A stretch of 64,000 bases of DNA from Flavobacteriaceae bacterium (GTDB taxonomy: Bacteria; Bacteroidota; Bacteroidia; Flavobacteriales; Flavobacteriaceae). Under the pieces are notes generated by a model. That model was not told the DNA's origin. It was given only the letters and a program-made list of their open reading frames with translations, and did not search any database. Each line of letters opens with the position of its first letter. The stretch's first letter is position 1. Location of the stretch: positions 27,134 to 91,133 of the forward strand of contig JAHEKV010000002.1 of assembly GCA_024638165.1 (NCBI GenBank), given 5' to 3'. The position numbers and the translations under genes were made by a program. Positions 1 to 64,000 of the stretch are shown one piece after another.

Positions 1-419
1 TAATGATTATTGGTTCTCTCGGATACATTGTATCTCTCGGTCTTGTCACCTATAGTTTTGCCACCGAATGGTTCGGAATGCATGTGACCTATTTCTTTTT
101 CCTATTTATTGCTTCCCATGCGATCGGACAAGGAGCCGTTATCTGGGTCTTCATCTCTGAAATATTCCCGAACAAGCAGCGCGCTCAAGGACAGGCCGTG
201 GGGACCTCAACGCACTGGGTTCTGGCAGCTATAATACCGGCGCTAGTTCCTCTACTTTTCACCACTATTGGGGCAAGTACCGTTTTCGGAATATTTACTG
301 TTATGATGGTGTTACAGCTCGTATGGGTGCTGCTTATCATGCCAGAAACCAAAGGAGTTTCTCTCGAAGAGTTAAGCAAAAGCCTGGGGCAATACCAGAA
401 GACTATAAATAAGTCTTAA
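1..419 (+). CDS. MFS sugar transporter, C-terminal part (5' truncated by window edge)
   Basis: This is the last ~138 residues of a major facilitator superfamily sugar porter; the frame is open to the window edge, so the start lies outside. About four hydrophobic segments are visible. A signature of the sugar-porter subfamily stands near the C-terminus (PETKGVSLEEL), and the stretch WVFISEIFPNKQRAQGQA matches the conserved loop in the sixth to tenth helix repeat of xylose/glucose:H+ symporters. It therefore probably imports a monosaccharide through the inner membrane. Its position one gene before an exported sugar isomerase-like protein, and 2 kb from the rhamnose operon, suggests carbohydrate uptake, but the substrate cannot be told from this fragment. 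Its last 17 bases overlap the convergent downstream gene. Confidence 0.85.
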   Translation, partial: MIIGSLGYIVSLGLVTYSFATEWFGMHVTYFFFLFIASHAIGQGAVIWVFISEIFPNKQRAQGQAVGTSTHWVLAAIIPALVPLLFTTIGASTVFGIFTVMMVLQLVWVLLIMPETKGVSLEELSKSLGQYQKTINKS

Positions 420-1296
420 GGTTCGCTTTAAAAAAGTTTGCACTAGTCTCTACGCTTTGCATAGAGGTTTCGGCAAAGTTTCCACCTTGCTCAATGTAAA
501 ACCACTCTAATCCAGATCGAATTGGATCCGGTAAAATCTTCGTATAATCAATACTCCCGTTACCTAACTCTGTATAGTCCTTAGACACCTTGTGCATGTC
601 TTTAATGTGCCATAGCGGAATACGTCCCGGGGCCTTTTCTACTAATTCATCTGGGGTAATCACGCCCGCACGCATGAGCCAATAAAAGTCAACTTCTAGC
701 TTCACCCAGTCAGGGTTGGTTTCCTCAATAACCCAATCCATTCCGGTACGGCCGTCGAAGGTGTCAAAGTCAAAACCGAAATTGTGATACGCAAAGCCCA
801 GTCCCGCTTCGCTAATCTGCTGACCCATTTGATTGAGCCTTTTTACCAAATGAGCATAACCTTCAGCAGAGTGATATGCCTCGGGGAGTTTCGGGAAAAC
901 AACATAGGGGTCACCTAAACGAGTGGCGCCTTCAATACAGCTTTCAATGTATACCGCTTGATCCTTTTCACTAGCCTCTAGCATAGCAGCCATTCCATAA
1001 TGACCACTAGTAGTTCGTAATCCTAGGTCTGTTAGTATCGTCTTAAAAGCCTCGGGTTCATAGCCGTAATAGGTCTTGGCCTCGGCGTCATAGCCATAAG
1101 ATTCAAAATGTAAATACCCCATCTCTTTGAGCGCCTTTAAAGTGATGATAGGGTCTTTTTCCATTGCGTCACGAACCGTATACAACTGAAGTCCCATCGC
1201 AAATCGCGAGGCTGGAGGAATAGGAGAACATCCAAGAGGTAATGATGCGAGCGCTGCTGCAGCAGCAGATTGCTTAAGGAAATCTCGACGAAGCAT
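403..1296 (-). CDS. Exported sugar phosphate isomerase/epimerase-like protein (TIM barrel)
   Basis: The chosen start (1296) gives an N-terminus MLRRDFLKQSAAAAALASL, a twin-arginine signal (RRDFLK) followed by a hydrophobic stretch and a lipobox-like LPLGC. A longer reading frame reaches 1356 but lacks a signal at its start. The mature part resembles the AP-endonuclease-2/xylose-isomerase-like TIM-barrel family: LQLYTVRDAM near the first strand, and a C-terminal half with HNFGFDFD, LEVDFYW and LWHIKDMH, which supply the acidic and histidine residues typical of the metal site. Such Tat-exported members are common in Bacteroidota carbohydrate loci and are presumed to act on sugars in the periplasm; the reaction is unknown. 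It ends convergently, overlapping the MFS gene by 17 bases. Confidence 0.82.
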   Translation of the reverse strand: MLRRDFLKQSAAAAALASLPLGCSPIPPASRFAMGLQLYTVRDAMEKDPIITLKALKEMGYLHFESYGYDAEAKTYYGYEPEAFKTILTDLGLRTTSGHYGMAAMLEASEKDQAVYIESCIEGATRLGDPYVVFPKLPEAYHSAEGYAHLVKRLNQMGQQISEAGLGFAYHNFGFDFDTFDGRTGMDWVIEETNPDWVKLEVDFYWLMRAGVITPDELVEKAPGRIPLWHIKDMHKVSKDYTELGNGSIDYTKILPDPIRSGLEWFYIEQGGNFAETSMQSVETSANFFKANLKTYL

Positions 1297-1340
1297 ATAT
1301 TGTTTTTTATATTGGCTTTGAAAAAGATACGATAAATCAC

Positions 1341-1952
1341 ATGAAACAATCTCCAATAGAAGTATTCAACCAATGGGCAGAAATAGGAAAAGATGAAGGA
1401 ATGGCAGATGGACATCGTTCAGCCGTACTTCAAATGCTTGAGCTTAGCCTTCCCGAAACCCCTTTCTCGTTTCTAGACGCAGGTTGCGGAAACGGTTGGG
1501 TCGTTCGTTTGGTGAAAAGCATGGAAGGTTGCCTACTATCAGAGGGTATCGACGGATCAGTGAAAATGATCAAAAAGGCTAGAGAAATAGACCGATCAAA
1601 TAGGTATTTCAGAGACGACTTGACCTCTTGGTCTCCGAGTCAAACCTACGATATTATTCATAGCATGGAGGTCTTTTATTATCTAGAGAAACCTGAAGAG
1701 CTCCTTGCTAAGATTCACGATAAGTGGTTAAACCCTAAGGGTCGAATGGTTATGGGAATCGACTTTTATAAAGAGAATACGGTTTCACATGATTGGCCAG
1801 AAAAATGTGGCATTAACCTCATGCGGCTCTTCTCTGAACAAGAATGGATTCAGATGTTCAAAGAGGCTGGGTTCGAAGAAGTAAACGCTACTAGACTCGA
1901 CGCTAAAGACAACTGGGCCGGAACACTCTGTCTCGTCGGACAAAAATCATGA
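1341..1952 (+). CDS. Class I SAM-dependent methyltransferase
   Basis: A 203-residue soluble protein with the Rossmann-type SAM-binding motif I FLDAGCGNGWVVRLV at about residues 44-58, an acidic residue after strand 2 (SEGIDGSVKMIKKAR), and motif post I/II around DIIHSMEVFYYLEKPEELL. This layout matches the Methyltransf_11/25 group of small-molecule or protein methyltransferases. No substrate-specific motif is recognised. The stop codon overlaps the start of the next gene by four bases (ATGA), so the two are probably cotranslated. It diverges from the exported isomerase-like gene, with 44 bases between start codons. Confidence 0.85.
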   Translation: MKQSPIEVFNQWAEIGKDEGMADGHRSAVLQMLELSLPETPFSFLDAGCGNGWVVRLVKSMEGCLLSEGIDGSVKMIKKAREIDRSNRYFRDDLTSWSPSQTYDIIHSMEVFYYLEKPEELLAKIHDKWLNPKGRMVMGIDFYKENTVSHDWPEKCGINLMRLFSEQEWIQMFKEAGFEEVNATRLDAKDNWAGTLCLVGQKS

Positions 1953-2338
1953 GTTACGAGCTACTAAGATCGATTCACCTTTTTTCAATTGCTCCCTGTG
2001 TTCCCTTGGGGTTTTATCTCATTGTTTTTTCAAAAAAGGGGAGCACATCACATCGGATATGGGGCAAGGGCTACGCCTTACTAATTACTTTTTCTTCTGT
2101 AGTGTCATTACTACTAGAGGCTCATGTTGGCCCCACATGGCTCGGTCATTTCGGGTACATTCACCTATTAAGTGTATTAACGATTGCTACAGTGCCTTAT
2201 AGTCTATGGCAATTAAGACGAGGTCGACTGATTTCACACAAGCGGTCGATGCAATTTCTCTACTGGACGGGGCTTCTTATTGCTGGAGGGTTTACGCTCT
2301 TCCCGGGCAGATACCTTCACGGTCTTGTCTTTGGATAA
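1949..2338 (+). CDS. Small DUF2306-like integral membrane protein
   Basis: A 129-residue protein with four predicted hydrophobic helices and little else. The loop after helix 1 contains a HRIWGKGYALL segment and the last loop reads ISHKRSMQFLYWTGLL; these basic loop motifs resemble the DUF2306 family of small bacterial membrane proteins, whose function is unknown. It begins inside the end of the methyltransferase gene (4-base overlap) and stops four bases before the convergent end of the permease gene, with no terminator between them. Family assignment is from motif memory only. Confidence 0.65.
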   Translation: MSYELLRSIHLFSIAPCVPLGFYLIVFSKKGSTSHRIWGKGYALLITFSSVVSLLLEAHVGPTWLGHFGYIHLLSVLTIATVPYSLWQLRRGRLISHKRSMQFLYWTGLLIAGGFTLFPGRYLHGLVFG

Positions 2339-2342
2339 CTGC

Positions 2343-3716
2343 TCAGTTCAATTGTTTTCGTGCGATTATTAGATATAGTACCCCGCTTAATATCCATGCC
2401 GGAGCTATTAGAAATGACAAGAAAATATCATAGGTGATAGATATGTAGTAAAAACATATTGGTGGTAGAATCCAAGATATAAGTACTTCTACATTGAGTC
2501 CATTGCTAGTGTAGGCTTTTATTCCCTTATCACCACGAAAGAAATGATTAAATACAATAATGGCTCCCATAGGTGCAAGAATAAAACCATACAGTGCTAC
2601 AAAATCTAATAACTTCATTGCAAATGCTGGAAATAACCCTGCAATGGTTGCTATTGAACCAGCAATCAGAGTAACTCTTACCGTTGAAAATCTCGGAAGA
2701 AGCGCCTGAAAAGCAAGACCTGCTCTATAAATGGTAGGGTTAGCCGTAGTCCATCCTGCAATAATAACAGCAATTATTCCAAAAACACCTATTGCATTAT
2801 ACGCTAGCGGACCTGGAGCTACAGAAGGGGCCTGGCCTTGATTTAGAAGTGCTTGAGCTTCTGGGGTTTTTATATATACGGCATAAAGAAGCGCTGCAGA
2901 AATCCAGGCCATATAATGCCCAACATACATTCCAGCTGCGCTAGTCCATCCCAAAGAAGCCTTTTTCGCAAACCTAAAAACACTTAAATCAGACATACCT
3001 ACATGCATTGCTCCGTTAGCAAACCATGACCAAATGGCTACATGCCAAAAAGTGTATTTGATTTGACCTGGAAAAGGTTCGGTCCCAGTACCCCAGACAT
3101 TCCAAAAATCATCAAAACTTGTAACGTTTAATTGTTTTAGTGCCACAAATCCACATGCCAAAAATGCAACAACAATAAATGGCGACATCCAATTTGCGGC
3201 CTTACTAACGGTCTCATAACCACGAGCGGCAATTATTGAAATAACCGCTCCAATACCAATAACAATAAAAACCCAGGTTAAACTGTTTGGAGTCGTGTCT
3301 GTTAGTTTCGGCATTTCAAGGCCAAAAGGGATTCCCACCGCTGTTGCTGACACTGTAATCATTGCTCCAGCCAAAAAACAGAATAGTACTCCATTTAAAA
3401 GATTATAAAAAACCACAAGCCGTTTACCACATATCTTTTCGAGATGATAATAAAGTGTCAGTCTGTGCTTTACTGCTATTTCAGCTGTTAAGAACCTCCA
3501 AGACAACACTGCTAATAAATTACCTAGAAGTAGTCCAATAATTAAATCAAAGGCGCTGACACCTACCGTTAAAAAAAGTGGGCCAATAACAAATTCTGTG
3601 CCGGCTGCATGTTCGCCAGCGTACATCCCCAAGAAGCTTTTCCATCCTCTTAGCTTATTATTTGGGACTGCCTCTCTTTCAAATTCACTTACTACCGTTT
3701 GTTCTTTAGAGCTCAT
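2343..3716 (-). CDS. NCS1-like (cytosine/purine permease type) transporter, candidate rhamnose-pathway permease
   Basis: A 457-residue polytopic membrane protein with about 12 hydrophobic segments. The N-terminal WKSFLGMYAGEHAAGTEFVIGPLF and the central ANGAMHVGMSDLSVFRFAKK are placed as in the NCS1 (nucleobase:cation symporter-1) family. It is the last gene of a four-gene operon with rhamnose isomerase, rhamnulokinase-like and lactate dehydrogenase genes (3-base gap to the last). No purine or pyrimidine gene is nearby, so a nucleobase substrate is unlikely. By context the best guess is uptake of L-rhamnose or of L-lactate. No RhaT-type symporter is encoded in the locus, although the truncated MFS porter at the window start is a rival candidate. 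Family membership fairly sure, substrate inferred. Confidence 0.75.
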   Translation of the reverse strand: MSSKEQTVVSEFEREAVPNNKLRGWKSFLGMYAGEHAAGTEFVIGPLFLTVGVSAFDLIIGLLLGNLLAVLSWRFLTAEIAVKHRLTLYYHLEKICGKRLVVFYNLLNGVLFCFLAGAMITVSATAVGIPFGLEMPKLTDTTPNSLTWVFIVIGIGAVISIIAARGYETVSKAANWMSPFIVVAFLACGFVALKQLNVTSFDDFWNVWGTGTEPFPGQIKYTFWHVAIWSWFANGAMHVGMSDLSVFRFAKKASLGWTSAAGMYVGHYMAWISAALLYAVYIKTPEAQALLNQGQAPSVAPGPLAYNAIGVFGIIAVIIAGWTTANPTIYRAGLAFQALLPRFSTVRVTLIAGSIATIAGLFPAFAMKLLDFVALYGFILAPMGAIIVFNHFFRGDKGIKAYTSNGLNVEVLISWILPPICFYYISITYDIFLSFLIAPAWILSGVLYLIIARKQLN

Positions 3717-3719
3717 AGT

Positions 3720-4865
3720 TTACTTAATTAATCTGTCAGGTAAATCGCTTATTGACCTGCAATCCAGTTGTTGCATGACCTGATGTAGTTGTTTTTTTAA
3801 TATCTCAATGGTATGAGTGCCTCCTTTTTTCCCAAGCGCGGACACTCCGTACATAAATGTTCTACCTAAGAAAGCAAAATCGGCACCAGAGGCTAGGGTG
3901 CCTGCAATGTCTGACCCGTTTCGAATTCCGCTATCCATCATGATTTGGATTCTGCTTCTATATTTAGGAGTCAAATTTCTAAGGGACTCTATAGCTGACT
4001 CACCGAGGTCTAATTGACGTCCGCCATGATTTGAAACGATTATACCGTCTACTCCGTAATCGATGCACTTTTCAGCATCTTCTTCGGTAGTAATTCCCTT
4101 GACAACCAACTTTCCTTTCCATAAATGGCGAATTTCTTGAACAATTTCAGGGCTCAATCGACCATCAAAAGTTTTGTTCATGAACAATCCTAGATGTTTT
4201 AGACTTAGTCCTTTAGGGATATAGGGAGTTAGTGTTTTAAAAGTAGGTTGACCTGCTATCAATGTATTAAACGCCCATTTTGGTTTGCTTAAAATTTGAG
4301 CGATATTTCTCATATTAAGCTTTGGAGGAATAGAAAGACCATTGCGGATTTCTTTACTTCGGTATCCGAAACTAGGTACATCAGCTAACAATACTAGAAC
4401 GTCTATTCCTGATGCCTCGAGCCTCCTAAACAAATCATTTCGTACATAAGAATCTGTTGGGTTGTAGAGTTGAAACCAAGCGTTTCCTTCGGTTATTTCA
4501 GCAACAGTCTCTATGCTAGCAGTACCCACAGTACTCAATATAAATGGAATGTTTGCTTCAAACGAAGCTTTAGCTAAAATTTCTGTAGCATTTGGCCACA
4601 TTAATCCTTGTAAACCAATCGGAGAAACACCAAAAGGCGCGTCATAGGTTTTACCAAAAAGGGTTGTCTTTAGAGAAACTTCTGTTAATGGCCCTAAATA
4701 ATTAGGGCGAAGCTTGAGGTTTCTAATATCCTGAGTATTTCTCGCTAAATTAATTTCAGAATTACAACCTCCGTCAAGATATTCAAAAGCAAATCTTGGA
4801 ATGCGTTTTTTAGCTTTATCTCTTAGATAATTTACGTCCGGATATTCTGAATTGATTTCACTCAT
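3720..4865 (-). CDS. lldD: FMN-dependent L-lactate dehydrogenase / alpha-hydroxy-acid oxidase
   Basis: A 381-residue TIM-barrel flavoenzyme of the FMN-dependent alpha-hydroxy acid dehydrogenase family, full length. Visible family motifs: SPIGLQGLMWP near residues 81-91, WFQLY at 130-134, ADVPSFGYR at 161-169 and the active-site segment SNHGGRQLD at 278-286, with the catalytic base His280 and substrate-binding Arg283. It oxidises L-lactate to pyruvate and passes electrons to the quinone pool or oxygen. Position in the rhamnose operon fits: the fused RhaD-type enzyme at 18231 would make L-lactaldehyde and then L-lactate, which this enzyme would bring into central metabolism. It sits three bases from each operon neighbour. 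Another 2-hydroxy acid substrate cannot be excluded. Confidence 0.88.
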   Translation of the reverse strand: MSEINSEYPDVNYLRDKAKKRIPRFAFEYLDGGCNSEINLARNTQDIRNLKLRPNYLGPLTEVSLKTTLFGKTYDAPFGVSPIGLQGLMWPNATEILAKASFEANIPFILSTVGTASIETVAEITEGNAWFQLYNPTDSYVRNDLFRRLEASGIDVLVLLADVPSFGYRSKEIRNGLSIPPKLNMRNIAQILSKPKWAFNTLIAGQPTFKTLTPYIPKGLSLKHLGLFMNKTFDGRLSPEIVQEIRHLWKGKLVVKGITTEEDAEKCIDYGVDGIIVSNHGGRQLDLGESAIESLRNLTPKYRSRIQIMMDSGIRNGSDIAGTLASGADFAFLGRTFMYGVSALGKKGGTHTIEILKKQLHQVMQQLDCRSISDLPDRLIK

Positions 4866-4868
4866 AAC

Positions 4869-6218
4869 TTAAATTTTTTCAATTTCATATAGCTCAAAAA
4901 ACTCTTTGGAATTAATACCAACCTCTCTCACCATAAGGCATGCGCCCATTGCAGAGCCAATTGGTCGATTAGACTTAAAAATAGGTATTGGTTTTAGCTT
5001 ATCAGAGATGGTTTTTAAAAAGATCTCGTTTTTTGTAAACCCACCATCTATAAAAAATGCTTTTGGAGGAGTAACTAACAATGGTCTCATAGACGCTGTC
5101 TGCAAATCGACAATTTCAAAAACAAGCTGATGAATGATCTGCTCTACTGATTCAAAAGAATCGATATTGTCATTTGTTCCATTTACAAATCCAAATCTAT
5201 CTGGTTCTAATAAATGATGATTTAAAATCAAGTCTTTTGAGGTAGATCTTAAATCTCTAAATTTCGGGTCGTATTTAATGTTTTCGATATCCGCCGTTGA
5301 TAGCTGAAAAGCCTCGCAAAACAACTTCAAACTTTCTTGGTAATGCAGCCCCATTAGCAATCGTGTTGCTTTAATGGGGGTTCCTTCGGGGGACATGAAA
5401 AGCACTGTGTCATTTTTAATATCGCTAACTTTTATTGGTGTTAAATCAGCGGGCTTCATGGCAACACTCCAAGTTCCAGTAGAGATAAGAATAAATGAAT
5501 CTTTAAATCCCTTAATGTAAGGCAGGCTAGAAGCGGTACTATCGTGTATTCCTTTACCAATTCTGAGTTTGTTCACTTTCTCAAAATTTTCAGTGAAAAT
5601 TGAAGGAAATAATTCTAAAAAGCCCTCTTTTAAAACCCAGGCTGCAAACTTTTTCTCTTTATAATCCCACAGCCCTGTATGACAACCAAGGCTAGAATAA
5701 TCATTTACATGATTCAGTCCTATTAAAGAGCTTAAATATTGAGGGAGGTGTAGGACCGTTTTAACTTTTTGGTAAAAATTCGGCCGGTAATATTTCAAAA
5801 AATAAAGCTGTAGACCAGAATTCAACATGCCCAAATAAGGTCCTGAAGTTTGTTCTTCAAAAAGTTCTTTAGGGCCGTACTTTTGTATGAATTGATCCTG
5901 AAAATCGTCAGGCAAGGGCTTTAAATAATTATAAAACGGAGTGCATCGTTTTCCTTCATGATCTAAACAAACCATTGAGGCTCCATATGTAGAAAAGTTA
6001 ACACCTTCGATTAAAAAATTTTGGTTCGTAATAATTCTCTGAAATGAAGCTTTAATCCAAACTTCTATAGCGTCTAGGTCTTCCATAGGAAAACCGTCTT
6101 CATCGGTGATTTCTGAAAACTGTTTTGATTCTTGAAATACAACTTGAAATTTCTCGTCGAAAACAAACAATTTCTTGTTTGTCTTCCCAATATCAAAAAC
6201 AAGCGTGCCCTTTTTCAT
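4869..6218 (-). CDS. rhaB: FGGY-family carbohydrate kinase, probable rhamnulokinase
   Basis: A 449-residue sugar kinase of the FGGY family. The N-terminal phosphate-binding loop reads VFDIGKTNKK (residues 7-16), the substrate region carries STYGASMVCLD, and the C-terminal domain has ISTGTWSVAMKP and FFIDGGFTKNEIF, the ATP-binding motifs of the family. It should phosphorylate L-rhamnulose at C1 in the cytoplasm. The assignment to rhamnulose rather than fuculose or xylulose rests on its place between the rhamnose isomerase gene (2-base gap) and lldD (3-base gap). It is slightly shorter than typical RhaB of about 480 residues and diverged from enterobacterial RhaB, as usual for Bacteroidota members. 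Confidence 0.85.
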   Translation of the reverse strand: MKKGTLVFDIGKTNKKLFVFDEKFQVVFQESKQFSEITDEDGFPMEDLDAIEVWIKASFQRIITNQNFLIEGVNFSTYGASMVCLDHEGKRCTPFYNYLKPLPDDFQDQFIQKYGPKELFEEQTSGPYLGMLNSGLQLYFLKYYRPNFYQKVKTVLHLPQYLSSLIGLNHVNDYSSLGCHTGLWDYKEKKFAAWVLKEGFLELFPSIFTENFEKVNKLRIGKGIHDSTASSLPYIKGFKDSFILISTGTWSVAMKPADLTPIKVSDIKNDTVLFMSPEGTPIKATRLLMGLHYQESLKLFCEAFQLSTADIENIKYDPKFRDLRSTSKDLILNHHLLEPDRFGFVNGTNDNIDSFESVEQIIHQLVFEIVDLQTASMRPLLVTPPKAFFIDGGFTKNEIFLKTISDKLKPIPIFKSNRPIGSAMGACLMVREVGINSKEFFELYEIEKI

Positions 6219-6220
6219 AT

Positions 6221-7489
6221 TTACAGGCCAGTGGCTTTAGAATTAACTCCTCTCTCAGAAATTAATTTTTCTCTGATCTTATTCTCTCTAAAAGATTTTA
6301 TTGGGTCATACACTCCCCCTAGCTGAAGACGAGCTTCACGAACAAGAGCACGTACATCTGTCCTAAATGCTTCTTGTAAAATCTCTTGACACTGGGATAT
6401 ATCATTTCTATTCTGATAGAATGCCAATTCATTGTAATCTACCAATAAAGCTTGAGCATAAGCTATTTTAATAGCCTCAACAGACTGTAATAAATCCTCT
6501 AGCGGATCTTTAATGTTGTGACTCGCGTCAATCATCCAGCTAAGATCAAGGTTAGGGTCATCGTCCATTCCTTTTACTAATTCGCAAAAAATAAGAAACA
6601 GCTGATAAGGCTTAAGCGACCCTACGGTAATGTCATCGTCTCCATATTTACTATCGTTGAAATGAAAGCCTCCTAGTTTATTTTTAAACAGCAGTGTCGA
6701 GACTATTTGTTCAATATTTGTATTGGGTAAATGATGACCAAGATCCACCAGAGTCTTGGCCTGGTCACCTAGCTCACTCACTAATAGGTATGACGTTCCC
6801 CAATCTGGAATAACCATGGAGTAAAAATTAGGCTCATACGGCTTGTATTCAAGAAGCATTGTCCAGTCTGGAGGTAGGCTCGAATAAATCTCAGACAACG
6901 AGTCTAAGGTGCGATTTAAAGCTGATTTAAAATCGTGCTGTCCAGGAAATATACTTCCATCCGCTAACCATACAGTAAGAGCCTTAGACCCTAGATTTTC
7001 ACCGATCGAAATAACCTCTTTATTGTGATTTACAGCTAGTTGACGAACTTCTTTGTCTGTATGACATAAAGAGCCATACTTATACGAGTATGATTGGTTG
7101 GGTTGGTCTTGAAAGGTATTAGAATTAACTGCGTCGAATGACAGGTCAAGAGATTTTGCGAGCTTTTTTAATTCCTCTATGTTTTCTGCTTTATCCCAAG
7201 GTATGTGAAGACTTATAGAAGAGCTCGATTTATTGAGTCTATTCAACAACGCTACGTCCTCAATCTTTTGAGCCAAACTTGATGGCTCTCCTCCTCCTGG
7301 AAATCTTCCAAAACGCGTGCCTCCTGTACCAAGCGCCCAACTAGGAATAGCTATTTGCAACTGTTTAAGTTTACCTATGGCTCTTGAAACCTTATTCTCA
7401 TCCCCAACAGCGTCGACTACGCTAGAAATAGCTCTGCTGTGCTTACTCATCTCTTCTTTTGTGGATTGATTTAAGTCAATTTTTGTCAT
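6221..7489 (-). CDS. rhaI: L-rhamnose isomerase (RhaI type)
   Basis: A 422-residue TIM-barrel isomerase resembling the Pseudomonas/Streptomyces-type L-rhamnose isomerase, not enterobacterial RhaA. The metal ligands of that family can be placed: Glu214 in LLEYKPYEPNFY, Asp249 and His252 in VDLGHHLPNTN, His276, Asp284 and Asp286 in GFHFNDSKYGDDD, and Asp321 in WMIDASHN. It converts L-rhamnose to L-rhamnulose in the cytoplasm. It is the first gene of a minus-strand operon with rhaB, lldD and the permease gene, and diverges from an AraC regulator 94 bases away, which probably controls it. Members of this family also accept other aldoses, but the operon supports rhamnose. Confidence 0.9.
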   Translation of the reverse strand: MTKIDLNQSTKEEMSKHSRAISSVVDAVGDENKVSRAIGKLKQLQIAIPSWALGTGGTRFGRFPGGGEPSSLAQKIEDVALLNRLNKSSSSISLHIPWDKAENIEELKKLAKSLDLSFDAVNSNTFQDQPNQSYSYKYGSLCHTDKEVRQLAVNHNKEVISIGENLGSKALTVWLADGSIFPGQHDFKSALNRTLDSLSEIYSSLPPDWTMLLEYKPYEPNFYSMVIPDWGTSYLLVSELGDQAKTLVDLGHHLPNTNIEQIVSTLLFKNKLGGFHFNDSKYGDDDITVGSLKPYQLFLIFCELVKGMDDDPNLDLSWMIDASHNIKDPLEDLLQSVEAIKIAYAQALLVDYNELAFYQNRNDISQCQEILQEAFRTDVRALVREARLQLGGVYDPIKSFRENKIREKLISERGVNSKATGL

Positions 7490-7583
7490 TTTCTAATACA
7501 CATTTAAACAATCTGATTAATGTTACAACTATAATTTCTAGTATTTTTAAACAAAATGACTAGATGTTTATACTTTTTGACAA

Positions 7584-8459
7584 ATGAAAAAGTCATTCTC
7601 CTATTTATCACCTAGCGACAAAGACAAAGACTTTGGTCTTTACATCACTGTATCCGGTAATTATACCGCCTCCCCCTACTCCCCCTATCCTGAAAAAGGG
7701 CACCCTTCTGGCTATTATTTCGATTGGGAGACCGGGAGGACTATCGAAGAATATCAAATCATTTATGTAGCAGAAGGGGAAGGCTATTTAGAATACCAAC
7801 AAAAACATTTCACTATTGGCAAAGGTTCGGTTTTATTCATAAGACCCAACGAACATCACCGCTATCAACCGAAAAAAGAAACGGGTTGGACAGAGCATTA
7901 TGTAGGGTTTTCTGGCCAAATCGCTGATCGCGTTTTGCTAGGTTTGAAAAGCCAAGTTGTAATAGAGCTTGGAAACAGCATAAAAATTATCGAGTTGTTA
8001 AAAACAATCGAAACCCATGTAGAAAAGAAAAACCCTTCGTTTCAAAAGATTTGTGCCGGCCTATTAATAAATTTAATCGGACAGATCGAGGCCCAAACAA
8101 CAACCTCGTTGTTTGAAAACAAAAAAGTTTTAAGTCTTATTGAAAATACAATCAAAACAATGCAAGAAAATGTTAATCAAGAATTGAACTTTGAACATCT
8201 GGCTACAGGTTATGGGATGAGCTATTCACATTTTCGCCAGTCTTTTAAATTGTATACCGGTCTTTCTCCTCACGCGTATTTTATAGACCTAAAAATACAA
8301 GAGTCGAAGCGCCAAATTCTCAGCACTTCAAAAAACATGACAGAGATTGCCTATGACTTGGGCTTTAACTCTCTTCAATACTTTAGCAAGCTATTTAAAA
8401 AAAGAGTTGGCGTTTCTCCTCAAAACTATAGACGCCCAAGAAGCGCTGAGTTCTTATAG
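7584..8459 (+). CDS. AraC-family transcriptional regulator of the rhamnose locus
   Basis: A 291-residue regulator with an N-terminal cupin-like sensing domain (about residues 25-130, with EYQIIYVAEGEGYLEYQ and FIRPNEHHRYQPKKE) and a C-terminal AraC double helix-turn-helix (about 185-285). The latter ends in the classic segment AYDLGFNSLQYFSKLFKKRVGVSPQNYRR. It is divergent to rhaI and upstream of the esterase gene, so it probably senses rhamnose or a related sugar and activates one or both sides. AraC proteins usually bind direct repeats, and the decamer repeats just after this gene (8469-8498) and before susC are candidate sites. The effector is inferred. Confidence 0.88.
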   Translation: MKKSFSYLSPSDKDKDFGLYITVSGNYTASPYSPYPEKGHPSGYYFDWETGRTIEEYQIIYVAEGEGYLEYQQKHFTIGKGSVLFIRPNEHHRYQPKKETGWTEHYVGFSGQIADRVLLGLKSQVVIELGNSIKIIELLKTIETHVEKKNPSFQKICAGLLINLIGQIEAQTTTSLFENKKVLSLIENTIKTMQENVNQELNFEHLATGYGMSYSHFRQSFKLYTGLSPHAYFIDLKIQESKRQILSTSKNMTEIAYDLGFNSLQYFSKLFKKRVGVSPQNYRRPRSAEFL

Positions 8460-8468
8460 CCTCATTGT

Positions 8469-8498
8469 CAGGACAGAACAGGATAGAGCAAGGGATGT
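8469..8498 (+). promoter_or_regulatory. Candidate operator: three 10-bp-phased CAGGATAG-like units before the esterase gene
   Basis: Three successive decamers, CAGGACAGAA, CAGGATAGAG and CAAGGGATGT, run in phase with one helical turn and end directly before a TATATTTTA element (8499-8507) that can serve as the -7 hexamer region. The ATG of the esterase gene follows at 8532. The same unit occurs twice before susC in the same orientation, so this is probably an activator site of the rhamnose regulon. Confidence 0.55.
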
Positions 8499-8531
8499 TA
8501 TATTTTAAATTGATCAATAAATTAAAAAGTC

Positions 8532-9785
8532 ATGAAATCTAATTTTTACATTATTCTCTTTTGTTTAACAGCTGTTTTTCAACTGAGTAATGCACAGAAA
8601 AACTATAACTTAATTGTAGAGGGGTTTGATTGGGGGCCTGCGGTTAGCAAGGTTGTTCTAGAGCTCAATGAAGAAATCAAAGAGCCAATAAATTATCAAA
8701 ACTTCAGTGTTAACGCTAGACGTGGCCCGATAAATGATATTAAGGTGAGTCCTTCAAATGGCGAAAGAAGAGTTATTAATTCTTATGTCTCAACTCCTAA
8801 TGGGGTAAGAACACAGGTAAGTAACTTTTTGACTCTAGTTTTAGAAGTAGGTCCTACAGTTTCAATTGCTAACCCTTTTCAATATTCGAGAGGTAATCAT
8901 TGGGTTGATTATAAGCTCTCAATAGTTGACAAAATTAGTCTAGATCACTGGGGTTCTGAAAAAGAACGATTTATACCTCTTGTAGACGAATTTGATTTGT
9001 CCGGCATTTTCAAGGGGGTGAATTCTGGAAAAGAAATACACTATGCCGCATATGACCCAAAGTCACCTGAGAAAAAACCTTTAATCATTTGGCTACATGG
9101 TGGCGGTGAAGGGGGAGAAGACCCTACTATTCCTCTTCTGGGCAATAAAGCAGCAAATTATGCCTCAAAAGAAATCCAAAGTCTGTTTGGGGGAGCACAT
9201 GTCTTGATTCCACAAAGCCCTACACGATGGATGGATAGCGGGTCAGGTACTACAAGAGGAGAGAAGGATGATATTTATTTCAAAGACATCAAGGCGTTAA
9301 TCGAGACTTACATCAAAAATAACAACGTGGATGAAAGTAAAATCTATGTTGGTGGATGCAGCAATGGAGGATATCTAAGTCTAAAACTACTTCTAGAATA
9401 TCCTGATCTTTTCGCGGCTGGCTACATTAGCGCTTTAGCATTTTGGGCCGAAAACGTCACAGATTCACAATTAGAAAAAATAAAAGATAAACCTATCTGG
9501 TTCATTCATTCAAAGGACGACAACACAACAGATGCCGAAAGTACTGCGATACCAGTATATAATCGACTAATGGATTTAGGCGCCAAGGACATTCACCTTT
9601 CTCTTTATGATCACGTTATAGACATTACTGGGGCCTACGGTGGGAAGCAGTTTCACTATCCAGGACACTGGTCTTGGATTTATTCTCATGCGAATAAAAG
9701 CTACTTAGACTATGATGGAAAGCCTGTTTTACAAAAAGGTGTGCCCGTAAACCTAATGCAGTGGATGTCCTCAAAAAAGTTATAA
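8532..9785 (+). CDS. Secreted alpha/beta-hydrolase (esterase or peptidase-like) with N-terminal Ig-like region
   Basis: A 417-residue exported protein: signal peptide at 1-21 (ending LSNAQ), an Ig-like beta region at about 25-135 resembling that of EstA-type esterases, and an alpha/beta-hydrolase domain from about 160. The oxyanion loop is WLHGGGEGGE (187-196), the nucleophile elbow GCSNGG gives Ser277, and the catalytic histidine is probably that in YPGHWSW near the C-terminus. It belongs to the predicted-peptidase/PHB-depolymerase-like esterases found in polysaccharide loci. Its place in a rhamnose locus, with a promoter repeat shared with susC, suggests removal of acyl groups from a rhamnose-containing glycan outside the cytoplasm. 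This role is inferred. Confidence 0.8.
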   Translation: MKSNFYIILFCLTAVFQLSNAQKNYNLIVEGFDWGPAVSKVVLELNEEIKEPINYQNFSVNARRGPINDIKVSPSNGERRVINSYVSTPNGVRTQVSNFLTLVLEVGPTVSIANPFQYSRGNHWVDYKLSIVDKISLDHWGSEKERFIPLVDEFDLSGIFKGVNSGKEIHYAAYDPKSPEKKPLIIWLHGGGEGGEDPTIPLLGNKAANYASKEIQSLFGGAHVLIPQSPTRWMDSGSGTTRGEKDDIYFKDIKALIETYIKNNNVDESKIYVGGCSNGGYLSLKLLLEYPDLFAAGYISALAFWAENVTDSQLEKIKDKPIWFIHSKDDNTTDAESTAIPVYNRLMDLGAKDIHLSLYDHVIDITGAYGGKQFHYPGHWSWIYSHANKSYLDYDGKPVLQKGVPVNLMQWMSSKKL

Positions 9786-9788
9786 ATC

Positions 9789-9819
9789 AAAAAAGGCTCG
9801 GAAATTCCGAGCCTTTTTT
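9789..9819. terminator. Bidirectional rho-independent terminator
   Basis: A 14-bp stem (A-tract, GGCTCGGA paired with TCCGAGCC, T-tract) with a 3-base loop lies between the convergent ends of the esterase and rhamnosidase genes. The A/T tracts on both sides allow it to stop transcription in both directions. Confidence 0.93.
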
Positions 9820-9833
9820 CTGATATTAAACCT

Positions 9834-12194
9834 CTAAAGATTCAACCTATTTACTCCCTGTTTTAAAAGCGACTCTTTTCCTTTCCATACAAAGATCCCT
9901 TCTACACCCTCTGGCAAACTAATGTCAGCTTTGAGCCCGTTCTTTGTTTGTTTATAATCCACTTTGATTTCTCCATTAGGGTGTGGCATGGTCCCTGAAA
10001 TTTTATCGAAGTCATCAATGTTGGGTTGTATCAACACTTTAGAAAACTGTGGTGCGGCACTTTGAATTCCAAGTATAATTCTAAAAAACTCAATGTTCGG
10101 GCTCGCTCCCCAAGCATGGGCATCCGATCTTGTAGTAAGTACTTGTGAAGTCTCCCCCCAAGTCGTCATTCCCAAGTCAATATACTCTCGCCAAACATCT
10201 AGCCACTCTAAATAATCATTTCCAAGACCTGCTTCAGCTAAGGCTAAGTGCAGGTAGTAACTAAAATATATGGAAGCCGACGCGAGGTCTTTCTCCTCTA
10301 GCATAGCTTTAGCTATTCCTTTTGCTTTTTCTGCGTCAACTAATCCTGCTAAAATTGCTAATGAATTGGCGTGTTGAGAATAAAGCTCTTTTTTCGGGGT
10401 GTCTGCAAATAACCCTCGTTTTTCATCCCAATATTTGGACATAATTACATCCCTTAGGCCTTCTGCATACTTTTCATAAAGCTTCATATAAGATTCTTCT
10501 CCTACATTTTTCTCGAGCTCAACAGCAGCCATTAAAGCGTGAAGCATTTGAAGGTCAAGAACTGCAGACGAGCCATCGTCACTCATTGGCCCCGTACCTC
10601 TAGACCATTCAGGAACCCAGTCTGTGTAATTCCATCCTGGAATGTTTTTTATTGAACCATCATCCTCCATGAATGAAATGAAATAGTTCATGATTTGTCG
10701 AGATCCTAACAGCTTATCCTTTACAAAATCTAAATCCTTCCCATACAACATGTAATCATAAAGGGTACTTACATGCCACAAGGAATACGTAGGAATGACT
10801 TGGTTTTGGGTGTCTGGATATCTACTTAAGGTAAAACCATCTGGCTGTCTTGATTGATCAATTAAATTAATCGCGTTTTTAGCAAGTCTGTCATCTCCTG
10901 TATTGTAATACGAAACAAACATCTGAATCCTCGTATCTCCCACGTACTGAAGTCTTTCGTAAAAAGGACAATCCATGTAGGTGTCAACAGCGCATAATCG
11001 AGATGTTCTCCATCCAATTTCCATGATTTTATCCATTTCTTCGGTCCCCGAATCTAAAGACGCTTTCATTTCAAAAGGATAACCCACAAAAGTGCCATAA
11101 ACATCGTTTACAACAAGAGGCTCTTCCTTAGTCTCAACTTCTACTTGTACGTATCTAAAGGTTCTATACGATAGTGATGTAAACTCCTGAGAGTCTAATC
11201 CATTGGAGGTTATACTATCTACACGACCTATAAAGATCTTGTCTTCAACTTCATCTCGATTTCCCTTACTTCGATTTCTGTCCCCATCCTTTTCGTATAG
11301 ACTTTCTGCATAACGCAGACGAATCAAGGCGTCCTTTCCCCCGCTAAACTTCAAAGAGAAAAAAGCATTAGTTAAATAATCTTGGTCTAATAAAATAGTT
11401 GCTGTTTTATTCTGAGGAATTACAACTTCTGTTGGCTCTTTGAGGAAACTCTTTGGAAGTTTAACGTTTGAAGCTCTTCGGGCACGAGAAAGTCTTTCTT
11501 TCTTAAGCTCCATATTAGGGAGAATTGATTGCTGAAGTTGCCACCCGGATCTTCTCATAAATCCAAATCCGCTAGTGGACTCACCAAAAATCAACGTAGC
11601 ATTTTCCCAATTAGTGTCATCGTAAGAGGCTTTTTTCCAATCTGCTGAAACCGCCTTGTTCATGTCCACATATTGCCCTGCTCCTGCAGCATAATAGCCT
11701 GGAACACTTTGACGTATCGGCTGGAAGCTTTTATCTTCAATGACCTTCCAAGACTCATCAGAGTTTATGGCGACTGCGTTCTCCTCATGAGCCTGTATAA
11801 GTAATGCTGTTCTGTAAGAAAACTGATTTACGGGCTTAAACGCCCCTTCATTCCAAACCTCAACAGCAATAGCGTTGTTTCCAGTTTTTAAATACGGAGC
11901 GAGATCAACAACTTCATAATTCCAGTGTTGTAAATCCCCTATTGATGGGCCAATACCTACTAGTTCTTCGTTTACAAACAATTTGAATCGATTGTCTGCA
12001 GAAATTTTAACTTGAAATGTGTCTGGAACCTCAAGAATATTAATTTTCTTTCTAAATAGAAGAAGCGACTCCTCGGTAGGCTCTACACTAGCTGAGGTAA
12101 TCCACTTCGTGGTCCACTCGGGAGGGCGGTTCCCAAATTGAGCATTAGTATTAAACACAAACAATGCGCTTAAAAGAATAAAGAAATGTTTCAT
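9834..12194 (-). CDS. Secreted GH78 alpha-L-rhamnosidase
   Basis: A 786-residue glycoside hydrolase with a signal peptide (1-19, ending NTNAQ). N-terminal beta-sandwich domains (about 25-380) include a galactose-binding-like fold with DNRFKLFVNEELVG. The (alpha/alpha)6 catalytic domain follows (about 385-720), and a C-terminal beta domain ends the protein. In GH78 the general acid is the Glu of the DCPxxxER motif; here DCPFYERLQYVGD puts it at Glu413. The second catalytic carboxylate is Glu681 in TTWGET. It removes terminal alpha-L-rhamnose from glycans or glycosides outside the inner membrane. It follows susC and susD on the same strand, separated from susD by a strong hairpin, and supplies rhamnose to the cytoplasmic pathway encoded nearby. 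Confidence 0.93.
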   Translation of the reverse strand: MKHFFILLSALFVFNTNAQFGNRPPEWTTKWITSASVEPTEESLLLFRKKINILEVPDTFQVKISADNRFKLFVNEELVGIGPSIGDLQHWNYEVVDLAPYLKTGNNAIAVEVWNEGAFKPVNQFSYRTALLIQAHEENAVAINSDESWKVIEDKSFQPIRQSVPGYYAAGAGQYVDMNKAVSADWKKASYDDTNWENATLIFGESTSGFGFMRRSGWQLQQSILPNMELKKERLSRARRASNVKLPKSFLKEPTEVVIPQNKTATILLDQDYLTNAFFSLKFSGGKDALIRLRYAESLYEKDGDRNRSKGNRDEVEDKIFIGRVDSITSNGLDSQEFTSLSYRTFRYVQVEVETKEEPLVVNDVYGTFVGYPFEMKASLDSGTEEMDKIMEIGWRTSRLCAVDTYMDCPFYERLQYVGDTRIQMFVSYYNTGDDRLAKNAINLIDQSRQPDGFTLSRYPDTQNQVIPTYSLWHVSTLYDYMLYGKDLDFVKDKLLGSRQIMNYFISFMEDDGSIKNIPGWNYTDWVPEWSRGTGPMSDDGSSAVLDLQMLHALMAAVELEKNVGEESYMKLYEKYAEGLRDVIMSKYWDEKRGLFADTPKKELYSQHANSLAILAGLVDAEKAKGIAKAMLEEKDLASASIYFSYYLHLALAEAGLGNDYLEWLDVWREYIDLGMTTWGETSQVLTTRSDAHAWGASPNIEFFRIILGIQSAAPQFSKVLIQPNIDDFDKISGTMPHPNGEIKVDYKQTKNGLKADISLPEGVEGIFVWKGKESLLKQGVNRLNL

Positions 12195-12215
12195 AAAATG
12201 AATTTGTTTAATAAT

Positions 12216-12247
12216 GTTCGAGGATATGGGTTTCCATATCCTCGAAC
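12216..12247 (-). promoter_or_regulatory. Perfect 14-bp hairpin between susD and the rhamnosidase gene
   Basis: A perfect 14-bp inverted repeat (GTTCGAGGATATGG, 4-base loop, complement) stands in the 118-base gap after susD and before the GH78 gene. On the minus strand it is followed by ATTATTAAAC rather than a T-tract, so it is a poor intrinsic terminator. A partial terminator or an mRNA-stabilising or processing structure that lowers GH78 expression relative to susCD is more likely. Confidence 0.7.
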
Positions 12248-12312
12248 TTAGAGCCTCCTAAAAATAACTTAAACTAACTCCTAACTTAAAGTAACTCTAA
12301 TTTGTACATTAT

Positions 12313-13824
12313 CTAATCGATATTTGGGTTCAACGCCGCTTCAGCAGTAGGGATTTCAAAATCTGTGATAATATTTGTTAATGTCCCTGAAGGTGGATTT
12401 GTTCCTGGAGGGAAATAATAAGACTGTGGATTAGATCTAATATTCTCGCCCATTTGTTGCATAACGTTAGTCAGCTTCCCAAATCTTTTTAAGTCAAGAT
12501 ATCGTTTTGCCTCAAATGCTAGCTCAAGCCTTCTTTCATTTAAAAGGTGCTCCTCCGTTAAAGAATTAAGCGCCTCTAAACCTGCACGTAATCTGATATC
12601 ATTAACGTGTTGTAGCGCTTGAGGGCTACTTGAGTTTTGTCTAAATAGTGCCTCTGCCATTAATAGTTTTGCTTCAGCATATCTATATACTGGCCAATTA
12701 TCGTCCGCTTGACCCCAATTTGCATGAGGATGTAAAAACTTAGACACAAAAGGATGGTCTGGAGCATCTCCTTGCTCAACCGGATAATTAGCTGAATTTT
12801 CGATTTCAGTCCACTGAATCGATGCAGAATATCGATCATCATTTTCTTGGTCGAAGGCAGCTAGAATCTCTGGACTTGGTAGGTTGAAGGCTTGTCTGTT
12901 ATTGTCTTCTTGAGGATTACTAACACCTAATATACGAGCGTTGGTTTCCACACTTAAAGGAACCGGTAACCAGTCATAAACGAAACTACTGGCATACCCC
13001 TGATTTCCTTCTAAATATTGAGCCTCGAAAATAGATTCTATTCCGTTTTTATTCGCTGGATCAAAAGCATCACTATAGTTAGAGGCTAATCCTAAACCTG
13101 CAGCTCCTATAACATTGTTTAATGCAGACTCCGCTTGAGACCACTCTCCTAAAACAAGGTGTACATTTCCTAACAAGGTATAAGCCGCTTCTTTAGTTGC
13201 CCGTCCCTTTTCTTGAGTACCTTTTGAAGGCAAACTAGATACAGCAAATGCCAAATCCTCTTTAATCAATGAATAAATCTCAGCTTCAGTCGCTGCTGGT
13301 TGACGAGTTTCAATAAAACTTGAGGCCGGTACGGTTACTAGTGGAATTTCGCCGAAGTATTGCACCAAATCAAAGTAAATCAATGCTCGAAGAAATTTTG
13401 CTTCAGCCTCTTTTGGTCCTGAAAATGAAGAATCAAATCGATTTTGCTCAGCACCAATGTTAAATGCTTCTATTGCCTGGTTAGCTCTTGCAATCAGGAC
13501 GTAGCTAGCTCTAAATTTCTCTGCAATATTCGGGTTTGCTCTAACCCAATTATGATTTGCAATTTGTTCTTCATCTTCTACGTCACCTCTACTGATATTC
13601 AGTGCATAATACGTATTGTCAGATGCGAAATCTCCAAACATCCAGGCAATATTATAAATGTCTGGTAGTGCGGCATAAACTCCATTTATTGCAGCTTCCA
13701 TATCGGATTCTGTCATGAAGTAGTTCCCTGTAGTTAAATCCATTTCAGAATTGATGTCTAAGATTTCATCTGAACAAGAAAACAGGGCTAGTGTCAGAAA
13801 TAATGTGTAAAATATATTTTTCAT
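12313..13824 (-). CDS. susD: SusD/RagB-family outer-membrane glycan-binding lipoprotein
   Basis: The start at 13824 gives a lipoprotein signal (MKNIFYTLFLTLALFSC) with the acylated Cys followed by SDE; a longer frame to 13869 would run into susC and is rejected. The mature protein of about 485 residues shows SusD features: an N-terminal segment with TGNYFMTESDMEAAINGVY, helical TPR-like stretches (AEAKFLRALIYFDLVQYFGEIPLV) and the C-terminal NDIRLRAGL...ERRLELAFEAKRYLDLKRFG. It sits on the cell surface over the SusC channel and binds the glycan before import. It follows susC by 19 bases. The glycan is presumably rhamnose-containing, judged from the GH78 gene and pathway around it. Confidence 0.93.
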   Translation of the reverse strand: MKNIFYTLFLTLALFSCSDEILDINSEMDLTTGNYFMTESDMEAAINGVYAALPDIYNIAWMFGDFASDNTYYALNISRGDVEDEEQIANHNWVRANPNIAEKFRASYVLIARANQAIEAFNIGAEQNRFDSSFSGPKEAEAKFLRALIYFDLVQYFGEIPLVTVPASSFIETRQPAATEAEIYSLIKEDLAFAVSSLPSKGTQEKGRATKEAAYTLLGNVHLVLGEWSQAESALNNVIGAAGLGLASNYSDAFDPANKNGIESIFEAQYLEGNQGYASSFVYDWLPVPLSVETNARILGVSNPQEDNNRQAFNLPSPEILAAFDQENDDRYSASIQWTEIENSANYPVEQGDAPDHPFVSKFLHPHANWGQADDNWPVYRYAEAKLLMAEALFRQNSSSPQALQHVNDIRLRAGLEALNSLTEEHLLNERRLELAFEAKRYLDLKRFGKLTNVMQQMGENIRSNPQSYYFPPGTNPPSGTLTNIITDFEIPTAEAALNPNID

Positions 13825-13843
13825 TTCGATGCGATTTTTCAAG

Positions 13844-16800
13844 TTATTTAACACCAATATTGATACCAAATGTGATGGTTCTTGGGACAGGATACGTTGC
13901 GAAATCTTGTCCTTGATTAAATGTATCTGTACCTCCTACTTCTGGATTAGAACCTGGATAGTCAGTAAATACAAAAGCTTGATTAATAGAAGAATAGAGT
14001 CTTAGGCTTCTTATTCCCTTAAGCGATTCTGAAGGGAAATTGTATCCCAGAGTAATATTCTTGATGGTGAAAAAACTACCATCATAAATAAAGTTTGAGC
14101 TAATCCAGTCTCTATCCTGAGGAGCTGTCGAGCCATAGTTTTTACCCCAATTTCCAGATCCAGGATCAGAAGGCGTCCAACGATCCTTTAACTCAGCAAG
14201 AACATTAAACAAACCATCTCCGTGATTAACTAATCCTTGTAAGGATCTTCTAAAAATATCGTTACCATGTGTTCCTGAACCAACTATAGATAAATCGAAA
14301 TTGTTATATCTAAAGTTTGCAGTTAAGCCATAAATAAAGTCTGGGATTGGGTTTCCTATAACAGTGGAGTCGTCTGAACCAGGGGCCCCAGAATTACCAT
14401 CCCAGGTAATAACTCCATCACCATTCACGTCTTCATATTTTGGACCACCTACTTGGGAAATATTCGCTACGGGGCTATTTGCAAAATCTGAATCATTAAC
14501 ATAAACACCTGTATGATTTAAACCATAAAATTGAGCAACTGGCTGTCCAACAAGTGTTATTGTTTGATTATTAATTATAAAAGGAACTGTATCATCTAAT
14601 TTCAGAACCTCATTTTGATTGAACGAAATGTTACCTCCTAAATCGTACTCTAAAGCTCCAATATTACCTTTAGCATTTAACATAAATTCGTGTCCCCAGA
14701 ATTTTATCTCCCCAACGTTTCCAGTAAAGGATGAGAATCCAGATGCTGGTGGAACAGCAAGAGACCAAAGTAGGTCAGAAGAGACTTTATTATAATAGTC
14801 ATAAGTAAAACTTACTCTGTCATTAAATAAAGTTAAATCAACACCTAAATCGAATTGATTTGAAGTCTCCCATCCTAAAGTACTATTTGCAATAGTTGTT
14901 GCAGCAGCCCCTGGTACAATTGTACTTCCAAAAACAGTACTTTGACCTATATCCACAGCTCCGTATTGAGTATAGTTTCCAATTGCATTGTTTCCAGTAA
15001 TACCCCAACTAGATCTAATTTTTGCAAAACTCACCGGACCAAGATCAAAATCTTCTGAAAGAATCCAACCTGCAGATAATGAAGGGAAGTTACCCCAACG
15101 ATTTTCTGAACCAAATCTTGAAGATCCATCTCTTCTTATAGCCGCAGAAAACAAATATTTTCCTTGGTAATCATAGGTCAATTTGGACAAGTAAGAAATA
15201 AGAGACCATTCGCCTATAGTATTTGATGGCACACCTGGCCTGGTAGCAGATTGTAAAGTTGTAATCCTATCATCGGCATGAGCTTGGGCACTAGCTAAAA
15301 GTCCCTCCTCGCGATATTTTTGGACTGAATATCCTGCTAGAATATTTAAATTATGATCTCCAAAAGAATTATCATAGGTCAACAAACTCTCTGCTAACCA
15401 TGATTGATAGTTGTTTTTCTCAATGGTCATCGATGAATTTCGAGGCACAGATTGCCATGGATTGGGTGCTACATCACTAGGTATGAAATTTGAGTTATTC
15501 ACCGTGCCCAAATCAACGCTTGCACTTGACTTGAAAGTCAAGTTTGGAGTAATATTAGCTGACGCATATGCATTAGAAAGCATTCTGAATGTTTGCGTCT
15601 CTTGTTGACGATTATTCAGATTGTAGTAAAAATTTGGCCATGGCCATGCTGTATACGTTCGAGTTGGATCCAGAACTCTATCAATCTCCCCATCTCCATC
15701 CTTATCTTGATAAGGGCTAAAAATTGGTGGGGTTAACATAGCATTGTAAATGATATTTCCTTGCCAAAAATTTCCTGATGTTGGAACAAGGTTACTCACT
15801 GTAAAGGATGGTGCTGCATTTACCCCTACCTCTAACCAATCAGAAACCGTATAATCAGAATTAATACGTAGTGAGAATCTTTCGAGACCTGTATTTATAA
15901 CTGTTCCCTCTTGTGAAAAATAGCCTAGTACAGCTGTTGCTCGAGAAGATGATGTATTCGAAGAAAAAGTAACACTAAGATCTGTCATTGGTGCATCTCT
16001 AGTAATTTCTCTTAACCAGTTTGTTCCTTCTCCATACTGAGATGGGTTTTGGAATGCATCAGGGACAGGAAGCCCTTGATCTTCGAAAGCTTCTTTACGC
16101 ATTTGAACCCACTCTGTGGCGTTTAATAGTGGCTGCTCTCGGTTATAAGGTAATTGTTGAATTCCTCTGTAGAGATTAACATTTACAGAAGTCCCAGGCG
16201 CCTTACCTCTTTTGGTTGTTATTAAAACTACACCATTAGTCGCCCTAGAACCATAAAGAGCTGTTGAAGCGGCATCTTTAAGAACTGTAAGGGTTTCTAT
16301 TTCGTTTGGGTTAATAGTATTGATTCCGCCCGTAATAGGTTGACCGTCAATAACGTACAATGGATCACTTCCTGCAGATAAAGAAATTTGACCTCGAATC
16401 CTAACTTTCAAAGCTTCTCCAGGAGCACCGGTACTCTGATTAATTTGAACTCCTGCTAACCTACCCTGAAGCTTTTGTGTTAATTGAGCAGCCGGAGACT
16501 CTTCAAAAGAAGAAGCAGAAATACTCTGAATAGCTCCTGTAACTTTTTTCTCAATTTGTGTTCCGTAGCCGACAACTACAATTTCATCTAGCAAGGCTAC
16601 ATCTTCCTCTAAACTTACATTGATGGTGGTTCTTCCGTTAACGATTTGATCAACCGTTTTAAACCCAATAAAAATGAAACTTAATGTTGTCTTTTCGTCA
16701 GCAGCCGGTATCGATATGGTGTAATTACCGTCAAAGTCTGTGACCGCTCCAATTGCTGTCCCTTTAACTATAACGTTAACCCCATAGATAGGCTCACCAG

Positions 16801-16915
16801 CATTGTCTGTTACCGTACCTGAAACTTCTGTACTTTGTGCAGATACAAAAGAAGTGACCAGGCACAACAAAAGGGTCCAATATAATGCCCTTAAGGTTTT
16901 AAGTTTGCTCATCAT
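13844..16915 (-). CDS. susC: SusC/RagA-family TonB-dependent outer-membrane transporter
   Basis: A 1023-residue TonB-dependent receptor with a signal peptide (ending SFVSAQ) and an N-terminal carboxypeptidase-regulatory-like domain (VSGTVTDNAGEPIYGVNVIVKGT, about 30-110). A TonB-box-like region at LLDEIVVVGYGTQ is followed by the plug (about 115-230, with VRIRGQISLSAGSDPLYVIDGQPI) and a 22-strand barrel ending in a strand close to FGINIGVK. It imports oligosaccharides captured by the SusD partner using TonB energy. It is first in the susC-susD-GH78 group. Two perfect decamer repeats 55-75 bases upstream of its start codon are shared with the esterase promoter. The GntR-type regulator gene lies just upstream on the same strand. 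Confidence 0.95.
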   Translation of the reverse strand: MMSKLKTLRALYWTLLLCLVTSFVSAQSTEVSGTVTDNAGEPIYGVNVIVKGTAIGAVTDFDGNYTISIPAADEKTTLSFIFIGFKTVDQIVNGRTTINVSLEEDVALLDEIVVVGYGTQIEKKVTGAIQSISASSFEESPAAQLTQKLQGRLAGVQINQSTGAPGEALKVRIRGQISLSAGSDPLYVIDGQPITGGINTINPNEIETLTVLKDAASTALYGSRATNGVVLITTKRGKAPGTSVNVNLYRGIQQLPYNREQPLLNATEWVQMRKEAFEDQGLPVPDAFQNPSQYGEGTNWLREITRDAPMTDLSVTFSSNTSSSRATAVLGYFSQEGTVINTGLERFSLRINSDYTVSDWLEVGVNAAPSFTVSNLVPTSGNFWQGNIIYNAMLTPPIFSPYQDKDGDGEIDRVLDPTRTYTAWPWPNFYYNLNNRQQETQTFRMLSNAYASANITPNLTFKSSASVDLGTVNNSNFIPSDVAPNPWQSVPRNSSMTIEKNNYQSWLAESLLTYDNSFGDHNLNILAGYSVQKYREEGLLASAQAHADDRITTLQSATRPGVPSNTIGEWSLISYLSKLTYDYQGKYLFSAAIRRDGSSRFGSENRWGNFPSLSAGWILSEDFDLGPVSFAKIRSSWGITGNNAIGNYTQYGAVDIGQSTVFGSTIVPGAAATTIANSTLGWETSNQFDLGVDLTLFNDRVSFTYDYYNKVSSDLLWSLAVPPASGFSSFTGNVGEIKFWGHEFMLNAKGNIGALEYDLGGNISFNQNEVLKLDDTVPFIINNQTITLVGQPVAQFYGLNHTGVYVNDSDFANSPVANISQVGGPKYEDVNGDGVITWDGNSGAPGSDDSTVIGNPIPDFIYGLTANFRYNNFDLSIVGSGTHGNDIFRRSLQGLVNHGDGLFNVLAELKDRWTPSDPGSGNWGKNYGSTAPQDRDWISSNFIYDGSFFTIKNITLGYNFPSESLKGIRSLRLYSSINQAFVFTDYPGSNPEVGGTDTFNQGQDFATYPVPRTITFGINIGVK

Positions 16916-16970
16916 AATCCGTTTTTTTAGTTAGTTATGGTGATGAAATAACCTAATAATAGGCGTTAAA

Positions 16971-16990
16971 CTATCCTGCCCTATCCTGCA
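16971..16990 (-). promoter_or_regulatory. Candidate operator: tandem CAGGATAG decamers before susC
   Basis: Read on the minus strand, two adjacent decamers carry CAGGATAG in exact 10-bp phase (plus strand: CTATCCTGCC then CTATCCTGCA). They end 55 bases before the susC start and keep the same orientation to the gene as the related units before the esterase gene. A binding site for the AraC or GntR regulator is the likeliest reading. Confidence 0.6.
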
Positions 16991-17053
16991 TAGTCAGTAT
17001 TATAATTAGTTGTGTTCCTGAATTTTATTGGGACAATTGGTCTTTTCGGTTCC

Positions 17054-18118
17054 CTAAAGAGAATTTCTTAAAATAAGGCCAAACCTGTTTTTTTGATGAA
17101 TTTTTTTAGAATTCAAAATTGACTCAGCGGTTAGCCGGCCCATCTCTTTGAAGTCTGTAGAAATAACTGTTATTCCATTCTCAAGAACCTCTTTTAACTC
17201 TGTGTCATTATAGGATATAACACCAATGTCTCGTCCGACGGTCAAGCCGCTCTGTCTAGCTAATTTTATTAATTTCGTCAACTCGCTTTCGCTTATAACA
17301 ACATAAACGCTTCCTTTTTTTAGTTTTTTTATTTCGTTTACGCTTGATATTATGCTGTATTGGTGTTGATGTTGGGAACAAAACTTCAAAAAACCTCTAA
17401 CGATTTCTTTAGGATATGGATAGGTGTTGTTGTCAGGAAAAACCAAATTTACCTCCTGATACTTTTCTAAAATGTGGTTTGTTTCAGAAAGAGCTTCGTA
17501 AATATCTTCGTTAAAATCTTGGTAAATAGACGAAAAACACTCTGTCATCCCATCAGGAAGATAGTCCAAGACTATCAACTTGTCTTTAGATATTTTACTA
17601 AGGGTATTGTTTAGTTCGGATGGTTGATATTCAGTAAAGTGAGGCATTATCACGTAGTAGTGATAGTCGCTGCTGTTTTCGGTCAAAATATCATTAAACA
17701 TTCTGAAGTCGCAATGAAATATGCGTAGGCTTATATTTGCGACATCTTCTAGTTCATGAGCCAAGGCATTATAGATTTCCTTCTTATAAGCACTCAGTTT
17801 ATTAAATAAGACTAAAACTTTAAGTTTTTGATCTGGCAATTTCGTTGAGATGAAGTAACCCAGCCCCCTTGAAGAGACAATTATTTCTGATTTTTTTAAT
17901 TCGGCATAAGCTTTTTCAATAGTGTCTCTTGAAAGCAAGTAGTACGTACTTAACTGATTGATTGAGGGTAGTTTTTGTCCCGGTTCTATAACGCCTCTGT
18001 TAACCTTGGTGATGATGCTCTTAGCAATTTGCTTGTATTTTGGAATCGTTGTGTTCTCTGATAATTCCAATGTAAAAAACTCTACTAAATCTTCCATATA
18101 ATCCATATCTGCAGACAA
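17054..18118 (-). CDS. GntR-type regulator with LacI-like ligand-binding domain
   Basis: A 354-residue regulator with an N-terminal GntR winged helix-turn-helix (about residues 20-90: IAKSIITKVNRGVIEPGQKLPSINQL then SRDTIEKAYAELKKSEIIVSSRGLGYFI). Its C-terminal periplasmic-binding-protein-like domain (about 98-350) has the LacI-type pattern GLTVGRDIGVISYNDTELKEVLENGITVISTDFKEMGRLTAE. This fusion is typical of Bacteroidota sugar regulators. It lies upstream of susC on the same strand and divergent (112 bases) to the rhaD fusion gene, so it probably controls these in response to rhamnose or an intermediate. Alternative starts at residues 5 and 8 are possible. Confidence 0.88.
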   Translation of the reverse strand: MSADMDYMEDLVEFFTLELSENTTIPKYKQIAKSIITKVNRGVIEPGQKLPSINQLSTYYLLSRDTIEKAYAELKKSEIIVSSRGLGYFISTKLPDQKLKVLVLFNKLSAYKKEIYNALAHELEDVANISLRIFHCDFRMFNDILTENSSDYHYYVIMPHFTEYQPSELNNTLSKISKDKLIVLDYLPDGMTECFSSIYQDFNEDIYEALSETNHILEKYQEVNLVFPDNNTYPYPKEIVRGFLKFCSQHQHQYSIISSVNEIKKLKKGSVYVVISESELTKLIKLARQSGLTVGRDIGVISYNDTELKEVLENGITVISTDFKEMGRLTAESILNSKKIHQKNRFGLILRNSL

Positions 18119-18156
18119 GATAGATAAAGTTCAAACAACTATATTTCGTTTAACAT

Positions 18157-18185
18157 CAGTAAAGTGCAGGAAGGTTATATCTTTA
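18157..18185 (+). promoter_or_regulatory. Promoter of the aldolase fusion gene with weak decamer repeats
   Basis: Two decamers, CAGTAAAGTG and CAGGAAGGTT, lie in 10-bp phase and run into ATATCTTTAA, a near match (7 of 8) to the TAnnTTTG -7 element at 18178-18185. The arrangement parallels the esterase promoter, where the repeat is also followed by GTTATATTTTAA. The match to CAGGATAG is imperfect, so this is the weakest of the three candidate sites. Confidence 0.4.
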
Positions 18186-18230
18186 ATAGATTTTAGTTTT
18201 ACATTAAAATCGCAATCACCAATACCACTT

Positions 18231-20333
18231 ATGGAGACTTTTAACTTTAAACACGTCGACTTTCTCTGGAACAAATCAAAAGCTAAAGAAATAGAAGGAA
18301 ATGAATTAGAACTGTTCCTGTATCGTTCTAACATTCTTGGAGCAGATCTTAGAATTACAAATTTTGGAGGGGGAAATACAAGTTGTAAGACGTACGAAAA
18401 AGATCCACTTACAGGTGAAAACGTTGAGGTAATGTGGATCAAAGGATCTGGCGGTGACATTGGGTCTCTGAAAAGGGACGGTATAGCCGGGTTATATGTT
18501 GATAAGTTAAGGGCTCTTAAGAAAATCTATCGTGGTCTAGAACACGAAGATGAAATGGTTCAACTTTTCAATCATTGTATTTACGACCTTGACTCTAAAG
18601 CCCCTTCTATTGACACGCCTCTTCATGCGATGCTCCCGTTTAAACATATTGATCATCTTCATCCAGATGCAGCGATTGCAATTGCCGCGTCCAAAGACGG
18701 TGAGAAAATTGTGAAAGAATTATATGGCGATGATTTTGCATGGATACCATGGCAAAGGCCCGGGTTTGACTTATCTCTAAAGTTAGAAAAAGCCATCTTA
18801 AAAAACCCAAACCTAAAAGGTCTTTACCTAGGAGGACACGGATTATTTACTTGGGGAGAAACCTCCTACGAGTGCTACATAAATTCATTGGAAACGATTG
18901 AAAGGGCAAGTCAATTTTTAGAAAGTAACTACGGTAAAAAGAGGCCGGTCTTTGGAGGCATTTCGGTTAATCCCTTAGAAGAAAATCGTCGAAAGTCTCA
19001 AGCATCGAAAATTATGCCTTTATTGAGAGGGCTTTTATCTGAAGGTGAGATGAAGGTTGGTCATTTTGCCGACAACTCAACTGTATTAGAGTTTATAAAT
19101 AGTAAGGACTTAGAGAGACTAGCTCCTATGGGAACTAGTTGTCCGGATCACTTTTTAAGAACAAAAATCAGCCCCTTGGTAATAAATCTTGATCCAAATC
19201 AAGATTTATCTGATGTCTCATTGTTAAACGAAAAGCTTAAGAGCTCCGTTGAAGGGTACAAAGCTCTTTACACAGAATATTATACTAATCACAAACGCCC
19301 CAATAGTCCAGGAATGAGAGACCCTTATCCTGTGATTATAGTTTGGCCTGGAGTTGGTATGTTCTCTTTTGCCAAGAACAAACAGACAGCGAGGGTCGCT
19401 TCAGAATTTTATATCAATGCCATTAATGTAATGAAGGGGGCTGAAGCGGTTTCAGAATATGTTTCATTACCGCTTCAAGAAGCGTTTGACATAGAGTATT
19501 GGCTGTTAGAAGAGGCTAAACTACAACGCATGCCTAAAGAAGCAAGTCTGTCTAGAAAGGTAGCAATTGTTACCGGTTCAGCTGGCGGTATAGGCAAGGC
19601 TATTGCTGAAAAATTTATCTCCGAGGGCGCGTGTGTTGTATTAGCTGATATAGATAATACTAGACTAGAGGAGACATTAAAGGGCTTTCCTAAAGAGTTA
19701 ACAAGATCCTATTGTTTAGATATAACAAAAACCGAGTCAATTGAACGGTTGTTTGATTTTTGCTCGTTAGAGTTTGGGGGGGTAGATGTCCTTGTAAACT
19801 CAGCGGGTCTGGCAATTTCAAAACCTCTTAATGAAACAAGTAACGAGGATTACTTGTTACTAATGGATGTTCTTGTCAAAGGGCAACTAAATATTTGCAA
19901 AAAAGTCGCGGAAATCATGACAATTCAAAAGCTTGGAGGAGACATTGTTAATATTGCAAGTAAAAACGGTCTCGTTTCTGGCCCGAATAATGTCGTTTAC
20001 GGCACCGCCAAAGCCTCTCAGCAACACATGAGTAGACTCCTTGCAGCAGAACTAGGGCAGCATAACATTCGAGTAAATATTGTAAATCCAGATGCTGTTA
20101 TTGAGGGCAGCAATATATGGGAAGGAGAGTGGGCTGAGGGCCGAGCTAAAGCTTATGGGATTGAAGTAAAAGACCTTCCATCCTTCTATGCGAAAAGAAC
20201 CTTACTCAACAAAATCATTGGAACTAAGGACCTTGCGGACGCTGTATTATGCTTTGTCAACGGAAGTCTTTCCAAATCAACAGGTAATATGATCAATGTT
20301 GATGGGGGTGTACCAGCAGCTTTTGTTCGTTAA
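18231..20333 (+). CDS. rhaD: Bifunctional rhamnulose-1-phosphate aldolase / L-lactaldehyde dehydrogenase (SDR)
   Basis: A 700-residue fusion. Residues about 25-430 form a class II aldolase domain with GGGNTSCK (46-53), zinc ligands in HIDHLHPD (His142, His144) and GGHG (His203). Residues about 441-700 form a short-chain dehydrogenase with TGSAGGIG (448-455), NSAG (523-526), Ser577, Tyr590 and Lys594 (YGTAK). This matches the RhaE-W type known from Bacillus and Bacteroidota: the aldolase cuts L-rhamnulose-1-phosphate to DHAP and L-lactaldehyde, and the dehydrogenase oxidises the lactaldehyde to L-lactate with NAD. It is divergent to the GntR gene and stands alone on its strand. With rhaI, rhaB and lldD it completes a route from rhamnose to DHAP and pyruvate. 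Confidence 0.93.
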   Translation: METFNFKHVDFLWNKSKAKEIEGNELELFLYRSNILGADLRITNFGGGNTSCKTYEKDPLTGENVEVMWIKGSGGDIGSLKRDGIAGLYVDKLRALKKIYRGLEHEDEMVQLFNHCIYDLDSKAPSIDTPLHAMLPFKHIDHLHPDAAIAIAASKDGEKIVKELYGDDFAWIPWQRPGFDLSLKLEKAILKNPNLKGLYLGGHGLFTWGETSYECYINSLETIERASQFLESNYGKKRPVFGGISVNPLEENRRKSQASKIMPLLRGLLSEGEMKVGHFADNSTVLEFINSKDLERLAPMGTSCPDHFLRTKISPLVINLDPNQDLSDVSLLNEKLKSSVEGYKALYTEYYTNHKRPNSPGMRDPYPVIIVWPGVGMFSFAKNKQTARVASEFYINAINVMKGAEAVSEYVSLPLQEAFDIEYWLLEEAKLQRMPKEASLSRKVAIVTGSAGGIGKAIAEKFISEGACVVLADIDNTRLEETLKGFPKELTRSYCLDITKTESIERLFDFCSLEFGGVDVLVNSAGLAISKPLNETSNEDYLLLMDVLVKGQLNICKKVAEIMTIQKLGGDIVNIASKNGLVSGPNNVVYGTAKASQQHMSRLLAAELGQHNIRVNIVNPDAVIEGSNIWEGEWAEGRAKAYGIEVKDLPSFYAKRTLLNKIIGTKDLADAVLCFVNGSLSKSTGNMINVDGGVPAAFVR

Positions 20334-20370
20334 AGAGCCCTATTAAAATTTGGCCTGTAGATTTCACTAC

Positions 20371-20460
20371 TCAATTTTGTTGTTTTCTGATTTCGCTAGG
20401 AGTTTCTCCAGTTCTGTCTTTGGAATTAACCTTCCATAGATAATGGTAGTTTTTAACACC
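20371..20460 (-). pseudogene. Remnant of an AraC-family regulator C-terminus
   Basis: Read on the minus strand, this stretch encodes about 29 residues ending in a stop codon, including DRTGETPSEIRKQQN. That matches the end of an AraC DNA-binding domain (usual form: Y-x-x-x-F-K-K-x-x-G-x-T-P-S-E-Y-R). No start codon or upstream helix-turn-helix is present, and the plus-strand promoter of the next gene begins at 20490, so the rest of the gene has been lost. It lies 37 bases after the rhaD fusion gene and suggests that the locus once carried another regulator here. Confidence 0.65.
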
Positions 20461-20489
20461 TTTTGGTAGGAAAGAGGGGGGGCCTTGGG

Positions 20490-20497
20490 TACATTTG
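20490..20497 (+). promoter_or_regulatory. -7 promoter element (TACATTTG)
   Basis: An exact TAnnTTTG match 19 bases before the ATG at 20517. It supports that start over a longer frame beginning at 20463, which would begin upstream of the promoter. Confidence 0.55.
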
Positions 20498-20516
20498 CCA
20501 AACACAACCAACTCCT

Positions 20517-21146
20517 ATGAAAAAACTCGTCTTCTTAATTACCCTTGTCTTCTCTCTAAACGCTTCTGCACAATACGGCGGTATAGAAGCAAGTACCGGA
20601 GGCTTTTCATTTGTTCCTGATTTTACTTCTGAGGACCCTCACTTTATTCTCTCGGTCGGAACAAACACCGACAAAAGGCTGCAGGGTCATTTATTATCGC
20701 TGATTCGAGCTGAAAACCTTGTCCCAAGAAATGCCATCTTTATTACTCGCTACAGGTTCTTAGACAAAAGACTCAAAGCGACGATCGGTACTCACCTACC
20801 TGCACTTCAAATCTCTGATGACTATCAAGTAGATACATTCTTTGCCCAAGAGCTTCGAACCGACTATAGTATTAATGAAAAATGGAGCCTAAACACCATG
20901 TATCTTCACGGAAAAGGTCGAAATAACGACCTTGAAATCAACTTCGGTTATGTTGGTTTGAATTACAACAAAGGCAAGTGGAATAGTTTTTCTCAAGTAT
21001 GGGCGATTGATCTCAATAATGGTTACGGCCTTAGCCAAACGGTTAGTTACCAGGTCGCCAATAAAACTCAACTTCGCGGATTCATTAATAAAACACTTTC
21101 TACGGGGAACACCAATATGACCATCGGGGTATACCGAGCGTTTTAA
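20517..21146 (+). CDS. Secreted outer-membrane beta-barrel-like protein, function unknown
   Basis: A 209-residue protein starting with a clear signal peptide (MKKLVFLITLVFSLNASAQ). The rest alternates polar and hydrophobic residues in short strands (RNAIFITRYRFLDKRLKATIG, INFGYVGLNYNKGKWNSFSQVW) and ends in a strand with terminal aromatic Phe (MTIGVYRAF), as expected of a small outer-membrane barrel of about 10 strands. No family is recognised and no link to rhamnose use is visible. The promoter element at 20490 supports this start. Its stop overlaps the convergent neighbour by four bases. Confidence 0.75.
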   Translation: MKKLVFLITLVFSLNASAQYGGIEASTGGFSFVPDFTSEDPHFILSVGTNTDKRLQGHLLSLIRAENLVPRNAIFITRYRFLDKRLKATIGTHLPALQISDDYQVDTFFAQELRTDYSINEKWSLNTMYLHGKGRNNDLEINFGYVGLNYNKGKWNSFSQVWAIDLNNGYGLSQTVSYQVANKTQLRGFINKTLSTGNTNMTIGVYRAF

Positions 21147-21823
21147 TAAACCTTTAGGTCGCCAATCGTAATTTCAAGCGGGCCTAGTTTGTGGAAGGTT
21201 GAAAACAACACGTCTTGTTTGCTTACCCAGCTTGACCATGTGGCTGAAACCCCTTTAATAGGAATGATACTCACCCATAACTCAAAGTGTGTGGGTATTA
21301 AGTTCTCATCAAAGTACCACAGATAAGAATCGCCGGGAGTAACCCCTCCGCTCGTGTGTGTAATCAGTAATGCCTTACTTCCGTTGTTAGTTTCAACTAG
21401 AGATCGTACCACCCCAGGGTCAAAAAATTTAAACGGCGCCACCAACCAATACGAATCATTGTAGAAATAAGCCTTCGCCTTGTCAATAAGGTCAATGCGA
21501 TTTGATTCTTTACCTCCTTGAAGAATCTTCGAGTTTTCAGTTTCAGAAAGAATAAGGTCTACTTGGTAGTCCTCCCAAGAAACCAGAACACGCTCTTCGG
21601 CCATGTTCCATAAATAGTGGTGGTCTCTAAAACTAAATTGTATTTCGTTAAGGGCTTTGTAACCGATAATGTTCAAGGCCTCCTGAACATCTCTTGCCAG
21701 CCCGTCTGCCTCGGGCCCAGTAATTGATTCAGGCAATGGCTTAGAAAGCCATTGAATTACCAGAACCAAGCCAAGGGAAATGACTACAAGAGCAAGAAAT
21801 GTTTTTTTGACTATTCTCATCAT
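21143..21823 (-). CDS. Membrane-anchored protein of unknown function
   Basis: A 226-residue protein with an N-terminal hydrophobic segment (about residues 8-26, FLALVVISLGLVLVIQWL) that acts as a signal anchor or uncleaved signal. The remaining soluble domain would face the periplasm; it has many Trp/Tyr residues and a pattern of beta strands (YLWNMAEERVLVSWEDYQVDLI, SYLWYFDENLIPTHFELWV). That recalls outer-membrane lipoprotein-like folds, but it has no lipobox and no family is recognised. It overlaps the previous gene by four bases tail to tail and diverges from the DUF1835 gene. Confidence 0.7.
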   Translation of the reverse strand: MMRIVKKTFLALVVISLGLVLVIQWLSKPLPESITGPEADGLARDVQEALNIIGYKALNEIQFSFRDHHYLWNMAEERVLVSWEDYQVDLILSETENSKILQGGKESNRIDLIDKAKAYFYNDSYWLVAPFKFFDPGVVRSLVETNNGSKALLITHTSGGVTPGDSYLWYFDENLIPTHFELWVSIIPIKGVSATWSSWVSKQDVLFSTFHKLGPLEITIGDLKVY

Positions 21824-21891
21824 GTCTTAAAGGTACAAGTAATGACTAGTAGGCCGCATTTTAATCCCGTACTTTTATTTAAAATTCAAGG

Positions 21892-22644
21892 ATGAGTAGC
21901 CCTGTGATTCATATTCTAAATGGCGATGCGCTTGGTGATCAATTTCCCAAAGATCTACCTGGCGAAACCTTAGTGTTTAGAGAATGTCTCATTGAAGGTC
22001 CAAGAAAGGAGGTTGAATTTGAGGCGTTTTTTACTTCTCGAGCAGCCTATTTGTCTGACACCTATGACCCGACAATCAAAGAAAGTTATTCGCAAGAGCT
22101 ATCTATTCCTTTAATGAAGGTGGTTACAGACCTCAAGCCCTCAGAGGTTGTCCTTTGGTTTGAAGAGGATTTGTTTTGTCAAGCCAATTTCTGGTTTGTC
22201 TGCCATTTTCTACTCAGCTCAGGATATAGAGGTAAGGTGTCTTGGGCCAAACCATCAGGAACTGCTAGATATAATTTTGGCCTACTGTCAAAAGAATCTT
22301 TAATGGCTGTTTTCGAAGATCGTTTACCTGTTGATATTGCAAAGATCACTCTGCTATGGCAAGCATATTCTGTAAACGACTCGGATGAGTTAATTCGTCT
22401 TGTCGAAGGCATCACTGATTTAAGCGAATATATCATTCCCGCTGCGTTAGCCTATCGCGACATGAACACCTCAACCATTGAGCAAAGTAGACCTTATTTG
22501 TCCCTGTTAGAGATCACAAAGACACAAAAGACTACTCGTTTTGGAAAGGCCTTTATGGCGTTTTGCAAAAAAGAAGCGGTTTATGGCTTTGGAGATATAC
22601 AAGTAAAACGGATTTTTGATAAGGTAATGGCTCACGAGAATTAA
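21892..22644 (+). CDS. DUF1835 domain-containing protein
   Basis: A 250-residue cytoplasmic protein whose N-terminus VIHILNGDALGDQFP, followed by LVFRECLIEGP, is the hallmark of the DUF1835 family. A second conserved segment, EVVLWFEEDLFCQANFWFVCHFL, follows at about residues 82-104. The function of the family is unknown. A TACTTTTA sequence about 20 bases upstream may be its -7 element. It is followed by several hairpins and a CAT tRNA on the opposite strand. Confidence 0.82.
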   Translation: MSSPVIHILNGDALGDQFPKDLPGETLVFRECLIEGPRKEVEFEAFFTSRAAYLSDTYDPTIKESYSQELSIPLMKVVTDLKPSEVVLWFEEDLFCQANFWFVCHFLLSSGYRGKVSWAKPSGTARYNFGLLSKESLMAVFEDRLPVDIAKITLLWQAYSVNDSDELIRLVEGITDLSEYIIPAALAYRDMNTSTIEQSRPYLSLLEITKTQKTTRFGKAFMAFCKKEAVYGFGDIQVKRIFDKVMAHEN

Positions 22645-22675
22645 TTTGGGCTCGTTAAGGCCTTTTCTAGCAAAG

Positions 22676-22828
22676 AGGCGAGATAGCGCCTAGAAAACCA
22701 CTCCTGGGTTGATTTGCTGCGCAAATCGACCAGGCATAATCACTCCTGAAAATGACGCGAACCCACCCTCTGCTACACGCAGAGGAGATTTCTTTTTTGC
22801 CCTTAGCAGCTTAAGCAAGCTTGCTGCT
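22676..22828. repeat. Cluster of four consecutive inverted repeats between DUF1835 gene and tRNA
   Basis: Four hairpin-forming sequences follow one another: AGGCG/CGCCT (22676-22691), a long near-perfect stem of about 14 bp around GATTTGC/GCAAATC flanked by CCTGG/CCAGG (22703-22734), CCTCTGC/GCAGAGG (22767-22785), and a 12-bp palindrome AGCAAGCTTGCT within AGCAGC/GCTGCT (22805-22828). The third is followed by a T-rich run. No gene is seen in these 235 bases between the DUF1835 stop and the tRNA. Confidence 0.7.
22767..22798 (+). terminator. Probable rho-independent terminator of the DUF1835 gene
   Basis: Stem CCTCTGC/GCAGAGG with a 5-base loop followed by GATTTCTTTTTT on the plus strand, about 120 bases after the stop codon. 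Confidence 0.6.
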
Positions 22829-22833
22829 TTACC

Positions 22834-22866
22834 AAAAAAGAAACCCGCTCCTCATCGGAGCGGGTT
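22834..22866 (-). terminator. Rho-independent terminator of the CAT tRNA gene
   Basis: A 10-bp stem AACCCGCTCC/GGAGCGGGTT with a 5-base loop; on the minus strand it is followed by TTTCTTTTTT. It lies just after the 3' end of the tRNA. Confidence 0.88.
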
Positions 22867-22879
22867 CTTGCGCTTTAAG

Positions 22880-22953
22880 TGGTCCCACCTGGGCTCGAAC
22901 CAGGGACCAACTGATTATGAGTCAGCTACTCTAACCAACTGAGCTATAGGACC
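22880..22953 (-). tRNA. tRNA with CAT anticodon (elongator Met or Ile2)
   Basis: A complete 74-base cloverleaf: acceptor GGTCCTA/TGGGACC with A73, D arm GCTC/GAGT, anticodon arm GCTGA-CTCATAA-TCAGT with anticodon CAT, variable loop TGGTC, and T arm CCTGG-TTCGAGC-CCAGG. CCA is not encoded. The anticodon fits elongator Met or the lysidine-modified Ile2 tRNA; initiator features (GGG/CCC pairs in the anticodon stem) are absent. The variable loop TGGTC resembles E. coli Ile2, but this does not settle the identity. Confidence 0.95.
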
Positions 22954-22966
22954 TAAAGGCGGGCGC

Positions 22967-22974
22967 CAAAATTA
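22967..22974 (-). promoter_or_regulatory. -7 promoter element of the CAT tRNA gene
   Basis: Minus-strand TAATTTTG, an exact TAnnTTTG match, 13 bases before the tRNA 5' end. Confidence 0.6.
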
Positions 22975-23039
22975 CAGTTAATTTTTGGGTGTTCCAAGCT
23001 TAAAAAACAAAGCTAAACGCCATGGCCAAAGATATTCGC

Positions 23040-23047
23040 TATTTTTG
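23040..23047 (+). promoter_or_regulatory. -7 promoter element of rbfA, very close to the start codon
   Basis: TATTTTTG ends four bases before the ATG at 23052. It decides the start: a longer frame to 23022 would place the start codon upstream of the promoter. The mRNA is probably leaderless or nearly so. Confidence 0.6.
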
Positions 23048-23051
23048 TTTT

Positions 23052-23444
23052 ATGGAAAGTGAAAGACAACGAAAAATCGGGGCATTACTGCAGCGTGACC
23101 TGGCTGATATTCTTCAAAAAGCAGCAAAGGACTCTGGTATCTCTGGACTACTAATTTCGGTAACAGAGGTGGCGGTAACGGTTGATTTGATGATTGCCAA
23201 GGTATATTTAAGTTTCTTTCCAGAAGAAAAAGGTGAAGAACTTTTTGAAGGCATCCAATCAAATGCTCCTCTGATTCGTCACGAGCTTGCTAATCGTACC
23301 CGCAACCAGATGCGAAGAGTTCCTGAGCTTTTATTCTTCAAAGACGAAACTGCTAAAAAGGCAGAGGATATAGAGCGTTCATTAAAAGGAGAAGAAAACC
23401 CTATTGAGGATCGCAGCCTGCTCGATCGTCGCCAAAAAAAGTGA
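23052..23444 (+). CDS. rbfA: Ribosome-binding factor A
   Basis: A 130-residue protein with the typical RbfA start MESERQRKIGALLQRDLADIL and the KH-like segment VTVDLMIAKVYLSFFPEE, followed by RHELANRTRNQMRRVPELLFFKDET. It binds the 30S subunit and helps late 16S rRNA maturation, including growth in the cold. The start at 23052 is preferred because it begins the conserved region and follows a promoter element directly. It overlaps the next gene by four bases (GTGA), so the permease gene is cotranslated. Confidence 0.93.
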   Translation: MESERQRKIGALLQRDLADILQKAAKDSGISGLLISVTEVAVTVDLMIAKVYLSFFPEEKGEELFEGIQSNAPLIRHELANRTRNQMRRVPELLFFKDETAKKAEDIERSLKGEENPIEDRSLLDRRQKK

Positions 23445-24625
23445 AAACTTCAATTTATATCGCCTGGAGGTACTTGCTTTCAAAAAGCAACCAATCTCTA
23501 GTGAATCTTGTTAGCTATCTGAGCTTGATGGTTGTGGTGGTCGCAGCTGCAGCTTTAACGGTAGTTCTCTCAGCATTTGAAGGGCTTAAAGGGTTAAGTA
23601 CTCAATATGCATATGAGCATTCACCCGCTATTCAAATTACTCCCTTAAACCAAGGGATTTTCACCGTCGATTCAGAAAGCATTCAAGAATGGGGTAAAGC
23701 GAATAACGCGATGGTAATTTCAAAGCTTTCAGTGGTCGGTCTTGTTCAAAAGGATGGTGAAATGGCGGCAGGAGATCTTATTGCATACTACCCTACTCCT
23801 ACTGACTCTCTTGAGATTTTATATGGAACACGTTTGTTTTCAAAGGGCGAAATGCTTCTTAGCCTAAACACCTATTACGAGTTAGGAGGGGAGGCCTATG
23901 ATAGTTCGCTTAGCGTAGGTAGTTTAATTCCGGGAGACAGAGCTATTAGACTTGAACTAGGCGCAGATGAAATTAGACAGCGAATACTCAAGGCGAAAGG
24001 AGTTTTTCTTGAAGATGATGAGTCTCAAATACTTGGAATAGCCAGTTATGAGGACCTTCTATATTTGGGTGGTCTTCCTAAGAATAGCTTTAGCTCTCTA
24101 GATATTGATGAAACCTCTCTTTCAAAAGAGGAGATCGCCTCTGGTTTAAAGGGCTTTATAGATGGGGGTATTTTGGTGCAAGACAGAGAAGATCAAAACC
24201 GGTCTCTCTTTAAGCTTTTAAACACCGAATATTGGGCTACCTATTTGATATTTTCAATGGTTCTCGTCCTTGCGCTATTTAGTCTGGCAGGGTCTATCCG
24301 ATTAATTATGGCTGATAAGAGCAGTAGTTTTTCAACCTTCAAACAAATGGGGCTTACCTCAGACCAGATTAAAAACATCTTCCTTTTTCTAGGAACAGTA
24401 CTGAGTGCATTAGGGGCTGTTTTCGGAATTCTACTGGGTCTTGCTCTGGTTATCGGCCAAAAACAACTAGGATGGATAAAACTCTCTAGCGAGCTGTCTT
24501 ATCCTGTCTCGATAAGTGTACGTAATCTCTTTTTAGTATTTGTAACCCTCTTGTTGTTTGGGTTTCTCGCCGCTCTTATCTCATCTCGTAAATTGCCAGA
24601 AGTGTCGAAGGCTATGAGATCGTAG
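23441..24625 (+). CDS. ABC transporter permease of the LolC/LolE (FtsX-like) type
   Basis: A 394-residue inner-membrane protein with one N-terminal transmembrane helix (about 22-45), a large periplasmic domain (about 46-265) and three C-terminal helices (about 270-390) in the FtsX-domain arrangement. The N-terminus MKTSIYIAWRYLLSKSNQSLVNLVSYLS matches LolC/E-like lipoprotein-release permeases of Bacteroidota. It would work with a LolD-type ATPase to pass lipoproteins to the outer membrane. The ATPase gene is not in the window. The start codon is GTG inside the rbfA stop. This rbfA-permease pairing is common in flavobacteria. It overlaps dusB by 14 bases at the 3' end. Confidence 0.87.
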   Translation: MKTSIYIAWRYLLSKSNQSLVNLVSYLSLMVVVVAAAALTVVLSAFEGLKGLSTQYAYEHSPAIQITPLNQGIFTVDSESIQEWGKANNAMVISKLSVVGLVQKDGEMAAGDLIAYYPTPTDSLEILYGTRLFSKGEMLLSLNTYYELGGEAYDSSLSVGSLIPGDRAIRLELGADEIRQRILKAKGVFLEDDESQILGIASYEDLLYLGGLPKNSFSSLDIDETSLSKEEIASGLKGFIDGGILVQDREDQNRSLFKLLNTEYWATYLIFSMVLVLALFSLAGSIRLIMADKSSSFSTFKQMGLTSDQIKNIFLFLGTVLSALGAVFGILLGLALVIGQKQLGWIKLSSELSYPVSISVRNLFLVFVTLLLFGFLAALISSRKLPEVSKAMRS

Positions 24626-25613
24626 AAAAATCAAAGTCTGCAAATTCTTTCCCTGCTTTCTCAAGCGTTTCAAAAACCTCGTCTGAAGTTTCTGCGCTCA
24701 CTAGGCTCATTCGCAATGGTTTGAAATTGGGTATTCCTTTGAAATAGTTGGTATAATGTCTTCGTGTTTCGTAAACCGCGAGCTTTTCACCTTTCCAGTC
24801 AATAGACATGCTGAGGTGTCTTCGAGCGGCTTCGACTCGTTCTTGCATCGTTGGCGGGTTGAGGTGTTTTCCCGTTTGCATGAAGTGTTTCACCTCTCTA
24901 AAAAACCAGGGGTATCCGATACTCGCTCGACCGATCATTGCCCCGTCTAAACCAAACTCATCTCGCATTTTAATGGCCGCTTCTGGGGTGTTAACGTCGC
25001 CATTACCAAAAACAGGAATGTGCATTCTCTGATTATTCTTTACCTCGGCGATAGGCCCCCAATCTGCAACGCCCTTATACATTTGAACTCGAGTTCTGCC
25101 ATGAATAGAAATTGCCTTGATCCCCACATCTTGAAGTCGTTCTGCAACCTCAACAATTTTTATCGAATCACTGTCCCAGCCTAGTCGTGTTTTTACCGTA
25201 ACCGGAAGTTTTGTTCTTTTAACGATTTCTTCGGTTAATTTCACCATAAGTGGGATGTCTCTTAAAATACCTGCTCCAGCATTTTTGCACACCACTTTCT
25301 TTACTGGACATCCGAAATTAATGTCAATAATATCCGGATTCGACCGCTCAACAATGTCTACAGCTTCAAGCATCGAATCTAATTCAGCCCCAAAAATCTG
25401 AATTCCTACAGGCCGTTCTTTTTCATAAATATCTAGTTTGATCACTGATTTCGCAGCATCTCGAATAAGGCCTTCCGAAGAAATAAATTCAGTGTAAACC
25501 ACATCTGCTCCCTGTTCCTTACACAAGGCTCTGAATGGAGGGTCGCTCACGTCTTCCATTGGGGCAAGTAGCAATGGAAATTCAGGAAGTTCTATGTCTG
25601 CAATTTTCACCAA
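24612..25613 (-). CDS. dusB: tRNA-dihydrouridine synthase B
   Basis: A 333-residue FMN-dependent enzyme. The N-terminus has LLLAPMEDVSDPPFR (Dus signature), then YTEFISSEGL, DINFGCPVKKVVCKNAGAGIL with the catalytic Cys of the Dus family, and VKTRLGWD and SIHGRTRVQMYKG later in the barrel. It reduces uridines in the tRNA D loop to dihydrouridine using NADPH. Length and motif order are normal. It is divergent to lepA with promoters for both genes in the 77-base gap, and converges with the permease gene. Confidence 0.95.
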   Translation of the reverse strand: MVKIADIELPEFPLLLAPMEDVSDPPFRALCKEQGADVVYTEFISSEGLIRDAAKSVIKLDIYEKERPVGIQIFGAELDSMLEAVDIVERSNPDIIDINFGCPVKKVVCKNAGAGILRDIPLMVKLTEEIVKRTKLPVTVKTRLGWDSDSIKIVEVAERLQDVGIKAISIHGRTRVQMYKGVADWGPIAEVKNNQRMHIPVFGNGDVNTPEAAIKMRDEFGLDGAMIGRASIGYPWFFREVKHFMQTGKHLNPPTMQERVEAARRHLSMSIDWKGEKLAVYETRRHYTNYFKGIPNFKPLRMSLVSAETSDEVFETLEKAGKEFADFDFSTIS

Positions 25614-25630
25614 ATCATACGATTTTATAG

Positions 25631-25638
25631 CAAAAATA
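25631..25638 (-). promoter_or_regulatory. -7 promoter element of dusB
   Basis: Minus-strand TATTTTTG, exact TAnnTTTG match, 17 bases before the dusB start codon. Confidence 0.55.
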
Positions 25639-25644
25639 ATGGAT

Positions 25645-25652
25645 TATCTTTG
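25645..25652 (+). promoter_or_regulatory. -7 promoter element of lepA
   Basis: TATCTTTG, exact TAnnTTTG match, 38 bases before the lepA ATG and back to back with the dusB element. Confidence 0.55.
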
Positions 25653-25690
25653 CTTGCCTGCAAATCATTATCTGCAGCTCTGCTTTGGCT

Positions 25691-27487
25691 ATGAAAAACA
25701 TTCGAAATTTTTGCATCATCGCTCACATTGACCACGGTAAAAGTACCTTGGCTGACCGACTGTTAGATTTTACTGGTTCTGTTACTGATAGAGAAAAACA
25801 AGACCAGCTTCTTGACAATATGGATCTTGAGAGGGAGCGCGGTATTACGATTAAAAGTCACGCCATTCAGATGAATTATACCTACGAAGGTGAAGAGTAT
25901 GTATTTAATCTAATCGATACTCCCGGCCACGTAGACTTCTCCTACGAAGTGTCGAGATCGATTGCCGCTTGTGAAGGGGCTTTGCTTATCGTAGACGCAG
26001 CACAAAGTATTCAGGCGCAAACCATTTCAAATTTATACTTAGCCCTTGAAAACGACCTAGAGATTATTCCGGTCTTAAATAAGGTCGACTTGCCAAGCGC
26101 TAATCCTGAAGAGGTAACCGATGATATCGTAAATCTCCTTGGGTGCGACCCTTCAGAGGTAATACCCGCAAGTGCTAAAACAGGGTTAGGAATCGAGGAT
26201 ATTTTAAAAGCCATCATTGAGAGAGTTCCCGCTCCACAGGGCGATCCCGAAGAGCCTTTGCAGGCACTTGTTTTTGATTCAGTTTACAATCCTTTCAGAG
26301 GTGTTGAAACCTATTTCAGAATTCTTAATGGTTCGATTAAAAAAGGAGACCGTATCACCTTTATGGCAACGGGGAAAAACTATTTCGCCGATGAAATTGG
26401 AACGCTTAAATTAAAGCAAGAACCAAAGAAAGAGGTTCATACAGGGGATGTAGGGTATCTAATCACAGGAATCAAAGATGCCCGGGAAGTAAAAGTGGGC
26501 GACACGATTACTTTAACAGACAGAAAATCTACCTCAGCCATCGAAGGTTTTGAAGAGGTAAAGCCAATGGTTTTTGCAGGTATCTATCCGGTAGATACTG
26601 AAGATTATGAGGAGCTCAGGGCTTCAATGGAAAAGCTTCAGTTAAATGATGCTTCTCTGGTTTTCGCCCCAGAAAGTTCTGCAGCACTAGGATTTGGTTT
26701 TCGTTGTGGGTTCTTAGGAATGCTTCACATGGAAATCATTCAAGAGCGACTAGAGCGTGAGTTTGACATGACGGTAATTACAACCGTTCCCAACGTAAGT
26801 TATCACGCCTTCAACAAGAAAAACCCTGAACAGGTAATTATCGTAAACAATCCTTCAGATCTTCCAGACCCTTCTGGATTAGATCGAGTAGAAGAGCCCT
26901 ACATTAAAGCTTCTATTATCACTAAATCAGACTTTGTGGGTAATGTGATGTCTCTTTGTATTGAGAAGAGAGGGAATATTACGAATCAAACTTACCTGAC
27001 TCCCGAAAGAGTTGAGCTTAGTTTTGATTTACCCCTGGCCGAAATCGTATTTGATTTTTACGATCGTTTGAAGACCATTTCTAAAGGTTACGCCTCTTTC
27101 GATTATAGCCCGATCGGGATGCGAGAATCTAAGCTAGTTCGTGTAGATATTCTCTTAAACGCTCAACCCGTCGACGCTTTATCTGCGCTGGTTCACTTTG
27201 ACAATGCACATACCATCGGTAAAAAAATGTGCGAAAAGCTGAAAGAACTCATCCCAAGACAACAGTTCGATATTCCTATTCAGGCAGCGATCGGAGCAAA
27301 AGTCATCTCTCGAGAAACTATCAAGGCATTACGTAAAGATGTGACAGCCAAGTGTTACGGAGGAGATATTTCTCGTAAACGAAAACTTCTTGAAAAACAG
27401 AAAAAAGGAAAGAAGCGTATGCGTCAAATCGGAAATGTTGAAATCCCACAGCAAGCATTTATGGCGGTGTTAAAACTAAATGACTAA
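25691..27487 (+). CDS. lepA: Elongation factor 4 (LepA)
   Basis: A 598-residue translational GTPase of full length. G motifs: AHIDHGKST (G1, about 11-19), RGITI (G2), DTPGH (G3), NKVD (G4) and SAK (G5). The LepA-specific C-terminal end [25 protein letters not shown] is present. It acts on stalled ribosomes by back-translocation. The ATG at 25691 is chosen; an upstream in-frame TTG two codons earlier is possible but unlikely. It is transcribed alone from the TATCTTTG promoter at 25645. Confidence 0.97.
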
Positions 27488-27527
27488 GTATAGAATTTAG
27501 TATCTTCTAGGCCCTTAAAAACGGGCT

Positions 27528-28397
27528 ATGAATCAAAGCTTACACCAGTACAACCCCTTTAAACGAATGCTCTTTGGCTTTGCCTTTTCGCCGAGTCTTG
27601 AGAGTAATTTGCATGAGGTAGTGCGACTCGCTGAGTTTTTTGATTCTGAACTCATTCTGCTGCATGTAGGTGAAAAAACTAAGGAAAAGCAGGAAAAGAT
27701 AAACTCAATTGTAGCTGCAACCGCTGCACCATCAAGGGTTGGTGAATATCATTGGATACCCGGTGACCCCTACACCACTCTTTTAGATTCTACCGAAAGT
27801 TTATCTATTGATCTTTTGGTCTTAGGAGCTATGCAACATGAGTCGCTCTTTCGATTTTATGTAGGTTCGGTCGCACGTAAACTTACCCGATCGGTTAAGT
27901 GTTCGGTATTACTACTGATCAAACCTGCCATAGAGCGTGTTGCTTGTAAACATGTTGTTGTTAGTGGCTTCAAAACAAGCACGCTTCCTAACACCCTTTT
28001 TCAGGCGTTCTATTCAGCCCGGTGTCTAGGTGCAAATAAGGCTACCATCGTAGAAGAAATCGCAAACAAATCGGTCAAAGTAAGTGTTGATGATGACCGA
28101 AGCCTTATTCGAAGCCTTAGAAAAAAACGAGTTTTAGAAGCCGAGGAGGATCGAAGAGTTGCGGAGCTTGTCGGCCAGCTTCCAGCGGCCCTTACCGATT
28201 CGATTAAGGTTCAAAAGCAGGCAATTTTCGGCAAAAGAGGTTATTCAATCGGTCATTATGCTGAGGTAACCCGAGCTGATCTTTTGGTGATGGACGCTCC
28301 CGTCAAAACCTCTCTTTTAAGCCGAATCATAACACGAGACATTGAATTCATTTTGTCTGATCTACCGTCAGACTTATTGATCTGTAGAGCAAAATGA
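27528..28397 (+). CDS. Universal stress protein-like protein
   Basis: A 289-residue soluble protein with an N-terminal Usp domain (about 12-140): RMLFGFAFSPSLESNLHEVVRLAEFFDSELILLHV at the start and the family's end motif LLVLGAMQHESLFRFYVGSVARKLTRSVKCSVLLL. The second glycine of the usual nucleotide loop is missing. A second, more diverged half (about 145-289) may be another Usp repeat. It overlaps the SulP transporter gene by four bases (ATGA), so the two proteins are made together; it may regulate or sense for the transporter. That link is inferred from the overlap. Confidence 0.8.
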   Translation: MNQSLHQYNPFKRMLFGFAFSPSLESNLHEVVRLAEFFDSELILLHVGEKTKEKQEKINSIVAATAAPSRVGEYHWIPGDPYTTLLDSTESLSIDLLVLGAMQHESLFRFYVGSVARKLTRSVKCSVLLLIKPAIERVACKHVVVSGFKTSTLPNTLFQAFYSARCLGANKATIVEEIANKSVKVSVDDDRSLIRSLRKKRVLEAEEDRRVAELVGQLPAALTDSIKVQKQAIFGKRGYSIGHYAEVTRADLLVMDAPVKTSLLSRIITRDIEFILSDLPSDLLICRAK

Positions 28398-30628
28398 CAA
28401 GAAACCAATTCATATCATCCTTACCTAAAAACCTTTTCGCAGGGTTTGTAGTGTCTCTTATTGCCTTGCCTTTAGGTTTAAGTCTAGCTGTAGCAAGCGG
28501 AATGCCGGCCACCGCAGGTATTGTATCTGCAGTTGTAGGAGGTGTCGTAGTTGCGCTTCTGGGCGGGTCTTATGTTACCATCTCTGGGCCCGGATATAGT
28601 CTGGTAGTAGTACTTCTTACCGCAGTTACCACCTTAGGTGGGGGCGATCTTTTTCTAGGCTATACCCATACCCTTGCGGCAATTACGATTGCTGGCGTTC
28701 TCATCACCCTATTAGGGGTTTTACGAATGGGAAAACTAGCAGAGTTTTTTCCTGCCTCTGCCATTGAAGGGATGCTAGCTGCTATTGGCCTTAGCCTGCT
28801 GGTAAAACAGTTCCCCATTATGCTGGGGCTTGAAGCCGGGGACGGAAACCCTCTAATTAAATTATTCAAACTCCCCTTAGTCTTTGCTGAATTTGTTCAG
28901 TCTGCACCTGAATCGGCATCGACACTAGCTGCTGGGTTGTTGGGAATCGTTTCTCTGGTTATTCTACTGTTCAATTCATCTATTCGAAACCGATATTATC
29001 AACAAATTCCCTCTCCTATGTGGGTGATTCTCTTGGCGGTTGGCTACAGTTACTACTGTCAGCTAAGAGGGATAGAAAATCCGATTCGACCCGAACTCTT
29101 TATACAGCTTCCTGATTCGGTAGAAAGCATGATTTATCATCCGAACTTTGATTTAATCAATTCTTGGGGACTTTGGTCGGTGGCTATTACTATTGCGGTA
29201 ATCGGCAGTGTAGAATCTCTTTTATCCATTAAAGCGGTAGACAACCTAGATCCTCAAAGAAGAAGGTCTAACGCAAATAAAGATCTTCGGGCGCTTGGTG
29301 TTGCTACAGCGATTAGTGGGTTTTTCGGAGGGCTTAACGTGGTTACTGTGATTTCGAGAAGTTCAGTAAATGTTACCCAGCAAGCCAACAATCGGTCGTC
29401 GAACTTTTTTCATGGAGTTTTTCTGCTTTTGTTTATTCTATTCTTCAGCAAGCTTCTAAATCGGGTTCCACTTTCTGCGCTTGCTGCTATTTTGGTCTAT
29501 ACAGGGTATAAATTAGCCCACCCCCTCAAGTTAGTTGCAGCAGCAAAAGTTGGGAAAGAACAGCTGCTCATTCTTGTAGCAACCTCTCTTATTACTTTAA
29601 GCGCCAATATTATAACAGGAATTCTTCTCGGTACTCTAATCACCCTACTATCTCATTTTATTATCACGAGAAGGCCGTTGCTTTTTTTATTGCATCTCTT
29701 TCAACCCAACGTTCTTGCATTTAAAGAGAAGGATACCGACTCTTACTATGTTAGTGTTAAATACTTTTGTTCGTTCTTAAATCTCTTTAAACTCAAGTCA
29801 AAACTAGATGCTATCGGTTCAACAAAAACGGTTGTTATTGATTTTTCGCTCTGTGAATTCGTAGACCACAGCGCCATGCAAACCGTTGAGAATTATATTG
29901 CCTCCTTTGAGAAAAAAGGAGGTAAGGTTTCAACTATTGGGCTTGATCTTCACGGCGCGAGTTCTTCTCACCCCTTTGCCGTTAGAAATCTGGCAACAGA
30001 AAATACGCTTGGTTCTATAGAAAAACTGTTTAGCCGCAGACAAGAGAACCTGTCTAAAATGTCGAAAGAATACGGTTGGAAATACTGTGCTAAAAACCAG
30101 CCCATAGACCCTTCTTTGTATCAGTTTCTGTTTTTTGAAACCAAACCTATTGTTCAGATTTACAATACTCTTGTTGATCCTACATCCAACGGGGTGGTAC
30201 AAGACATCGTTTTCAATGAAGGAGAATTTATTGCTCGCGAATCGGCCAGAGTAACTGCACTTACCATTAAGCTAGAAAACAGCATACCTTCTTTCTTATT
30301 AGATAAAGAAGGTTTATTAGACCGACTAAATGCAATTGCAGGGTTTGGGGATTTAACCGTCGAGGGTCATAACTATTTTAATCGCAAATTTCACCTGAGT
30401 GGATCTCAACCTGATAAAATTAGAAGTCTCTTTAGTAAAGAGCTTATTTTCTTAATCGAGAGTAGTCCTATATACCTTATCGAGTCTAGCGGTAGTGAAC
30501 TGCTCATACTTAAAAAAGACCGACTACTGAGCCCAACAGAAGTAAAGGCTTTGGTTTATTTCGGGCGTGAACTATTAGAAACACTAGCATGCAACTCCAT
30601 ATCATCGAATCGGGAAATTTCAAACTAG
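28394..30628 (+). CDS. SulP-family anion transporter with STAS domain and extra C-terminal region
   Basis: A 744-residue transporter. Residues about 10-430 hold the SulP membrane domain with FAGFVVSLIALPLGLSLAVASGMPATAGIVSAVVGG at the start. A STAS-like domain (about 447-521) includes TKTVVIDFSLCEFVDHSAMQTVENY. About 220 residues follow, far beyond a normal SulP end, with mixed alpha/beta content. SulP proteins carry bicarbonate, sulfate or other anions by proton or sodium symport. No sulfur-assimilation gene is near, so bicarbonate or another anion is as likely as sulfate. It is coupled to the Usp-like gene upstream and overlaps the MBL gene downstream by 40 bases. Confidence 0.88.
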   Translation: MTRNQFISSLPKNLFAGFVVSLIALPLGLSLAVASGMPATAGIVSAVVGGVVVALLGGSYVTISGPGYSLVVVLLTAVTTLGGGDLFLGYTHTLAAITIAGVLITLLGVLRMGKLAEFFPASAIEGMLAAIGLSLLVKQFPIMLGLEAGDGNPLIKLFKLPLVFAEFVQSAPESASTLAAGLLGIVSLVILLFNSSIRNRYYQQIPSPMWVILLAVGYSYYCQLRGIENPIRPELFIQLPDSVESMIYHPNFDLINSWGLWSVAITIAVIGSVESLLSIKAVDNLDPQRRRSNANKDLRALGVATAISGFFGGLNVVTVISRSSVNVTQQANNRSSNFFHGVFLLLFILFFSKLLNRVPLSALAAILVYTGYKLAHPLKLVAAAKVGKEQLLILVATSLITLSANIITGILLGTLITLLSHFIITRRPLLFLLHLFQPNVLAFKEKDTDSYYVSVKYFCSFLNLFKLKSKLDAIGSTKTVVIDFSLCEFVDHSAMQTVENYIASFEKKGGKVSTIGLDLHGASSSHPFAVRNLATENTLGSIEKLFSRRQENLSKMSKEYGWKYCAKNQPIDPSLYQFLFFETKPIVQIYNTLVDPTSNGVVQDIVFNEGEFIARESARVTALTIKLENSIPSFLLDKEGLLDRLNAIAGFGDLTVEGHNYFNRKFHLSGSQPDKIRSLFSKELIFLIESSPIYLIESSGSELLILKKDRLLSPTEVKALVYFGRELLETLACNSISSNREISN

Positions 30629-31425
30629 ACGGAGGGGCTATGTTTGGGGTTGTTCCCAAAAGCCTTTGGCAAAGAACTAATCCGGCAGACAACAACAATC
30701 AAATTGACCTCGCTGCTCGATGCTTGCTTGTTGAAACAAGCGATCAATTAATTCTGGTAGATACCGGAATGGGGGACAAACAAAGTGAAAAATTCTTTTC
30801 ACACTACGGGTTGTGGGGTGATCATAGTCTTGAAAAAAGCCTCCTTGAAAAAGGATTTCACCCTGACCAAATCACCGATGTCCTTCTTACACACCTTCAT
30901 TTTGATCATGTTGGAGGAGCTGTATTTCGAACACCTAAGGGTGAACTTAAGCCGCGTTTTAAAAATGCCAATTATTGGACCTCTGAAGAACACTGGAACT
31001 GGGCAATGAATCCTAACCTCAGAGAAAAAGCCTCCTTTCTAGAAGAGAACTTAATCCCTTTAAAAGAGTCTGGACAGCTTTGCTTTATAAATGCTAACAC
31101 GAGTTTTCCGTTCGAACTTAGATATTTTGATGGGCATACCGAAAAACAAGTGCTTCCTCTCATACCCTATCGTGGTAATAAAATATTCTTTACTGGAGAC
31201 CTAGTCGCCACTGCTGGGCACTTGCCAATTCCTTATGTGATGAGCTTTGATATGCGCCCACTTCTAACCTTAAAAGAGAAATCTAATTTCTTGGAAGAAG
31301 CCTTGAAAAACAATTATCTTTTGCTCTTCGAACACGATGCTCACAACGAGCTTATTTCTCTTAAAAGAACAGAGAAAGGAATTCGTTTAAATCAGTCCTT
31401 TCGATTCAATGAATATTTTGAATAA
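30589..31425 (+). CDS. MBL-fold metallo-hydrolase
   Basis: A 278-residue metallo-beta-lactamase-fold enzyme. The metal-binding motif THLHFDHVGG supplies His102, His104, Asp106 and His107. LVDTGMGD stands before it, and later ligands fit DGHTEKQVLP, FFTGDL (Asp) and FEHD. It resembles the AHL-lactonase/glyoxalase-II-like branch of hydrolases acting on small substrates; the natural substrate is unknown. The start lies 40 bases inside the SulP gene, so it is part of that transcript. It reads into the subtilase gene with the stop next to its ATG. Confidence 0.87.
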   Translation: MQLHIIESGNFKLDGGAMFGVVPKSLWQRTNPADNNNQIDLAARCLLVETSDQLILVDTGMGDKQSEKFFSHYGLWGDHSLEKSLLEKGFHPDQITDVLLTHLHFDHVGGAVFRTPKGELKPRFKNANYWTSEEHWNWAMNPNLREKASFLEENLIPLKESGQLCFINANTSFPFELRYFDGHTEKQVLPLIPYRGNKIFFTGDLVATAGHLPIPYVMSFDMRPLLTLKEKSNFLEEALKNNYLLLFEHDAHNELISLKRTEKGIRLNQSFRFNEYFE

Positions 31426-31426
31426 A

Positions 31427-33004
31427 ATGAAAAACACCTTTTGGCGATACTTTTTTGTCTTAACATCATCAGCCCTCTGGGTTGGTTGCTCTTCTACTAG
31501 AATTTTTAAGGATGAAACTCCTATTAAGGTATCCTCAATAACTGAGCGCAAAACCTTCAGCGACGAAGAGAAAAAACGTTGGTTTTTCTCAGACCCCCTC
31601 TTAGACACCTTGCCTGGAATTTCCTTTGAAAAAACTAAGGAGGTTGTTGGTAATCGTAAGACTTCAGAAGTGATCGTAGCTATCGTTGATTCAGGAGTAG
31701 ATATCAATCACCCTCTTTTCGAGGATAAGCTCTGGATAAACGAAGATGAAATCCCGGGCAACAATATCGACGACGACGACAACGGTTTTGTGGATGACGT
31801 TAATGGATATAATTTCCTGGGGGAGAGTTACTACGAGCAAATGGAGTACGTTAGAATGATCGCAAAAGAAATTGGTGAAGAGAAACAATTAAAAAGAGCG
31901 CGCATTATTCTAGAAAAAGAACTGCCAAAAGCAGAAGAAAACAAGAGACAATACAAGCGAATTTATGAGTTGGCCAAAACCGCTGTTGACACCCTGTCTG
32001 TTCTATTAAACGACGGTCAATTTAACTCTGAATCCCTTAGAAGGTTTACGCCTGAATCAGCATTTATTGCTCAGCAAAAAGCCTTGACTCTTCAATTTTT
32101 GAGTTATACTGATCGTGCTGATTTATTAATCAAAGACCTTTTTGAGGGCGTAACTTATTACACTGAACGGTCTGACTATAATCTGAATGTAAATCATGAG
32201 GGTAGAAAGGACGTTGGAGACGATCCTTACGATATTACTGATACCGATTACGGTAATGGAAACGTTATCAACCGCGTAATAGAAGAGTCACATGGAACCC
32301 ATGTGGCTGGAATTGTCTCTCAAATAGCTCCTTTTGCAAAGCTTATGGTTTTAAGAACCGTGCCTGCAGGCGATGAATATGATAAGGATGTTGCTCTAGC
32401 TATTCGATACGCGGCAGATAATGGTGCGAGAATTATTAACTGTAGTTTCGGAAAATCCTTTTCTCCCTATCGAAAATGGGTTGAAGAAGCTATTTCATAC
32501 GCTGAAGATAAAGGAGTGTTAATTGTACATGCAGCGGGTAATGAGTCTGAAGATTTAGACGTATTGAAAAACACAAATTATCCTGACGATCAGCCCAATT
32601 TTAATACCGAATTCGCTTCTAATTTTATTTCTGTTGGGGCGCTAGCCCCTTATTTCAACCAAGGATTAATTGCCGACTTCTCAAATTATGGGAAAGAAAA
32701 AGTCGATTTATTCGCGCCAGGAGAAGATGTTTACTCGAGTATGCCTAACGGTGTATTTGCCTATCAAGGGGGTACTTCGATGGCTGCACCTGTCGTTTCT
32801 GGAATAGCTGCGTGGGTCGCTGCCTATTTCCCAAAACACCAAGGATCTGATCTTAAGAAGATTCTAATGGATAGCAGTATTAGACTTCCTATCAACGTAT
32901 TAACTCCCGATAATGAAGAAATCAACTCTTTTGCTCGATTCAGTAAGTCTGGTGGTATTGTAAATTTGTATAACGCGTTATTATTAGCTCAAAATAGAAA
33001 CTAG
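31427..33004 (+). CDS. S8-family subtilisin-like serine protease, lipoprotein
   Basis: The start at 31427 gives a lipoprotein signal MKNTFWRYFFVLTSSALWVGC; an upstream ATG at 31409 would add six residues and overlap the MBL stop. The catalytic triad of the S8 family is clear: Asp in VAIVDSGVDINHP, His in SHGTHVAGI and Ser in GGTSMAAPVVSG. Between the Asp and His motifs lies an insertion of roughly 200 residues (about 100-290), with DDDDNGFVDD and a charged helical stretch; it is much longer than in subtilisin but is seen in Bacteroidota homologues. It is expected in the cell envelope. It is followed after one base by the M1 peptidase gene. Confidence 0.9.
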   Translation: MKNTFWRYFFVLTSSALWVGCSSTRIFKDETPIKVSSITERKTFSDEEKKRWFFSDPLLDTLPGISFEKTKEVVGNRKTSEVIVAIVDSGVDINHPLFEDKLWINEDEIPGNNIDDDDNGFVDDVNGYNFLGESYYEQMEYVRMIAKEIGEEKQLKRARIILEKELPKAEENKRQYKRIYELAKTAVDTLSVLLNDGQFNSESLRRFTPESAFIAQQKALTLQFLSYTDRADLLIKDLFEGVTYYTERSDYNLNVNHEGRKDVGDDPYDITDTDYGNGNVINRVIEESHGTHVAGIVSQIAPFAKLMVLRTVPAGDEYDKDVALAIRYAADNGARIINCSFGKSFSPYRKWVEEAISYAEDKGVLIVHAAGNESEDLDVLKNTNYPDDQPNFNTEFASNFISVGALAPYFNQGLIADFSNYGKEKVDLFAPGEDVYSSMPNGVFAYQGGTSMAAPVVSGIAAWVAAYFPKHQGSDLKKILMDSSIRLPINVLTPDNEEINSFARFSKSGGIVNLYNALLLAQNRN

Positions 33005-33005
33005 T

Positions 33006-34838
33006 ATGAAAAAACTTTTTGCTCTTCTTTTCAGTCTTTCATTTTTAGCCTCCGTGGCTCAAAAACAACCAGGATACTGGCAACAAGAAATAAGCTACCA
33101 AATGAATGTAGATGTGAATGTAGAAGATTACACCTACACAGGGACTTCAAAGGTGGTGTATACCAACAACTCTCCTGAAACCTTAGATCGTGTGTTTTTT
33201 CACTTGTATTTCAATGCATTTCAGCCGGGGAGTGATATGGATCATCGCTTACAATCGATAGCAGATCCAGATTCTAGAATGGTGGATGAAAATAAATTTA
33301 GTCGTATCGCCCAACTTTCTGATAATGAGAAAGGCTTTCTACACGTTTCTAATATGACTCAAAATGGAGAGGTAACGCTTGATATACAAGAGGAAGAAAC
33401 TATTTTAGTGGTTCATCTTAATGAGCCATTAAAACCAGGGAAGCAGACGATACTGGAATTCGACTTTCAAGGCCAAGTTCCTTTACAAATTCGTCGATCT
33501 GGAAGAAATAGTAAAGAAGGTGTTGCTTTATCTATGAGTCAGTGGTACCCGAAAATGGTTGAATATGACTTTGAAGGTTGGCACGCTTACCCCTATATCG
33601 CTAGAGAATTCCATGGTGTCTGGGGTGATTTCGATGTAACCCTACATATCGATAAATCTTACACTGTTGCCGCTAGTGGATACCTTCAAAATCCCGATGA
33701 AATCGGTCATGGCTATAGTGAAGCTGAACCTAAAATAAAGCGTAAACAAAAAAAACTCTCTTGGCATTTCATAGCTCCCAATGTTCACGACTTTATGTGG
33801 GCTGCTGACCCTGACTATGTTCACGATCAATTAATTACAGAAGATGATGTAACCCTACATTTCTTTTATAAAAACAACGAAGAGCTAGCAGCAAACTGGA
33901 AGGCATTACAACCTAAAACAGCTGATGCAATGAAATACTTCAATACGCATATAGGCCCTTACCCCTACAAACAATACAGTGTTATTCAAGGTGGTGATGG
34001 TGGTATGGAATATGCTATGGGAACATTAATTACTGGTGAAAGAAGTTTCTCTAGTCTAGTAGGAGTAATGGTTCATGAATTAGCTCACTCCTGGTTTCAA
34101 CATGTACTAGCTACTAACGAAGGAAAGCACGCTTGGATGGATGAAGGTTTTACTTCGTATATATCAAGCTGGTGTATGAATGAGATTATGGATCGTAAAA
34201 ACGAACAACCCTACTTATCAAGTTACAGGGGCTACTATAGTTTAGTAAAATCAGGTAATGAACAACCTTTAACCACTCACTCTGATCGATATAATTTCAA
34301 TTATACCTACAGTATTGGTGCTTACTCTAAAGGTTCGGTTTTTCTGTCTCAACTAGGTTATATTATCGGAGAAGAAGCACTAGCTCAAACCTTAAAGAAC
34401 TATTATTCAAACTTTAAATTTACCCACCCTACCCCAACAGATATTATTAGAACGGCTGAAAAAATAAGTGGAATGCATTTAGGTTGGTACCTACAAGATT
34501 GGACACAAACCATTAATACCATCGATTATGCGATTGATGAGGTTTCTTACAATGATCAAAATACCGTAGTTACTATAAATAGAAAGGGTTCAATGCCGAT
34601 GCCTTTAGATATTGTCGTAACTCTTAAAAATGGTAATCAATTAAACTATTATATCCCTTTGACTGAAATGCGTGGTGAAAAGAAATCAGAACAGATTACC
34701 GTTTTAACAGATTGGAGCTGGGCTAAACCTTCTTATTCTTTCACTTTAGAAGGTCTTGATATTGATAAAATAGAAATCGATCCAACAGGCCGCATGGCAG
34801 ATATTGATAAGAAAAATAATGTCTACCAAGCTCCCTAA
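33006..34838 (+). CDS. Secreted M1-family metallopeptidase (aminopeptidase)
   Basis: A 610-residue protein with a signal peptide (ending SFLASVAQ). The gluzincin zinc site is complete: HELAHSWFQH (the HExxH motif) and, 18 residues further, the Glu of MDEGFTSY. The exopeptidase motif expected ahead of it appears as GGDGGMEYAMGT, close to the usual GxMEN form. It would release N-terminal residues from peptides in the periplasm or outside. It forms an envelope proteolysis pair with the subtilase gene just upstream. From here on, base composition becomes visibly richer in A and T. Confidence 0.92.
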   Translation: MKKLFALLFSLSFLASVAQKQPGYWQQEISYQMNVDVNVEDYTYTGTSKVVYTNNSPETLDRVFFHLYFNAFQPGSDMDHRLQSIADPDSRMVDENKFSRIAQLSDNEKGFLHVSNMTQNGEVTLDIQEEETILVVHLNEPLKPGKQTILEFDFQGQVPLQIRRSGRNSKEGVALSMSQWYPKMVEYDFEGWHAYPYIAREFHGVWGDFDVTLHIDKSYTVAASGYLQNPDEIGHGYSEAEPKIKRKQKKLSWHFIAPNVHDFMWAADPDYVHDQLITEDDVTLHFFYKNNEELAANWKALQPKTADAMKYFNTHIGPYPYKQYSVIQGGDGGMEYAMGTLITGERSFSSLVGVMVHELAHSWFQHVLATNEGKHAWMDEGFTSYISSWCMNEIMDRKNEQPYLSSYRGYYSLVKSGNEQPLTTHSDRYNFNYTYSIGAYSKGSVFLSQLGYIIGEEALAQTLKNYYSNFKFTHPTPTDIIRTAEKISGMHLGWYLQDWTQTINTIDYAIDEVSYNDQNTVVTINRKGSMPMPLDIVVTLKNGNQLNYYIPLTEMRGEKKSEQITVLTDWSWAKPSYSFTLEGLDIDKIEIDPTGRMADIDKKNNVYQAP

Positions 34839-35178
34839 ACAGGTAAAATTAAAGTCTGAAAAACAAATTACCCTCTTATTTAAAGAGGGTAAAAGTTTTA
34901 CGACTTATCCATTGCGTTTTCATTATATCATCAACGAAAACCTGGATTCTAAAGTTTTATTTTCTGCTCCTAAACGGTTATTTAAAAAAGCGGTTGATCG
35001 AAACCGAGCAAAACGAATTCTTAGAGAGGGGTATAGAAAACATGAACGATTTAAAGAATATCCGATACACCTAGCTATAAGTTATTTAGCTACAACTGAT
35101 TTAGAACAGTCAGATAAAATTACAGTGGCTCTAAATAAGGGATTAGGACAACTTGATTCTCATTTTGAAGTGAGGTAA
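34819..35178 (+). CDS. rnpA: Ribonuclease P protein component
   Basis: A 119-residue basic protein starting MSTKLPKQVKLKSEKQITLLFKEG. The RNase P signature KKAVDRNRAKRILREGYRKH (about 59-78) is the RNR motif that contacts the RNA. It is the protein cofactor for tRNA 5' maturation. It is not next to rpmH or dnaA, which is normal in Bacteroidota. The start overlaps the M1 peptidase gene by 20 bases, and the end overlaps the convergent elaA-like gene by 36 bases. A start five residues earlier (34804) is possible. Confidence 0.94.
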   Translation: MSTKLPKQVKLKSEKQITLLFKEGKSFTTYPLRFHYIINENLDSKVLFSAPKRLFKKAVDRNRAKRILREGYRKHERFKEYPIHLAISYLATTDLEQSDKITVALNKGLGQLDSHFEVR

Positions 35179-35574
35179 ATTATCCTCGAAATAACGTTCT
35201 CCTTCAGCTACAAATCCAAAATCTCCGTAAAACTTCAAAAGGTATTCTTGTGCAGATATAACAATATCTTTATTCGGATATAGTAATTTACATTGCTTGA
35301 TTGCTTCATTCATCAAATGAATCCCATAACCTTCTCTTCTAACAGATATAGAAGTAAGCACCCTACCAATATAACAATACTCTTTTGATTCGTATAAGCG
35401 GGCATAAGAAATAATTTGACCTTCTTTTTTATCGTATAAATGATAGGCACTGTAATCTTGACCATCAGGGTCTAAATAATTACAGTCTTGTTCGATAACA
35501 AATACCTCTGCCCTAAGTTTTAATATTTCATAGAGTTCAGTACTATCTAATTCCTTAAAAGATTTTAATTCCAT
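35143..35574 (-). CDS. elaA: ElaA-like GNAT N-acetyltransferase
   Basis: A 143-residue protein with the ElaA-type start LYEILKLRAEVFVIEQDCNYLDPDGQD, then YCYIGRVLTSISVRREGYGIHLMNEAI, containing the acetyl-CoA loop (R-x-x-G-x-G form as RREGYGI). It ends FYGDFGFVAEGERYFEDNLPHFKM. These match the ElaA branch of GNAT acetyltransferases; the acceptor is unknown. It is downstream of rpiB with a two-base gap and overlaps the end of rnpA by 36 bases. Confidence 0.88.
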   Translation of the reverse strand: MELKSFKELDSTELYEILKLRAEVFVIEQDCNYLDPDGQDYSAYHLYDKKEGQIISYARLYESKEYCYIGRVLTSISVRREGYGIHLMNEAIKQCKLLYPNKDIVISAQEYLLKFYGDFGFVAEGERYFEDNLPHFKMRIKLS

Positions 35575-35576
35575 CT

Positions 35577-35999
35577 CTAAATCTTTTCTACTCTATTTTG
35601 ATGTCTACCACCCTCAAAAGGTGTGGTTAAAAAGGTGTTTACCATTTCAATAGCAACTTCTTCTGAAACAAAACGCGCTGGAATGGCTAATATATTGGCA
35701 TTATTATGGCTTCTGGCTAGAGCTGCTAATTCAGTATTCCAACATAGGGCAGATCGAACTTTAGGGTATTTGTTAACTACCATATTTACACCATTACCAC
35801 TACCACAAATTACAATGGCTAGATCAACTTTATTTTCTTGTATTGACTTACCCACCGGATGAGCAAAATCAGGATAATCCACTGATTCATTTTGATCAGT
35901 GCCATAATTCACAACTTCTATATTTTGAGCCTGAAGTAGGTTGACTATTTTTTTCTTAAGATCAGATCCGGCATGATCATTTCCAATGGCTAGTTTCAT
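35577..35999 (-). CDS. rpiB: Ribose-5-phosphate isomerase B
   Basis: A 140-residue enzyme of the LacA/RpiB family: IGNDHAGSDLKKKI at the N-terminus, DYPDFAHPVGKSI, the phosphate-binding and catalytic segment VICGSGNGVNMVVNK with the active-site Cys, and RSALCWNTELAALARSHNNANILAIPARF. It interconverts ribose-5-phosphate and ribulose-5-phosphate in the pentose phosphate pathway. It leads a two-gene minus-strand unit with the elaA-like gene and faces the AT-rich gap before rnr. Confidence 0.95.
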   Translation of the reverse strand: MKLAIGNDHAGSDLKKKIVNLLQAQNIEVVNYGTDQNESVDYPDFAHPVGKSIQENKVDLAIVICGSGNGVNMVVNKYPKVRSALCWNTELAALARSHNNANILAIPARFVSEEVAIEMVNTFLTTPFEGGRHQNRVEKI

Positions 36000-36399
36000 G
36001 TTAAAAACAAGATTTTGATTGTTGATAGGTAGTTAATAGATGCTAATAACTAGCATTATGATTATTAAAGCAATAAATGTAATGCGATATTTTGAGGTAG
36101 TAAGCAAGACTTATTTATTCTCTTTTTTCTACTAATAATCAAAACAAGATTTACAGTTATTAACGTTAAAACACTACTAAAAGAATTAAAATAGAATTGT
36201 TAATCACGTATTTAAAAGCGTTAAAAACTAATCTAAATAATTGATTATCAAAATATTTATTTCAATGCAATAGTTTAAAACTTCTGATAAGTTATAAAAT
36301 CAATTTTTTGATTAAATAGTTATTGTAGCTATTAACAAACAATAATAAACCCCATATCTTCGAAAAGAATTAAATAAAAAAAAAGAGGTTATTAACTAG
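36000..36399. other. 400-bp gene-free AT-rich region between rpiB and rnr
   Basis: This divergent intergenic region is about three-quarters A+T or more, and no plausible coding frame was found in it. It must hold the promoters of rpiB and rnr; TATCTTCG at 36355-36362 is a 7-of-8 match to the -7 element and lies 37 bases before rnr. The octamer YTATTAAC recurs four times: 36157-36164, 36329-36336 and 36389-36396 on the plus strand, 36032-36039 on the minus strand. No exact DnaA box (TTATCCACA) and no strong hairpin were found. Its role beyond promoters is unknown. Confidence 0.6.
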
Positions 36400-38583
36400 A
36401 TGTTTAAAAAGAAGAAAAAAGGAAAAAGTAAGGGAACAGGATTGACTAAAATGTTGTTCGAATTTTTAGAAAGTCATCCTGATAAAGCTTACAACTTTAA
36501 ACAGATAGCCTCTGCTTTAGATTTAAGAGATACCCACATCCGAAATGAACTACTTAAGCGAGTAAAAAAGCTGGTAAGTGAAAAGCGTATTAAAGAGCCA
36601 GTAACTGGATGCTATCAATTACTCAACGATACACCTGAAGTTTATGAAGGTATTATTGATTTGAATAGCTCTGGAAATGGATACATTATTTCAGATCAGT
36701 TAGAAAATGATTTATTTGTTCATTATACTAACCTTAAAGGAGCCTTTCATAAAGACAAAGTATTATTCAAAGAAAATAAACGCTTTAAAAAAGGAAATAA
36801 GGCTGAGGCTGTCGTAACCAAAATTATAGAACGCAATCAAAATACTTTTGTAGGTATTGTTGAAAAGAGCCCTAAGTTTTTATTTGTTAGACCTTTATCT
36901 TCTAAAATACATACTGATTTTTTCGTCAAAGAAAGCCTTGTAAAAAAGGTGGAAACCGATGATAAGGTTATAGTAGAGATCGTTAACTGGGGAAGTGCGA
37001 ATAAATCTCCTGAGGTTAGAATTATTGAAAATATTGGTAAAACTGGGCTTCATCAGACTGAAATCCATGCTATCCTTGCTGAATATGGTTTGCCTTTATT
37101 TTTCGAACCAGAAGTACAGCAATATGCAGATCGTATTGATACCTCGATTAAAGAGGAAGAAATAAGTAAAAGAAGAGATTTTAGAGATGTTCTCACTTTT
37201 ACTATAGACCCTACCGATGCTAAAGATTTTGACGATGCGCTATCGTTTAAAGTATTAGATAACGGTAATTTCGAAATTGGAGTGCATATCGCAGATGTTT
37301 CCCATTATTTAAAGGAAGGTTCTATTCTTGACGACGAAGCCTTTGATCGAGCAACTTCTGTGTATCTGGTTGATCGGGTTGTACCTATGCTTCCAGAAAT
37401 TTTATCAAATAAAGCGTGCTCTCTAAGACCTAATGAAGAAAAATATACATTCTCTGCTGTTTTCGAGATTACATCTAAAGCTAAAGTGGTTAATGAGTGG
37501 TTTGGTAGAACGGTCATTAATTCTAACGAACGTTTTGCTTATCACGAAGCAGAATATATTATAGATACGGGTGATTTTATAATACCTGAAGAAATTTCTA
37601 TTCGATCTTCAGGTAGTTATTCTATTGATAAAGAAGTAGTTAATGCTATTCAAACTTTGAATGAATTAGCAATTATATTTCGATCACAGCGCATGAATTC
37701 AGGTGCTATATCTTTTGATAAAGAAGAGGTGAAATTTCATTTAAATGAAAATAATGAACCGGTCGGAGTCTTTTTTAAACAAAGCAAACAAGCGAATAAG
37801 CTAATTGAAGAGTTTATGCTTTTAGCCAATCGAAGTGTTGCTGCATTTATTGGTAAACAAAAAAAGACCTTCATATATCGTATTCACGACGAACCTGATT
37901 TTGATAAATTACAAGCATTAAATGGAGTGATTTCTAAGTTCGGACATCAACTTAATTTAAAAGATCGTAAATCAATAAGTACTTCTATTAATGCTTTATT
38001 GTCAGACGTTCATGGAAAGGTGGAACAGCAATTAGTTGATACACTTACTATTCGAAGTATGAGTAAAGCTGTTTACTCTACCGATAACATCGGTCATTAT
38101 GGATTATCTTTTGATTTCTACTCCCATTTTACTTCACCCATTCGCCGTTATCCGGATGTAATGGTACATCGATTATTACAACATTATTTGGATAGTGGTA
38201 GTAGTGTTGCAGCGGAACCTTATGAATTAAAATGTAAACACTCATCAGAACGTGAAGTTTTAGCTGCTAATGCTGAAAGAGATTCGATTAAATATATGCA
38301 AGTAAAATTCATGGCTCAATTTATCAATCAAGAATTCGAAGGGGTTGTTTCTGGGGTAACTGATTGGGGTATTTATGTCGAGCTTTTTGAAAATAAATGT
38401 GAGGGAATGGTTCGAATCAGAGATATTGGTGGTGATATCTATTCTTTTGACCAAGACCAATACGCCTTAGTAGGTCATAAAACAGGAGATACTATTCAAT
38501 TAGGGCAGACGGTAAAAATACGGGTGAAGAATGCTGATGTATTGAAGCGTCAAATTGATTTTGAATACCTAGAAAAGGTATAA
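36400..38583 (+). CDS. rnr: Ribonuclease R
   Basis: A 727-residue exoribonuclease of the RNB family. An N-terminal helix-turn-helix-like region (KMLFEFLESHPDKAYNFKQIASALDL) is followed by cold-shock domains (about 80-240) and the RNB catalytic domain (about 265-600) with TIDPTDAKDFDDALSF, which carries the conserved catalytic aspartates, and HIADVSHYL. An S1 domain closes the protein (about 640-725, EGVVSGVTDWGIYVELFENKCEGMVRI). A short Lys-rich N-terminus is present. It degrades structured RNA 3' to 5'. Start codon ATG at 36400 follows the AT-rich gap. Confidence 0.96.
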   Translation: MFKKKKKGKSKGTGLTKMLFEFLESHPDKAYNFKQIASALDLRDTHIRNELLKRVKKLVSEKRIKEPVTGCYQLLNDTPEVYEGIIDLNSSGNGYIISDQLENDLFVHYTNLKGAFHKDKVLFKENKRFKKGNKAEAVVTKIIERNQNTFVGIVEKSPKFLFVRPLSSKIHTDFFVKESLVKKVETDDKVIVEIVNWGSANKSPEVRIIENIGKTGLHQTEIHAILAEYGLPLFFEPEVQQYADRIDTSIKEEEISKRRDFRDVLTFTIDPTDAKDFDDALSFKVLDNGNFEIGVHIADVSHYLKEGSILDDEAFDRATSVYLVDRVVPMLPEILSNKACSLRPNEEKYTFSAVFEITSKAKVVNEWFGRTVINSNERFAYHEAEYIIDTGDFIIPEEISIRSSGSYSIDKEVVNAIQTLNELAIIFRSQRMNSGAISFDKEEVKFHLNENNEPVGVFFKQSKQANKLIEEFMLLANRSVAAFIGKQKKTFIYRIHDEPDFDKLQALNGVISKFGHQLNLKDRKSISTSINALLSDVHGKVEQQLVDTLTIRSMSKAVYSTDNIGHYGLSFDFYSHFTSPIRRYPDVMVHRLLQHYLDSGSSVAAEPYELKCKHSSEREVLAANAERDSIKYMQVKFMAQFINQEFEGVVSGVTDWGIYVELFENKCEGMVRIRDIGGDIYSFDQDQYALVGHKTGDTIQLGQTVKIRVKNADVLKRQIDFEYLEKV

Positions 38584-38590
38584 AAAAAAG

Positions 38591-38661
38591 AGGCATCGAG
38601 CGGATTCGAACCGCTGTACAAGCTTTTGCAGAGCTCTGCCTAGCCACTCGGCCACGATGCC
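38591..38661 (-). tRNA. tRNA-Cys (GCA)
   Basis: A full cloverleaf of 71 bases: acceptor GGCATCG/CGATGCC with U73, D arm GCC/GGC, anticodon arm GAGCT-CTGCAAA-AGCTT giving anticodon GCA, and T arm AGCGG-TTCGAAT-CCGCT. U73 is an identity base of tRNA-Cys. CCA is not encoded. On the minus strand the gene is followed directly by a T-run, and the rnr stop lies seven bases away on the other strand. Confidence 0.96.
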
Positions 38662-38671
38662 AATTAGGTGG

Positions 38672-38679
38672 CAAATTTA
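38672..38679 (-). promoter_or_regulatory. -7 promoter element of tRNA-Cys
   Basis: Minus-strand TAAATTTG, exact TAnnTTTG match, 10 bases before the mature tRNA 5' end. Confidence 0.6.
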
Positions 38680-38700
38680 CATTAAAATTTCTGCTTTTTC

Positions 38701-39063
38701 CTAAGTATCTCTTTGTCTGATAAGTTTTACAGCCACTGAGTCGACATTTGCTCCTATAGGCGGGTTTATTTTAGCAACACAAACAGAGGTTTTTAAAAGA
38801 CTTGGAAACGAAATAAAGAACCTTGAAATAATACGTTCAGCCGCATGTTCTAAAAGTTTTGAAGGTATTGCCATTTCTTCAGACACAATAGCGGTAGCAT
38901 CTACATAATCAATAGTGTCTTTTAATTCATCACTCCCACACGATTTTTCTAATGAGGTGTATAAAATTACATCTACACGATAATCACTACCAATGATAGA
39001 TTCTTCTTTTAAACATCCGTGATAGGCGTATAACTTAATGTTGTTAAGGTGTATTTCTCCCAT
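38701..39063 (-). CDS. folB: Dihydroneopterin aldolase
   Basis: A 120-residue protein of the FolB family: the start MGEIHLNNIKLYAYHGCLKEE carries the conserved YxxHG motif with the substrate-contact Glu after it, then YRVDVILYTSL, DTIDYVDA and LLEHAAERI, and a C-terminal KINPPIGANVDSVAV. It cleaves dihydroneopterin to hydroxymethyl-dihydropterin and glycolaldehyde in folate synthesis. It is monocistronic and divergent to glnS with a 48-base gap. Its -7 element ends four bases before the start codon. Confidence 0.94.
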   Translation of the reverse strand: MGEIHLNNIKLYAYHGCLKEESIIGSDYRVDVILYTSLEKSCGSDELKDTIDYVDATAIVSEEMAIPSKLLEHAAERIISRFFISFPSLLKTSVCVAKINPPIGANVDSVAVKLIRQRDT

Positions 39064-39067
39064 AAAG

Positions 39068-39075
39068 CAAAAGTA
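39068..39075 (-). promoter_or_regulatory. -7 promoter element of folB, adjoining the start codon
   Basis: Minus-strand TACTTTTG, exact TAnnTTTG match, leaving four bases before the folB ATG; a leaderless transcript is likely. Confidence 0.6.
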
Positions 39076-39083
39076 GGAAATGC

Positions 39084-39091
39084 TACCTTTG
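39084..39091 (+). promoter_or_regulatory. -7 promoter element of glnS
   Basis: TACCTTTG, exact TAnnTTTG match, 20 bases before the glnS ATG. Confidence 0.6.
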
Positions 39092-39111
39092 CATTACTAT
39101 AATATGCCCAA

Positions 39112-40797
39112 ATGGAAGAAGCTAAGCGATCATTAAATTTTATTGAACATATCATTGAAGAGGATTTGTCACAATCTAACTGTTCAAAAGAATCTTTACG
39201 TTTTAGATTTCCTCCAGAGCCTAATGGTTATCTACACATTGGTCACGCTAGTTCTATCTGTTTGAATTTTGGTTTAGGTAATAAATACAATGCCCCTGTC
39301 AATCTTCGATTTGATGACACTAATCCTAGTAAAGAAGAACAAGAATTTGTGGATTCAATTAAAGCAGATGTTTCTTGGTTAGGTTTTCAGTGGGCTGAGG
39401 AGTGTTATGCATCAGATTATTTTGATCAATTGTATATATGGGCTGAAGATTTAATAAGTAAAGGCTTAGCTTATGTAGATTCTCAATCAGCTGATGATAT
39501 TGCTGCTCAAAAAGGAACTCCTACCACAGCAGGAATTTTTAGTCCTTTCAGAGATCGTTCGATTCAAGAAAATTTGGATTTGTTTAGAGAAATGAAAGCC
39601 GGAAAGCACACTGAAGGAACTCATGTTCTTCGAGCCAAAATTGAAATGAGCTCTTCAAACATGCTGATGAGAGATCCTATACTTTATCGTATAATGCATA
39701 AACATCACCATCGTACTGGTGATAAATGGTCTATTTATCCAATGTATGATTGGGCACATGGTCAAAGTGATTATATAGAACAGATTTCACACTCTTTATG
39801 TACTTTGGAGTTTGCTATGCACCGTGAGCTCTATGATTGGTGTTTAGATCAAATTATTGATCCTAGTAAACTAAGACCCAAGCAGCGAGAATTTGCGCGC
39901 AGAAATTTTTCTCATACCGTTGTTAGTAAGCGAAAATTATTGCAATTGGTTAATGAAAAATACGTTGACGGATGGGATGATCCTCGAATGCCTACTATAT
40001 CAGGAATGCGACGTAGAGGATATCCGCCTTTAGCTATTCAGAAATTTGCAGAAGCCATAGGTATTGCGAAGAGAGAAAACGTGGTTGATTTATCTGTTTT
40101 AGAATATCACGTTCGTGAGGAATTGAACCGAACCGTTCCAAGAGTTATGGTTGTTTTAGACCCAGTAAAAGTGGTTATTACCAATTATCCAGAGGATAAG
40201 GTAGAATGGTTAGAGGCTGAAAACAGCCCTGAAGATCCTACATTGGGCTCTAGGAGTATACCTTTTTCAAGAGAGTTTTATATTGAGAAGGCTGATTTTA
40301 AAGAAGAAGCTAATCGTAAATTTTTCAGATTAAAGCTTGGTGGAGAAGTTCGTTTAAAGAATGCTTATATCATTAAAGCAGAATCATGTATTAAGGATGA
40401 AGATGGAAACATTACAGAAATCCATTGTACCTATGATCCTAAAAGTTTAAGCGGTAGCGGGACACCAGAATCAGAGCGCAAGGTTAAAGGTACCTTACAT
40501 TGGGTTGCTGCAAATACAGCGGTTGAAACTGAAGTGCGTCTTTACGATCGTCTATTTACAGACCCTACCCCTGATGCTCATAAAGACAAAGACTTTTTAG
40601 ACTTTGTAAACCCCAACTCTTTAGAAATTATTAAGTCTTATGCAGAGCCTTCACTGAAAGAAGCTAAGGCAGGTACCTCTTTTCAGTTCCAAAGAATGGG
40701 TTATTTTGTGTTAGAAGAAAACAACGGAAAGCAACTTATTTTCAATCGCACAGTAGGTCTTAGAGATAGCTGGGCGAAGCTAGAGCAAAAAGAGTAG
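39112..40797 (+). CDS. glnS: Glutaminyl-tRNA synthetase
   Basis: A 561-residue class I synthetase. The N-terminus has RFPPEPNGYLHIGHASSICLNFGLG (HIGH motif) and the KMSKS counterpart is VVSKRKL in the middle. The tRNA-Gln and anticodon-binding beta barrels are in the C-terminal third (VKVVITNYPEDKVEWLEAEN). It charges tRNA-Gln directly, so this organism need not use transamidation for Gln. Length is normal for bacterial GlnRS. Its stop codon abuts that of gltX on the other strand with no base between. Confidence 0.96.
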   Translation: MEEAKRSLNFIEHIIEEDLSQSNCSKESLRFRFPPEPNGYLHIGHASSICLNFGLGNKYNAPVNLRFDDTNPSKEEQEFVDSIKADVSWLGFQWAEECYASDYFDQLYIWAEDLISKGLAYVDSQSADDIAAQKGTPTTAGIFSPFRDRSIQENLDLFREMKAGKHTEGTHVLRAKIEMSSSNMLMRDPILYRIMHKHHHRTGDKWSIYPMYDWAHGQSDYIEQISHSLCTLEFAMHRELYDWCLDQIIDPSKLRPKQREFARRNFSHTVVSKRKLLQLVNEKYVDGWDDPRMPTISGMRRRGYPPLAIQKFAEAIGIAKRENVVDLSVLEYHVREELNRTVPRVMVVLDPVKVVITNYPEDKVEWLEAENSPEDPTLGSRSIPFSREFYIEKADFKEEANRKFFRLKLGGEVRLKNAYIIKAESCIKDEDGNITEIHCTYDPKSLSGSGTPESERKVKGTLHWVAANTAVETEVRLYDRLFTDPTPDAHKDKDFLDFVNPNSLEIIKSYAEPSLKEAKAGTSFQFQRMGYFVLEENNGKQLIFNRTVGLRDSWAKLEQKE

Positions 40798-42279
40798 CTA
40801 CAGTTTTTCACAAGCGATATTGATACGCTTTTTAACGGTCTCAATTCCTAGGAAGTTAATTAATTCATCGACTGAGGGTCCTTGAAGGCTTCCTACTAAT
40901 GCGATACGAAGTGGGACCATAATTTTACCCATTCCTATTTCGTGCTTCTGGCAAAAGTCATGGATTGCTTTTTTCACTGGCTCAGAACCTTCAGGAACCA
41001 GTGCTAAGTCTTCTAAGAACGCTTGTAACAATTCTGGAGTTTCTTCTTTCCACTGCTTTTTAACGGCCTTATCGTCATAGCTGTGAGGTTCCTGAAATAA
41101 ATATTGTTGATCATTGAGATCATCAACCTTTATTAGTCGCTCTTTTACCAATGAAACGCCCGCAACGAGTACGCTTTCAGGAAATGCATCGAAATTATTG
41201 TTTCTCTTTTTATAACGAGCTACAATTTCCGTAGGGTCTAACTTTTGAAGCGCTTGTGCATTGAACCAGTTGAGTTTTTCTAAGTCAAATCTTGCTCCTG
41301 ATTTTTGGACACGACCTAGACTGAATTTTTCAACCATTTCTGCTAAAGTCATTTCTTCGGTGTCATCGCCAGGGTTCCATCCGAGTAGACCTAAAAAATT
41401 TAAGAGGGCTTCAGGTTCGTATCCGGCTTCTTTGTATCCGATAGATTCATTCCAAGATAATGGAAACACAGGGAAACCTCCAGCTTCGCCATCTCGTTTA
41501 CTAAGCTTTCCTTTTCCAGTGGGCTTTAACAGTAGGGGTAAGTGTGCAAATAAAGGGGGTGTCCATTCAAATGCCTGATATAACAATGTGTGTAGCGCTA
41601 ATGAGGGTAACCACTCTTCTCCCCTAACCACGTGAGTTATTTGCATTAAATGATCGTCAACCACATTCGCTAAATGATAAGTAGGCATACCATCGCTCTT
41701 ATATAACACCTTATCATCTAAAGTATTCGTATTAACAGTGATTTTTCCTCTTACTTCATCATGGAATACGATCTCTTTATTTTCTGGAGTTTTAAATCGA
41801 ATAACAAATTCTTCACCATTTTCAATACGAGATTGAGTCTCAGACTCATTCAAAGAAAGACTATTGTTAAGCTCTTTTCGGTTTAATGGCCCATATAGAA
41901 ATCGTTCACCTTTTTTTTCTGCGACCTCTCTGTAATTAGTTAAATCTTCGGAACTATCGAACGCATAATATGCCCATCCCTTAACAACAAGCTCTAAAGC
42001 ATATTTATGGTAAATTTCTTTTCTTTCACTTTGACGATAAGGTCCTAGTGGTCCACTTTTATTAGGGTCTTCCTCTGCCTCTATTCCTAACCAAGCCATT
42101 GATTGAAGGATATATTCTTCAGCGCCCGGCACATAACGAGACTGGTCGGTGTCTTCAATTCGTATAATAAACGTACCACCTAAGTTTTTTGCTAGAAGAT
42201 AGTTGTACAAAGCTGTTCTGACACCTCCTATGTGTAGAGGTCCTGTTGGAGATGGGGCAAAACGTAGTCTTGGTTGCAT
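40798..42279 (-). CDS. gltX: Glutamyl-tRNA synthetase
   Basis: A 493-residue class I synthetase beginning MQPRLRFAPSPTGPLHIGGVRTALYN (HIGH motif as HIGG), with FIIRIEDTDQSRY and the KMSKS counterpart GKLSKRDGEAGGFPV. It attaches Glu to tRNA-Glu. The coding strand is normal in length and no disruption is seen. It ends tail to tail with glnS. A TACCTTTG promoter lies 18 bases upstream of the start. Confidence 0.96.
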   Translation of the reverse strand: MQPRLRFAPSPTGPLHIGGVRTALYNYLLAKNLGGTFIIRIEDTDQSRYVPGAEEYILQSMAWLGIEAEEDPNKSGPLGPYRQSERKEIYHKYALELVVKGWAYYAFDSSEDLTNYREVAEKKGERFLYGPLNRKELNNSLSLNESETQSRIENGEEFVIRFKTPENKEIVFHDEVRGKITVNTNTLDDKVLYKSDGMPTYHLANVVDDHLMQITHVVRGEEWLPSLALHTLLYQAFEWTPPLFAHLPLLLKPTGKGKLSKRDGEAGGFPVFPLSWNESIGYKEAGYEPEALLNFLGLLGWNPGDDTEEMTLAEMVEKFSLGRVQKSGARFDLEKLNWFNAQALQKLDPTEIVARYKKRNNNFDAFPESVLVAGVSLVKERLIKVDDLNDQQYLFQEPHSYDDKAVKKQWKEETPELLQAFLEDLALVPEGSEPVKKAIHDFCQKHEIGMGKIMVPLRIALVGSLQGPSVDELINFLGIETVKKRINIACEKL

Positions 42280-42297
42280 AGTTTCTTATTTGGAAAG

Positions 42298-42305
42298 CAA
42301 AGGTA
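42298..42305 (-). promoter_or_regulatory. -7 promoter element of gltX
   Basis: Minus-strand TACCTTTG, exact TAnnTTTG match, 18 bases before the gltX start codon. Confidence 0.55.
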
Positions 42306-42328
42306 GCCATTCACCTAAAATCTATTGA

Positions 42329-42336
42329 TATCTTTG
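42329..42336 (+). promoter_or_regulatory. -7 promoter element of ybeY, adjoining the start codon
   Basis: TATCTTTG, exact TAnnTTTG match, ending four bases before the GTG start at 42341; a leaderless transcript is likely. Confidence 0.55.
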
Positions 42337-42340
42337 TTAT

Positions 42341-42760
42341 GTGATTAGAGATGTCGATTTTATAAACTTTCCTGATTGGGCCGACCATTTAGCTGTTAAA
42401 GCCTGGCTCTTGTCTGAGATGGATCTATTAAACCTTTCACTAGAAGTTGTTTATTCCTTTATGTCTGATGAGGAGCTTTTGAAATTGAATAAAGAACATT
42501 TAGACCACGACACTTATACAGATATTATTACTTATGATTTTAGATCTGACGGCCTCGAGGAAGCCAACCTATGTATTAGTTATGAACGCGTTGTTGCTAA
42601 CGCGTTAACCTTTGAGGTTTCGAATACAGACGAACTATGCAGGGTTTGTGTACATGGCTTATTGCACTTGGCTGGGCATGATGATAAAGACGAGATCTCT
42701 AAGGGTGAAATGCGTAATCAAGAACAACTTGCTTTAAATAGGTTCCACGTGGAACATTAA
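42341..42760 (+). CDS. ybeY: Endoribonuclease YbeY (rRNA maturation factor)
   Basis: A 139-residue metalloprotein with the UPF0054 zinc motif VHGLLHLAGHDD (three histidines of the HGxLHLxGHDH pattern, here ending in Asp) and DTYTDIITYDF before it. It acts in 16S rRNA 3' end maturation and ribosome quality control. The start is GTG at 42341; no ATG is available in frame nearby. The final codons (for NRFHVEH) form the first parS-like palindrome, so the coding sequence and the DNA site are shared. It is followed after three bases by mnmG. Confidence 0.93.
   Translation: MIRDVDFINFPDWADHLAVKAWLLSEMDLLNLSLEVVYSFMSDEELLKLNKEHLDHDTYTDIITYDFRSDGLEEANLCISYERVVANALTFEVSNTDELCRVCVHGLLHLAGHDDKDEISKGEMRNQEQLALNRFHVEH
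42741..42756. promoter_or_regulatory. parS: parS-like palindrome, copy 1 (end of ybeY)
   Basis: GGTTCCACGTGGAACA contains the perfect 14-bp palindrome GTTCCACGTGGAAC. It matches the ParB-binding parS core known from Pseudomonas (TGTTCCACGTGGAAC) and differs from the Bacillus form at two symmetric positions. It lies inside the last codons of ybeY. An identical 16-mer occurs at 44632. Confidence 0.85.
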
Positions 42761-42763
42761 GAT

Positions 42764-44632
42764 ATGTTTGCAGAAGAATATGATATAATCGTAGTTGGTG
42801 GAGGTCATGCCGGAGCCGAAGCTGCGGCTGCAGGTGCAAATATGGGAATGAAAACTCTCCTAGTTACCATGAATCTTCAAAACATTGGACAGATGTCTTG
42901 CAACCCCGCCATGGGCGGCATTGCTAAGGGTCAGATCGTTCGTGAAATTGATGCTCTCGGTGGTTACAGCGGTTTGGTTAGCGACGAAAGTGCTATTCAG
43001 TTTAAGATGCTCAATCGTTCAAAGGGGCCGGCGATGTGGAGTCCAAGAACACAGAACGACAGAATGCTTTTTGCTGAATCTTGGAGGGTTCGACTAGAAC
43101 AAACACCGCTACTTGACTTTTATCAAGAAATGATTACGGGATTGGTAATAGAAGGTGGTCGGGTTTCTGGAGTGAGGACAGCGCTAGGCATCGATATTCG
43201 GGCTAAAGCAGTCGTTTTGACCAACGGAACTTTTCTAAATGGGTTAATTCACATTGGCGAGAAGAACTTCGGCGGCGGTAGAGCCGGTGAAAAGGCTAGT
43301 ACTGGTATAACAGAACAATTGATCGACCTAGGTTTTGATAGCGGAAGAATGAAGACCGGTACACCGCCTCGGGTTGACAGTCGCTCTTTAGATTATTCTA
43401 AAATGACCCCTCAGCCGGGTGATGCTATTCCTGGCAACTTCTCCTATCTTAGAAATTTTAGACTTGACCATCAGCTAGATTGCCATCTTACCTATACCTC
43501 CACCGAGGTTCACGACCTACTGAGAGAAGGATTTGATCGTAGCCCGATGTTTAATGGAAACATTCAGAGTATTGGGCCTCGTTATTGTCCTTCTATTGAA
43601 GATAAGATCAATCGCTTTGCAGAAAAGGATAGCCATCAAATTTTCGTTGAGCCGGAGGGTTGGAAAACCGTCGAGGTTTATGTCAATGGATTTTCCACCT
43701 CTCTTCCAGAGGATGTGCAATACAAAGCCTTACGAAGTGTCGCAGGCTTTGAAAATGTTAAGTTTTTTAGGCCTGGGTATGCTATTGAGTACGACTACTT
43801 TCCCCCTACTCAATTGAAGAACACGCTAGAAACTAAATTAATTGACGGCCTGTTCTTTGCAGGGCAGATTAATGGGACCACCGGATACGAAGAAGCCGCG
43901 AGCCAGGGTTTAATGGCAGGGTTGAATGCGGCCTTGAAGGTTAAAGAGAAGGATGCACTGGTCCTCAGAAGAGACGAGGCGTACATTGGTGTCCTTATAG
44001 ATGATTTAATTACCAAAGGCACAGAGGAGCCGTATCGAATGTTTACCTCTAGAGCAGAATATCGGACACTTTTGAGGCAGGATAATGCAGACCTTAGGCT
44101 TACTGAGCGTTCATACCATTTGGGGCTTGCCAAAGAGCCCAGACTTAGGGCTTTGGAAAGTAAAATCTCCCAAACCGAGCAAATTGTTGGTTTCTTAGAC
44201 AATGAATCCTATGATTTTAATGAAGCGAACAAGCTTCTAAATAAGGTTTCTTCAACACCTGTTAAGCAACACGATAAACTTAAAAAACTGCTTTCTAGAC
44301 CAGAGGTTAACCTTGAAGATCTTCGAGGTTTACCGAATGTTTGTGAGTTTTTTGACAAGCATGATTTTGATTCTGATTCTTGCGAACAAGCAGAAATTCA
44401 AGTGAAGTATGCCGGCTATATAGAGAAGGAAAAGAACAACGCTGACAAGCTTTCCAGATTAGAATATGTCAAAATCCCTGAGAATGTAGACTATACCACA
44501 ATGACTTCTATTTCTTTTGAGGCACGTGAAAAACTGAATAAAATAAGACCTGCAACGGTTTCTCAAGCTTCTAGAATCAGCGGTGTGTCTCCATCAGACA
44601 TCAGTGTTTTATTAGTACATCTGGGCCGATAG
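42764..44632 (+). CDS. mnmG: tRNA uridine-5-carboxymethylaminomethyl modification enzyme MnmG (GidA)
   Basis: A 622-residue FAD protein of full length: the dinucleotide-binding N-terminus [23 protein letters not shown], the GidA signature [28 protein letters not shown], and [11 protein letters not shown] further on. A helical C-terminal domain begins after about residue 440. With MnmE it modifies the wobble uridine of several tRNAs. The gene is bracketed by two identical parS-like sites, the second starting at its stop codon. Base composition is clearly higher in G+C than in the rnr-glnS block. Confidence 0.97.
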
Positions 44633-44647
44633 GTTCCACGTGGAACA
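44632..44647. promoter_or_regulatory. parS: parS-like palindrome, copy 2 (after mnmG)
   Basis: The same 16-mer GGTTCCACGTGGAACA as at 42741, starting at the last base of the mnmG stop codon and lying six bases before the next ATG. Two exact copies 1.9 kb apart make chance occurrence very unlikely. Confidence 0.85.
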
Positions 44648-44653
44648 CATATA

Positions 44654-45463
44654 ATGAATGTTAAAGATCACTTTTTAAGCCAAGAAACGTTTCGAATCGA
44701 AAGAGACGAAAAAACCGGTGTGCTAACGACTAGACCAATTCCAGAAAATTTGTCTAGTTATTATGAAGCTGAAAATTATAGGTCTCATGGTAGTCAGCAT
44801 AAAGGCTTGATAGATTACCTGTACTCCATGGCTAAGGTTCTGAGAAACAGAATTAAAAGAAGGTTGGTAGAGAGATACCACAACTCATATGGTTCAGTTC
44901 TCGATATTGGTTGTGGCGACGGAGCCTTTCTGTCTGTATTCGATGACAAACACACTTCGGGTGTCGAACCTTCTGCTAGGGCGCGTGAATTATGTGGCAA
45001 GAAGGGCTTGGCGGTTGCCTCTTCCCTATCAGACATCAACGAAACATTTGATATAATTACCCTCTGGCATGTGTTAGAACATCTTCCTCATTTAAAAGAA
45101 GATTTATCAACCATTAACACCCTCCTTTCAGACGAAGGTAGATTGTTTGTTGCAGTACCCAATTGTAAAAGTTGGGACGCTGAATATTACGGTGAGTTTT
45201 GGGCTGGCTATGATGTTCCAAGACATGTTTGGCATTTTGATAAGGAAAATCTTGAACGCACATTGAGGTCTGTCGGCTTTGAAATTAAAGCTTACGAACC
45301 ACAGATATTTGACCTTTTTTATGTGGCTTATCTTTCTGAAAAGTATAAGGGTTGCCAATTTCCGCTACTAAGAGCTGTTTTGCTTGGGGTTTTCGCCGTT
45401 CTTACTAATAAAGCTTCAAAGAAGCCGTCCGCACTCCTTCTTGTTGCTAAAAAAACCAAATAA
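44654..45463 (+). CDS. Class I SAM-dependent methyltransferase
   Basis: A 269-residue protein with the SAM-binding motif VLDIGCGDGAFLSVF (about 79-93), TSGVEPSARARELCG after it, and DIITLWHVLEHLPHL (the UbiG-like H-V-L-E-H motif). This is the Methyltransf_23 type often seen in glycan or quinone pathways; the substrate is unknown. The N-terminal region (residues 1-70) before the domain has a RIERDEKTGVLTTRPIPENLSSYYEAENYRSH segment typical of flavobacterial homologues. It follows mnmG and the second parS-like site by six bases and probably shares its transcript. Confidence 0.88.
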   Translation: MNVKDHFLSQETFRIERDEKTGVLTTRPIPENLSSYYEAENYRSHGSQHKGLIDYLYSMAKVLRNRIKRRLVERYHNSYGSVLDIGCGDGAFLSVFDDKHTSGVEPSARARELCGKKGLAVASSLSDINETFDIITLWHVLEHLPHLKEDLSTINTLLSDEGRLFVAVPNCKSWDAEYYGEFWAGYDVPRHVWHFDKENLERTLRSVGFEIKAYEPQIFDLFYVAYLSEKYKGCQFPLLRAVLLGVFAVLTNKASKKPSALLLVAKKTK

Positions 45464-45573
45464 GGCGCTTTAAGACGCTTTTGGTTAACCTCTCATAAAA
45501 AGACACGCTTAAATTTTAAAAGCAGCTTAAAACAGCCCGTAAGAACTAATTATTGAATAAGAAAAAACTATCA

Positions 45574-45623
45574 ATTCTAAAAAAACAATAAAAAACCCTT
45601 ATGCTTGGTATAGCTCAAGGGTT
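45574..45623 (-). terminator. Rho-independent terminator of the DoxX-like gene, overlapping its 3' end
   Basis: AACCCTT/AAGGGTT arms (45594-45600 with 45617-45623) enclose the last codons of the gene; on the minus strand the stem is followed by TTTTTTATTGTTTTTTT. The stop codon lies inside the hairpin loop side. Confidence 0.7.
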
Positions 45624-45991
45624 ATGAATAATAACACAACCGGAATAAGATAGATGATGATTGTTTGTGCTCCAGCATAATCTTTAGCTACACGTTGACC
45701 AAGTAAAAGAGAAAGTAGTGTTATTGATGAAAGAGCACTCGCTAGATTCGCCATAATAAGATTGTCGTGCAGATAGAGATGAATAATTCCTCCAGCGCTC
45801 AATACTCCCGATGAAATTTCTAAAACCGTAAGAATCACAAATAAGGCACCCGACACTTTGCTTAGAGGACTTTTACTAAAGTGGCTTTGAACAAAATCTT
45901 TTTCACTCTTAAAATGAAAGATTTTGTCAATCCCGCTTTGAACAAAAACGATGCATAGAATGGCTAAACAGGTATAAATCGCGAAAATCAT
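45599..45991 (-). CDS. DoxX-like small membrane protein
   Basis: A 130-residue protein with four hydrophobic segments. The first is followed by FVQSGIDKIFHFKSEKDFVQSHF, which corresponds to the conserved region after helix 1 of DoxX-family proteins. The remaining helices carry few polar residues apart from a short RVAKDYAGAQ loop. Its function is unknown; some relatives are quinol-oxidase-associated or redox proteins. It starts six bases after the holB stop on the same strand and ends in an intrinsic terminator. Confidence 0.68.
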   Translation of the reverse strand: MIFAIYTCLAILCIVFVQSGIDKIFHFKSEKDFVQSHFSKSPLSKVSGALFVILTVLEISSGVLSAGGIIHLYLHDNLIMANLASALSSITLLSLLLGQRVAKDYAGAQTIIIYLIPVVLLFITLELYQA

Positions 45992-45997
45992 AAAGGT

Positions 45998-47110
45998 TTA
46001 TTTTGGTGCATGCAGCAGTTTGGTCATTTGAAGCGCTAAGTCACTAAAGGTCATTTTAAGGTTTGCGCTGGTCCCCAAATGTGAAACGGCGTTCTCAATA
46101 GACTGAACTAAATCCATCGCATTGTTATGGTGAATAAAGGGAGCAAATTTTTCTAGTTTAAAACCTTCTACTAACTCTTGTTGTAGCACTAGATCGCCAG
46201 CGCGATATTGAATAAGCAGAGAACTTCGTATTTGATCCATCGCAAAAAGCAAAAATTCACGTTGAACCCCACGCTCTAATTTAACCAAATCTTCAGCCCA
46301 ATCTAGAAGCTCAGCAACAGCGCTCTTGTTCTTCTTAGCTAGAAACGCTGAACGAACCCAACTTACAAAGCGCTTTTCGAAGTCTTGGGACTGTTCCTTG
46401 TTTAGATATTGATTCATAGCCCACGAAACACTTCCTTTAGATCGCTCTGAATAGATCGTTGCGTTTTCTTTAGAAAGGCCAAGATCGGTCAGCGCATCTT
46501 TTACGACGTCTTTGGTTTCAGGACCTACGAACACTCGCTGACTCCTTGACCGAATCGTTTCCAAAACATTTCGTTCGTTTTGCGTAGTCATGATAATAAG
46601 TGTTCCTGCAGGAGGTTCTTCAATGAACTTTAGAAGTCGGTTAGCCGACTGGTCTTTTAAGAATTCTGTACCCCAAATGACGAGGACGCGATACGAGCCT
46701 TCGACGGGCTTGAGATGAAGTTTTTGAACAGCTTCTTTAGCATCTTCAGTTCGAATTGTAAAACTCCCCCCTGCTGAAGAATTCTTAGAAATCCACTGAC
46801 CATAAGTAAGATAGGGGTTTTCTAAAACGGCAGATCGAAAATCGTTCAGTTGATCAGAGGAACGCACATTTTTAGAAGATACGCCAATAGTGTTTGAGGT
46901 AGGAAAAAGCAGATGAATATCAGGATGAATAAGTTTAGACACTTTACTATCTCCCTTAAAAAGCTGAGTTAACATCCAAAAAACAAGAGGAAGTGTAGAT
47001 CCATTTTCTTCTGAAACGAAGAGCTGTGCGTGAGGTAAACGACCCGAATCAATGGAATGTTTTAAGCCCTTCTTACTGTTCTCAAATCCAACTACTCCTG
47101 AAAAATCCAT
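45998..47110 (-). CDS. holB: DNA polymerase III subunit delta'
   Basis: A 370-residue AAA+ protein of the clamp loader. Visible family segments: an N-terminal [29 protein letters not shown], the motif [54 protein letters not shown] (Walker B-like and sensor 1 regions). The Walker A loop is degenerate, as in delta' in general. It helps load the sliding clamp. It is transcribed with the DoxX-like gene. Its -7 element (47115-47122) lies directly at the start codon and overlaps the divergent promoter zone of pgk. Confidence 0.92.
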
Positions 47111-47114
47111 GCTT

Positions 47115-47122
47115 CAAAGATA
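47115..47122 (-). promoter_or_regulatory. -7 promoter element of holB, adjoining the start codon
   Basis: Minus-strand TATCTTTG, exact TAnnTTTG match, four bases before the holB start; only nine bases separate it from the divergent pgk element. Confidence 0.6.
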
Positions 47123-47131
47123 GTATTTCGC

Positions 47132-47139
47132 TACATTTG
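47132..47139 (+). promoter_or_regulatory. -7 promoter element of pgk
   Basis: TACATTTG, exact TAnnTTTG match, 22 bases before the pgk ATG at 47162. Confidence 0.6.
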
Positions 47140-47161
47140 GGGGATTCAAAAAACAAACAGC

Positions 47162-48355
47162 ATGAGCACCCTATCATCTTTTAATTTTTCAGGTAAAAAA
47201 GCCTTAATCCGAGTTGATTTTAATGTTCCGTTAAACAGTGATCTGGAGGTTACTGACGCGAGCCGAATTGAAGCCGCAAAACCTACGATTATTCACGTCT
47301 TAGAACAAGGAGGAAGCGCTATTTTAATGAGTCACCTTGGTCGTCCGGGCGGGGAGGCAAAGCCAGAATTATCATTAAAACACATTGCAGATAAAGTTGC
47401 TGAAATTTTAGGTGTGGCGGTTAAGTTTTCAACCTCATGTGTTGGCCCTGAAGCAGAGGCAGAAGCAGCAGCCCTTGAGCCGGGTCAAGTCTTATTGCTT
47501 GAAAACCTTAGATACCATAATGAAGAGACGGCTGGTGATGAGGCGTTTGCAGCTTCTCTTGCGAAACTCGGAGACATTTATGTAAATGACGCTTTTGGAA
47601 CCGCACATAGAGCTCACGCGTCAACCGCAGTTATTGCAGCTCACTTCAAAGGAAACAAATGTTTTGGACTTCTTTTAGAAAAAGAAATCAAGGCCATTGA
47701 CAAAGTCTTAAAATCAGGAGAAAAACCGGTAACGGCTATTATGGGGGGTTCAAAGGTTTCTTCGAAAATCACCATTATTGAAAACATATTACCCGCAATC
47801 GACCACCTTATCGTTGGAGGGGGTATGACCTACACATTTATCAAGGCGCTTGGTGGAGAAGTGGGGAATTCGATTTGCGAGTTAGACAAATTAGACTTAG
47901 CATTATCTATTTTAGAAAAAGCTAAAGCCGCAGGCGTTGAGGTTCATATACCTGTAGATGTTTTGGCAGCGGACGATTTTTCGAAAGACGCAAATACCCA
48001 AGTCGTCGCATCAAACGCTATTCCAGAAGGTTGGGAAGGTTTAGATGCGGGGCCTCAAACACTGAAAAACTTTCACGAAGTTATTATGTCTTCAAAGACG
48101 CTGCTGTGGAACGGTCCTGTTGGAGTTTTTGAAATTGAAACTTTTGCTGAAGGAACTAAATCTATCGGCCGCTCTGTAGAAGCTGCTACTAAAGCTGGTG
48201 CATTCTCTTTAGTTGGAGGAGGTGATTCTGTTGCTGCGGTTAAGCAGTTTGGCTTTGAAGACAAGGTAAGCTACGTCTCAACCGGCGGTGGTGCAATGCT
48301 TGAAAGTCTAGAGGGCATTGTTCTACCAGGAATTGCAGCTATCTTAGAGGGATAA
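47162..48355 (+). CDS. pgk: Phosphoglycerate kinase
   Basis: A 397-residue glycolytic enzyme. Substrate-side motifs [18 protein letters not shown] and [10 protein letters not shown] lie in the N-terminal half, and the nucleotide side has [25 protein letters not shown] and [13 protein letters not shown] near the end. It converts 1,3-bisphosphoglycerate and ADP to 3-phosphoglycerate and ATP. It is divergent to holB and followed by the MltD-like gene after 10 bases. Confidence 0.97.
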
Positions 48356-48365
48356 AATTATTGTT

Positions 48366-49685
48366 TTGATTTTTAGAAGCTTCATTATCAGTTTACTATC
48401 CTCTGTGGCGGTAGCGCAAAGCACCCCGGGAGTTGCTAGTAAAAAGAGCCTTGAAGCTTTTAATGAATTAGGTTATGCGTCGGTATTTTCTGATCAGCGC
48501 CTACCTAGTTATGCGATTCCCGACTCTACTAGAGCGTTTAAATACGATTCGATTTGGCTTGAAAAATTAAAGGAGACAAGGTCTCTCTTTACCTTGATTC
48601 ATGAGACCACGGGAGATAATATTGAAAAGAAGGTAAATAAAGAGCTTCTGATAGATCGGTTTGAAACGATCAACCAAAAAACTCCTTTTCAGATTGCCTA
48701 CAACCCTATTCTAGAGCGAGAAATCGCCAAGTATTTAAGAGGTGATGCCACACTCATTCGCAGAATGCTTCAGGTGAGTGCCTTTTATTTTCCGCTCTTC
48801 GAACAGGTACTCGATGAGAACGACCTCCCATTAGAATTGAAATATTTAGCCATCGTTGAGTCTGCATTAGATCCTAAAGCAAGGTCGTATGTAGGCGCAA
48901 AAGGCCTGTGGCAATTCATGTACAGTACGGGGAAATCGTTTGGACTGGAGGTAAACAACTACGTTGACGATAGAAGCGATCCTCTGAAGAGTACCAAGGC
49001 TGCCGCGGCCTATTTAAAGCAACTCTACCGAATATTTGATAACTGGGACCTCGCTCTTGCTGCGTATAATTCAGGACCGGGAAATGTTTCAAAAGCTATT
49101 CGCCGCTCGGGCGGATACACGAATTATTGGAATATAAGACCCTATCTCCCTAAAGAGACGGCAGACTATGTTCCCCGATTTTACGCTATCCTCTATTTGT
49201 TTGAGCATGCCAAAGAGCATGGATTAAGTGCGGAAAGCTTAGAAAGAACCTATCTAGAGACAGACACTATTCACATCAAACGAAGTATCACTTTCGACCA
49301 AATCGCCGAGGAGCTGCCTATTACTAAAGATCAGTTAGCGGTTTTAAACCCCTCCTATCGGATGGCCACGATACCCTATGTCAAAGGGAAAGATTATGCA
49401 CTAAGACTTCCAAAGGCATTAATAGGAGACTTTATCAGTACAGAAGGAGAAGTTTACGCACTCGCCAAAAAACAAGAGGACGCTTCTGAAAAGCCTTTGG
49501 CTGCTCTCGTTAGTGGCCCTGAGCGTCTCCGGTATCGCGTAAAATCTGGTGATGCGCTTAGCATTATTGCAGACAGATACGGCGTTTCTGTGAGGCAAAT
49601 TCGCTCATGGAACAATTTGAACGGTAATGTGATTCGAGTCGGTCAGCGCCTAACGATTTATCCGAGAAGATATCCTAAATCATGA
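48366..49685 (+). CDS. mltD: Membrane-bound or periplasmic lytic transglycosylase D-like with LysM
   Basis: A 439-residue exported protein. The reading frame starts at a TTG (48366), giving a signal peptide MIFRSFIISLLSSVAVAQ; no in-frame ATG stands closer. An SLT domain (about 140-260) has the catalytic Glu in ELKYLAIVESALDPKARS followed by GAKGLWQFM. A single LysM module ends the protein (YRVKSGDALSIIADRYGVSVRQIRSW). It cleaves peptidoglycan without hydrolysis. The start codon is uncertain; the next gene overlaps by four bases (ATGA). Confidence 0.9.
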   Translation: MIFRSFIISLLSSVAVAQSTPGVASKKSLEAFNELGYASVFSDQRLPSYAIPDSTRAFKYDSIWLEKLKETRSLFTLIHETTGDNIEKKVNKELLIDRFETINQKTPFQIAYNPILEREIAKYLRGDATLIRRMLQVSAFYFPLFEQVLDENDLPLELKYLAIVESALDPKARSYVGAKGLWQFMYSTGKSFGLEVNNYVDDRSDPLKSTKAAAAYLKQLYRIFDNWDLALAAYNSGPGNVSKAIRRSGGYTNYWNIRPYLPKETADYVPRFYAILYLFEHAKEHGLSAESLERTYLETDTIHIKRSITFDQIAEELPITKDQLAVLNPSYRMATIPYVKGKDYALRLPKALIGDFISTEGEVYALAKKQEDASEKPLAALVSGPERLRYRVKSGDALSIIADRYGVSVRQIRSWNNLNGNVIRVGQRLTIYPRRYPKS

Positions 49686-50683
49686 TTAGACCTCTGAAGT
49701 TTTTCCTTCTGTTATTAGTCTTTACGACGTATTCTTGTAAGCAAGAAGCTTTAAAAGATTATTTGCCTGAAGCAACAGGCCCGCTTAGCGAGGTCTTAAT
49801 TGTTGCAGACCAATCTTTACTTGATTCAGAGGTTGGAGATCGCCTTCGCTCGTATCTTCAAACTAGACAACTAGGTTTGGGCGTTGATGAGCCGACACTT
49901 GACCTTAGACCCTTACAACCCAATCTATTTAGAGGCGCAATCATGAGAAATCGAAACGTTGTAGTCATCGATTTCGACACTTTATCCCGTTCACATATCA
50001 AGAGGAACTTATATGCCGAACCTCAACACATCGCGGTGATAAAAGGCAGAACCGAGGTTGAACTCATTCAAAATATTGATCTTATAGGTGTTCAAATGGT
50101 TGACAGTTTTCGAACTTCTGATCTAAAAGTTGCCCAACAGCGCTTCAAGCGATCACTTTATACCGAACCAAGATTAAAAAAATTGATGGGTATTGACCTT
50201 ACCATGCCTTCAATATATAGACCAGGGGTTTTTAGTAAAGATTTTATATGGATTGATCGCCCTATCGAGAATGGTACGATGAATCTGGTTATCTACCCAT
50301 TAGACAACGATCGCTTTTCGAACAAAGAACGTTTTCTTGAAGACATTATAGCTGTTAGAGATTCTGTTGGAGAGGCGAACATTCCCGGTCCAGACATCCC
50401 AGACACGAAGACTTTTCAGATTACAGAGCAGATTTTCAGACCCTATGTTTTTTCGGCTGAGGTGGGCGGATTCAATGCTGCCGAAGTTCGAGGGATGTGG
50501 GAGATTAGTGGGTATCCGATGGCAGGGCCCTTCGTTTCTTACATTGTAAACGACACCATTAATCAAAGAAAATTAGTGGTTGAAGGCTTTGTTTTTGCGC
50601 CTAACCAAGAAAAGAGAGATTACCTCTTCGAATTAGAGGCAATTATCAAAACGATAAAGATTTATCCCCAGAATAAGGAATAG
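49682..50683 (+). CDS. DUF4837 family lipoprotein
   Basis: A 333-residue protein with a lipoprotein signal (MIRPLKFFLLLLVFTTYSC then KQE). The mature part contains GPLSEVLIVADQSLLDSEVGDRLRSYL and RNRNVVVIDFD, and a C-terminal RGMWEISGYPMAGPFVSYIVND, which agree with the DUF4837 family restricted to Bacteroidota. Function is unknown. It is translationally coupled to the MltD-like gene, so a cell-wall-associated role is possible but unproven. Its end is nine bases from the tatA stop on the other strand. Confidence 0.85.
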   Translation: MIRPLKFFLLLLVFTTYSCKQEALKDYLPEATGPLSEVLIVADQSLLDSEVGDRLRSYLQTRQLGLGVDEPTLDLRPLQPNLFRGAIMRNRNVVVIDFDTLSRSHIKRNLYAEPQHIAVIKGRTEVELIQNIDLIGVQMVDSFRTSDLKVAQQRFKRSLYTEPRLKKLMGIDLTMPSIYRPGVFSKDFIWIDRPIENGTMNLVIYPLDNDRFSNKERFLEDIIAVRDSVGEANIPGPDIPDTKTFQITEQIFRPYVFSAEVGGFNAAEVRGMWEISGYPMAGPFVSYIVNDTINQRKLVVEGFVFAPNQEKRDYLFELEAIIKTIKIYPQNKE

Positions 50684-50692
50684 CGACAGCTA

Positions 50693-50881
50693 TTAAGAGT
50701 TGAGCTCTTTTCCTCCGTTGTCTTCCTCTTCTTTAGTGGCGTCCTTAAATTCTTTGATACCACTACCTAAGCCGCGCATCAATTCAGGAATCTTTTTACC
50801 CCCAAACAACAATAAAACAAGAGCTACGACAACAATAATTTGCCAAGGGCTTACAATACCAAGTGTATAAGAAAGAGACAT
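50693..50881 (-). CDS. tatA: Twin-arginine translocase subunit TatA/E
   Basis: A 62-residue protein starting at the ATG at 50881. One transmembrane helix ([15 protein letters not shown]) is followed by the conserved [22 protein letters not shown] amphipathic helix (F-G-x-K-K-x-P-E-L form), then a short acidic tail. It forms the pore of the Tat pathway; the exported sugar isomerase-like protein at 403 is a probable client. An in-frame TTG two codons upstream is less likely as start. The M23 gene diverges 69 bases away. Confidence 0.92.
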
Positions 50882-50937
50882 AATCAATGATTTATTGCAT
50901 AAATGTAGTAAAATTAACCCGTTTGAAGGTCAAGATG

Positions 50938-50945
50938 TATATTTG
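50938..50945 (+). promoter_or_regulatory. -7 promoter element of the M23 gene, adjoining the start codon
   Basis: TATATTTG, exact TAnnTTTG match, five bases before the ATG at 50951; a leaderless transcript is likely. Confidence 0.55.
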
Positions 50946-50950
50946 CTTTA

Positions 50951-51820
50951 ATGTCTAAAACACAAAAAAACAGCCCGAAGGATCGTTCGAAATTATTCGA
51001 CACCTTCAAGCTTCTGGTGGTAAACGACGAGACCTTCGAAGAAGTGTTCTCTCAACGGTTATCTCGCCTGAACGCATTTGTTTTTTTAGTCATTTTTGTG
51101 GGTCTTGTAAGCGCCCTTTCTTTTTTCGTCATCGCAGTAACTCCATTACGATACTTTATTCCAGGAATAGAATCTGCCGCGCTGCAACGCGAGGTAGAGA
51201 CGCTATTGGTTAAAACCGACTCCTTACAGCGCGTAATCGAAACCGATTCAAAATACATTGAGGGAATTCGTAGGGTACTTAGTGGAGAAGTGGTTTACGA
51301 AGCTCCCGAAATAGACAGCACAATGGTTTTCATGGACGCCCCTTCTACAGACCAACTGTTAGAGACGAGAAAAAGTATTGCTATGCTAGAACTTGAAAGC
51401 CAAGTGAAGAAGGAAGAAGCTTATAGCCCCGTGGTAGAGACTACTATTTCAAATCCACTTTATTTTGCTCCGTTAAGCGGGGTCGTTTCTGGCGCTTATG
51501 ACCCCACGGTGGGACACCTCGCCATTGATATTGCAGCGGCAGAAGGAACAGGAGTTAAGGCGATCACCGATGGCACGGTATTACATGCTGAATGGTCTGC
51601 TAATACAGGCTATAACCTGGTGGTGGTGCATCAAGGGGAGACCGTTTCTGTTTACAAACACAATGGCGTGATATTTAAGAAACAAGGGGATACAGTGACT
51701 GCGGGAGAAATTATTGCTTCGGTCGGAAACACTGGTGAATTAAGCTCAGGATCACATCTTCATTTTGAACTCTGGAAGCAAGGAAAGCCGGTTAACCCTC
51801 AACAATACATCAAGTTTTAA
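50951..51820 (+). CDS. M23-family peptidoglycan endopeptidase, membrane-anchored
   Basis: A 289-residue protein with one transmembrane helix (about 38-60, FVFLVIFVGLVSALSFFVIAV), a helical periplasmic linker (about 75-165) and a C-terminal LytM/M23 domain (about 175-289). The zinc site is intact: GHLAIDIAA (His and Asp of the HxxxD motif) and SGSHLHFELW (the HxH motif). It cuts peptidoglycan cross-links or, if inactive, would only activate amidases; the intact ligands favour activity. The gene is followed after two bases by the GH3-family gene and is probably the first of a short operon. Confidence 0.9.
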   Translation: MSKTQKNSPKDRSKLFDTFKLLVVNDETFEEVFSQRLSRLNAFVFLVIFVGLVSALSFFVIAVTPLRYFIPGIESAALQREVETLLVKTDSLQRVIETDSKYIEGIRRVLSGEVVYEAPEIDSTMVFMDAPSTDQLLETRKSIAMLELESQVKKEEAYSPVVETTISNPLYFAPLSGVVSGAYDPTVGHLAIDIAAAEGTGVKAITDGTVLHAEWSANTGYNLVVVHQGETVSVYKHNGVIFKKQGDTVTAGEIIASVGNTGELSSGSHLHFELWKQGKPVNPQQYIKF

Positions 51821-51822
51821 TC

Positions 51823-53328
51823 ATGAGCCTAAAGTCATTCTTAGCTAAGCCTTTTGCGAGATGGAGCGTCGCTCGAAACAAAAAGTACATTGATCGACCG
51901 GTAGCCTCACAGGAAGCGGTTTTTCAGCAGATTGTTTCGAAAGCAAGAGATACGGCTTTTGGAATCGACCATGATTTTAAATCGATTCATACCTATAGCG
52001 ACTTTAAGGCGAGAGTTCCTGTTCGTGATTACGAAGAATTAAGGCCTTATGTCGAACGAATTGTAAAGGGCGAGAAAAACGTACTTTGGCCCGGATTACC
52101 TGCTTATTTAGCTAAGACATCTGGCACCACTTCGGGCGCCAAATACATACCGATTACGGCAGAATCAATGAAGGAGCAAGTAACTTCTTCAAAGCTCGCT
52201 TTACTTCAGTATATCGTCAATAAGGGAAGCGCAGATTATGTCAACGGAAAAATGATTTTCTTACAAGGAAGTCCCGTACTAGACACCAAGGGCGCAGTTA
52301 AAATGGGTCGTTTATCAGGCATATCAGCCCACTACCTTCCTAGTTATTTACTTAAAAACAGGCTCCCCTCATGGAAGACTAATATTATTGAAGATTGGGA
52401 AACCAAAGTAGAAGCGATAGTGGACGAGACTATTAACGAAAACATGAGCCTGATCGCCGGAATCCCCTCTTGGGTGCAGATGTATTTTGAGCGGCTTGTT
52501 GCTCGTTCAGGAAAGCGGGTTGGAGAGCTGTTTCCCAACTTTTCGCTTTACGTATACGGGGGGGTTAATTATGAGCCCTATCGACAAAAATTCGAAGATC
52601 TGCTAGGAAGAAGAGTTGATAGTATCGAATTGTTTCCTGCTAGTGAAGGTTTCTTTGCTTACCAAGACACATTAGAAAACAAGGGGTTGTTGCTCCAGGT
52701 GCATTCAGGAATATTTTATGAGTTCATTGAGGCTGGGAAGTTTTATGACGAAAACCCTCCGAGAATTTCTTTAGCTGACGTACAGCTGGGTGTAGATTAT
52801 GCCCTTATTCTTTCAACAAACGCAGGTTTATGGGGGTATAATATCGGAGACACTGTTCGATTTGTCTCTTTGAAACCCTATCGTGTAATTGTATCTGGAA
52901 GAATTAAGCACTTTATATCCGCTTTCGGCGAACACGTGATTGCTAAAGAGGTAGAAGAAGCCATGACGGCAGCTCTTGCAGCCCACCCCGAGGTAAGAAT
53001 TTCAGAATTTAGTGTAGCACCAGAGGTTAGCCCTAAAGATGGCGGTCTGCCCTATCATGAATGGCTCGTTGAATTTGAACAGGAACCTAATGACAAGGAG
53101 GCTTTTGCACAATCTCTTGATAATAGTGTCCAGAACCAAAACGTGTATTACAAAGACCTAATAGAAGGAAAGGTTTTAAAACCCGCCGTTGTGAGCTCTT
53201 TGAAGAAAGGTGCCTTTGAGGCATTTATGAGATCACAAGGAAAACTTGGGGGCCAGAACAAAGTAAAACGTCTTTCGAATGGGCGTGATGTAGCTGATTT
53301 ATTAACACCATATCTAGCTACTTCATGA
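51823..53328 (+). CDS. GH3 auxin-responsive promoter family protein (acyl-adenylating enzyme)
   Basis: A 501-residue member of the ANL superfamily GH3 branch. The ATP loop [16 protein letters not shown] stands at about residues 93-108, [15 protein letters not shown] in the middle and [32 protein letters not shown] near the C-terminal domain. Plant GH3 enzymes couple amino acids to jasmonate or auxin; the substrates of Bacteroidota members are unknown, although they probably adenylate a carboxylate. It overlaps the next gene by four bases, and the set GH3, UXS-like, purD appears as one transcript. Confidence 0.88.
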
Positions 53329-54314
53329 AAAGAGCTTTAATTACTGGTGCAGCAGGGTTTCTAGGTTCTCACTTAGTAGATCGGTTATTGGCCGAGGGTT
53401 ATCAGGTTATTGGCATGGACAATCTAATTACTGGCGACTTACGCAATCTAGATCATTTGAAATCAGAGCCGCGATTTAGTTTTGTGGAGCACGATGTGAC
53501 TGAGTATGTGTCGGTATCGGGACCGCTTAGCTGTATTTTGCACTTCGCCTCTCCTGCAAGCCCAATAGACTATCTCAAAATTCCAATACAAACCTTAAAG
53601 GTGGGTTCACTAGGAACCCACAACTTGCTAGGCTTAGCAAAAGACAAACAGGCACGCTTTATGATTGCCTCTACTTCTGAAGTATATGGGGATCCGCTGG
53701 TGCATCCACAAGACGAATCCTATTTTGGAAACGTAAATGCGATTGGCCCTAGAGGGGTGTATGACGAGGCCAAACGTTTTCAGGAGTCAATGACTATGGC
53801 CTATCATCGTTTTCATGGCTTAGACACTAGAATCGCACGAATATTCAACACTTACGGCCCAAGAATGAGACTAAATGACGGCCGAGTCATTCCTGCCTTT
53901 ATTGGTCAGATTTTGCGCTCTGAGCCACTAACTGTTTTTGGGGACGGAAAACAAACCAGAAGTTTTTGCTATGTTGACGACCTTGTAGAAGGGCTTTATC
54001 GCTTACTTCGTTCTGATTATCACCTACCCGTGAATCTAGGAAACCCAGACGAGATAAGCATTGTAGACTTTGCCACAGAGATCAAAGAGATCATGGGGTC
54101 TGAACAACCGATTGCTTTTAAAGAATTACCTACCGACGATCCCACCCAAAGACAGCCCGATATTACCAAAGCAAAAGAACTACTGGGTTGGAGTCCTCAA
54201 TTTGAACGAAAAGAAGGTCTAAGAAAGACGATCGAATACTTCAAGAGCTTAGCGCCCGAGGAGTGGTATAAAAAAGAACACAGAACGTTTAATCATCAGA
54301 ATAAGAAAAAATGA
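53325..54314 (+). CDS. NAD-dependent epimerase/dehydratase, UDP-glucuronate decarboxylase-like
   Basis: A 329-residue extended [23 protein letters not shown] at the N-terminus (glycine-rich NAD loop), [21 protein letters not shown] and the catalytic pair YDEAK (Tyr and Lys of YxxxK). The [10 protein letters not shown] segment and the [20 protein letters not shown] motif point to the UXS group, which makes UDP-xylose from UDP-glucuronate; UDP-galactose epimerases lack the ASPASP feature. It may supply a sugar for surface glycans. The next gene (purD) starts within its last four bases. Confidence 0.87.
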
Positions 54315-55591
54315 ATCATCGCGTACTAATTGTTGGGTCAGGAGGGCGAGAACACGCCATAGCACAAAAAATAGCAGAGAGCAATAGATGCGATGCGCTA
54401 TATGTGGCCCCGGGGAATGCAGGGACCACAGAGATCGCTTTAAACCTGAATATTGGGGTTGATCAGTTTACTGAATTAGGGCAAGCTTGCTTAGAGCACA
54501 ATATTACGATGCTTATTGTAGGGCCAGAGGTTCCGCTTGTAAAAGGAATTGTTGATTTTTTTCAAAATGACCCAAGCCTAAGCGCTATTTTAGTCGTTGG
54601 TCCAGACGCAGTGGCTGCGCAGTTAGAAGGCTCAAAAGATTTTGCAAAAGCTTTCATGCAAAAGCACGGAGTACCTACAGCCGCCTATCAAACCTTTACT
54701 TCTGAAAATATTGAGGAAGGCTATAAGTTCTTAGAATCATTGAACCCTCCCTACGTACTTAAAGCAGACGGGTTAGCTGCAGGTAAAGGTGTGCTTATTT
54801 TAGATAAGTTAGCCGATGCAAAAAACGAGTTAGCTCAATTCTTAACCCACAATAGTTTTGGTGAAGCCGGACAAAAAGTAGTTGTCGAGGAGTTTTTAGA
54901 TGGTATCGAGTGCAGCTGCTTTGTTTTAGTAGACAACACGGGCAGTTACCAAATTCTCCCCTTGGCGAAGGACTACAAAAGGATTGGCGAGGGAGATACC
55001 GGCCTTAATACAGGTGGAATGGGAGCGATTTCTCCTGTACCCTTCGTAGACGACAAGCTATTTGAAAGCATTGAAAACGAGGTAGTAAAGCCAACCGTTA
55101 ATGGGGTAAAGGCTGAGAACTATAATTACAAAGGCATCATTTTTATTGGCCTTATGGTTGTAAAAGGTAAGCCGTATGTTATTGAATATAACGTTAGAAT
55201 GGGAGACCCAGAAACCGAGGTGGTTTTCCCTAGAATTGAGAGTGACGTGGTTGATTTGTTTGAGGCTATTGCACAAGGAACCCTTAGTTCGGTCGAACTT
55301 TCGATTAATCCACAAACCGCCGCCACAGTAATTGCTGTTTCGGGAGGGTATCCAGAGGCTTATGAAAAAAACAAGAAGATCAAAGGGGTTGAGCAGGTAA
55401 CAGAATCTGTTGTGTTTCACGCGGGAACCACCTTGAAAGAAGGAGAGGTTCTCACTTCAGGGGGTCGAGTACTTGCATTAACCTCATTTGGAAAAGACAA
55501 AGATGAGGCGTTGGCGAAAAGCTATAACAGCCTGAGCCAAATTAAATTTGATAAGATGAATTATCGCAAGGATATTGGATTCGATCTATAA
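54311..55591 (+). CDS. purD: Phosphoribosylamine-glycine ligase
   Basis: A 426-residue ATP-grasp enzyme: the start [52 protein letters not shown], and MGAISPVPF and [16 protein letters not shown] in the ATP-grasp core are characteristic. It joins phosphoribosylamine and glycine in purine synthesis. The length is normal. Translationally coupled to the SDR upstream and overlapping the convergent small membrane gene by six bases. Confidence 0.96.
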
Positions 55592-55810
55592 GAATGAGTG
55601 GGCAGAGTTGTCTTTGTTTTCTTCTCCGCTCTCGTGATATTTCTTAAGTTCGCCCATCCAGTAAGCGCCAGCAACGAAACCTATGATAACAAAAAGCCAG
55701 TTGATGCCATTTGCTAACCACCAGTTGCTAGTAAATCTTAATAGATCATAGGGTGCTAGAAGCACATCAGAAAAGAGGAATGAGATCCAATTAAAGAATG
55801 AAGTCCACAT
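55586..55810 (-). CDS. Small membrane protein (possible DUF6341), function unknown
   Basis: The start at 55810 gives a 74-residue protein MWTSFFNWISFLFSDVLL; a longer frame to 55861 is open but adds an unusual extension. One or two hydrophobic segments (about 2-20 and 38-55, GINWLFVIIGFVAGAYWM) and an acidic C-terminal tail are visible. The pattern LAPYDLLRF with WWLANGINW resembles small flavobacterial membrane proteins (DUF6341) usually found near purD. The function is unknown. It diverges from the DUF4254 gene by 75 bases and overlaps purD at its end by six bases. Confidence 0.65.
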   Translation of the reverse strand: MWTSFFNWISFLFSDVLLAPYDLLRFTSNWWLANGINWLFVIIGFVAGAYWMGELKKYHESGEENKDNSAHSFL

Positions 55811-55885
55811 ATATACGTTACTTGAGAGCGTAAAAGTACAAACTAAGAACACACAGAACAAAATTTAGTTCGAACCGAAAAAGTT

Positions 55886-56506
55886 ATGATGACATCAGAT
55901 TTAACGACAAAGGCTTATCAGATTTTTGAACAGAGTATCGAGGACTATCATCGGTTTGATCGTGTTGATCAACCCATTTCAAATCCTTATAGTGGGAGCG
56001 ATATTGAACACCTCTTTTACCTTAAGAATTGGATTGACACGGTTCAATGGCACTATGAGGACATCATTCGTGACCCCCATATCAACCCAGAAGACGCGCT
56101 AGTGCTCAAGAGAAAAATAGACGCAAGCAATCAACACCGTACAGATTTGGTTGAAAATCTGGACGCTTTTTTCTTGAATGAATACAAAGACGTTGAGGTC
56201 ATGAAGGACGCTCAGATCAATACAGAAAGCCCTGCCTGGGCGTTCGACCGATTGTCTATTTTGGCGCTCAAAATTTACCACATGCAGGAGGAGGCAAATC
56301 GCCCAGAGGCTAGCGAGGACCACCGCCAAGCCTGCCAAAAGAAACTCGAAGTGTTGCTTGAGCAACGAACCGACCTAATGAGCGCAATCGAACAATTGCT
56401 CGAAGATTTTAAATCGGGACGAAAGTACATGAAGGTCTATAAACAGATGAAAATGTATAATGACGACGATTTAAATCCTGTGCTTCGTGAGGCGAAAAAA
56501 GCATAA
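55886..56506 (+). CDS. DUF4254 domain-containing protein
   Basis: A 206-residue, almost entirely alpha-helical cytoplasmic protein. The segment PYSGSDIEHLFYLKNWIDTVQWHYEDIIRDP at about residues 33-63 and NTESPAWAFDRLSILALKIYHM at about 111-132 match DUF4254, a Bacteroidota family of unknown function. The gene is almost always next to a family 9 glycosyltransferase, as here, where the two genes overlap by 20 bases; a shared role in surface glycan synthesis is inferred. Confidence 0.85.
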   Translation: MMTSDLTTKAYQIFEQSIEDYHRFDRVDQPISNPYSGSDIEHLFYLKNWIDTVQWHYEDIIRDPHINPEDALVLKRKIDASNQHRTDLVENLDAFFLNEYKDVEVMKDAQINTESPAWAFDRLSILALKIYHMQEEANRPEASEDHRQACQKKLEVLLEQRTDLMSAIEQLLEDFKSGRKYMKVYKQMKMYNDDDLNPVLREAKKA

Positions 56507-57506
56507 TAGCGCCCGAAAGTTGTTGCTGATACGATTCTCTGCTTTAGGAGATGTAGCGATGACCGTCCCCATGATTAGGGCGTTTAAAAGAGCCTTTCCT
56601 GACGTCGAATTAAGCGTTCTTTCTAAAACCTTTCCTTTAAAGATTTTCTCTTCTGAAAGCAATTTGAATACTATTGCTTTTGATTCTCAAAAATATCGCG
56701 GCCTCTTGGGTCTTTGGCAACTTTCTAAATCTATTGTTGCTGAAGGCATTACCGATGTCGCTGATTTACATTATAGCCTTAGGAGCCGTATCCTATGCCT
56801 GTTTTTGAGACTGAGAGGCCTTAACGTTAGTCAGCGCACGAAACAACGAAGACTTCGAAGGGGGTGGACAAGAAAAGGGCCTAAACCAAAAGAGTTTTTG
56901 GACACGCAAGTTCAGGCTTATTTAAAAACGATAGCACAGCTTGGGTTTGTATTAGAAGAGAGGGTTTTAGGTGATGAAATGAATAGAGACAAGGCCAGTG
57001 TAAAATCACATAAGGTAGGGATTGCTCCTTTTGCAGCACATCTACATAAAACATACCCGTCAGAGCTTACAATAGAGTTATTAAAAGACCTTAGTAAAAA
57101 ATACCGAACGGTATTATTTGGAGCAAAAGGAACAGAATCTCAACAATTCGACCAATGGGTATCTGAAGGAATTGCTCATGAAAATGCTGCAACGCTGTCC
57201 TTTGAGGCTCAGCTACAAGAAATGCAGTCTTTAGGAGTTATGATAAGTATGGATAGTGCTAACGGACATATTGCCGCGAACTATGGAGTGCCTGTCATTA
57301 CCATTTGGGGCGCGACCGCGCCTAGTTGTGGTTTTTCTGTTTTGGCTCAACCTGACGAAAATCAATTTCTACCCGACCCGGATAAATATCCGTTTCTGCC
57401 TTCTTCCATTTTTGGAAAGAGCACATTTGAAGGCTATGAATCAGCTATGGAGAGTATAGATCCGAAAGCAATTTTAGAAAGGGTGAATCAACTAATGCTC
57501 CCCTGA
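56487..57506 (+). CDS. Glycosyltransferase family 9 (heptosyltransferase-like)
   Basis: A 339-residue GT9 protein. The N-terminal RKLLLIRFSALGDVAMTVPMIRAFKRAFPDVELSVLS is the family's hallmark, and MDSANGHIAANYGVPVITIWGATAP in the C-terminal domain corresponds to the nucleotide-sugar site (usual form D-S-G-x-x-H-x-A). The start codon is GTG at 56487, 20 bases before the end of the DUF4254 gene. It would add a sugar to a lipid-linked glycan at the inner membrane. It overlaps the convergent arsS gene by 19 bases. Confidence 0.9.
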   Translation: MRRKKHNSARKLLLIRFSALGDVAMTVPMIRAFKRAFPDVELSVLSKTFPLKIFSSESNLNTIAFDSQKYRGLLGLWQLSKSIVAEGITDVADLHYSLRSRILCLFLRLRGLNVSQRTKQRRLRRGWTRKGPKPKEFLDTQVQAYLKTIAQLGFVLEERVLGDEMNRDKASVKSHKVGIAPFAAHLHKTYPSELTIELLKDLSKKYRTVLFGAKGTESQQFDQWVSEGIAHENAATLSFEAQLQEMQSLGVMISMDSANGHIAANYGVPVITIWGATAPSCGFSVLAQPDENQFLPDPDKYPFLPSSIFGKSTFEGYESAMESIDPKAILERVNQLMLP

Positions 57507-58537
57507 CAAGAGCTACCTGACCCGGCAGTGCATCCATAGCAGTGTTGATGCACACCAATTTTTCGGTTGGAATACGCGTTGGCATCGAGATCTTCTAAGT
57601 AGCGTTTGTTTCCTGAAATAGGTATTTGTAGCATTTGATTGAAATCGCAATCGTATAGGCTACCATCGTATCCGACCGAAAGAGTATTTATACACATAAG
57701 GCCAGACAAGGTTGAAGGGTTGAACGCCTCAACCAGTGTCTCCATATACTCCTCATAATTTTCTGTAGCCATTAAATACTCCAAGAATCGGGAGATGGGT
57801 AAATTGGTAATACAGAACAACTGGTTGAAATCAATATTGAAATCTGCCTTCAGTTTGCGTTTGAAGTCAGCTTCTAATTCTTTTTCTGATCCTGGCAGAA
57901 ACGCACCTGAAGGGTTGTATACCAAATCTAGTTTTAAACGCTCATCTCGACCATAACCTAATTCATTGAGTCGTTTTAAAGCGGTAATTGATTTAGAGAA
58001 GACCCCTTCGCCTCGCTGGCGATCAGTTGCTCGCATAGAATAATGAGGTAATGAGGAGACCACGTGAACGCCATTTTCTTTGAAAAATTGTGGATAGCTT
58101 TTATAGTGATTGTTTGATTCTAAAATGGTCAGATTAGATCTGACAATGATGTCTTTCACAGAGAGCGAAACGGCCGCCCGTACTAATCGTTGAAATTCTG
58201 GATTCATTTCAGGGGCTCCCCCAGTCAAGTCTAGTGTATTTGGCCTGAAACGTTCAATAGCCTCAATCACTTTATCGATAGTATCGGAGGACATGATTTC
58301 TTTTCGGTCGGGCCCTGCATCCACGTGGCAATGAACGCAAGTTTGATTGCACATATAACCGAGATTGACCTGAAGAATTTCAAGCCGATCGGTTTTAAGT
58401 TCCACATTAAGCCCTCTCAACCGGTCTGAAAACTTGGGTAAAACACCTGAAGAAAACGGCCCTGAAGATAAAGCCTGAAGTTGTTGTTTGGGATCTGCAA
58501 GCAAGTGCTTCGACCTTTGAAGGGATGTTTTTGCCAT
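57488..58537 (-). CDS. arsS: Arsenosugar biosynthesis radical SAM protein ArsS
   Basis: A 349-residue radical SAM enzyme. The cluster motif GYMCNQTCVHCHVDAGPDR gives Cys63, Cys67 and Cys70; TGGAPEMNPEF (GGE-like motif) follows. The C-terminus has the auxiliary-cluster region QHCYGCTAGSGSSCQG, a signature of ArsS, which in some relatives contains selenocysteine at a Cys position but here has Cys. ArsS is thought to join a 5'-deoxyadenosyl group to dimethylarsenite on the way to arsenosugars. It is paired with its usual peroxidase-like partner directly upstream. An arsenite methyltransferase (arsM) is not in the window. Confidence 0.9.
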   Translation of the reverse strand: MAKTSLQRSKHLLADPKQQLQALSSGPFSSGVLPKFSDRLRGLNVELKTDRLEILQVNLGYMCNQTCVHCHVDAGPDRKEIMSSDTIDKVIEAIERFRPNTLDLTGGAPEMNPEFQRLVRAAVSLSVKDIIVRSNLTILESNNHYKSYPQFFKENGVHVVSSLPHYSMRATDRQRGEGVFSKSITALKRLNELGYGRDERLKLDLVYNPSGAFLPGSEKELEADFKRKLKADFNIDFNQLFCITNLPISRFLEYLMATENYEEYMETLVEAFNPSTLSGLMCINTLSVGYDGSLYDCDFNQMLQIPISGNKRYLEDLDANAYSNRKIGVHQHCYGCTAGSGSSCQGSIS

Positions 58538-58873
58538 CTAGTGAGAAAGCTTTTTGTGCTTATTCATCATTTGAACGGCATGAACCAGTGTTGCTCCGCT
58601 TTCAATGGCTGCACCAGCGTGCACAGCCTCCATCATCTCTTCTTCTGTGATCCCTCTTTGAAGGCCATCCTTGGTATAGGCATCGATGCAGTAAGGGCAT
58701 TTTACTACGTGGCTTACGGCCAACGCAATTAAAGATTTTTCCCTTGCCGAAAGAGCTCCTTCTTCAAACACTTTCGAGTAGTATTCGAAAAATCGTGTGC
58801 CAAGAGGCTCGCTCCAATTGGTGATTTTTTTGAAGTTTTTAAGGTCTTTAGGGTCATAGTAGGTGTCACTCAT
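58538..58873 (-). CDS. Arsenosugar biosynthesis-associated peroxidase-like protein (AhpD/CMD fold)
   Basis: A 111-residue all-helical protein of the carboxymuconolactone decarboxylase/AhpD superfamily. The redox motif VKCPYCIDAYTKDGLQRGIT holds CPYC and the following His-poor helix, and EAVHAGAAIESGATLVHAVQ is the second conserved helix. The short form matches the peroxidase-like partner of ArsS. It is the first gene of the pair; its stop codon adjoins the arsS start codon without a gap, so the two are cotranslated. The precise reaction is not known. Confidence 0.87.
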   Translation of the reverse strand: MSDTYYDPKDLKNFKKITNWSEPLGTRFFEYYSKVFEEGALSAREKSLIALAVSHVVKCPYCIDAYTKDGLQRGITEEEMMEAVHAGAAIESGATLVHAVQMMNKHKKLSH

Positions 58874-58925
58874 AGCTTAACTTTTTCGAAACTCTAAGTT
58901 AAGGCTTTAGGCCTCATTTTGTGGT

Positions 58926-58933
58926 TATCTTTG
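58926..58933 (+). promoter_or_regulatory. -7 promoter element of the patatin-like gene
   Basis: TATCTTTG, exact TAnnTTTG match, 16 bases before the ATG at 58950. Confidence 0.55.
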
Positions 58934-58949
58934 TGGTTAAAACCCCCTT

Positions 58950-59729
58950 ATGAGTTTCGATAACACCAAACACACCTCTCTTGTTCTTTCTGGCGGAGGT
59001 GTTCGTGGAATGGCGCATATTGGTTTTATAAAGGCACTTCAAGAGCACGACATTCAAATTGATCGCGTTGCTGGATCTAGTGCCGGCGCTCTTGTTGGGG
59101 TATTATTTGCGAATGGAAACTCGACAGAGGATATGCTTTCTTTCTTTAAGGAAGCGCCTCTTTTTAAGTACAATTACTTTAGTATTACCAAACCAGGTCT
59201 TATTGATACAGAGCGATATTACGATCTGTTAAAGGGCTTTTTATTGCACGATAGTTTCGAAGAACTTCAGCTACCTCTGCATGTGGCTGCCACTAATTTA
59301 TTAGACGGTAGCCTAAAAGAATTTAATAGCGGGGAGCTGATTAAACCTTTACTGGCTTCAGCTTCATTGACCCCAGTGTTTAGCCCTGTGATGATCGATA
59401 AACAGCTCTATGCGGATGGAGGAATCCTAAGCAATTTTCCGTTAGAATTAGTAAGGGATTATTCGGAACGAATCATCGGATCGAACACTACTGAATTGAG
59501 CACTGTTGAACCTCATCAGCTGAAAAATGCGATTCAACTTACCGCAAGGGTAAGCAGCCTGATGATTTACTCTCGTACGATTGAAAAGCTAAAGGCTTGT
59601 GACTTTTACATCCAACCTGAAGACCTCAAGAAAATACGGTTCTTGGATAAATCAGGAATTGAAAAAGCTTATCAACTCGGATACGAAGAAGGCAGCCGAG
59701 TGATTTCAGCCTACCTCTCGAGAATTTAA
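58950..59729 (+). CDS. Patatin-like phospholipase/esterase
   Basis: A 259-residue alpha/beta protein of the patatin family, RssA-like in length. The oxyanion loop SGGGVRGMAH (14-23), the nucleophile elbow GSSAG (Ser44) and the catalytic Asp156 in DGG are all present, so activity is expected. No signal peptide is visible, so it is probably cytoplasmic and acts on acyl lipids. The gene is monocistronic with the TATCTTTG promoter upstream and overlaps the reductase gene by four bases at its end. Confidence 0.92.
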   Translation: MSFDNTKHTSLVLSGGGVRGMAHIGFIKALQEHDIQIDRVAGSSAGALVGVLFANGNSTEDMLSFFKEAPLFKYNYFSITKPGLIDTERYYDLLKGFLLHDSFEELQLPLHVAATNLLDGSLKEFNSGELIKPLLASASLTPVFSPVMIDKQLYADGGILSNFPLELVRDYSERIIGSNTTELSTVEPHQLKNAIQLTARVSSLMIYSRTIEKLKACDFYIQPEDLKKIRFLDKSGIEKAYQLGYEEGSRVISAYLSRI

Positions 59730-60760
59730 ACGTTGTCGAAGTCTATCGCTATAGTCGATGAAGTAATCTTAGCCTGACAGCTCAACACAAACCCGCCCGC
59801 GACCTCATTGTCTGTGAGCACCTGGTTACGTGCCATATCAGCACTACCTTCTGTGATTTTACAAATACAGCTACTACAAGACCCTCCCTGACAAGAATAA
59901 GGAGCATCAATACCCTGCTCTAAAAGACTGTCTAAAAGGAACTCTTCTTTAGGCACCTGAACCTCGTGAGTCTCGCCATCTAGCAGAACACGAACAGAAG
60001 CCATCCCGCTGACATTAATCTCTTTGGCGTTTTCAGAGGCCACAAAAAGTTCAAATAATATATTTTCTTCGGCTACGCCTTGGTCTAAAAGGGTATCCTT
60101 TGCAAGGTGAATCATCGCTTCTGGGCCACAGAGGTAGGTTTTATCTGCCACACCTAGTCCGGCAAGTTTATTTTTCAATGCGTGTAGAATAACACCCCTG
60201 TCGATTCTTCCGAAGTAATCACCCCCTTGTTCACGAGAAAAGGCGTGAACTGCAAAAAAACGGTCGCTAAAGTTTTGAGAAAGTTCCTGTATCGAATCCT
60301 TAAACATCATCGAACGGTCACTCTGATTTCCATAGATCAGACCAACTTTTACCTCTGGGTTGTTGGCCAGAGCCGCTTTCATAATACTGAGTAGGGGCGT
60401 TATACCGCTCCCGGCACCGATTGCCAAGATTGAACTTGCCTCTTTATCGAGAACAAACCCACCTTCAGGGGCAGCTACCTGCAAAACGCTCCCTTCTTTA
60501 AGCGTTTTATTAGCATAGGTAGAGAAGACACCACCTGGGACTTCTTTGACCCCAACGGTAATCATCTCGTCATTGGGGACTGAGGCGATCGAATAAGACC
60601 TACGAATTTCCTTGTCGCCTACCGAATGACTAAAGGTTATATATTGACCGGGTTCAAAGTGAAAAGTTGACTTTAGATCAGCAGGTATAGCTAGACTAAC
60701 AGCTAGAGATTCAGCATTAAAACGCTCGATTTTGGATACCGTTAAGGAGTGAAAATTCAT
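59726..60760 (-). CDS. FAD/NAD(P)H oxidoreductase with C-terminal 2Fe-2S ferredoxin domain
   Basis: A 344-residue flavoreductase with the start at 60760 (MNFHSLTVSKIERF). The FAD part has RRSYSIAS, the NAD part GAGSGITPLLSIMKAAL and YLCGPEAMI, and the plant-type 2Fe-2S domain ends the protein with PYSCQGGSCSSCICK and LSCQ, supplying four Cys. This is the PaaE/HmpX-like architecture used to feed electrons to oxygenases. No phenylacetate or other oxygenase gene is in the window, so its partner is unknown. The -7 element at 60776-60783 excludes the longer start at 60778. Confidence 0.92.
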   Translation of the reverse strand: MNFHSLTVSKIERFNAESLAVSLAIPADLKSTFHFEPGQYITFSHSVGDKEIRRSYSIASVPNDEMITVGVKEVPGGVFSTYANKTLKEGSVLQVAAPEGGFVLDKEASSILAIGAGSGITPLLSIMKAALANNPEVKVGLIYGNQSDRSMMFKDSIQELSQNFSDRFFAVHAFSREQGGDYFGRIDRGVILHALKNKLAGLGVADKTYLCGPEAMIHLAKDTLLDQGVAEENILFELFVASENAKEINVSGMASVRVLLDGETHEVQVPKEEFLLDSLLEQGIDAPYSCQGGSCSSCICKITEGSADMARNQVLTDNEVAGGFVLSCQAKITSSTIAIDFDNV

Positions 60761-60775
60761 GGCAATTCTTTTTAG

Positions 60776-60783
60776 CAAAAATA
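60776..60783 (-). promoter_or_regulatory. -7 promoter element of the 2Fe-2S reductase gene
   Basis: Minus-strand TATTTTTG, exact TAnnTTTG match, 15 bases before the start codon at 60760. Confidence 0.55.
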
Positions 60784-60834
60784 CGAAGCTTCTATAGATT
60801 TTAAGATGTACCGATAAGGACTTAACTTAGGCGA

Positions 60835-63336
60835 GTGAAGCGAATTCGACTTTCTTTATTTCTAGGGTTGTTATTAATTCTGGGCTCATGCGCGATCATT
60901 CCTTCATCGCGAACCAAGCTGCAGTCAAAGCGATTAAACGCTAAGTTTAATACGCTATACAATGGCGAGCAGGCACTACTTACCTTTTTAGATCAGCGAA
61001 ATTCGAATCAAAACAATCTATTAGAACCGCTATCGCCTTTACCCGATTGGTATTTTACACTCGCAACAGACACCGCTTCAAACAATTCTCTTGAACGAGT
61101 TGAAGAGAAAGCAGTTAAGGCTATTCAACGATTTTCTGTCGAAATTGGCCAGAAGGAAACGAACGACAAACTAGATCGAGCCTACGAACTTTTAGGATAT
61201 AGTCGGTATTTTAATGCAAGACCTTTTCCTGCACTAGAGGCGTTTAGAAAGCTTAGTTCCTATTCAAATAGAAGCCAAGCTATTGCTTCAGGATACCTTG
61301 GCGAGGCATTTGTTTTCTTTTCAACGAAAAACTACTCAGCTGCTGAGGAGGCATTGGATCAAGTAGAAACTCTAGCTCCGAGAAAATGGGACCAGCGTTA
61401 TCTCGCTTCGCTTCTTCGCTCGCAAATAAGATTAGAGTCGCAAGACCCCTCAGGCTCAATTAAAAATCTCGAATACGCTCTAGAACAGAAAGTTCCTGAT
61501 TCCTTACTGCGTCGAACTCAATGGGCTCTTGCCCAATTGCACCAAAAACAAAGGCAACAGGGTTTATCAAATGGGTTTCTGAAACAACTAGCTAAAGAGA
61601 AAAGCTATCGTTATGCTCCGTACCGAATACTCGCCCAAATAGCCTTGAAAGATCAAGAGAATCTAAACACCGAAGATTATCACAAGGCCTTAGACCGGAT
61701 GCTTAACCGATGGAACAACTACGAAGATCGAGGGCTTATTTACCGCTCCAAGGGGTTAAAGGAACTGAGCTTATTCAGAAACGACACTACTGCCAACCAA
61801 TTGCTTCAAAACGCCATTTCGCATTTTGAAAGTTCGAATGAATTGGGACCCCCGGCGCTACAAATTGCAAATTTTGATACTCTTATAGCGTTTGAACTAC
61901 AGCGAAGAAATTATCGTGGTGCACTGTCGTATTTAGATAGTTTATTACAGCATCAATCGCTTATCAAACCATTAAAGTTAGAAGCTCGCCAAGCAGCTCA
62001 CAAACAGATCTCAGAATTGTTTGTACTGTTAGATCGCGCATCAGAAATAGATACACTTCTCGCTTATGCCGAGCTTACTGAAGAGGAAAGAGTACGTCGA
62101 ATAACATTGAAAGTTCGTAATGAAATCGAAGCCAAACAGAAACAAGAGCGCGCTGAAAAATTGTTGGCTGAAATCGATCAAGAGAAAAACGAAGATTCAG
62201 AGAAAGAGAGCGTATCGAACTTTTATTTTAATAACGAGCAATTAATAAAATCTGGAAAGTTGGCATTTGAAAAGGAATGGGGGGCCCGATCTAACATTGA
62301 TTATTGGTCGCTTCGAAGCGTTTCTCCAGAACGTGCCATTGCAGAGGCTGAAATTAAAAAAAGCGAAGAACCCGATGAGCGCGTTTCAGCTCCGACCTCA
62401 ACTATAGAAAGTGAAATTAATTCTTCTGTTGCGCAAAAGCTTGGCGAGATTCCGAGCAATGAAGAGGCTGTTGATGATTTAATTAAAGAAAAAATAGAAG
62501 CCCTTTTTTCAAGCGCCTCTATTTACTATTACACCTTTGATGATTATTCAAGCGCCGTACAATTACTTGAGCCATTATTAGAAGGCTCTTCTGATTTGAT
62601 ACAGGCAAACACGCTATACACGCTCTATTTGATCAGCGTTGACACCAATGAGGTTGCCGCTCAGTTCTATAAGAATAGATTGCTTAAGGAGTATCCGAAC
62701 AGTCTTTTTTCGCGACACCTCAATTCAAAAGGGATAGAAACGATTGGCTTAGAGCAACGATTGGCTAAGCTATACATCGACCGTAAACATCAAGAGTTGC
62801 GAACAACGTTTGACAGCATTAACAAAGCTCAATTACGAGTTAGCCCCTCTGCAGCCCTGTTGTTTGCAAAAAATGAATTCAAAATTGCAGGCCTTGAAGC
62901 TTTTGAAAAGGCCCTAGAACAGTTACGACTGCTCTACCCCAACAGCTATTTATCAAGAGAGGCCATTCAAACTCTTAAGGTGATCAATCTTCAATCTGAA
63001 AAGGCAGCAAATAGCGATTCTGCTAAAAACAGAGTTTCATTAGTAATGGACGTCAGCAAAATGACTTCAGAGGAGCAAATTAAATTTCAGAGCAGATTGT
63101 CGAAAGCGCTCAAAGCCCAAAATTATTTAGCGAAGGCCTACATCGAACAATTCGACACCAACCACACTCTAGCCGTGCTTCATCGCTTTTTTGAGACCTC
63201 TTACATACAGGAGTTTATAGATAATAATGTTGAACTCCTGTCGTCGGTGCCTTTATTTGTCCTCACAGAATCAGAGTATATCAGGGCTTATCAGACGAAG
63301 AACTGGGATCTTTTTTCTGAAAAACAAGTTCTGTAA
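60835..63336 (+). CDS. sprE: SprE/PorW-type TPR lipoprotein (type IX secretion / gliding)
   Basis: An 833-residue lipoprotein with signal MKRIRLSLFLGLLLILGSC. The segment just after the lipid Cys, KRLNAKFNTLYNGEQALLTFLD, matches the conserved start of SprE/PorW (usual form KYNVLYNGEEAF), a periplasmic lipoprotein linking the type IX secretion machinery. TPR-like repeats follow in the first half (about 90-330) and again near the end; the middle is rich in Glu/Lys and partly low-complexity. The start codon is GTG at 60835. It overlaps the atpZ-like gene by one base (TAATG). Confidence 0.85.
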   Translation: MKRIRLSLFLGLLLILGSCAIIPSSRTKLQSKRLNAKFNTLYNGEQALLTFLDQRNSNQNNLLEPLSPLPDWYFTLATDTASNNSLERVEEKAVKAIQRFSVEIGQKETNDKLDRAYELLGYSRYFNARPFPALEAFRKLSSYSNRSQAIASGYLGEAFVFFSTKNYSAAEEALDQVETLAPRKWDQRYLASLLRSQIRLESQDPSGSIKNLEYALEQKVPDSLLRRTQWALAQLHQKQRQQGLSNGFLKQLAKEKSYRYAPYRILAQIALKDQENLNTEDYHKALDRMLNRWNNYEDRGLIYRSKGLKELSLFRNDTTANQLLQNAISHFESSNELGPPALQIANFDTLIAFELQRRNYRGALSYLDSLLQHQSLIKPLKLEARQAAHKQISELFVLLDRASEIDTLLAYAELTEEERVRRITLKVRNEIEAKQKQERAEKLLAEIDQEKNEDSEKESVSNFYFNNEQLIKSGKLAFEKEWGARSNIDYWSLRSVSPERAIAEAEIKKSEEPDERVSAPTSTIESEINSSVAQKLGEIPSNEEAVDDLIKEKIEALFSSASIYYYTFDDYSSAVQLLEPLLEGSSDLIQANTLYTLYLISVDTNEVAAQFYKNRLLKEYPNSLFSRHLNSKGIETIGLEQRLAKLYIDRKHQELRTTFDSINKAQLRVSPSAALLFAKNEFKIAGLEAFEKALEQLRLLYPNSYLSREAIQTLKVINLQSEKAANSDSAKNRVSLVMDVSKMTSEEQIKFQSRLSKALKAQNYLAKAYIEQFDTNHTLAVLHRFFETSYIQEFIDNNVELLSSVPLFVLTESEYIRAYQTKNWDLFSEKQVL

Positions 63337-63539
63337 TGAGTGACAACAAATTTCGTTCGGCGATAAAGTATAGCGGGATTGCCGTTCAAATGGTGCTTAT
63401 CATTCTGGTGTTCAATTTTATTGGAGAAAAGCTTGGTGCTCGTTTTGAAGAGGAATGGATACCCTCTTTAACTACTTTGTTCGGAGTCTTTCTAGCGATG
63501 ACTTCAGTGATTGTTCAAGTATTAAAAGAAAACAAATGA
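63336..63539 (+). CDS. atpZ: AtpZ/AtpI-like protein of the ATP synthase operon
   Basis: A 67-residue protein with two transmembrane segments (IKYSGIAVQMVLIILVFNFIGEKLG and WIPSLTTLFGVFLAMTSVIVQVL), the usual form of AtpZ/AtpI family proteins encoded before F0 genes. They are thought to assist assembly of the c-ring or uptake of divalent cations. The start overlaps the sprE stop by one base, and the next gene overlaps this one by four bases (ATGA). Confidence 0.88.
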   Translation: MSDNKFRSAIKYSGIAVQMVLIILVFNFIGEKLGARFEEEWIPSLTTLFGVFLAMTSVIVQVLKENK

Positions 63540-63898
63540 TTAAGCAAGTATTAAAAATGATAAGCGCTCCCTTTGCCTTGGGCGCCGTTCATTTTCTTTT
63601 TAGTGACTCAATTACTCGTGATTTCTATTTGTTTTTTATGGGGATGATTGGGGTAGGAGCACTTCTTGTTTGGGCGCTTACCCTAATTGAAAAGACGTAT
63701 TACATTGGGTTCAGCTACCTGGGGTTCTTGGGGTTAAAACTAATTGTTTTCATGGTTCTCTTTGGAGAAACTCTAGAGGTCCTCTCTGCCTTAGAAACGA
63801 TTTCGAGAGCCGCTTATTTAATTCCCTTTTTTGTATCCCTATTGGTCGAAATAGGAGCCTTATATAAGGTCTTAAATCACACTTCTAAATCAGAATAA
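63536..63898 (+). CDS. Small membrane protein of the ATP synthase operon (possible DUF6168)
   Basis: A 120-residue protein with four transmembrane segments. A start at 63455 is open in frame but would lie inside the AtpZ-like gene, so the ATG at 63536 overlapping its stop is preferred. The protein sits in the usual slot between the atpZ-like gene and atpB of Bacteroidota, where a DUF6168 member is common; the resemblance is positional and weak in sequence, and the function is unknown. Confidence 0.72.
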   Translation: MIKQVLKMISAPFALGAVHFLFSDSITRDFYLFFMGMIGVGALLVWALTLIEKTYYIGFSYLGFLGLKLIVFMVLFGETLEVLSALETISRAAYLIPFFVSLLVEIGALYKVLNHTSKSE

Positions 63899-63942
63899 AA
63901 TCAAAATTTATAAGCCGTGGTTTTATAGTTAATTAGAATACT

Positions 63943-63950
63943 TACCTTTG
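63943..63950 (+). promoter_or_regulatory. -7 promoter element before the probable atpB
   Basis: TACCTTTG, exact TAnnTTTG match, 39 bases before the ATG at 63990. It suggests that the F0 genes have their own promoter in addition to read-through from sprE and atpZ. Confidence 0.55.
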
Positions 63951-63989
63951 CCACAATTTTAACAAAGCCGACAGAAGTAAATCGCTCAA

Positions 63990-64000
63990 ATGAAGTTAGG
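63990..64000 (+). CDS. First codons of a probable atpB (ATP synthase F0 subunit a), cut by window edge
   Basis: Only ATG AAG TTA GG is visible, reading M-K-L. The assignment rests on the position directly after the atpZ-like and small membrane genes and on the promoter element at 63943; the sequence itself gives no further proof. Confidence 0.3.

Follow-up and report, generated by a model that had tools for sequence, protein, structure and literature searches.

A 10-bp direct repeat phased to the -7 box of rhamnose-locus promoters as the probable operator of a GntR/LacI-type regulator in Flavobacteriaceae

Three promoters in the rhamnose locus of a Flavobacteriaceae bacterium carry a tandem of two similar units, directly repeated with a 10-bp period, and in each of them a predicted -7 box starts 19 nt past the second unit. 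Computational analysis of related genomes shows that the same repeat keeps this phasing, follows a single type of regulator gene, precedes genes for the use of rhamnose-containing glycans and has changed once together with the recognition helix of the regulator. The locus lies in a DNA stretch of 64,000 nucleotides, called here the window. On the whole, the tandem is quite probably the operator of the GntR/LacI-type protein encoded at 17054-18118, which would serve as a class II activator of the three promoters. We suggest that this protein is rhamnose-responsive and could be named RhaR for its function, though not for its descent. Two GntR winged-helix domains would be bound head-to-tail in adjacent major grooves on one face of the DNA. 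Their units would lie at about -49 to -42 and -39 to -32, which is the position of a would-be -33 element. The inducer-bound regulator would then touch RNA polymerase, probably at sigma region 4, and activate transcription in the way PhoB does at the Pho box. The promoters controlled in its own genome would be those of susC-susD-GH78, of a secreted esterase and of rhaEW. Binding of the tandem by this protein is well supported by comparative sequence evidence, from which we infer the physical contact. The head-to-tail arrangement and the choice of activation over repression, the latter from the fixed spacing, are likewise deduced, and L-rhamnose or a derivative of it would be the inducer.

The sites were scored with a full-element matrix, which comprises the tandem, the 19 nt and the -7 box; its training set excluded the window. 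The features are listed by coordinates and strand.

7584-8459, plus strand: AraC-type (RhaS-like) regulator, rejected as the binder of the tandem
8469-8486, plus strand: esterase tandem site CAGGACAG-AA-CAGGATAG (CAGGACAGAACAGGATAG), one mismatch, full-element score 34.2
8506-8513, plus strand: predicted esterase -7 box TAAATTGA, 19 nt past the tandem
8532-9785, plus strand: secreted esterase (PF18435 and alpha/beta hydrolase families), predicted target
9834-12194, minus strand: GH78 alpha-L-rhamnosidase, probably in the susC operon, judging by strand and position
12313-13869, minus strand: susD, assigned to the susC operon by strand and overlap
13844-16915, minus strand: susC, a TonB-dependent transporter (TIGR04056, E=4.6e-243), first gene of a predicted target operon
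16944-16951, minus strand: predicted susC -7 box TTATTTCA, 19 nt past the tandem, a poor match to TAnnTTTG
16971-16988, minus strand: susC tandem site CAGGATAG-GG-CAGGATAG, exact, full-element score 34.4, the best in the window
17054-18118, minus strand: regulator with a GntR winged helix (residues 27-90, PF00392) and a LacI-type sugar-binding domain (PF13377)
18157-18174, plus strand: rhaEW tandem site CAGTAAAG-TG-CAGGAAGG, third and degenerate, full-element score 22.5
18194-18201, plus strand: predicted rhaEW -7 box TAGTTTTA, 19 nt past the third tandem
18231-20333, plus strand: rhaEW-type bifunctional rhamnulose-1-phosphate aldolase/dehydrogenase (TIGR02632, E=1.4e-278), predicted target

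The rhaEW gene is divergent from the regulator gene. The locus also holds a rhamnose isomerase-like gene, an FGGY kinase and an FMN-dependent dehydrogenase.

The original prediction placed a tandem of decamers 55-75 bases before susC. The tandem is indeed there: the CAGGATAG units occupy 16981-16988 and 16971-16978 on the minus strand with a period of 10, and the 18-mer ends 55 nt upstream of the susC ATG at 16915. The span was off by two bases, as the decamers cover 16969-16988. Three further decamers with the same orientation and period were proposed at 8469-8498 before the esterase gene. The first two are real, and this tandem ends 45 nt upstream of the ATG at 8532. The letters of the third, CAAGGGATGT, are present but fall in the spacer, which carries near-zero information in 113 intergenic relatives. 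Since the spacer is almost free of sequence information, CAAGGGATGT is not a third unit of the element. Nor does the repeat run into the -7 region, as was thought, because 19 nt separate the second unit from the -7 box. The degenerate tandem before rhaEW had been overlooked. As for the poorly matching susC box, its register is that in which TAATTTCA is present in some relatives.

All three sites of the window (the third spanning 18157-18201 with its box) scored above the Markov control, whose highest score over 20 Markov-resampled windows was 13.5. The organism's own assembly comprises 1.74 Mb in 56 contigs. There, the pattern CAGGATAG-NN-CAGGATAG at up to two mismatches has three matches: susC with none, the esterase with one, and one within an ORF with two. 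Thus, no other match at up to one mismatch exists in these 1.74 Mb besides susC and the esterase, and the reversed pattern gave 0 matches. A wider pattern at up to one mismatch finds five places, namely the three promoters, one in an ORF (score 9.7) and one scoring below 8. All three promoter-quality sites found in this genome are within the rhamnose locus. A chance test confined to the window is weaker, as two matches at up to three mismatches were also reached by 8 of 100 shuffles. In a family sample of 397 Flavobacteriaceae genomes, the tandem pattern at up to one mismatch gave 121 matches in 56 genomes, versus 4 for the reversed pattern. A chance, mobile or low-complexity repeat without a regulatory role would agree with the single CAGGATAG units found elsewhere in the window's coding sequence and with the few tandem matches inside ORFs of other genomes. 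It does not agree with the count of 121 versus 4, the fixed promoter phasing and the coherent targets, and it is ruled out by the reversed-pattern, reversed-matrix and Markov controls; we give it practically no weight. The single units lie without a partner on the minus strand at 7685-7692 (AraC coding sequence) and 14112-14119 (susC coding sequence), and they are probably there by chance.

The position of the -7 box was assessed in the surroundings of the family sites. A re-scan of these fetched regions recovered the 121 sites, the window's two among them. Leaving out eight sites flagged as lying within an ORF gave 113 intergenic sites. The sites of G315 and G299 were kept among them. One of the left-out sites, L127, is probably a genuine promoter, with a box close to the consensus at 19 nt. 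It turned out that TAnnTTTG (at least 5 of 6 bases) starts exactly 19 nt past the second unit in 77 of the 113 sites, and the other 36 have no such box at this distance. The other offsets are rare: 18 nt and 20 nt occur three times each, 29 nt seven times, and the rest 0 to 4 times. An offset of 29 nt is one unit further on, as with longer arrays. The offset was free in this test because the sites had been selected on the tandem alone, though the search at up to one mismatch artificially sharpened the motif. Upstream of rhaEW in regulator-positive genomes, a search on the tandem alone finds one in 29 of 34 regions, each of them followed by the -7 box at 19 nt. The fetched regions contain 137 same-strand unit pairs at the 10-bp period, a count inflated by their having been picked for holding a tandem, and no more than two inverted pairs at any spacing, a count that this choice does not affect. 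A palindromic operator is thereby ruled out. The period of 10 also departs from the direct repeat of about 21 bp of AraC-family operators.

We also examined 80 loci from Flavobacteriaceae, Cyclobacteriaceae, Runella, Dyadobacter, Chryseobacterium, Saprospiraceae and others. This set is not independent of the family sample, since several genomes are common to both and the family sample also served to train the matrix. It holds 91 intergenic tandems in 53 loci and two in ORFs; the reversed-matrix control gave one match. The -7 box stands at 19 nt in 65 of the 91. At the threshold used, intergenic tandems are missing from the remaining 27 loci, including all five of Runella. Of the window's nearest relatives, L261, L262, L264, L265 and G020 have degenerate units, and in the closest one, L257 (58%), the distance to the -7 box is 18 nt.

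In mapped flavobacterial promoters, the TAnnTTTG box is placed at -12 to -5 (PMC9723704, PMC6847099), and the consensus -33 element is given as TTTG (PMC6847099, PMC2483708). A -7 box at -12 to -5 puts the two units at the promoter positions stated above; by the same reckoning, transcription would start at about 16939 (minus strand) for susC, 8518 (plus strand) for the esterase and 18206 (plus strand) for rhaEW. In the 113 intergenic sites, neither the repeat nor its flanks show a conserved -33 element resembling TTTG. A one-turn direct repeat that is rigidly phased to the -7 box and replaces the -33 element is the signature of a class II activator, and both the overlap with the -33/-35 region and the constant distance to the -7/-10 box are found here. 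An activator touching one face of the DNA had been proposed from the outset. This idea is supported: the one-turn repeat is shared by the relatives, with the 10-bp pairs and the 19-nt phasing, and the activator role is suggested by the fixed spacing of tandem and box. Alternatively, the GntR-type protein could bind the tandem as a repressor, so that the operator covers the promoter until rhamnose releases it. Of the solved relatives that match this protein best, most of those with a named function are repressors (AraR 4egy, YvoA, LacI), the tandem overlaps the core promoter, and the flavobacterial -33 element is often weak anyway. The F. johnsoniae study finds the -33 motif far less pronounced across the promoters of this species in general (PMC6847099), so its absence here does not prove that an activator is needed. 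But a blocking site needs no fixed distance of 19 nt, which nevertheless holds in most sites overall and in every rhaEW tandem, and the lack of a conserved -33 element at the repeat also speaks against blocking. Repression is therefore unlikely, though it is the most serious competitor of activation. The constant distance to the -7 box further resembles a bipartite promoter, in which the tandem would be an upstream element for an alternative sigma factor and no regulator site. This is highly improbable: TAnnTTTG is the usual -7 box of sigma-A, the arrays with more than two units in L124 and L319 are unlike a -35 element, and the sites follow the GntR protein.

The distribution of the sites among genomes points to the GntR/LacI-type protein as the binder. 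We defined a close GntR homologue by E<1e-71, a line set after the list was seen, and found one in 88 of the 397 genomes. Promoter-placed tandems occur in 48 of these 88 genomes versus 0 of the 309 without it. Eight genomes had been excluded as chance, six with the match within an ORF (G001, G012, G032, G111, G288, G309) and two with no downstream gene start (G315, G299); of these, G001 does carry the close regulator, and without the exclusions 49 of 56 site genomes hold it. The other 40 regulator-positive genomes have no promoter tandem at up to one mismatch, and many of those tested have a weaker tandem at rhaEW. The rhaEW gene itself is present in 94 of the 397 genomes (E<=1e-150), 87 of them with the close regulator, and by coordinates the two genes adjoin in many genomes, e.g., G163, G110 and G196. 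The rhaEW gene follows the sites almost as closely as the regulator does (48 of 94 versus 48 of 88). The rhaEW upstream regions were compared in 40 of the 94 genomes, 34 regulator-positive and six of the seven regulator-negative (G298 was out). The full-element score is at least 19 in 29 of the 34 and at best -3.7 in the six, where the region of L179 comprises only 473 bases and ends at a contig end. The five exceptions are G222, G357, G384 and G037, which belong to the clade with a changed recognition helix described below, and G020, whose first unit is degenerate.

The original prediction named a GntR-type or an unusual AraC protein as the binder. For the GntR type this agrees with the data, a close homologue being present in 48 of the 48 genomes with promoter tandems; for AraC it does not. 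A single AraC monomer suits a pair of consecutive grooves at a distance of 10 bp. In this way, the AraC-type protein (7584-8459) could read the two decamers with its two helix-turn-helix motifs; it is RhaS-like, and its gene stands just before the esterase site. However, its homologue (E<=1e-50) is found in only 17 of the 397 genomes, is present in 12 of the 48 with promoter tandems and is missing from 36, and the AraC-positive genomes G207 and G291, without a close GntR homologue, have no tandem at up to one mismatch. In addition, the operator changes along with the GntR helix. On the phyletic profile we ruled out this protein as the tandem binder, and its involvement seems very improbable.

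Outside the family, the GntR/LacI-type protein and the tandem also occur together. A phylum sample of 188 genomes gave 19 tandem matches, all inspected there except those of G127 and G000, which had been seen earlier. The regulator (E<=1.5e-70) is present in 14 genomes outside the family. Promoter-placed sites were found in G403 and G564, so the tandem-regulator system extends beyond the family; G552 is ambiguous, and G468 has a weaker site before a rhaEW-sized gene. The matches in G514, G490 and the genomes without a close regulator are inside ORFs. Genes for another GntR/LacI-type subfamily, which shares 31-33% identity with the window's protein, lie near tandems in L097, L108, L122 and L166. 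In L122 and L166 these are the first genes behind the tandem, which suggests a regulatory cascade.

The recognition helix and the operator have changed together. Seven regulators carry SRDT[VI]VRAY or a near variant (SRDTVVKAY in G108) instead of SRDT[VI]EKAY. In all seven loci, a CAGAAC-type tandem stands by the regulator or the rhaEW gene, matching at 10 to 12 of 12 bases and perfectly in four. It keeps both the period and the distance of 19 nt to a -7-like box, of which at least 4 of 6 bases agree. For the CAGGAT type these loci score only 8 of 12. Among 40 EKAY loci, a perfect CAGAAC tandem occurs in none and a score of 10 of 12 for CAGAAC in six, while 30 score 10 or 11 for CAGGAT. The CAGAAC variant was sought only after examples had been seen. 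A branch with support 100/99 sets the seven VRAY-type regulators apart from the rest, so the co-change counts once, not seven times. Over 14 whole genomes, the CAGAAC tandem at up to one mismatch is not enriched, with 20 matches versus 23 for the reversed control. Only the four exact matches are telling, all of which are at the regulator locus in four genomes of the VRAY clade. In the alignment with AraR, the glutamate that has changed is paired with the second arginine of SRHTIRKA, which we take to be a DNA-contacting residue.

The N-terminus of the regulator matches PF00392 (E=5.2e-11; 42.5 bits versus a cut-off of 27), as expected of a GntR winged helix, and the C-terminus matches PF13377 (E=2e-9; 38.2 bits versus 26.5), as expected of a LacI fold. 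The structure model (pLDDT 85.5) resembles the LacI-family PDB chains of RbsR, LacI and PurR. It places the recognition helix at residues 64-76 and a lower-confidence interdomain link at about 91-98. Judging by the model, this link could permit head-to-tail DNA-binding domains beneath a symmetric sensor dimer. GntR and LacI relatives such as AraR are usually repressors with palindromic sites. AraR of Bacillus subtilis has a LacI-type sensor, and its operators are palindromes. The window's regulator shares with it the combination of a GntR DNA-binding domain and a LacI-type sensor and the role in sugar catabolism, and 4egy aligns with residues 15-90 (helix SRDTIEKA in the window, SRHTIRKA in AraR). 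It differs in that AraR is a named repressor, whereas the operator here consists of direct repeats that keep a constant distance from the promoter.

In its geometry, the site resembles the Pho box, where PhoB is the best-known example of such a class II activator. PMC3413638 describes PhoB and the related PhoP as binding direct repeats with head-to-tail domains, in place of the -35 element and in contact with sigma, and the repeats here likewise stand in place of the -35/-33 element. PhoB, however, belongs to the OmpR/PhoB family and responds to phosphorylation, unlike a GntR protein with a sugar sensor, a Bacteroidota sigma and its -7 box. PMC5320631 states that GntR proteins generally bind inverted repeats and that the MocR type (GabR, PdxR, TauR) often binds direct repeats and activates, divergent from its target. 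The GntR domain is common to both, but MocR proteins have an aminotransferase-like sensor. MocR models match only the N-terminal 106 residues of the window's regulator and its sensor is of the LacI type, so it is not a MocR protein. The predicted operators of the DeoR-family RhaR are also two imperfect direct repeats with a 10-11 bp period at rhamnose genes (PMC3870299). The proteins differ, those being DeoR and the window's being GntR; the DeoR family is absent from the regulator's listed Pfam and NCBIfam matches at E<=0.001, and neither 'GntR' nor 'Flavobacteri' occurs in the main text of that paper. Rhamnose regulation in Bacteroidota is also represented by RhaR of Bacteroides thetaiotaomicron, which is of the AraC family (PMC3878776); its predicted operator is a direct repeat of 21-bp period.

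The nameable genes behind the sites mostly fit a rhamnose theme. Among 105 distinct first genes after intergenic tandems, 28 encode SusC, 14 GH78-like proteins (the product of one, when scanned, is a sulfatase fusion) and three rhaEW. The other clusters, as far as representatives were scanned, contain PL28 ulvan lyases, proteins with a PLH30 ulvan-lyase trefoil domain, GH106, GH28, an RGL11 rhamnogalacturonan lyase, GH88, a sulfatase and a RhaT symporter. Some genes are off-theme by name (O-antigen ligase-like, fasciclin, alginate lyase family), and several have no telling domain. Most nameable first genes thus act on rhamnose-containing glycans or on rhamnose. An equal frequency at unrelated promoters, which would have spoken against a common site, was not seen, the discarded matches being in ORFs or without a downstream gene. 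It is somewhat more probable than an even chance that a wide group of Bacteroidota uses a non-MocR regulator of GntR type with a LacI-type sensor as a Pho-box-style class II activator, its tandem repeats replacing the -33 element at exactly 19 nt from the sigma-A -7 box, and that a single regulon unites rhamnose catabolism with ulvan lyases, rhamnosidases, rhamnogalacturonases and SusCD. For marine polysaccharide loci, the regulator is in most cases a guess based on the neighbouring genes. Here, the motif, the exact promoter geometry and the likely regulator are named together from sequence across many genera. The resulting rule (tandem, 19 nt, TAnnTTTG) is searchable and predicts rhamnose-responsive loci in seaweed-degrading bacteria. 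It also raises a mechanistic question: does a GntR/LacI-type protein, usually a repressor at palindromes, activate from direct repeats in the place of the -33 element? No earlier description of this regulon was found in the literature searched, which mostly did not extend to subscription journals, and the papers listed for CAGGATAG were unrelated by title and start of abstract.

Other observations concern the locus and its relatives. The rhamnose isomerase-like operon (6221-7489, minus strand) is divergent from the AraC gene and has no tandem site at 7460-7600; in the relative L091, the isomerase and kinase come after rhaEW. In the window, rhamnose control may be split between two regulators. 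A 457-aa protein encoded at 2343-3716 (minus strand) matches no Pfam or NCBIfam family and contains about ten hydrophobic segments. In L091, L261, L264 and L265, homologues with 68-69% identity are encoded close to the genes for the regulator and the FMN dehydrogenase. The protein is a candidate transporter. Among the three genomes sampled from the window's genus, the regulator and the sites are confined to that of the window; G280 has rhaEW only and G064 none of these. Because of this patchy presence, the locus may be a recent gain or loss. Arrays of five or six decamers with a 10-bp period stand before one promoter in L124 (about 7905-7965) and in L319 (about 2817-2875). A divergent promoter between a sulfatase gene and a DUF5722 gene in L116 (about 8012-8052) contains a pair of tandem sites arranged face to face.
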